Virus record (IMG/VR): IMGVR_UViG_3300046467_000991
Span: 1 to 22,747 of that record
Length of the DNA stretch: 22,747 bases
Reading direction: 5' to 3' (one strand)
From: a virus
The position numbers and the translations under genes were made by a program. Of this stretch, positions 1 to 22,747 are shown one piece after another (the first letter of the stretch is position 1; every line of letters begins with the position of its first letter). Below the pieces are notes generated by a model, which saw only the letters and a list, made by a program, of their open reading frames with translations, ran no database searches and was not told where the DNA came from.

Positions 1-695
1 CTTGAAGCGTTAGATGAGGATTGAATCTTTATTGATGTTTCTGTTGTTGCTGAATCATGATACCAGGCCAATGCACATAGGTTTGCTGCTGAACCCATAT
101 CAGCATATATTGATGGGTTTGTTTCAGCATTGGTCTTCCAAACAGTACTGGTATTATTATCTTTCGCATTAGCTGAAGCAAAACTAGTTGCTGCACTTGA
201 AGCTGTTACTGCTGTTGGTGTTGTGTAATCTCCTATTGTTACTGATTTTTTTGATATGACTGAATCTTCTCCTGTATTAATAACTAATGGTGAATCCACC
301 ACATCTGTTTGGTTTACACTAGTGACAGAACTACCACCACAAACCACACTTCCTATATAGAAAGAGTCTGCTGGTGTTGTTCCAGTTGTATTCTTTGTTA
401 AACTCCATGATTCTGCTTCACTGTTTGAATCCCTCGCCAATGTTATATAAACATAATTTGTATTACTTGCTGTCAAACTTGATACGCTTTCAACTGCATT
501 AGATTCAAGATATAATCCTTTTACTCTAGCTACCCCTACTGCTACATTTACTGCAAGTCCTGATCCTGCTGTGATTGCAAACCCAGTTTTTCTATAATCC
601 TTTACAATATCAGAGCTGAACATCTTCTCAAAGTCAGATGGCTCAATAATCTTTGCAGATATTGAATCAGATCTTGGTATAAGTATACGACTCAT
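1..695 (-). CDS. Tail fibre / adhesin-like protein with discoidin-type domain (3' end beyond window)
   Basis: The reading frame opens at the ATG at 695 and stays open for 231 codons to the window edge, so the C-terminus is missing. Its ATG overlaps the stop of the preceding gene (ATGA), which suggests translational coupling. The N-terminal 150 residues are Ser/Thr/Val-rich beta-type sequence, as in phage baseplate/fibre proteins. From about residue 157 the sequence (TASSAATSFASANAKDNNTS, then WKTNAE, then IYADMG) resembles an F5/8 type C (discoidin) carbohydrate-binding domain, where a variable loop precedes a W and a 'D-G' strand. It lies last in the tail module, after hub and tip genes, which fits a receptor-binding role at the tail tip. 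The family assignment comes from motif reading and is moderate; the tail location is stronger. Confidence 0.7.
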   Translation of the reverse strand, partial: MSRILIPRSDSISAKIIEPSDFEKMFSSDIVKDYRKTGFAITAGSGLAVNVAVGVARVKGLYLESNAVESVSSLTASNTNYVYITLARDSNSEAESWSLTKNTTGTTPADSFYIGSVVCGGSSVTSVNQTDVVDSPLVINTGEDSVISKKSVTIGDYTTPTAVTASSAATSFASANAKDNNTSTVWKTNAETNPSIYADMGSAANLCALAWYHDSATTETSIKIQSSSNAS

Positions 696-1153
696 ATGCT
701 AAGTTGCCACTCCACTATCGCTCTTTTAGATGTTGTCTTTCCGAGTGGAGATGCGTCAACTTGCCTTGCCAATAAAACATCGTTGTTGTCTCTTAGGCAT
801 ATTTCATTCCACGTATAATTCGCTTCTGAATATCCAAAGTCTACACTTATGAAAAGAGTAGGTCTAGTATAAACGTAATCACCACTTGCTATAGTTTTGT
901 ATGTTTTATTACTTGAAGCCTGTAAGTCTGTCTGGCCTGCTGCTGCTGCTGTTGTTGAGTCTCCTACTCCTATATTTTCTGCATATCCTCCACCAGTCAT
1001 ATTACCTAGTCTTCTCATTATAGAATCTTTACCTACGTCTACTATTAGGTTTTTTATAAGGTCGTCTTTAACCAATTTTTCAGTGCCATCTGCCTGTTTT
1101 TCCCATGCTTTTATCCTTAAATGTCCGTTAAGGGGAACTGTTTGGCTAGCCAC
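692..1153 (-). CDS. Small tail-tip / baseplate structural protein
   Basis: This 153-residue protein starts with GTG at 1153; the ATG six bases upstream is followed directly by a stop, so GTG is the only reasonable start. It overlaps the hub gene by 8 bases and the fibre gene by 4. The centre has the pattern NIGVGDSTTAAAAGQTDL, a motif I associate with short phage tail-tip or fibre-associated proteins ('G.G.G...t.....dt.L'). The C-terminal half is beta-rich (TLFISVDFG, NEICLRDNNDVLLAR). No catalytic motif or membrane segment is visible. Position between the hub and the fibre suggests it connects or decorates the adsorption apparatus. The exact function is not recognised. Confidence 0.7.
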   Translation of the reverse strand: MASQTVPLNGHLRIKAWEKQADGTEKLVKDDLIKNLIVDVGKDSIMRRLGNMTGGGYAENIGVGDSTTAAAAGQTDLQASSNKTYKTIASGDYVYTRPTLFISVDFGYSEANYTWNEICLRDNNDVLLARQVDASPLGKTTSKRAIVEWQLSI

Positions 1154-3284
1154 TTACATAACACGCTCCTGAGACTCTAGATCCGTAAGTTGCTGATGTC
1201 GCTGAAGATGTTCTTCCAACGATTGTAAATACGTTTGATTGAAATATACTCGGCTGGAATGTAATACTAATACTTCCTTGACTGTACGTATTGTAAAGCT
1301 TATCATATATATTGGATGTTGTTGTCATACTTAAACTTTCTGTGAGTTTAAAGTTTTCTAACTTCATTATTATTGCGTCTGCTAATGATATTGATTCTTC
1401 AGGTGATTCATATTCTCTTACATCTTTTACCCTAGTAACAGCAGATTCAAGGTCATGTATTTTAGCCACAATTTCCTTATCATATTCAAAGAAATCGAAG
1501 TAATATTCCCCTACCTCTATTTCTGTGGTTATTTTTGGGTATGTCCATTTAATACTCTTAATAACAAAGTCTCCATCTAATGATTTTATTGTATTTTTTA
1601 CCTGTACAATATCATTCTCTTGTAAACTATTATACATTCTACCAGTAGTAAGTTTTATTTTTCTGCTTATATCCTTATATCTGTTGAGATATGATTGGAC
1701 AAAACGAACACCATCCTGCCTTGTACTTATCCATGGGAGATTCAATTTCTTTGCATGAACACCATAAGTAGTTATACTACTTTCTTTTGTTCCTCTAATA
1801 TATAGAGGTCTTTCAAATATATATTCTACACTTACATTACTTGATCCAGTTGCTGGGGCAGTTGCAAATATTATGGTTCTGGCCATAGTATCAAAGTCAT
1901 AATCTGTTTCAGGTATTTTTTCAGTACCACCTACTGTAACCCTCACAGTTACTGGATTATTATCTAATGTGAATACTGTGTTTGAATTATTACCTGAAAA
2001 TAATTGTGTTGTATTATACCTTAAGTTTTGACCTAGAACTGTTAAATCATTTACTATTTCTGTGTCATCATAACCGTCATCATGAACTGCTATATTTCCT
2101 CCATGTTCTAATACTAAATCCAAATCATTAAAACTTACATCATCAAAAACTAATAATTTAGACCCAGTTGTATAGAAAATTCTATTTGTTAGTGAGGCCA
2201 GATCTTTTATCACATCTATTAATTTTCCATCTGCTGTGTATTGTGCCAATGTTATTCCAGACGCAGCACTACTACTATTATATATTAGATTGGTTTTACT
2301 CTCTACAATATTTTCTACTATATATTCTGGTGTTCTGTTAGTGAATACCTGTCCGTTAATTTCAGTCTCTGCTAAAATCTTTCCAAAACTTTGGCCTATT
2401 ATCTCTCTGTCTGTTAATGCAGAATCTATCTTTGTTATTTTACCACCAAATTTTATTACACTTCTTGGGTTTCTGTTTGTGTGAATACTGTTAGCCATAT
2501 TTGAAGTAAGTGTTGCACTGTACAATCTTACCCTTGATATTTCCCCATTAAAATAACTACCATAGAAATCACTCCCAATTGTCAAGTCTTCTGATGTTGT
2601 AAAATTACCTGTTACTGTTGATGTTCCTTTTGAAATCGTATCTACATATAAAGTTACTAAATTATTTAGATCTCTTGTAACTCTTATTAAATGCCATTCA
2701 CCATCATTGAATCCAGCAGATGAACTTGTTATTAATGTACCACCTATCTGTGTTCTAACATCCCCTGCTGTAGCAGCATTTACCTGAATGGATATTCCGT
2801 TATCTCCAGATGCTGTAAATACGTTTGGCTGATATACATTATCTTGAAAGACATCACCCTCTAATCTTTTTGATAGTAAATTCATACCAGTTGTAGTTGA
2901 TGTCCACTTAGCCCAAATATAAATATCAAATGAAGCAGAAAAATTAAATCTTGTATTATCTGGTATTGATATATTTGCATTTGTTCCATTGAATATAGAT
3001 GATTTACCACCCCATGTATCTGAACCATATGTTATATTTGATGTGGTTCCATTATGTGAATATCCACTTTCATCTTCTGCATTACCCTGCATATTATATA
3101 CTGCTATTAGTTTTGTTATATCTACCATGTCCTGTAAATATGTTAACTCTTGATTTACATTAACCTCTACAGCTTTAGGAACTGTTAATCTTATTTGGTC
3201 TATTGCCCTTTCTCCTTCTTTTGTAAGTTCTACACTGTGGAGTTTCTTTTCTACATTATTGATAAAGAGTTTTACTATTGTCAT
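1146..3284 (-). CDS. Tail hub protein (gp27/Tal-like) with inserted LamG lectin domain
   Basis: This 712-residue protein follows the distal-tail gene after two bases. Residues 1-55 and about 272-630 read like a tail hub of the gp27/Tal type: IKFGGKITKID after the insert, then IIGQSFGKIL, then a late segment (GRMYNSLQENDIVQVKN) typical of the second barrel. Between them, residues about 57-270 form a concanavalin/LamG jelly roll. It has the family pattern LIAVYNMQGNAEDESGYSHN, a later GEWHLIRVTRDLNN followed by LYVD, and a closing GEISRVRLYSATL. The insertion interrupts the first hub barrel, so a glycan-binding lectin probably projects from the tail tip. The C-terminus is Ser/Thr-rich. The LamG call is strong; the hub call rests on position plus motif style. 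No lysozyme or peptidase domain is seen. Confidence 0.82.
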   Translation of the reverse strand: MTIVKLFINNVEKKLHSVELTKEGERAIDQIRLTVPKAVEVNVNQELTYLQDMVDITKLIAVYNMQGNAEDESGYSHNGTTSNITYGSDTWGGKSSIFNGTNANISIPDNTRFNFSASFDIYIWAKWTSTTTGMNLLSKRLEGDVFQDNVYQPNVFTASGDNGISIQVNAATAGDVRTQIGGTLITSSSAGFNDGEWHLIRVTRDLNNLVTLYVDTISKGTSTVTGNFTTSEDLTIGSDFYGSYFNGEISRVRLYSATLTSNMANSIHTNRNPRSVIKFGGKITKIDSALTDREIIGQSFGKILAETEINGQVFTNRTPEYIVENIVESKTNLIYNSSSAASGITLAQYTADGKLIDVIKDLASLTNRIFYTTGSKLLVFDDVSFNDLDLVLEHGGNIAVHDDGYDDTEIVNDLTVLGQNLRYNTTQLFSGNNSNTVFTLDNNPVTVRVTVGGTEKIPETDYDFDTMARTIIFATAPATGSSNVSVEYIFERPLYIRGTKESSITTYGVHAKKLNLPWISTRQDGVRFVQSYLNRYKDISRKIKLTTGRMYNSLQENDIVQVKNTIKSLDGDFVIKSIKWTYPKITTEIEVGEYYFDFFEYDKEIVAKIHDLESAVTRVKDVREYESPEESISLADAIIMKLENFKLTESLSMTTTSNIYDKLYNTYSQGSISITFQPSIFQSNVFTIVGRTSSATSATYGSRVSGACYVSG

Positions 3285-3286
3285 TA

Positions 3287-3877
3287 TTATGCAGTTGAAT
3301 CAACAACGTCTCCTATTTGGAATTCTATTGAAGCATTCCATGTAACTGGATCTGATCCAGATTTTTGAAATGACATTCTTTGTATTAAACCCTCCTCGTG
3401 GAATATATTATAACCGTCTGTATCATTCCTTAATATAAATTCATGTCTTTCTTCACTAGTAAAACCCCTCTTTTCAAACAATTCCGACAACGCTATCATT
3501 TGTCCATCTGCTGTTAGTAATGAATAATTTTGGTATGTGGAGCCTTCTTTAATTAATCTAGAGTAGTATGTTGATGTGGTAGATATACTTTGGTGTGGTA
3601 CTGATGTTATAGCCCCATCTGGCCATAAATCTTTCCAAGATGCCATTGAAGTGAAAGGTGTTGTTGCTTCATCTCTTATAACCCATCCAAATACAACCTT
3701 ACCAGTATTACCCTCTGCCTTTGTAATTATAGCAGATTCTTTGTAGTCTTCTGGCAACCCAAAAGTTGATGATGGCATTGCTAATGAATAATCAAAATTA
3801 GATAGGTTACTTGCTTCATATGCAATTTTCACTGCACCTAAACTATCCTTTAATTTTATCTGTATTTTATAGACCAT
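3287..3877 (-). CDS. Distal tail / baseplate protein downstream of tape measure
   Basis: This 196-residue protein has an ATG that shares one base with the tape-measure stop (TAATG), so translation is probably coupled. In siphovirus gene order the gene directly after the tape measure encodes the distal tail (Dit-like) protein, and the tail hub follows, as here. The sequence is beta-strand-rich, starting MVYKIQIKLKDSLGAVKIAY and ending EFQIGDVVDSTA, with no signal peptide or membrane segment. There is a single aromatic central stretch (SWKDLWPDGAI). I do not recognise a specific family motif, so the name comes from gene order. A LysM-like or gpM-like tail protein is an alternative. Confidence 0.65.
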   Translation of the reverse strand: MVYKIQIKLKDSLGAVKIAYEASNLSNFDYSLAMPSSTFGLPEDYKESAIITKAEGNTGKVVFGWVIRDEATTPFTSMASWKDLWPDGAITSVPHQSISTTSTYYSRLIKEGSTYQNYSLLTADGQMIALSELFEKRGFTSEERHEFILRNDTDGYNIFHEEGLIQRMSFQKSGSDPVTWNASIEFQIGDVVDSTA

Positions 3878-6800
3878 TAGACACTACCTCTCCTACTAGC
3901 TGCTTCTAATATCCATCTCTGTATTAATGGTTTTAATTTATTATAATCTGCTTCTTTTGTTATACTTCCTATGTATATATTTATAGGCGTACCATCATCA
4001 CTACCCATTTGATTCATTGGAGTAACCCATTCATTTCCTGTCTCACCAAAACTCCATTCATTACCACTATTTAATCCAATACCTATAATAGGTTCATCTA
4101 TAATACCACCAACAGCTCTTCTACTTCTTCCAGTAGATCCTTTACCTCCACCAGTTCCTTTTGAAGATCCACTTGATGTACCACCAGCACCACCTGTTGA
4201 CCCACCACTTCCTGAAGGGCCACTACTTCCACCTGGGCCTCTTCCTCCAGTGTTACCAGTTGATCCTCCACCAGTTCCTTTTGAAGATCCACTTGATGTA
4301 CCACCTTTTGATCCACCTGATGGCCCACTACTTCCACCTGGGCCTCTACTTCCAGTAAAACCACCACCACCAGAGTATGATGCTGGCCCTTGGGGGGCAG
4401 AGCCAAACGAACCAATATTAACATTTGAAGCATAACCATAATTTTTTGGTGCGACCTTTATTGCAGCTTGTGCTGCCTGTACATGAGGATGAGTTATTCC
4501 TGTTTGATCACCTAATGCTGCTAACCCTTCAAATGTTTGTAAGTTTAATCCTTGATCTTTTGCTAATGCTGCTGCTGCTAATCCAGCTTCTCCTCCACCA
4601 GCCATTACATATGCTTGACCTTCTGCTGCAGTAGAGAATGATCCTACTTTCCCAACGTGTGCTTGCTGTGCTTCGTTTTGTATTTTATTAACATATTGTT
4701 TATTATATATTCCTTGTATTCTTTGTCCTTCAGCTGATTTTGGGTCTATCTTTACTTTTTCGCCTGCAACGGTTTTATATACATCAAGGAATTTTCCTGG
4801 TGATGATTCAAATCTATTTCCTGCTATATCGCCAAGCATTTGTTGGCCACCTAGTTGTTTTAAAGCAGTTGCCTGTGCTTGTTCTCTACTCATAATTGGT
4901 TGTGTCACTGATACTTTTGTGCCTGGGCCACCAATATCTGATGGTTGCCCATAATGTGTCATACCACCTAAAGTATAAGTTCCTGGCCCAGTAATTTGTG
5001 CGTCAGCAACATCGTGTATATTTCTTGGTGGTTTTGGACTTCCTGTAGGTGTTCCACCCATGATTCCACCTGTAGCAATGTTTACTGCTGCCATTATAGT
5101 ATTTCCAGCAGTAGTTAATACATCTACTACTGTGTTAAATCCTGCACCTAAATCTATCTCTCCTATTTTAATTTCTCCAATCATGCTTGCTATACCTGTT
5201 TTTATTCCTTCCCCTAATCCCTGAACTCCATTCCATATAGTTTCTCCAACAGAAGTCATACCATCATAAATAACTGTACCTAGTCCTGCAATACCACCTA
5301 CAACTTGTTGTGTTGCACTTCCTATTCCAGCCATTGTATTTGTTACATTTTGCAAAGTCTGTCCAAAATTACCTCCTATACCAGATAACCATGTAACAAG
5401 ACCACCTAACACACTTCCTATTCCAGATACTATAGTTTGAAATGCACTTATTAGCCACTCCCAACCGTTTTGTAATGCTTGCCATATATTACGAAATCCA
5501 TCAGAAAGCCATGTATGTGCATCACCTAATACAGAATGAATATTACCAAAGAAATCTGTTATACCACCCCACATTGATTCCCAGTCAGTAGTATTAAATA
5601 ATGTACCAAGTAACATACCAAGTGGCCCACCAGCCATAATTCCACCAGTTATTGAATCCCAAAGTTTTGTAAATATATTATTTTCAGTTCCAAATTGTGC
5701 ATTAACCCCTGCTGATCCAAACGTTTTTTCTTCTAGTCCGTGCTGTTGTCTTAACCATTTTGCTGGATCTCTTTGGAATAAGTCTATCTCTTCTAGTGGC
5801 CCTCCTGCTTCTGCAAGTCCTGTTGACGGATCTACCCATGCTGGTGTTGCTTCAAATCCAAACAATCCTTTTAATGCTCCCCATCCCTGTGATATAGCTT
5901 TCATTGCACCACTGTAAATTGCCATTACTGGATCAATGAAAAATCCTAATGCTACATGACCCCATTTCTCACCTTCTTTCATCCAACCTCTTCCAGCTTG
6001 GAAGAATGGTATAGCAACTTCCTTAAGGAAATAAATAAATAATGGCCTAAAGAATGCACCGAAGAAATCTCCTATAGGTCTAAGAATTAATGTGAATGCA
6101 GTATTCATTATTTTCATCATGGCTGTCATAAGTGGAGATGCTTGTATAGCTTTTACGATTAATCCAGACGCTGCTGCCATCATTCCACCAGTCAAAAGAG
6201 ATCCACCCAATCCTTTTGGCATTTTTTCTGCAAGCGCACCACCAGTTTTTTGCCAAATCTTTCGAGCGCCACCTGTTACTTTTTGTACTATTGCGTTAGC
6301 TTTTGTTGCAGCAGACAGTCCTTTTGCAACCAGTTTAAATACATTATTATATTGCTGTTGAGCAAATTTTGCCATATTACCATACGCCTTTCGTAACACA
6401 GTTTGTTGTGCTGCTGTCATTCTACTCCAAGCCTTACCTAAGTGAGATTTTAATGAAGCTTGAAGTTGTCTTAAGTATCCCTGTAGTTGTTTTGGTAACA
6501 TGGAATATAAATTCTTAACTGCATTCTGGAAACTCTGTTGTAGTTTCATCCACACTGGTAAAGGTGGCATATTTTGCATTGGGCCTTGTTTCTTATTTTT
6601 CTTCTTCCCTGCAGTAATTAACTGTCTCATTAATTTACTTTGTAACTGTGCATTTGCAGCAATTTTACCCAAAGCATTAGCCATTAATTGTTGTACTTTT
6701 AATTGTTGTTGTAATAATTGTACTACTTGACCCTGATTTTTTTGAAATTTCTGGAACATACCACCCATCTGTGCTTGTCCTTTAATATGACCTTTAAGCT

Positions 6801-6882
6801 GTTTTTCCAGGTTTTTCATTCCTTTTAAACTGCTATCTTCAAAGCCTATACTAAAACTAGCTCCACCTTCTTCTTCACTCAT
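3877..6882 (-). CDS. Tail tape measure protein
   Basis: At 1001 residues this is the longest gene in the window, and it sits directly after the tail-chaperone pair, the diagnostic position. Residues 1-220 are helical and rich in Gln, Lys and Met. Residues about 225-295 form a hydrophobic stretch (LIVKAIQASPLM, FFGAFFRPLFIYFL) like the membrane-inserting segment of tape measures. The middle is full of W/G/I-rich repeats. Residues about 834-924 are a Gly/Ser linker built from duplicated units, followed by a folded C-terminus (EWSFGETGNEWVTPMN). At the usual ~1.5 angstrom per residue, a tail of roughly 150 nm is implied (inference). Start at 6882 is supported by a TATA box centred 25 nt upstream. 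The C-terminal end overlaps the next start by one base. Confidence 0.93.
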   Translation of the reverse strand: MSEEEGGASFSIGFEDSSLKGMKNLEKQLKGHIKGQAQMGGMFQKFQKNQGQVVQLLQQQLKVQQLMANALGKIAANAQLQSKLMRQLITAGKKKNKKQGPMQNMPPLPVWMKLQQSFQNAVKNLYSMLPKQLQGYLRQLQASLKSHLGKAWSRMTAAQQTVLRKAYGNMAKFAQQQYNNVFKLVAKGLSAATKANAIVQKVTGGARKIWQKTGGALAEKMPKGLGGSLLTGGMMAAASGLIVKAIQASPLMTAMMKIMNTAFTLILRPIGDFFGAFFRPLFIYFLKEVAIPFFQAGRGWMKEGEKWGHVALGFFIDPVMAIYSGAMKAISQGWGALKGLFGFEATPAWVDPSTGLAEAGGPLEEIDLFQRDPAKWLRQQHGLEEKTFGSAGVNAQFGTENNIFTKLWDSITGGIMAGGPLGMLLGTLFNTTDWESMWGGITDFFGNIHSVLGDAHTWLSDGFRNIWQALQNGWEWLISAFQTIVSGIGSVLGGLVTWLSGIGGNFGQTLQNVTNTMAGIGSATQQVVGGIAGLGTVIYDGMTSVGETIWNGVQGLGEGIKTGIASMIGEIKIGEIDLGAGFNTVVDVLTTAGNTIMAAVNIATGGIMGGTPTGSPKPPRNIHDVADAQITGPGTYTLGGMTHYGQPSDIGGPGTKVSVTQPIMSREQAQATALKQLGGQQMLGDIAGNRFESSPGKFLDVYKTVAGEKVKIDPKSAEGQRIQGIYNKQYVNKIQNEAQQAHVGKVGSFSTAAEGQAYVMAGGGEAGLAAAALAKDQGLNLQTFEGLAALGDQTGITHPHVQAAQAAIKVAPKNYGYASNVNIGSFGSAPQGPASYSGGGGFTGSRGPGGSSGPSGGSKGGTSSGSSKGTGGGSTGNTGGRGPGGSSGPSGSGGSTGGAGGTSSGSSKGTGGGKGSTGRSRRAVGGIIDEPIIGIGLNSGNEWSFGETGNEWVTPMNQMGSDDGTPINIYIGSITKEADYNKLKPLIQRWILEAASRRGSV
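4145..4347 (-). repeat. Internal direct repeats in the Gly/Ser linker of the tape measure gene
   Basis: Two exact 41-bp copies lie at 4145-4185 and 4265-4305 (offset 120), and a 23-bp pair lies at 4220-4242 and 4325-4347 (offset 105). They encode the repeated peptide GTSSGSSKGTGGG and the repeated RGPGGSSGPSG. The different offsets show a duplication followed by a small in-frame length change. Such repeats could let linker length vary by recombination. Confidence 0.9.
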
Positions 6883-6902
6883 ATATATTGATGTGTCGTC
6901 TT

Positions 6903-6911
6903 AGTTTATAA
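6903..6911 (-). promoter_or_regulatory. TATA box for the tape measure gene
   Basis: On the minus strand the sequence reads TTATAAACT, centred 25 nt before the ATG at 6882. That spacing would put transcription initiation at or next to the start codon (leaderless mRNA). It lies just past the stop of the frameshift product at 6918. Confidence 0.55.
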
Positions 6912-6917
6912 TTATTA

Positions 6918-7492
6918 CTATTGTCTCTTTTTCTTTTGGTGTTTTGCATGCATAGCCCTTGGATTTTTATGTTTTTTAGGCTTGCCAAATGGGCCACCTT
7001 TCGCTTGTTGTCCTACCTCCATACCCTTTGAGCCAGGAGTTAATTCATCCCTTAACACTACTAATAATTTCTTTATGTATTTAAATGGTTGTCTGTCTAC
7101 TTGTTCCTTATCCCACCCAAATTGGCTTGCACAGGTAACGTATATTTTATATACTAACTGATCTTGTTGATCGAGTCTTCGAAGGGTTTCATCATTTGAT
7201 TCAAGTAGTTCCCTAAAGGGTATGCTGCTAGTATCTTCTCTGCGATACTTGTAACCTCCTTATAACCTAACGAATTTAATCCATCTTCAGATATCTCAAA
7301 AGGTGCCTTTTTTAATGTGTTTAACATTATCTCCTTTCTGTATGTCTGAACGTTTGTAACTGGATTTGTTCCCTCTTGAAAATTAGCACACTTCTTAATT
7401 ATTTCCTCAAATTTACCAAAAGGCATATCATCTTCGTATTCTATTTCGGCAGCTACTCCCTTAAAATCTATAGTGAATGTCTTTAATCCCAT
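6918..7492 (-). CDS. Tail assembly chaperone GT fusion made by predicted -1 frameshift
   Basis: Predicted product of 191 residues: 93 residues in the frame starting at 7492, then a -1 slip on CCCTTTA (7220-7214), then 98 residues ending at the TAG at 6918-6920. The extension frame is open from 7259 to 6918 and overlaps the zero frame by about 106 nt. The extension begins RELLESNDETLRRL, contains FGWDKEQVDRQPFKYIKK and ends with a very basic tail (KPKKHKNPRAM, KKKRQ). In tailed phages the gene pair between tail tube and tape measure encodes G and GT chaperones by exactly this mechanism; the GT tail binds the tape measure or tube. The extension has no good start codon of its own near the overlap. 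Mechanism is inferred from frame geometry and gene order, not shown. Confidence 0.75.
7154..7492 (-). CDS. Tail assembly chaperone, short form (G-like)
   Basis: This 112-residue acidic protein (MGLKTFTIDFKGVAAEIEYE, then FGKFEEIIKKCAN) precedes the tape measure gene. The start at 7492 is supported by a TATA box centred about 25 nt upstream (7511-7523). The small size, the position between tail tube and tape measure, and an overlapping -1 frame continuing another 98 codons match the lambda-like G/GT chaperone arrangement. These chaperones coat the tape measure during tail assembly and are absent from the virion. No metal or catalytic motif is seen. The zero-frame stop is the TAG at 7154-7156. 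Confidence 0.78.
   Translation of the reverse strand: MGLKTFTIDFKGVAAEIEYEDDMPFGKFEEIIKKCANFQEGTNPVTNVQTYRKEIMLNTLKKAPFEISEDGLNSLGYKEVTSIAEKILAAYPLGNYLNQMMKPFEDSINKIS
7214..7220 (-). other. Predicted -1 ribosomal frameshift slippery heptamer CCCTTTA
   Basis: In the chaperone frame the codons are TAC CCT TTA GGG, so the heptamer C CCT TTA has the standard X XXY YYZ form and phase. Re-pairing in the -1 frame gives CCC TTT. It lies within the only stretch (7154-7259) where both frames are open. I see no strong downstream hairpin, only a weak GGG/CCC pairing. Confidence 0.68.
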
Positions 7493-7510
7493 AATACCAT
7501 GTTATTAAAT

Positions 7511-7523
7511 GTATATATAAAGG
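7511..7523 (-). promoter_or_regulatory. TATA box for the tail chaperone gene
   Basis: The minus strand reads CCTTTATATATAC, centred about 25 nt before the ATG at 7492, which predicts a leaderless transcript. It sits in the 34-bp gap after the tail tube stop. Confidence 0.62.
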
Positions 7524-7526
7524 TTT

Positions 7527-8558
7527 CTATAAAGCTGTTGCTATATTATTATCAGCAATTACGGATGCTGTCTTTGCTCTCCAGTTAATTGTTTCAAATA
7601 CTGGCTCTACTGGAACTATACCATCTATTGATATACTGTCTGGTCTAACTCCTGATAGTTTTAATGTTATTGCTTTCTTTGCAGTTCCACTTCCACCGTT
7701 ATCAAATGTTAATACTGCGTCTAATGCTGCACCAGCTACTCCTTCTCTGATGTATGATTTTGTTAGTGGTTTCTCTATTTGGTCAAGTATTTGTAGTAAT
7801 TTTTTATTGTTTACCCATGATGCATTGAAGTTTCCTGTTATATCAAACACTCTTCTGTATGAGGCTACTGCTCTATGTGATCCTACTGTATAAAGTAATG
7901 TTGGGTTTTGTCCAAATGTTACGTTTGCACTTTGTAATTCTGCTACTACAGATCCAGTTGCATCTGTATCTGCTGCGTCATCTCCATACCATCTTAGTTC
8001 TCCATGAGCAAATGTGTATGGGAAGTTAACATCATCATTTGGTGGGGCTGTATGATATGTTGTACCGTTATCTGTTTCATTTCCGTATGCTATATCAGCA
8101 GAACAATCAATTGTTCCGTCTATCGTAGCACCTATTGATAAAGAGTTTAATATACATCCAGTTGCTGTTCTTACAATGTTTGCATCTTGTGCTGCAAATC
8201 CTACTTCTACTGAGAAAGGAGTTACTGACTTTGCTCCAGAAACATCTCCAGTTGTACCCCATGTATGAACATATGGGCCAGTACCTGTTGTTGTTTGCGC
8301 TCCATAAAGCGCCCTAAAAATCCAAGGGTTTGATAATACGAAATCTACTGATAATGATCCTGCTTGTTGTCCGAAGGCATATTGTGCTACTTCGACTTGA
8401 TTGAGTCTTGGTAATTCTTTTGGTGAGTTTCCTAATGTCCATGATCCTAATCTGGCATTTAATCCGAATGCTTTATGAGTAGCGTTGTCAAAAGCAGCAG
8501 TACCAAATGTGTTTTCCCAGTCATATCTCACGTACGAGGATGCTCCTGTTCTTACCAT
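7527..8558 (-). CDS. Major tail tube protein
   Basis: This 343-residue protein is followed by the tail chaperone pair and tape measure, the standard position of the major tail protein. It starts MVRTGASSYVRYDWENTFG, a pattern seen in tail tube proteins of phages and haloarchaeal viruses. It contains EVAQYAFGQQAGSLSVDFVL (a beta-barrel strand pair) and GTIDCSADIAYGNET, and ends with a strand-rich segment (AITLKLSGVRPDSISIDG). No signal peptide or membrane helix is present. It would polymerise into the tube around the tape measure. No contractile-sheath gene is adjacent, so a siphovirus-like tail is indicated. A TATA box lies about 33 nt upstream. Confidence 0.85.
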   Translation of the reverse strand: MVRTGASSYVRYDWENTFGTAAFDNATHKAFGLNARLGSWTLGNSPKELPRLNQVEVAQYAFGQQAGSLSVDFVLSNPWIFRALYGAQTTTGTGPYVHTWGTTGDVSGAKSVTPFSVEVGFAAQDANIVRTATGCILNSLSIGATIDGTIDCSADIAYGNETDNGTTYHTAPPNDDVNFPYTFAHGELRWYGDDAADTDATGSVVAELQSANVTFGQNPTLLYTVGSHRAVASYRRVFDITGNFNASWVNNKKLLQILDQIEKPLTKSYIREGVAGAALDAVLTFDNGGSGTAKKAITLKLSGVRPDSISIDGIVPVEPVFETINWRAKTASVIADNNIATAL

Positions 8559-8586
8559 TTATATCACTAACTGTTTGCCATATTTG

Positions 8587-8595
8587 CTTATAAAG
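8587..8595 (-). promoter_or_regulatory. TATA box for the tail tube gene
   Basis: The minus strand reads CTTTATAAG, centred about 33 nt before the ATG at 8558. This would give a leader of roughly 7 nt. It lies in the 44-bp gap between the tail terminator and tail tube genes. Confidence 0.5.
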
Positions 8596-8602
8596 ATTAC
8601 TC

Positions 8603-9031
8603 TCATGGGTCTATTTTTCTATATGTTATTCTGACCATATGTCTGAACATATTTCTGTAAAGACGGCTAAGTGGCTCCGTTCCAACTATCCTCAAATCAA
8701 CAGATCCAGTTCTTGTTATTTGATCTTTTATAATCCTAACTACTTCTTTTACTAATTCTGCGTGCCTATCCAAACTTTGATATGATCTTATATCTAATGT
8801 TAAATCTACTCCATGTAAATGGTTTGTACCACCAAGACTAAAATATTTTATAGATTCGTTAGTAGGCTCTATTAATATTATTCCTTTCTTTATTCCCATA
8901 TCACCAAATCCTATTGTCTTTTCATCCCATATCCTTTCTATTCTTGGTATTTGCCCACCAGAACTACTATTCCATTTAGTCTTGAGCATGGATATTACGT
9001 CATCAATTACATCATAAGTTGCTATAGCCAT
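8603..9031 (-). CDS. Tail terminator / tail completion protein
   Basis: I place the start at the ATG at 9031 (142 residues) rather than 21 nt upstream. A strong ribosome site, GGAGGT, lies six bases before it (9041-9035), and its A overlaps the stop of the preceding gene (TAATG). The upstream ATG would overlap that gene by 22 bases. The sequence begins MAIATYDVIDDVISMLKTKW, with a middle GIILIEPTNESIKYFSLGG and repeated strands such as LTLDIRS and RHMVRITYRK. Length, fold pattern and position just before the tail tube gene match gpU/STP-like tail terminators that cap the tube and join it to the neck. No motif proves this; gene order is the main support. Confidence 0.7.
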   Translation of the reverse strand: MAIATYDVIDDVISMLKTKWNSSSGGQIPRIERIWDEKTIGFGDMGIKKGIILIEPTNESIKYFSLGGTNHLHGVDLTLDIRSYQSLDRHAELVKEVVRIIKDQITRTGSVDLRIVGTEPLSRLYRNMFRHMVRITYRKIDP

Positions 9032-9717
9032 TATACCTCCATATCTGACCATTCTTTATTAGTCATTCGTTGATATTCATCTTCATAACGTCTTTTAGGA
9101 ACTATTCTTCTTTGTCTTCTTCCTGCCTTCCCATAATAAACCACTATAGGTTCATGACTTTCATCATATTTGCTATAGAATTTTTCTTCTTCATTACTTG
9201 TTGGCTGGTTATTCATTGGATCTATAGTAGCATATCTTTGTAAACCGTTATTGTATATCGCTCTTCCAAATACATATGTTAGACTATCAACCATGCTATC
9301 TTTTCCTTTAGGTGTTTTACCTAACCATTCTTTTCTAAGTCCTACATCTCTCTGAATAACTCTAGTTTCCACCCATTTTTTAAGCCTTTTAGCATTTGGC
9401 CATACTCCTTTCGGTACTCCATAAAATTCATAATCCATAATATCTTTTAGACCAGCTCTCATTGTTACACTTCCACCTCTTCCTTTTTCTGATTTATTCC
9501 ATACAAGTCCTTGATTAACTTGTCTTGCATTGAATCCACGTTCATTAATTAACCATTTTTTTGTATTCATCTCTCCTCTTTTAACTAATTCATTTGTTAT
9601 TATCTCTTCCATATTCTCTATAGTTATTTTTTGTGAACCTGATTTACTTCTAAATTTATTTAACATTCTACCCTGCATTGCGTTCAATAGCATTCCCTTA
9701 ACACTATGTGGTATCAT
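9031..9717 (-). CDS. Neck / head-tail connector protein (gp10-like position)
   Basis: This 228-residue basic protein starts at the ATG at 9717, which overlaps the previous stop by one base. Content includes KITIENMEEIITNELVKRGE, then GVPKGVWPNAKRLKKW, which resembles the P-x-W-P strand-helix of HK97 gp10-like minor structural proteins. The C-terminus is rich in Arg/Lys and Tyr (GRRQRRIVPKRRYED). No membrane segment is seen. Its location between the adaptor and the tail terminator is the normal site of the neck or tail-completion component. Function is inferred from order rather than a specific motif. Confidence 0.6.
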   Translation of the reverse strand: MIPHSVKGMLLNAMQGRMLNKFRSKSGSQKITIENMEEIITNELVKRGEMNTKKWLINERGFNARQVNQGLVWNKSEKGRGGSVTMRAGLKDIMDYEFYGVPKGVWPNAKRLKKWVETRVIQRDVGLRKEWLGKTPKGKDSMVDSLTYVFGRAIYNNGLQRYATIDPMNNQPTSNEEEKFYSKYDESHEPIVVYYGKAGRRQRRIVPKRRYEDEYQRMTNKEWSDMEV

Positions 9718-10355
9718 TATGGTATTATGTATACTTCTCTTCTATTATCGATACATTTCTCAATGTCTGTTTCCCATTTTGCTTTTACTGATTGTAAATC
9801 TATACCACTACCACCCATTGGGAGTCTATCCATTCTGAAACTTGTATTGACAATTTCTATTGCTGTCATTTTTACTACACAGTCTTCAATATCTCCTGGA
9901 ATTGTGGTGTCTCCTCCATATGATTCTCCACCATATCTATAAGTTACTCTAACTCTGTTCTTTCTTAAAATTGAAAATATAAAACCTCTTAGATGTACTG
10001 TACCTCTTTCATAATTTGCGTCATACCATTCACTGTTTCCTAATATGTTTTCCCATATTGAAGAAGCTCCCTGCCATATTTCTATCTTATCTCCTTCGGC
10101 TGCATCAAAATCATAAAGATTTCTATGTGCTAAAAATAAAGGTGTACCCCAACCAAAAGTATAAAGAAGTGGTAAGTCATGTAACTCTCTTGTTATTTTT
10201 TTTGATCTCCATGCATGACCCATTCTCCTGTCAAGTTCGTCTTCTTTCCTATTTATTAATTTTTCAACCTGTAATTTATTAGGTGTAGTTGTAGCTGTTA
10301 TTGGTATTCTAAGAAAATCGGCTATATCTCCTGTAGAACAATATGTTGTTACCAT
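9717..10355 (-). CDS. Head-tail adaptor (connector) protein
   Basis: This 212-residue protein begins MVTTYCSTGDIADFLRIPIT. That resembles gp6/gp15-type adaptors: a short beta start, then a D(I/V)..FL helix, then paired helices (LQVEKLINRKEDELDRRMGH). The C-terminal segment GDIEDCVVKMTAIEIVNTSF is the usual long helix of this family ('P.di...a...la'). Adaptors bind the portal ring and create the docking surface for the neck. The gene overlaps the neck gene by one base and lies downstream of the capsid and decoration genes, the usual order. TATA-like sequences at 10361-10369 and 10376-10386 are not ideally spaced, so transcription of this unit is uncertain. Confidence 0.72.
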   Translation of the reverse strand: MVTTYCSTGDIADFLRIPITATTTPNKLQVEKLINRKEDELDRRMGHAWRSKKITRELHDLPLLYTFGWGTPLFLAHRNLYDFDAAEGDKIEIWQGASSIWENILGNSEWYDANYERGTVHLRGFIFSILRKNRVRVTYRYGGESYGGDTTIPGDIEDCVVKMTAIEIVNTSFRMDRLPMGGSGIDLQSVKAKWETDIEKCIDNRREVYIIP

Positions 10356-10385
10356 GAATTATATAAACCTTTACAGTATTTAAAT

Positions 10386-10658
10386 TTACTTAAATACAAC
10401 AGTCCATTCGGCTGATCCTGTTATATCAGCAAATATACCTGATTCAAATCTTCTGTGAATATTTTGATAATTTCCCTCTATTTCACCAAATACAGTAAAC
10501 TCTATTGGTGTGGCAGACGCATTTACTCCATTTCTTAATTCACATTTGGCTCCAGAACTCCCTTTCTTTGAACAGAAAACTGCTACTACTACTCCATGTG
10601 ATCCTTTAATTAATGTGTCTGCATTAAAAGATACAACATTGTGATTCAGTTCTACCAT
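10386..10658 (-). CDS. Small virion protein, possibly capsid decoration
   Basis: This 90-residue protein starts at the ATG at 10658, about 26 nt after a TATA box (10679-10690), so it probably has its own leaderless transcript. It is beta-rich (GVVVAVFCSKK, IEFTVFGEIEGNY, SAEWTVVFK) with two cysteines and no membrane helix. I do not recognise a family. It sits between the second decoration-like gene and the head-tail adaptor, among structural genes, so a head accessory or capsid-cementing role is plausible. Confidence 0.65.
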   Translation of the reverse strand: MVELNHNVVSFNADTLIKGSHGVVVAVFCSKKGSSGAKCELRNGVNASATPIEFTVFGEIEGNYQNIHRRFESGIFADITGSAEWTVVFK

Positions 10659-10678
10659 ATGCTTTAGTATAAATGTGA

Positions 10679-10690
10679 ATATATATAAAG
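10679..10690 (-). promoter_or_regulatory. TATA box for the 90-residue gene
   Basis: The minus strand reads CTTTATATATAT, centred about 26 nt before the ATG at 10658. Confidence 0.6.
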
Positions 10691-10705
10691 TTTACCAAAA
10701 GAAAG

Positions 10706-10737
10706 AAAAAAAATGGGCTATTTTTGGACTAGTAGCC
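10706..10737 (-). terminator. Hairpin plus T8 terminator overlapping a stop codon
   Basis: On the minus strand GGCTA (10737-10733) can pair with TAGCC (10720-10716), followed after two bases by eight T residues (10713-10706). The 5' arm includes the last sense codons and part of the stop of the 118-residue gene. Archaeal termination mainly needs the T-run; the stem may add strength. Confidence 0.55.
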
Positions 10738-11085
10738 TATGACTAGGAACTCGAATACTTTTGAGTTCACTAACGCTGAGGAGTTTGGTACTTCTGCTAA
10801 GATATTACCGTTTCCTGAACCTGTGAAAATTTTGATCTTTTCATTGGTTTTGTCGTATTGTACTACTAGTTTTGAATCCGTATATGTAGGAATCACTGCA
10901 ACTAGTGTAGATATCCTGCCCTCTTTGAGGTCAGCCGACACTCCGTTGGTTGCATAGTTATCAGAAGCACCGAAGGTGACTTTGATAGCATATACTCGCA
11001 GCTTTGATACTAAGGCTGCTTGCCATGAGAGAGTTTTTCTCACGTTAGCATCTGTCCATGTTGATGAACTTATTGTTAATGCCAT
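10729..11085 (-). CDS. Capsid decoration-like protein
   Basis: This 118-residue protein has a TATA box centred 26-27 nt before its ATG at 11085. The arrangement is a beta-rich N-terminus, a conserved-looking AVIPTYTDSKLVVQYD, then NEKIKIFTGSGNGNILAEVP, and a terminal FEFLVIGY. I recognise this as the pattern of a widespread small virion family in environmental tailed phages ('...ydatnkkikvy...evpn.tdls...v...vig'), usually near the capsid gene. Abundant decoration or cement protein is the likely role. Its own promoter and terminator suggest high independent expression. The assignment is by pattern memory and position, so it is moderate. Confidence 0.68.
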   Translation of the reverse strand: MALTISSSTWTDANVRKTLSWQAALVSKLRVYAIKVTFGASDNYATNGVSADLKEGRISTLVAVIPTYTDSKLVVQYDKTNEKIKIFTGSGNGNILAEVPNSSALVNSKVFEFLVIGY

Positions 11086-11107
11086 TGATATATTGAGAAG
11101 TTAAAGA

Positions 11108-11116
11108 CTTATAAAG
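11108..11116 (-). promoter_or_regulatory. TATA box for the decoration-like gene
   Basis: The minus strand reads CTTTATAAG, centred 27 nt before the ATG at 11085. Confidence 0.6.
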
Positions 11117-11117
11117 A

Positions 11118-11243
11118 TTACTTCCACCAAGTGCCTAATAAATGTACTCCTGTGAGTGATTCTATTAAAATAGAACCAAGTAGGAATATTATTATTAAAT
11201 CCCTTGCCTTCGCTAATTTCTCGTTATGATATAGTTGTACCAT
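11118..11243 (-). CDS. 41-residue single-span membrane peptide
   Basis: A short frame runs from the ATG at 11243 to the TAA at 11118. The peptide starts MVQLYHNEKLAKARD, then has a hydrophobic helix (LIIIFLLGSILIES), and ends LLGTWWK. The first residues plus the positive charges before the helix suggest N-in topology. A weak TATA-like TTATTAAATAG is about 26 nt upstream. It lies between the capsid terminator and the decoration gene. The peptide resembles short membrane proteins of viruses in general; no function can be assigned. Coding status rests on composition and a tidy fit in the gap. Confidence 0.5.
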   Translation of the reverse strand: MVQLYHNEKLAKARDLIIIFLLGSILIESLTGVHLLGTWWK

Positions 11244-11279
11244 AATAAATGCTTTAAATACTACTATTTAATAATTACT

Positions 11280-11307
11280 AAAAAAATAGAAATTTGGCCG
11301 AAGCCAA
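11280..11307 (-). terminator. UUCG-tetraloop hairpin terminator after the capsid gene
   Basis: The minus strand reads TTGGC-TTCG-GCCAA (11307-11294), a five-pair stem closed by the very stable C(UUCG)G loop. ATTTCTA and then a run of seven T (11286-11280) follow. It is 12 nt past the capsid stop. It looks like an intrinsic terminator and would isolate capsid mRNA from the downstream decoration genes. Confidence 0.7.
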
Positions 11308-11318
11308 TCAATTTTATT

Positions 11319-12536
11319 CTAGAGTTTTATATCTCTAATCTTACCTTGTGATTTGAAGTGTCTACAAACAGTTTCGCCCATAGTTCTGAATACTCCTTTC
11401 TCAACAAATGCATTGTTGACAAATGGATATCCTGGTGAACGTCTTGTTGCTTCGTAGTACTCTGTTGGGATTGCGATTTGGATACCGATTCTTGGGTAAC
11501 CATATCCTTCTGCGTCAGATGTATCGAATGCGAATAATCTTCCGATTTCAGTGGCATCGCCAGAGTCGCTTGGTGCATCTTTGCTTGGAATGAATGGAAT
11601 TCCATAGATTGAATCTACGTGAATACCAACGCCTGTTCCTTTGAATGTTTGGATACCATTTACGTCTACCTGTACTAAACTTTCACCGTATGGGTTTGGA
11701 ATACGTACAGAAGGCATATATAGTCCTTGTATTTCAGAGTATACCTCGTGAGAACCTAAGAATACGTTTGGATCTTTACCAGCAGCAATCCTAATCTTTC
11801 GTAAGAAAGATCTAAGAGTGTCGTCAGTTAAGACACCGTTTGTACCTATTGTTCCAGAAGCTGATTCAACTGTACTATCGAATGTACTTGAACTATCTCG
11901 GTCAATGGTTGCGTTGGCAGCCCATGGATCATAATAGCCAGTTGTTGATGCACCTAATGCAGTTTCTTCTGCGTTAGATGAAACAATTCTGTCTAATGAC
12001 TCAAAGTCTGTTGTTCCAGCGTTTGTACCAGATCCAGTTACTGTACTTTCTACGTCTGCAAGTAGTTGTCTGTTGAGGAATTCTTTGTGTTGTACTGCCA
12101 TATACAATCGAAGTGAACCAAGTCCACCCCAAATGTCGTCCTTACTGTGTGTTGCTAACCATTCCATAACTTCGGATGCTGAGAAAGGCAGTTGTGCTGT
12201 CTTTGGTCTAACATCGATTTCTTGGAGTGTTGGCTTCACTGTTTCAGCAATGTTTCCACCTTCTGCTGTACCACCTAATGCAGTGTTGCCACTGTTGGTG
12301 TTAAGCACAGGCTTTGCAGTAATAACCCTCCATCCAGATTTATCCCATGGATACTTTGGCAAAATACCAAATGCGTTTGCCTCTAAGTTGAGTTGCGCCC
12401 ATGCATATGCTCCATAGATAGCGTTAAAAACGCCTGCTGTGGAGGTTGTTGCTGGTGCGTCAGCTTTTCTAAGTAGGTTTCTGTTGTAACCATAGTATAG
12501 AGCTTCGAGTTCATCAATAGTCTTTATTTGGACCAT
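11319..12536 (-). CDS. Major capsid protein, HK97 fold
   Basis: This 405-residue protein is preceded by a scaffold gene (one-base gap) and a prohead protease, the canonical HK97 maturation order. The start MVQIKTIDELEALYYGYNRN is a helical N-arm. The following segment (LEANAFGILPKYPWDKSGWR) and GGTAEGGNIAETVKP correspond to E-loop and spine-helix style regions. The C-terminal part contains IDSIYGIPFIPSKDAP and ends GETVCRHFKSQGKIRDIKL, typical P- and A-domain sequence. The protein would assemble into the icosahedral head. Codon use here is more GC-balanced than in neighbours, consistent with high expression (impression, not calculated). The gene ends just before a strong terminator hairpin. 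Confidence 0.9.
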   Translation of the reverse strand: MVQIKTIDELEALYYGYNRNLLRKADAPATTSTAGVFNAIYGAYAWAQLNLEANAFGILPKYPWDKSGWRVITAKPVLNTNSGNTALGGTAEGGNIAETVKPTLQEIDVRPKTAQLPFSASEVMEWLATHSKDDIWGGLGSLRLYMAVQHKEFLNRQLLADVESTVTGSGTNAGTTDFESLDRIVSSNAEETALGASTTGYYDPWAANATIDRDSSSTFDSTVESASGTIGTNGVLTDDTLRSFLRKIRIAAGKDPNVFLGSHEVYSEIQGLYMPSVRIPNPYGESLVQVDVNGIQTFKGTGVGIHVDSIYGIPFIPSKDAPSDSGDATEIGRLFAFDTSDAEGYGYPRIGIQIAIPTEYYEATRRSPGYPFVNNAFVEKGVFRTMGETVCRHFKSQGKIRDIKL

Positions 12537-12537
12537 T

Positions 12538-13191
12538 TTAGAAACCTCTTACCTCTTCGTCTGTTGGTGTGTAATATTTTCCTTTCAGAATGTTTCTTGC
12601 TACGTTACTTAATCCCTCGAAACCTTCGCTTCTTGCGTCTTTTAGAATTGGGCTAAAGTCGGTGTGACTTTCTCCTGCTTTCTCGACTGCAGCGTTTGGT
12701 CGTGGGGTTTCAGTTGAAAACGTGTGCTGTGACTTCTGTACTAGATTTACACTCTTGTGGAGTGGTTTCTCTTGCATTGATGGTGCCGAATCACCTGCTG
12801 GGGCATTTGCGTTTGCTCTATCATCGTCTAACCCTGCTTGTTCACCTTGAGGATAAGGTTGTGCTGGAACTGTAATATCAGCTCCGACATCATTATCAGA
12901 TCCTGTGGTACCTGCTGGGGCAGCTGGTAGATCAGTTGGAGTCTCTAGAGCTTTTATTCTAGAGTCTATGCCTTTTAGATGTTCTGCGAATTTCGTCAAT
13001 TGCTCAGATAAACCATCTAAGCCAGATTTTACAGAAGTTTCAAAAGCTTTTGCTTTTTCTTCTTCTTTTTTGTCGTCAGCCTGTTTTTCTTTGTTGTCTT
13101 TATCATCCTCTGCTTTCACTTTCTTTTCGTCAGCTTCAGCAAAAGGATTTGTTTTCTTCTCTTCTTCAGGTTTTTTGTCTTCGTCTGTCAT
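12538..13191 (-). CDS. Scaffolding protein
   Basis: This 217-residue protein lies between prohead protease and major capsid genes, the usual scaffold position. The N-terminal 55 residues are extremely charged (DDKDNKEKQADDKKEEEKAK). A helical, probable coiled-coil segment follows (KSGLDGLSEQLTKFAEHLKG, RIKALE). Residues about 85-145 are a low-complexity Pro/Ala/Gly/Asp linker. A short C-terminal region (LSNVARNILKGKYYTPTDEE) could be the capsid-binding part. No metal or membrane motif is seen. TATA elements at 13205-13215 and 13219-13232 lie upstream of the ATG at 13191. Confidence 0.78.
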   Translation of the reverse strand: MTDEDKKPEEEKKTNPFAEADEKKVKAEDDKDNKEKQADDKKEEEKAKAFETSVKSGLDGLSEQLTKFAEHLKGIDSRIKALETPTDLPAAPAGTTGSDNDVGADITVPAQPYPQGEQAGLDDDRANANAPAGDSAPSMQEKPLHKSVNLVQKSQHTFSTETPRPNAAVEKAGESHTDFSPILKDARSEGFEGLSNVARNILKGKYYTPTDEEVRGF

Positions 13192-13218
13192 GTTATTGAC
13201 TACAATTATATAAGGTAG

Positions 13219-13232
13219 TTTATATATATTTG
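13219..13232 (-). promoter_or_regulatory. TATA box for scaffold-capsid unit
   Basis: The minus strand reads CAAATATATATAAA, centred about 35 nt before the ATG at 13191, with a second AT-rich box (CCTTATATAAT, 13215-13205) closer in. This may produce a short-leader mRNA for scaffold and capsid. Confidence 0.5.
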
Positions 13233-13233
13233 T

Positions 13234-14727
13234 CTAAATACTGTCTGAACTACTGTCTGAACTACTGTCTTCGGCACGTCCAGATATTCCAATATCTTCT
13301 GCTGCGTCCATAGCATCTACTGCCAAATCACCTACTGCATTACCTGCGTCTATTATCTTTTTACCACCATCTGTTGCTTCACTTACTCTTCCTGCTGCAT
13401 TACCTGCAGCTTGTCCAGCTCTTCCTACTCCTTGTCCTATTTTAGATCCAACATTTGCAGCCATAGCACCAGCTCTTCCTATTCCTGCAGCTAAAGGAGC
13501 TAATAATGGTAATATTTTATTTACATCATTATCTAAATTAATTAATCTTGCCTTTATTTCTAGTTGATTAAGCGTTTTAACTGTATGAGATCCTTGTGCT
13601 TTTCCATCTGAACTTGGTGTTTTCTTGTCTTCTACTATATCTGCCAAGGCTTTTTCAGTATCTTCTATCTGTCTTTTTACTTCAGATATCTGTGCTATTG
13701 GATCTGATCCTTGTTGTGATGTATTATAGCCACCTAGGCCTCTAACTCCACCATATCTTTCTTGACTGACACCATCCTTCTTTTTACCCTCTACTCCATC
13801 TTGCATACTTCCACAAAATGCTCCTGGATTTTTCTTATCTTGGTTCTTTGATTCACATTCATCAAAACTTCCTTTTCCACCTTTGCCGTCTGGTATTGGT
13901 TTTGTTATATCACCATCCTTATGTCCTGGTTTTGGCTTTACTATATTATCTTTTGAAATTTTTGGCTGTGGATATCCAGTTCCTGTCCAACCTGCATCTG
14001 TAGTTCCTTCGTCCTGATCTGCTATTGTTGGGTTTGTTGTGTTTCCTAGTTTTCTTCCAGAACTTGTATCTTCATCTACGTCTTGATTATACATAGTATG
14101 ATGATCTCCTTGTGTATTTGAAAAGTCTGGTTTTGTCACATAACAGCCAAATTTATCACATTTAATCAGCATTTTACCATTGCCTAATTCTTCATGTGCT
14201 ATAGTTGCTTTTGCCAATGGGCTAGCTGAAGTTATTAATGCTAATGGAACTGCTGGATCTTCACAAACTGCTACCTCATAATGCTCTAAATCTGTCAAAG
14301 CATATGCAATTGATCCATCTTTCATTGTGATTGGTTCTCTGTCTGCCTTTGTAGCGCCACCAAAACTTAATCCTTTGTATGTACCATCTTGTATCTTTTT
14401 CCATATATCATCATCTAATTCATAATCTTTGTGTATCTTACCTGTAATCTTAATAGCTGGATATACATTACCATCATTATCCTGCGCTTCTGTCTTTGCG
14501 TAATTTATACCTTTGCCTACCACTCTGTTTGAATGAGTATCAGTAATTGGAGCGCCCCTGTCCATCCAAATTGGTAACACCTTATACAATTCTTCTACTA
14601 TAGTGATTTCACCCTGCTTATCTTTCATTTCAACTGTAAGTAAACCCTCGAAAAATCTGTCATCTTCTGACTTACTATTAGCAATTAAACTCTTTGTGAC
14701 TAATGTCCTAAAGAATATATTATCCAT
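13234..14727 (-). CDS. Prohead maturation protease with long C-terminal extension
   Basis: Residues 1-170 read as an S78/HK97 gp4-like serine protease: candidate catalytic His65 in ITDTHSNRVVGKG, candidate Ser121 in YKGLSFGG, and a third conserved segment LEHYEVAVCEDPAVP. It would cleave scaffold and capsid N-arms. At 497 residues it is more than twice the usual ~200. The extension includes a linker with C190/C195, then FDECESKNQDKKNPGAFCGS (C291, C305). I have seen that Cys-x-Lys/Asn-x-Asp-Lys...Pro-x-Ala-x-Cys pattern in other phage head proteins. After that come a coiled-coil piece, Ala/Gly-rich helices (AAGIGRAGAMAANVG), and a Ser/Asp tail. The extension may act as internal scaffold. The start is supported by a leaderless-distance TATA box (14748-14757). 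Confidence 0.83.
   Translation of the reverse strand: MDNIFFRTLVTKSLIANSKSEDDRFFEGLLTVEMKDKQGEITIVEELYKVLPIWMDRGAPITDTHSNRVVGKGINYAKTEAQDNDGNVYPAIKITGKIHKDYELDDDIWKKIQDGTYKGLSFGGATKADREPITMKDGSIAYALTDLEHYEVAVCEDPAVPLALITSASPLAKATIAHEELGNGKMLIKCDKFGCYVTKPDFSNTQGDHHTMYNQDVDEDTSSGRKLGNTTNPTIADQDEGTTDAGWTGTGYPQPKISKDNIVKPKPGHKDGDITKPIPDGKGGKGSFDECESKNQDKKNPGAFCGSMQDGVEGKKKDGVSQERYGGVRGLGGYNTSQQGSDPIAQISEVKRQIEDTEKALADIVEDKKTPSSDGKAQGSHTVKTLNQLEIKARLINLDNDVNKILPLLAPLAAGIGRAGAMAANVGSKIGQGVGRAGQAAGNAAGRVSEATDGGKKIIDAGNAVGDLAVDAMDAAEDIGISGRAEDSSSDSSSDSI
13241..13270 (-). repeat. 12-bp tandem repeat encoding the Ser/Asp tail
   Basis: CTGTCTGAACTA occurs at 13241-13252 and 13253-13264, with a partial third copy to 13270. 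It encodes the repeated SSSD at the protease C-terminus. The repeat number is likely variable by slippage. Confidence 0.85.
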
Positions 14728-14747
14728 ACAAATGATATATACTCTTT

Positions 14748-14757
14748 GTTTATAAAG
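14748..14757 (-). promoter_or_regulatory. TATA box for the protease gene
   Basis: The minus strand reads CTTTATAAAC, centred about 26 nt before the ATG at 14727, predicting a leaderless message. Confidence 0.62.
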
Positions 14758-14815
14758 TTATTGTAAAAAGTGGTAAAGGTTGGTAAAATAATACCTTATA
14801 CCTGTCTTTTTAGGT

Positions 14816-15085
14816 CTATTCGGTGATCTCTTTCTTTGCTTTTGTTACTACGTAATCAGCAGTAAATCCTATCGTAAGACCTACCAAGACGATTCCAGCG
14901 TCTGAAAGTCCATCAACTATTTGGACTTGAGCGATAGCCAGAGCAGCAAAAGTAGCGACAATCAGTGATCCTGCGAGTCGTCTTACAGAGTAAGCTTCTC
15001 CATCAGAATGTAACCATCCTCTAAGTGTGTTCAGACCAGCTCCTATTGCTGATGCAATAGCAACAAGTATTAGTGCTTCTACCAT
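14816..15085 (-). CDS. Three-helix membrane protein, holin-like
   Basis: This 89-residue protein has three predicted membrane segments: near residues 2-18 (EALILVAIASAIGAGLN), 39-55 (GSLIVATFAALAIAQVQ) and 62-78 (AGIVLVGLTIGFTADYV). It has a short charged end (KAKKEITE). Size and topology fit a class-I-type holin, but similar proteins also act as envelope or phage head-associated membrane proteins, and no endolysin is adjacent. A TATA box centred about 25 nt upstream (15106-15115) suggests its own leaderless transcript. G/C content is visibly higher than in neighbouring genes (not counted). Confidence 0.68.
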   Translation of the reverse strand: MVEALILVAIASAIGAGLNTLRGWLHSDGEAYSVRRLAGSLIVATFAALAIAQVQIVDGLSDAGIVLVGLTIGFTADYVVTKAKKEITE

Positions 15086-15105
15086 AAACAGTAATCAAAG
15101 AGGTA

Positions 15106-15115
15106 TTATATAAAG
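15106..15115 (-). promoter_or_regulatory. TATA box for the holin-like gene
   Basis: The minus strand reads CTTTATATAA, centred about 25 nt before the ATG at 15085. Confidence 0.6.
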
Positions 15116-15135
15116 TATTATAGTAAATTTGATAG

Positions 15136-15237
15136 TCACACGAATAATTTTAATCTAATAGTTTTGACTGTATTGTCATCGACTTTTTCTTCAATTTTTT
15201 TAAGTTCTTCTTTAACATATTCTTCAAATTCTGACAT
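15136..15237 (-). CDS. 33-residue charged mini-protein
   Basis: A frame runs from the ATG at 15237 to the TGA at 15136. It starts one base after the stop of the zinc-ribbon gene, as in a coupled pair. The peptide (MSEFEEYVKEELKKIEEKVD, then TVKTIRLKLFV) is an amphipathic, likely coiled-coil helix followed by a short strand. AAGGG eight bases before the ATG may serve as a ribosome site. No function is recognised. Confidence 0.5.
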   Translation of the reverse strand: MSEFEEYVKEELKKIEEKVDDNTVKTIRLKLFV

Positions 15238-15238
15238 A

Positions 15239-15436
15239 TTAATCCCTTATAGGAACAAGTGTTTCTGCTTGTATCAATGTTAATACAATATTTGGATCTT
15301 GCATTATCAAATCTATGAACGTTTCATCTCCATGTGCCTGACCATCAAAAGAACCACAATTATAACATATCCATACTTCATGTACCCCATCTCCATAGCC
15401 ATACTTCTTACTACCACACTTACACTTCTTTGTCAT
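15239..15436 (-). CDS. Small zinc-ribbon protein
   Basis: This 65-residue protein begins MTKKCKCGSKKYGYGDG and continues HEVWICYNCG, giving C5/C7 and C24/C27 as a probable zinc site of the rubredoxin-knuckle type. The remainder (DLIMQDPNIVLTLIQAETLV) is helical. Zinc ribbons of this size in archaeal viruses often bind nucleic acid or host transcription proteins; nothing here fixes the partner. Its ATG lies about 24 nt from a TATA box shared with the divergent plus-strand gene. Confidence 0.72.
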   Translation of the reverse strand: MTKKCKCGSKKYGYGDGVHEVWICYNCGSFDGQAHGDETFIDLIMQDPNIVLTLIQAETLVPIRD

Positions 15437-15452
15437 ATATAAATATGGAAGG

Positions 15453-15465
15453 CTTTATATTTAAG
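15453..15465. promoter_or_regulatory. Bidirectional TATA element between divergent genes
   Basis: The 46-bp gap between the starts at 15436 (minus) and 15483 (plus) contains CTTTATATTTAAG. Read from either strand it is TATA-like, and its centre is about 24-25 nt from both start codons. One element could therefore position transcription in both directions and make the two promoters compete. Confidence 0.55.
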
Positions 15466-15482
15466 TATATTCATACAGCAGT

Positions 15483-15944
15483 ATGGCGAGTTCAATATAC
15501 ATATATACAGATAAGAAAGACTATGATAACCTATACAAGGGAAAAACTGATGCTTGGACATTCCAAACACACATAATAGATATGTTCATAAAACCAACAG
15601 TGAGTGGTTACGATGTATATGATTGTCATGAAAATAGATTATGGGTTGTAACAAATGTAACGAAGTTGAAGGAGAGACCATCTTTGCAAAGAACAATAGT
15701 CCATTTTACAAATGGGTCTGCAATTGATTATATAGAAGGTGATGAATTATTAATAGAGAAAGAAAACATTGTTTATAATCCTAAGACTAACCAGTTGGAA
15801 TTCTTCCCAAGAAGACTAAGAAAACCATTGATGAGTATAAGAGTAGACAAGGTTATAGGTGGAAGGCCAGATAAAAAAACAAAAATAAATTTTAAGAAAA
15901 AATTCTATGATATCACAAACAATAGGTTGAATCTATTTGTCTAG
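15483..15944 (+). CDS. Hypothetical protein, first gene of a plus-strand island
   Basis: This 153-residue protein runs opposite to the surrounding structural genes. The ATG at 15483 is about 25 nt after the shared TATA box, so the mRNA should be leaderless. The sequence is beta-rich with aromatic residues (ASSIYIYTDKKDYDNLYKGK, NRLWVVTNVTKL) and a very basic C-terminus (DKKTKINFKKKFYDITNN). No cysteine cluster, membrane segment or catalytic motif is visible. I do not recognise the family. Strand switch and isolated promoter resemble a 'moron' inserted in a head-tail block. Confidence 0.75.
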   Translation: MASSIYIYTDKKDYDNLYKGKTDAWTFQTHIIDMFIKPTVSGYDVYDCHENRLWVVTNVTKLKERPSLQRTIVHFTNGSAIDYIEGDELLIEKENIVYNPKTNQLEFFPRRLRKPLMSIRVDKVIGGRPDKKTKINFKKKFYDITNNRLNLFV

Positions 15945-16125
15945 TTTTATATTTAGGGCTGCAGGTTTTAGTGAGATAATAGAACTGTTAAAAGAAACTA
16001 ATGTTAGATTAAAAAACCTAGAGGTACTATTAGAATTTACCTTGTCTCCACCAGATTTAGCTAGATATAAAAAAGGAATGAAGTTTGAGAGTATACCTAG
16101 AAAAAATATTAAGCACCAAGATTAG
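15937..16125 (+). CDS. Small hypothetical protein, second gene of the island
   Basis: This 62-residue frame starts at TTG 15937 and overlaps the upstream gene by 8 bases, implying coupled translation. A helical section (FSEIIELLKETNVRLKNLEV) may form a coiled coil, and the end is basic (KFESIPRKNIKHQD). The non-ATG start and small size make it less certain than its partner. Its 3' end overlaps the convergent minus-strand gene by 17 bases. Confidence 0.5.
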   Translation: MSSFIFRAAGFSEIIELLKETNVRLKNLEVLLEFTLSPPDLARYKKGMKFESIPRKNIKHQD

Positions 16126-16426
16126 TAATTTTTTTATACTGTGACTCTGTGTCTAATAACTCCTTTACAATTTCTTCCCACTCAGTCTTGAGTTCAGGGT
16201 GTGTTTTTGATATGGTATCCTCTTGTAATTTTGCAAGGATGATAATGGTCTTTTCTATACGATAAGACCTTTTGTTCAACTCTTCCACATTTTTTTGTAT
16301 CAGTTCTAGACAGTCCTGTCTCTTTTTAAATCGGCTTACAAAACTTGCTGCTAGACCAGACAAAAATATACCTATGACTATAAGTATGACCTCATAACCA
16401 AGATTTGGAAACACTTCTTCTACCAT
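16109..16426 (-). CDS. Membrane-anchored coiled-coil protein
   Basis: This 105-residue protein has one N-terminal membrane helix (about residues 11-32: YEVILIVIGIFLSGLAASFV) with positive residues after it (SRFKKRQD). A long charged helix follows (NVEELNKRSYRIEKTIIILA and onward), a probable coiled coil. The topology is like spanins or holin accessory proteins, but no partner is evident, so that is speculation. A TATA box lies 25-26 nt before the ATG at 16426, inside the end of the upstream zinc-protein gene. Confidence 0.68.
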   Translation of the reverse strand: MVEEVFPNLGYEVILIVIGIFLSGLAASFVSRFKKRQDCLELIQKNVEELNKRSYRIEKTIIILAKLQEDTISKTHPELKTEWEEIVKELLDTESQYKKITNLGA

Positions 16427-16446
16427 GTATTAGTGGAGTTTTCTTT

Positions 16447-16457
16447 GTATTTAAATT
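16447..16457 (-). promoter_or_regulatory. TATA-like element for the membrane/coiled-coil gene
   Basis: The minus strand reads AATTTAAATAC, centred about 26 nt before the ATG at 16426. It overlaps the last bases of the upstream gene by two. Confidence 0.5.
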
Positions 16458-16899
16458 ATCTTTTATTTCCCAAGTTCTTTGTGAATATCTCTTTCCAATC
16501 CTTACCATTCTTCTTCCTCATTCTTTTCCAGAAAGGATCTGTATACATAAATCCACCAGCCTTGTTGTATGCCTTTGTTACATCTGCTATCTTTCTATGA
16601 CATTTTTGACAGAATCTTGCATTTATCTCCTCTAAATTAAACTTATACTCACTACAGAAATAACATAACCCATAAAATTTATCACTTATCTTTGCTAACA
16701 ATGGTTCCCTACCACGCTTACCTGCACAGTCACCACATATCATAACTATAGTTGCTGCTGCTGCGTCTTTTTTAAAACAGTTTATACATACAGCTTCTTT
16801 ATAATGGTTTACATGAGTATACTCATCACCTTGATGTTTCTCCCATAGTTTCTTACCTATATACTCACCACCAGTATCTACATTGAGTTTAGTTGCCAT
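16456..16899 (-). CDS. Four-knuckle zinc-binding protein
   Basis: This 147-residue protein has four CxxC knuckles: C38/C41, C55/C58, C79/C82 and C97/C100 followed by H101. That is enough for two treble-clef or ribbon zinc sites. The spacing (14, 21 and 15 residues between knuckles) suggests pairing of 1 with 2 and 3 with 4. It resembles HNH-like recombination endonuclease VII scaffolds only in the knuckles; no clear HNH catalytic set is visible, though HCxxC-like residues near FCQKCHRKIADVTKAYN leave that open. It starts at the ATG that overlaps the upstream stop by one base, and lies in the portal-adjacent cluster. Nucleic-acid binding is likely. Confidence 0.75.
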   Translation of the reverse strand: MATKLNVDTGGEYIGKKLWEKHQGDEYTHVNHYKEAVCINCFKKDAAAATIVMICGDCAGKRGREPLLAKISDKFYGLCYFCSEYKFNLEEINARFCQKCHRKIADVTKAYNKAGGFMYTDPFWKRMRKKNGKDWKEIFTKNLGNKR

Positions 16900-17189
16900 T
16901 ACTTCTCTGCTAATGTTATTCTTTTCAATGCGTTTTGTAGTATTAAATATACATTGTTTGTAGAGTATTCATTTGTAGAAACCTTTCTACTTATTTTCTT
17001 AATAGATTCTATAGTATCATCTATGATTTTAAAATCTGCTGAATATACGTTTGTTAGTTTAGGTTTTTTCTCTTCCTTCACTTGTTCGTCTACCTTGTAT
17101 ACAATGCCATGTTTTTGTACCACTATTTCTGATTTTGGCTTTACCTGTACTATTCCTTTTGTCTGCTCTCCTTTAACTTTCTTCTTCAT
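16899..17189 (-). CDS. Small charged protein of unknown function
   Basis: The likely start is the ATG at 17189 (96 residues), because GGAGGTGGGAAG immediately precedes it. An in-frame ATG 30 nt upstream lacks such a site. The gene overlaps the portal end by 17 bases. The N-terminal half is highly basic then acidic (KKKVKGEQTKGIVQVKPKSE, VDEQVKEEKKPK). The C-terminal half looks helical (DDTIESIKKISRKVS, YLILQNALKRITLAEK). No motif identifies it. A small terminase or head-packaging accessory is possible by position but unsupported. Confidence 0.65.
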   Translation of the reverse strand: MKKKVKGEQTKGIVQVKPKSEIVVQKHGIVYKVDEQVKEEKKPKLTNVYSADFKIIDDTIESIKKISRKVSTNEYSTNNVYLILQNALKRITLAEK

Positions 17190-19194
17190 CTTCCCACCTC
17201 CTTGCACCTTGAAATTCATTCTTTACTAATTCTCTAGCGTTTCTTACTGTCATAATTGCATTCTTTCTTAACATTTCAATTGTCTTTTTCTTTGTCCATC
17301 CGAAATCTACTGCGTCTTGCATGGTAGATTTTACAACTTTGAAGTTACTTGGTGTTATTCCATCTGGAAAGTTTTTTCTACTTAGTGAAGTTCCATGTCC
17401 ACTTGCTGGGTGTCCACCAGCTATTCCACCTACTTTGGATGGTAATTTATGCTGTGGCTCTCCTTCAAACCTTTGTTGGTCTTCTTTTGGTGCTGATGTA
17501 CCTCTACCTCGTCCACCTGGTTTCAATCCTTCTGGTTTTTCTTCTGGATCTTCAGACATTCCTATCATCTCGGCAGTTGTTATAACTGGATCCTTTGAAA
17601 CTTTGAATTCACCTGTGTGTGTTCTTGCAATTTCAAATCCTAATCCCTGTAATGATTTCATGTTTTCAATCTCTACACCTTGTATCTGTAAGTCTCTTAA
17701 TCTATCTGTCTCTTCACCAGACTTTAATCTTAATTCCCAATCAGTTACACCACTCATGAATGCTAATTTTTTTAAGAATGATTTTAATAGAATGTCTTGG
17801 CCCCATTTTATTGCTCTGTTTGTAATTGTAACTTGCAAACCTTCCTGTGACCAACCAGTTGGTAGTTCACCAAAGTATAATGGAAGTACTCCATATATTG
17901 CACCGATAATCATTCTAAGTTCTTTTCTTACTGCAATAAACTCTAACTCTTTAAGAGAACCAGTAAAGTCAAGCCACTGTGCCATGTTCTTACCACCTGG
18001 CTTATCAGATTCAACTAATAGTGGGTGTATCATGTATGGATCTTCTGTAGCCTTTTGTTCAAGTGCATCCCATGACTTTCTAAATGTTTCGTAATTACGT
18101 GAAGCAATCACTAACATACCTCTTGGAGGTCTCATCTTATCAAAGTATTTTCTAATATATTCATCCATGTGTGACAAAGACATTACCTTTGACCATACTG
18201 CATAGATAGGAGAATAACCATATAATAATCCTGGCCTATATTTACCAGATCTCCAAATTATCTCACCCTCTCCGTAGATAACCCTCTTTGGTTGTGGTAT
18301 ACCAATGGAATAAACAGAGTTAACTTCAACTACTGCCTTTAATGCTTTTGTACCACACATATCACATCTATCGCTTACTAGTCTCTTTGCTCTATGCTCA
18401 AACTTTGGACATACATAAACTGGATTATGTTTATCATCATATCCAACTCTACCATCACTATCTGCAATCATTGCAACTTGTGGTGGGTCTATTCTTATCA
18501 GTTCTTTTATTTCAGATTTCTCTGGAATGATTTCACCTGTACTGTCATCTATAAAGTAATTTTTTAATACTAATAGATATGCATTGTCTGCTATCTCTAA
18601 ATCACGTTCTAACATTCTAGTTATATCTTCTAATGATTGTTCGTTATCGTTGACTGGTTTGTTTAATAAATCCTCTAGAACCTTTCTGTTTTCTGGTGCT
18701 GGTCTTAATAAATCTGTACTTCCACAAGTATCACATTGTAGTGGGCCTTCTGGGTGTAACTGTTTATCTCCTGGTTGTCTTACTGGAAATTGTGGTTTAT
18801 CTTTTGAGGCTTTAAGTGCCTTTGATGATGTAGTTGATCCTACAATACTTTCATTATCTTCATTCGTTGAATGTGGTTGTGCGTCTTTTGTATCTCCTGC
18901 CAATGGAGCATATTGAAATTCCTTTGAACAGTTAGCACATTTAAATTTCCACATCTCTACTATCTCAAATCCATTCTTAAACATTTCACGGTTAACTGTT
19001 TCAATGGGTATCCTAAGAGCATCTATATTATCTGCCAACTCATAGATCATTATGAGTGGGAATGGAAATATTGGTAATTTTGCACCAGTATCAGTTGCCA
19101 TATAAGGCTGAGCAATGCTAGGCCTTACTGTTGATTCTGTATAGGATTTAGATTTAAAATTAAAAATACCTTTAACTCTATCAATAACTCCCAT
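17173..19194 (-). CDS. Portal protein with inserted zinc knuckles
   Basis: This 673-residue protein is the first large gene of the head block. The ATG at 19194 is about 25 nt after a TATA box. Portal-type sequence includes PIETVNREMFKNGFEIVEMW near the N-terminus, LIRIDPPQVAMIADSDGRVG, then YGYSPIYAVWSKVMSL and GVLPLYFGELPTGWSQEG, in the order seen in SPP1/HK97-type portals. Two cysteine sites are inserted. One is C86/C89 paired with C154/C157, separated by a disordered linker rich in Ser, Asp and Lys. The other is C262-H267-C277/C280. These are absent from classical bacterial phage portals. The C-terminus (about residues 560-673) is a basic, Gly/Pro-rich extension. The dodecameric portal is the DNA entry and tail attachment vertex. 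Confidence 0.9.
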   Translation of the reverse strand: MGVIDRVKGIFNFKSKSYTESTVRPSIAQPYMATDTGAKLPIFPFPLIMIYELADNIDALRIPIETVNREMFKNGFEIVEMWKFKCANCSKEFQYAPLAGDTKDAQPHSTNEDNESIVGSTTSSKALKASKDKPQFPVRQPGDKQLHPEGPLQCDTCGSTDLLRPAPENRKVLEDLLNKPVNDNEQSLEDITRMLERDLEIADNAYLLVLKNYFIDDSTGEIIPEKSEIKELIRIDPPQVAMIADSDGRVGYDDKHNPVYVCPKFEHRAKRLVSDRCDMCGTKALKAVVEVNSVYSIGIPQPKRVIYGEGEIIWRSGKYRPGLLYGYSPIYAVWSKVMSLSHMDEYIRKYFDKMRPPRGMLVIASRNYETFRKSWDALEQKATEDPYMIHPLLVESDKPGGKNMAQWLDFTGSLKELEFIAVRKELRMIIGAIYGVLPLYFGELPTGWSQEGLQVTITNRAIKWGQDILLKSFLKKLAFMSGVTDWELRLKSGEETDRLRDLQIQGVEIENMKSLQGLGFEIARTHTGEFKVSKDPVITTAEMIGMSEDPEEKPEGLKPGGRGRGTSAPKEDQQRFEGEPQHKLPSKVGGIAGGHPASGHGTSLSRKNFPDGITPSNFKVVKSTMQDAVDFGWTKKKTIEMLRKNAIMTVRNARELVKNEFQGARRWEDEEES

Positions 19195-19212
19195 ATTATA
19201 TGATTATAACAA

Positions 19213-19224
19213 CAATATATAAAC
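19213..19224 (-). promoter_or_regulatory. TATA box for the portal operon
   Basis: The minus strand reads GTTTATATATTG, centred about 25 nt before the ATG at 19194, giving a probable leaderless message. Confidence 0.62.
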
Positions 19225-19253
19225 TTTGTTAAGGAATTGTAACTATTTTGTAA

Positions 19254-19361
19254 TTAACCACCATGTTGTGAGCAAGTTATGTCTCTCACATCTATAGTGC
19301 ATTTACAACTCTTTTTAGGTTTTGGTTCCTCTTCCACTGTTGATGATCTTCCTAATACCAT
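19254..19361 (-). CDS. 35-residue mini-protein with a CxC...C...H cluster
   Basis: A frame runs from the ATG at 19361 to the TAA at 19254. The peptide begins MVLGRSSTVEEEPKPKKSCK and contains CKC, then TC, then QHGG at the end, a possible zinc site. A TATA box centred about 26 nt upstream (19383-19391) fits a leaderless transcript, which supports expression. It precedes the portal gene by 60 bases. No known family is recognised. Confidence 0.55.
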   Translation of the reverse strand: MVLGRSSTVEEEPKPKKSCKCTIDVRDITCSQHGG

Positions 19362-19382
19362 ATATTTATATTTAATATGTTA

Positions 19383-19391
19383 GTTATAAAG
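19383..19391. promoter_or_regulatory. TATA box in the divergent 19.4-kb region
   Basis: CTTTATAAC on the minus strand is about 26 nt before the ATG at 19361. On the plus strand the same bases read GTTATAAAG and could start transcription near 19413. A second AT-rich element at 19365-19375 could place a plus-strand start near 19394. Confidence 0.5.
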
Positions 19392-19460
19392 ATGTGGGTA
19401 GTGTGAGTATGCACGCTCTATGGAGAAGCCTGGTTTTACTAGCCAGCCCACAATCTTTAT
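19386..19460 (+). other. Structured intergenic element (tRNA-like three-way fold)
   Basis: A 13-pair terminal stem is formed by 19386-19398 with 19447-19460, with a single bulged A at 19452. Inside, 19430-19434 pairs with 19442-19446 to enclose a 7-base loop (TTTACTA), which resembles a tRNA T-arm. Another small hairpin lies near 19401-19414, and 'TA' sits where U8-A9 of a tRNA would be. The space for an anticodon arm and variable loop is only about 15 nt, so it is not a normal tRNA. It may be a 5' leader structure of the plus-strand operon, a tRNA-like RNA, or a DNA inverted repeat. Confidence 0.4.
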
Positions 19461-19484
19461 CTGTATTAATGATGATATTTTTCT

Positions 19485-19706
19485 ATGAAGGAATGGGAGT
19501 TAATATCTATTGCATCGAAATTCGTATTACAGTCTTTCAAGTTAGAAAGTATTAAAGAACTACAAGAGTTTAATGGTGAAGACTATCAAACGTTCTTAGG
19601 TTCAATATCAGGCATATTAGAGGGTATGTCAATAATAATAAAGGAAGAGGATAGAATGTTATATAGTAAACTTATAGATTCATTAGAGAGGGTTGCGTGG
19701 AAGTAA
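19485..19706 (+). CDS. Small helical protein, first gene of plus-strand operon
   Basis: This 73-residue acidic protein starts at the ATG at 19485; an in-frame stop lies 10 nt before it, fixing the start. The sequence (MKEWELISIASKFVLQSFKL, KLIDSLERVAWK) is all-helical with no cysteine or membrane segment. Its stop overlaps the next start by one base. Translation would follow a 70-90 nt leader containing the structured element. Function is not recognised. Confidence 0.65.
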   Translation: MKEWELISIASKFVLQSFKLESIKELQEFNGEDYQTFLGSISGILEGMSIIIKEEDRMLYSKLIDSLERVAWK

Positions 19707-19873
19707 TGGTTGAATTAGAAGCAGAAGACTTTAATGAGATATTCGATTGGTTCACACTAGCCTTCGCTAAAAAATCTGCTGAAGATATAACAAAGCAGGC
19801 CAAAAAAACATTCTGGAAACTTAAATTCCTCACAGAAGATAAGATAAGAGAACTTGAGGGATTTGATGATTAG
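19706..19873 (+). CDS. 55-residue helical mini-protein
   Basis: A frame runs from the ATG at 19706 (TAATG overlap with the previous stop) to the TAG at 19871-19873. The peptide (MVELEAEDFNEIFDWFTLAF, AKKSAEDITKQAKKTFWKLK) has an acidic N-terminus and a basic amphipathic helix with aromatic residues. The next gene starts inside its end. No function is recognised; tight packing supports that it is real. Confidence 0.6.
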   Translation: MVELEAEDFNEIFDWFTLAFAKKSAEDITKQAKKTFWKLKFLTEDKIRELEGFDD

Positions 19874-20072
19874 CGAATATTTAAAAAAGGTTATAAAAAT
19901 AGGTTTTATTATATTAGTGGTATGGGTTTTATACATAACATTTATATATATAGATGCTTTACCTGACACTATGACAGTAGAAAAAGACTGTGATACTTGG
20001 AATCCAAACGCAGCACAGACAAAAACAATATGTCTTCCTAAAGTATACACTACATTTGGGTGGATGGGTTGA
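19866..20072 (+). CDS. Single-span membrane protein A
   Basis: I choose the ATG at 19866 (68 residues) over the TTG 12 bases upstream because GAGG lies eight bases before it and it overlaps the previous stop in the usual short way. Residues about 12-32 form a membrane helix (IGFIILVVWVLYITFIYI) after a short basic N-terminus (EYLKKVIK), so the C-terminal 36 residues, with two cysteines (KDCDTW, TICLP), should be outside. The cysteines could form an extracellular disulfide. It is in a pair with the next membrane protein, upstream of the metalloprotease. Confidence 0.66.
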   Translation: MISEYLKKVIKIGFIILVVWVLYITFIYIDALPDTMTVEKDCDTWNPNAAQTKTICLPKVYTTFGWMG

Positions 20073-20293
20073 ATTACGAAAGGTTTGGAATATGTGCAAC
20101 TATCATAATACTGGTAGGGGTATTAGGAGTGTCTAGTATAGCAACAAATATAGATCTAGGAATAGAATTTTCAACACCAAATTTTACAGATACCACACAG
20201 TACAAAACCATAGATGAAATAAAGGCAGATAATATTGCAGAAAGAGCTGAAACATTAAAAAAGTATTGTGTACAACTTAACATAGTGTGTTAA
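20060..20293 (+). CDS. Single-span membrane protein B
   Basis: Start is either GTG at 20060 (77 residues) or TTG at 20069, which overlaps the previous stop as TTGA. A membrane helix follows near residues 12-31 (CATIIILVGVLGVSSIATNI). The remaining 45 residues are polar (STPNFTDTTQYKTIDEIKAD) and end with two cysteines (KKYCVQLNIVC). Topology matches the preceding protein, and both end one base before the metalloprotease start, so they may form a membrane pair that assists the protease. Family unknown. Confidence 0.62.
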   Translation: MDGLNYERFGICATIIILVGVLGVSSIATNIDLGIEFSTPNFTDTTQYKTIDEIKADNIAERAETLKKYCVQLNIVC

Positions 20294-20294
20294 T

Positions 20295-21017
20295 ATGAGT
20301 ACATTCTGTATTATTAGGGATAATGATGAAAAAACAGATTGTAATTTTGAAGGATTAGCATTAAGTGTAATAGAAGAATGGAAGCATAAATGGCAGCCAA
20401 AAAAATACAAGGATCGAAGGGGGAGAGTAAGAAAGTTTGGTTATGTTACATACAAGGTAACAAATGAATCAAAGAATTTTCCAGATGATAAGTTTGAAGA
20501 TAAGGCATTAACAATAGCATTAAGGCAGTGGGGTTTAAGAACAAAGGATATAAGATTTAAAAGAATAAGAACAGGCACAGCAGACATAGAGATGAGATTC
20601 TTACCAAAGGAAGAAGATAAAATGTTCAGGGATAGACCTGGTACTTTGGCATATGCATATTTTCCTAGTAACCAAAAAATTGGGGGTGATATAACATTTA
20701 ACGACAGTGTGATATGGACAACAGATGGTAAGTCTCTAAACGCACATAAGGTATACCCCGACAAGTATCCACCAAAAACCAAAACTAAACTTCGTACATA
20801 TAACATTATACATACATTACTTCACGAGTGTGGTCACTCAATCGGCCTTAAGCATTGCGAGGAACATAAAACTTGTATAATGTATCCTTACTACAATGGC
20901 AGGGTTGTACTACATAACCACGATGTTTCTCGTATTCAGTCTATCTATGGCGCACGAACACTTAGCAGCCGTATAATCGACATTTTTCGCAAACGAATGC
21001 TACGAAGGTGGAGTTGA
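20295..21017 (+). CDS. Matrixin-like zinc metalloprotease
   Basis: This 240-residue protein contains the metzincin motif HECGHSIGLKH (H177, E178, H181, H187), with zinc-binding histidines and catalytic Glu. It is followed by the Met-turn CIMYPYY (M196). Upstream, TLAYAYFPSNQKIGGDITF and NDSVIW match the matrixin strand region, and the C-terminal helix DVSRIQSIYG matches the family's closing helix. No signal peptide is seen; Cys5 and Cys16 in the N-terminus could act as a cysteine-switch-like or disulfide element (speculative). It is preceded by two membrane proteins and followed by a terminator. A role in cutting the protein S-layer during release or entry is inferred. Coding strand and composition match the neighbouring small genes. 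Confidence 0.9.
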   Translation: MSTFCIIRDNDEKTDCNFEGLALSVIEEWKHKWQPKKYKDRRGRVRKFGYVTYKVTNESKNFPDDKFEDKALTIALRQWGLRTKDIRFKRIRTGTADIEMRFLPKEEDKMFRDRPGTLAYAYFPSNQKIGGDITFNDSVIWTTDGKSLNAHKVYPDKYPPKTKTKLRTYNIIHTLLHECGHSIGLKHCEEHKTCIMYPYYNGRVVLHNHDVSRIQSIYGARTLSSRIIDIFRKRMLRRWS

Positions 21018-21018
21018 T

Positions 21019-21041
21019 GTGGCGAAGCCACCGTTTTTTTT
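21019..21041 (+). terminator. Hairpin plus T8 terminator after the metalloprotease
   Basis: GTGGC-GAA-GCCAC (21019-21031) forms a five-pair stem with a three-base loop. CG and eight T residues (21034-21041) follow. It is one base past the protease stop and ends the plus-strand operon. Confidence 0.72.
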
Positions 21042-21050
21042 GGTTGATAA

Positions 21051-21062
21051 GATTTATATAAG
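21051..21062 (+). promoter_or_regulatory. TATA box for the zinc mini-protein operon
   Basis: GATTTATATAAG is centred 25-26 nt before the TTG at 21080, which fits a leaderless start. It follows the terminator directly, so a new transcription unit begins here. Confidence 0.62.
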
Positions 21063-21079
21063 TGGTTGGTGTAGTGATA

Positions 21080-21217
21080 TTGAGTAACGTGAAAGTAAAA
21101 TTTGATTGTGAAGACTGCCAGTGGAAATACAGGGGTGATATGAGTCATCTCTACGTTGTATTGAAACATAAGGATGTGCATATAAACGAATATATAATGG
21201 AGGATATGTATGGCTAG
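21080..21217 (+). CDS. 45-residue C2H2 zinc-finger-like protein
   Basis: A frame from TTG 21080 (or GTG 21089) ends at the TAG at 21215. The cluster CEDCQWKYRGDMSHLYVVLK followed by HKDVH gives C-x2-C and two candidate histidines, the layout of a C2H2-type finger. It precedes the next gene, overlapping by 8 bases. The promoter is well placed for the TTG start. DNA or protein binding is expected from the family, but no target is known. Confidence 0.65.
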   Translation: MSNVKVKFDCEDCQWKYRGDMSHLYVVLKHKDVHINEYIMEDMYG

Positions 21218-21494
21218 TAATTGGTGGCTTTTTATAGGAATATTTCTAGTTGTCTCTGGAATATTATGGCCTGTAGGGGCAGTGTTTATTTTTCTATGGA
21301 CAGTTAGTTTCATACAAAAAAGTATGAAAGAGAACAATCAGAAAAAACGCTATGAAGAAGAGAGAAATCTATCAAATGAACCAGAAATATACAATAATTA
21401 CTTTGAAGGAGATAAAATAATAAACGTTACTCCCAGAAAAGGAGATAAAAGATATATATTTGACGGTAATATAGACAACAGTGATATGAAATGA
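21210..21494 (+). CDS. Two-helix membrane protein
   Basis: This 94-residue protein has a strong ribosome site, GGAGGAT (21199-21205), five to ten bases before the ATG at 21210. Residues about 5-35 are hydrophobic (WWLFIGIFLVVSGILWPVGA, then FIFLWTVSFI), enough for a hairpin of two short helices or one long one. A basic, charged soluble tail follows (KSMKENNQKKRYEEER). It lies between zinc mini-genes, with overlaps on both sides. Function unknown; a small inner-membrane anchor is possible. Confidence 0.68.
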   Translation: MASNWWLFIGIFLVVSGILWPVGAVFIFLWTVSFIQKSMKENNQKKRYEEERNLSNEPEIYNNYFEGDKIINVTPRKGDKRYIFDGNIDNSDMK

Positions 21495-21610
21495 GTTTTA
21501 CCTGTTATACTTGTTGGAAAGTAAAGGACGATCTAGAAGAAAAGAGATGGAATGGCAAGAAATGTTGCGAGAGGTGTTACTTAAAATTTGAAAGATATAA
21601 AATTATGTGA
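21491..21610 (+). CDS. 39-residue zinc-ribbon mini-protein
   Basis: A frame from the ATG at 21491 (ATGA overlap) to the TGA at 21608. It contains CYTC and CCERC separated by 19 residues, so four cysteines may bind zinc, followed by a basic end (YLKFERYKIM). Too short for a database-style domain; coding is supported by overlap architecture and cysteine pattern. Confidence 0.6.
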   Translation: MSFTCYTCWKVKDDLEEKRWNGKKCCERCYLKFERYKIM

Positions 21611-21710
21611 GAGATGTAATGGAGAAATGAAAGACATTCAACCATGTCACATCAAATGTTTCAACTGTGGGGCAGAGATGGACTGCTCGGATAAGGGATC
21701 TGTATGGTAA
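21588..21710 (+). CDS. 40-residue zinc-ribbon mini-protein
   Basis: A frame from TTG 21588 to the TAA at 21708, overlapping the previous gene by 23 bases. It contains CERC near its start, then CHIKCFNCGAEMDC, giving six cysteines and a histidine in 40 residues. The TTG start is uncertain; an in-frame ATG at residue 14 would remove the first knuckle. Confidence 0.52.
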   Translation: MKDIKLCERCNGEMKDIQPCHIKCFNCGAEMDCSDKGSVW

Positions 21711-21814
21711 AAGAAAGAAACGAATTATTTTGGGCTGTTATGAACACCATAAAATGGAAAAAGATTCCTGTGCCAGTAAAAAAGAACCCATTCCCAGATG
21801 ATGAAGAATGGTAA
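21704..21814 (+). CDS. 36-residue basic/aromatic mini-protein
   Basis: A frame from the ATG at 21704 to the TAA at 21812, overlapping the previous stop by 7 bases. The peptide starts MVKERNELFWAVMNTIKWKK, and the rest is PVPVKKNPFPDDEEW. It is the one member of this gene chain without cysteine. No function is recognised. Confidence 0.5.
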   Translation: MVKERNELFWAVMNTIKWKKIPVPVKKNPFPDDEEW

Positions 21815-21981
21815 AACTAAACAAGAAGATAGTGGTGGCCAAGGGGTTTATAAATGCCAAGGATGAATGCAAACATATCAGTTTTGCAATAATCAAATCA
21901 GGATTTTACAAGTATCTAATTTGCAAAGCGTGTGGCCGAAATATGGGGGAGGTAGATGATATCAAACAACCAAATCAGTAG
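21808..21981 (+). CDS. 57-residue zinc-ribbon mini-protein
   Basis: A frame from the ATG at 21808 to the TAG at 21979, overlapping the previous gene by 7 bases. Residues CKH near 21-23 and CKACG near 39-43 give three Cys and a His as a probable zinc site. A basic N-terminus (MVKLNKKIVVAKG) precedes it. It resembles the other mini-genes in layout. Confidence 0.57.
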   Translation: MVKLNKKIVVAKGFINAKDECKHISFAIIKSGFYKYLICKACGRNMGEVDDIKQPNQ

Positions 21982-22141
21982 AGTCATCTGCATAGTTTGC
22001 CAGGAAACGATAGGTAGTCACAGCAAAAGGGGGTTGTGGAGATGTTTGTTCCGATGCCAAGGAACTCTGGTCGCTGCCAAATTAGAGGATGAATTACCCA
22101 CTGAGGATAAATCGGAGCCAAAAATCAACGTTAGGCATTGA
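21956..22141 (+). CDS. 61-residue zinc-binding mini-protein
   Basis: The ATG at 21956 is preceded by GGGGGAGGT, a strong ribosome site, inside the end of the previous gene. The peptide contains CIVC, then HS, then WRCLFRCQGT, giving two CxxC knuckles or related Cys pairs. The C-terminus is acidic (KLEDELPTEDKSEPK). It overlaps the nuclease start by 4 bases. Confidence 0.65.
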   Translation: MISNNQISRVICIVCQETIGSHSKRGLWRCLFRCQGTLVAAKLEDELPTEDKSEPKINVRH

Positions 22142-22485
22142 ACGAGCCTGAATTTGAGGCTAAGGTCATACGTGTACTAGACGGTGATACTGTTGATGTC
22201 GTATTTTCTTTTCCCTTTGGGATATCAGTGACCAAACGTGTAAGGATGTACGGAATTAATGCCCCCGAAACTCGTACGCGTAATAGGGAAGAGAAGTTAA
22301 GAGGCAAGTCTGCAAAAAAACGCCTCGTTGAACTGTTAGGCAAGGAGAGAGTTTGTATTATCAAGTATTATGGTGATGGTAAGTTTGGTCGTCCTCTTGG
22401 TGAGTTATTTGTTAATGGTGTTAATTTAAACCAGGTGCTTGTCAAAGAGGGCCACGCTGTTTCCTACTTTGGTGGAAAGAGATAA
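22138..22485 (+). CDS. Staphylococcal-nuclease-like (SNase/thermonuclease) nuclease
   Basis: This 115-residue protein starts at TTG 22138, overlapping the previous stop as TTGA. SNase motifs are present: VLDGDTVDVVF (D17), RVRMYGINAPETRT (R36 and E44 matching catalytic Arg35/Glu43) and GKFGRPLGELFVNG (R85 matching Arg87). The usual calcium ligand Asp40 is Asn41 here, a form I have also seen in phage relatives. Members cleave DNA and RNA with calcium. No signal peptide is present, so it would act in the cell, perhaps on host nucleic acid or replication products. Last gene of the zinc mini-gene operon. Confidence 0.88.
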   Translation: MNEPEFEAKVIRVLDGDTVDVVFSFPFGISVTKRVRMYGINAPETRTRNREEKLRGKSAKKRLVELLGKERVCIIKYYGDGKFGRPLGELFVNGVNLNQVLVKEGHAVSYFGGKR

Positions 22486-22717
22486 TCAACCCCCCTCCGA
22501 TTTGTACCTGTGTTTGTATCTGAGTAAAGTCCAAAATTAGCTTTTTCGATATATGCACCTGGCGTAGATCATATGGAGCTGGTACTGTGTGGAAATACTT
22601 CCTTATAAGTCTTTTTCCTTTATATAATGTGATTTAATTTTATAATATTGTGTTATATTGTGATAGTTATAAAAAAATAAACAAGTGATATATATATGAT
22701 ATAGTTTTAGGTTAATC
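22486..22717. other. AT-rich non-coding stretch
   Basis: After the nuclease stop there are 232 bases without a convincing gene. The first 80 include a C-rich patch; the rest is very AT-rich with many TATA-like sequences. On the minus strand a 30-codon open frame (22464-22565) overlaps the nuclease and lacks a start. It may hold a terminator and the promoter of the next gene. No tRNA or strong hairpin was found. Confidence 0.5.
22687..22700 (+). promoter_or_regulatory. TATA box for the gene running off the end
   Basis: GATATATATATGAT is centred about 25 nt before the ATG at 22718, the same spacing as the other leaderless promoters here. Confidence 0.5.
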
Positions 22718-22747
22718 ATGCAAAAATTCAAGAATTTGTTAGAAAAT
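22718..22747 (+). CDS. Start of a partial gene
   Basis: An ATG at 22718 opens a frame of ten codons (MQKFKNLLEN) to the window edge. Promoter spacing supports it. Nothing can be said about the product. Confidence 0.45.
   Translation, partial: MQKFKNLLEN

Follow-up and report, generated by a model that had tools for sequence, protein, structure and literature searches.

How are 98 open codons expressed that follow a 112-codon gene in the -1 frame and have no start codon of their own? The question is raised by a locus in a viral contig of 22,747 nucleotides (IMGVR_UViG_3300046467_000991, hereafter "the window"), where the two frames lie between a tail tube gene and a tape measure gene. The answer that we favour, with a probability of roughly 0.93, is that the locus is a G/GT-type chaperone gene from a tailed virus of ammonia-oxidising archaea, and that its two predicted products arise through programmed -1 ribosomal frameshifting at the heptamer C_CCU_UUA.

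Gene layout between tail tube and tape measure

The features relevant to this question are all found on the minus strand:

7527 to 8558, minus strand: tail tube protein, the upstream neighbour (Pfam PF18906 Phage_tube_2, E 7e-14)
7514 to 7526, minus strand: putative archaeal promoter AAACC-TTTATATA (BRE-like element and TATA box), 29 nt upstream of the ATG
7154 to 7492, minus strand: zero-frame ORF of 112 aa with an ATG and an open frame, a predicted G-like tail assembly chaperone
7214 to 7220, minus strand: candidate slippery heptamer C_CCU_UUA, Pro-Leu in frame 0
6918 to 7214, minus strand: -1 frame extension (putative T-like domain), 98 codons plus TAG, supported by homologues, pN/pS and an FGWDKEQVD motif
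3877 to 6882, minus strand: tape measure protein, the downstream neighbour (PHROG 58, tail length tape measure, E 1.8e-12)

When all coordinates were derived anew, a layout previously read from the sequence alone (a 112-residue gene ahead of the tape measure, then 98 codons in the -1 frame) was recovered. Open codons in the -1 frame run from 7259 to 6921 and are closed by a TAG at 6920-6918; this frame overlaps the zero frame over 106 nt. The earlier claim that this frame lacks its own start also held in the window: neither ATG, GTG nor TTG occurs between its opening and the conserved FGWDKEQVD motif, and the earliest codons of this type are a GTG at 7058 and an ATG at 7022. A slip at C_CCT_TTA would join 93 residues to the 98 codons of the -1 frame, with a predicted product of 191 residues. 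The frames and coordinates of this fusion stand as first described, while its mass is computed as 21.9 kDa and not as the ~21.5 kDa then claimed. The ATG at 7492 is favoured as the start of the zero frame because of its spacing from the TATA box. Directly upstream of the ATG (positions 7492-7500) stands ATGGTATT: the ATGGTATTA with which the gene starts in relatives is repeated here out of frame.

The order tail tube, chaperone, tape measure was borne out by the profile matches of the genes directly upstream and downstream. The chaperone itself matched no sequence family when 14 members were scanned against Pfam and PHROG, and a search of the PDB by sequence and by fold gave nothing meaningful. 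An AlphaFold model of G (pLDDT 78) had a tail assembly chaperone as its best match in BFVD (E 5.9e-4, TM 0.51-0.58), followed by lower matches to further annotated chaperones, including one from Halobacterium phage ChaoS9. For the -1 extension, the model shows a short helical domain and a tail predicted at low confidence. Two uncharacterised BFVD entries from an uncultured archaeal virus, A0A1S5Y368 and A0A1S5Y388, have folds that match the G and T parts; they may represent a single gene of this kind that was annotated as two ORFs.

Conservation of the heptamer and of both frames

The overlap contains exactly one X_XXY_YYZ heptamer in the correct phase, as had been noted, namely C_CCT_TTA at 7220-7214. 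The window's own rate predicts 0.17 in-phase heptamers per overlap of 35 codons, and CCCTTTA itself occurs in phase once among the 4,872 codon positions of the window's main CDSs. Because 0.17 would be expected by chance, the lone heptamer is only mildly surprising and by itself would weigh little.

Conservation among homologues had been set beforehand as a check of this site. Viral contigs were searched first with the predicted fusion, which yielded 17 loci, and then with an alignment of 14 such fusions, which yielded 80; the combined set, the window included, comprises 93 loci with 64 distinct overlap sequences. Since the relatives are related by descent, these counts are not counts of independent events. 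Pairwise protein identity falls to 25%, and the 64 distinct sequences form about 10 clusters at 50% identity. Two subgroups are recognised, the window's (n=18), in which G has 112 aa, and a second one (n=46), in which G does not have that length. A basic C-terminal tail had been taken as a mark of the G/GT system; a long basic tail is confined to the 112-aa subgroup, and the proposal that it marks such genes in general was abandoned. Neither a tblastn search of INPHARED with the fusion nor a scan of genome contigs with the family alignment added to the set, the former giving no matches and the latter no provirus.

The C-terminal part lies in the -1 frame in all 93 loci, and none of the 64 distinct homologues has the two frames joined in-frame. 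CCCTTTA is present unchanged in every one of these loci (64 of 64 distinct overlaps), and on this ground we count the observation as settled. Information content reaches 2.0 bits at each of the seven positions and is about 0 at the flanking wobble positions (64 sequences). In several relatives (L016-L018, L059, L065 and L079) the -1 frame opens just 3 nt ahead of the heptamer; ribosomes must therefore enter that frame there or later.

Codon choice at the site is equally constrained. Frame 0 encodes Tyr, His, Phe or Ile followed by Pro-Leu, and the codon ahead of Pro-Leu always ends in C, a position where these viruses prefer T or A. Proline is always CCT (28% of Pro codons) and leucine always TTA (50% of Leu codons), while none of the 265 other Pro-Leu pairs in the same loci uses NNC CCT TTA. 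From codon usage, the chance of this combination is ~0.035 per lineage, a rough figure, and ~5e-8 over five independent lineages.

Selection was examined within the window's subgroup (18 sequences). The first 92 codons, ahead of the slip, have a pN/pS of 0.32, and the 18 frame-0 codons past the heptamer have 0.25. Past the overlap, the -1 extension gives 0.27, compared with 1.05 when the same stretch is read in frame 0. The low values in the frame-0 tail and in the -1 extension imply that both are real protein sequence, and the substitution pattern indicates that the extension is under purifying selection at the protein level.

We then considered whether the C-terminal part could be a gene in its own right, with translation either beginning at a start of its own, which may be non-canonical, or resuming by re-initiation close to the stop of the zero frame. 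Leaderless and re-initiating translation are both possible in archaea, and in 32 of the 46 loci of the second subgroup an ATG, GTG or TTG does precede the FGWD in the -1 frame, mostly a TTG at +24. The window, however, has no such start, 15 of the 18 members of its subgroup have none, and no start codon is conserved among the relatives. A separate gene would also leave unexplained why CCCTTTA is invariant and in phase with both frames, and why some -1 frames open just 3 nt ahead of it. We consider this explanation highly unlikely.

An alternative of lower probability still is that CCCTTTA is kept only through the protein's need for Pro-Leu and the constraint that two reading frames place on the bases. 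Bases in the overlap are indeed more conserved on account of dual coding, as in the GGG that follows the heptamer in the window's subgroup. Dual coding would not account for three synonymous choices fixed against codon bias in every lineage, and the bases directly upstream of the heptamer vary.

Transcriptional slippage requires a long run of a single base, and the conserved CCCUUUA contains no run of more than three. A slipping polymerase would likewise yield a fused product and is a known alternative to ribosomal frameshifting in some viruses (PMC5009743). For this locus we regard it as very improbable. Finally, single metagenomic contigs may carry indel errors, but one decayed or mis-assembled gene (by frameshift mutation or sequencing error) is refuted by the comparative data and has a negligible probability, as the same frame break is found in 64 distinct sequences down to ~25% identity, with purifying selection on both parts.

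Altogether, the comparative sequence supports the frameshift first read from the window, the heptamer being invariant and in-frame joins absent. Two proteins are almost certainly made from this tail-assembly gene by a -1 slip at CCCUUUA.

tRNAs, stimulatory elements and proposed mechanism

In the mechanism that we propose, the majority of ribosomes would terminate at 7154 and produce G, of 112 aa. In a minority, both tRNAs would re-pair: the P-site tRNA-Pro would move from CCU to CCC, the A-site tRNA-Leu would exchange UUA for UUU, and the product would be a GT of 191 aa. Predicted junction peptides are ILAAYPLR for the slip, ILAAYPFR if the P-site tRNA alone slips, and ILAAYPLGNYLNQMMK if no slip takes place. 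By analogy with lambda, the tape measure protein would be coated by many copies of G and few of GT, with tail tube subunits recruited through the T part. The occurrence of slippage, its rate and the chaperone function are all matters that we infer.

Genes for tRNA-Pro GGG and UGG are present in one Nitrosopumilus genome. With the GGG anticodon, the CCU to CCC slip would turn a G-U wobble into a G-C pair, and pairing would thus be improved. None of the tRNA loci that were read in one Nitrosopumilus genome proved to be for tRNA-Leu(UAA); some of these loci hold introns that are missed by the default setting of ARAGORN.

Upstream of the heptamer, the two subgroups differ. The 46 loci of the second subgroup carry a Shine-Dalgarno-like stretch of GGAGG type with a peak at 18-21 nt upstream, and its mean pairing energy is -7.4 versus -4.1 for synonymous recodings. 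GGAG or GAGG is kept in these loci despite differing amino acids (SGV, KEV, REV), and a matching GGATCACCTCC is present at the 16S 3' end of one Nitrosopelagicus genome, the end being read from an Rfam match. Such an element is missing from most of the window's subgroup and from the window itself. An AAGGAGG that the window does have, ~35-40 nt upstream, was rejected as a stimulator: it is too distant, and it is not retained in L007-L012.

Downstream of the heptamer, single-sequence folds compared with dinucleotide shuffles gave a mean z near 0 in the window's subgroup, and RNAalifold, run on 18 and 24 sequences, detected no pair changed on both sides in either subgroup. Dual coding (Gly in frame 0, Arg-Glu in the -1 frame) explains the GGG next to the heptamer in the window's subgroup, and this GGG was also discarded as a signal.

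Why CCCUUUA in particular was retained is a matter on which we would give even odds to the following proposal: the heptamer may have been fixed across the entire diversity of tailed viruses of Nitrososphaeria because it suits the thaumarchaeal ribosome and tRNA set, tRNA-Pro GGG for example, with a boost from a Shine-Dalgarno-like element ~13 nt upstream in one large subgroup and no recognisable stimulator in the window's.

Archaeal setting and comparison with known systems

The thaumarchaeal-type setting proposed by the sequence-only reading is supported by three kinds of evidence. One is promoter spacing: the TATA-box sequence begins 27-34 nt upstream of the start codon in 62 of 64 distinct loci, at -29 or -30 in 56 of those 62, and by its position this spacing is that of leaderless archaeal transcripts. 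Another is that, in INPHARED, the capsid and portal proteins match archaeal viruses only, namely HCTV-1, HVTV-1, HCTV-5 and near-identical records; the window's capsid also matches two methanogen-associated virus genomes there. The third is amoC, which is found on the contigs of four relatives (L104, L105, L106, L107) and not on the window itself. One amoC copy that was compared is 94-97% identical to Nitrosopumilaceae AmoC, and the aligned parts of the capsid proteins on the amoC contigs share 80-89% identity with the window's. The hosts are therefore probably ammonia-oxidising archaea (Nitrososphaeria), an assignment that extends to the window through its relatives.

Other genes were observed in the course of this analysis. 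On the amoC contigs of the relatives that were read, amoC lies near the capsid gene. Each of the five related contigs above 45 kb (L099-L103) encodes a full-length MCM helicase (an open frame of 651-673 aa). On the plus strand, the window encodes a Matrixin-type metalloprotease (20295-21017; Pfam M10, E 5e-28) and a small staphylococcal-nuclease-like protein with a TTG start (22138-22485; PF00565, E 7e-12).

Recoding on a thaumarchaeal-type ribosome had been put forward as what this locus, if real, would imply. Heptamer conservation and the archaeal setting support the proposal itself, but frameshifting in archaeal tailed viruses was not without precedent: -1 frameshifting in G/GT genes has been predicted for haloviruses HVTV-1, HCTV-1, HCTV-2 and HCTV-5 (PMC5009743). 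What is new is the host lineage, the invariant heptamer and the upstream Shine-Dalgarno-like element specific to the subgroup other than the window's. A well-known trick of bacterial viruses would thereby extend to one of the sea's most abundant archaeal groups, and a deeply conserved predicted -1 frameshift can be set against the one archaeal case shown experimentally according to a 2021 review, fucA1 of Saccharolobus solfataricus (PMC8211752). The short invariant site makes it testable which slippery sequences the archaeal ribosome accepts and whether Shine-Dalgarno stimulation operates in archaea. For annotation, the C-terminal half of the chaperone should be entered as part of a fusion and not as a separate hypothetical gene.

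Lambda G/GT and its homologues in long-tailed phages share with this locus the position between tube and tape measure, the overlapping ORFs, the -1 extension and the in-phase heptamer, and the G model resembles tail assembly chaperones. The locus departs from them in its heptamer, in its archaeal promoter and host, and in matching no sequence family.

Closer in lineage are HCTV-1, HVTV-1 and HCTV-5 (Druskaviridae), archaeal tailed viruses with the same gene order, a chaperone annotated as -1 joined, and capsid and portal proteins 23-28% identical to the window's. Their heptamers are, however, GGGAAAC (HCTV-1) and GGGAAAG (HVTV-1, HCTV-5), lie close to the zero-frame stop, and belong to chaperones whose similarity to the window's is undetectable by tblastn. 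Marine thaumarchaeal tailed viruses have been reported to carry amoC (Ahlgren et al. 2019, as cited in PMC6563490); four contigs with the chaperone gene resemble them in this respect, unlike the window, which is without amoC.

As for the heptamer, no paper tying CCCUUUA to phage or archaeal virus genes was found in the open literature that was searched. The same C_CCU_UUA was proposed, together with a proposed pseudoknot, for the CP/RdRp -1 frameshift of giardiavirus and was later disputed; giardiavirus is, in contrast, a eukaryotic dsRNA virus, and its heptamer is not kept in all isolates (PMC8230311). The S. solfataricus fucA1 shares -1 frameshifting on an archaeal ribosome with the reading favoured here, and differs in being a cellular gene with the heptamer A_AAA_AAT and no clear evolutionary conservation.
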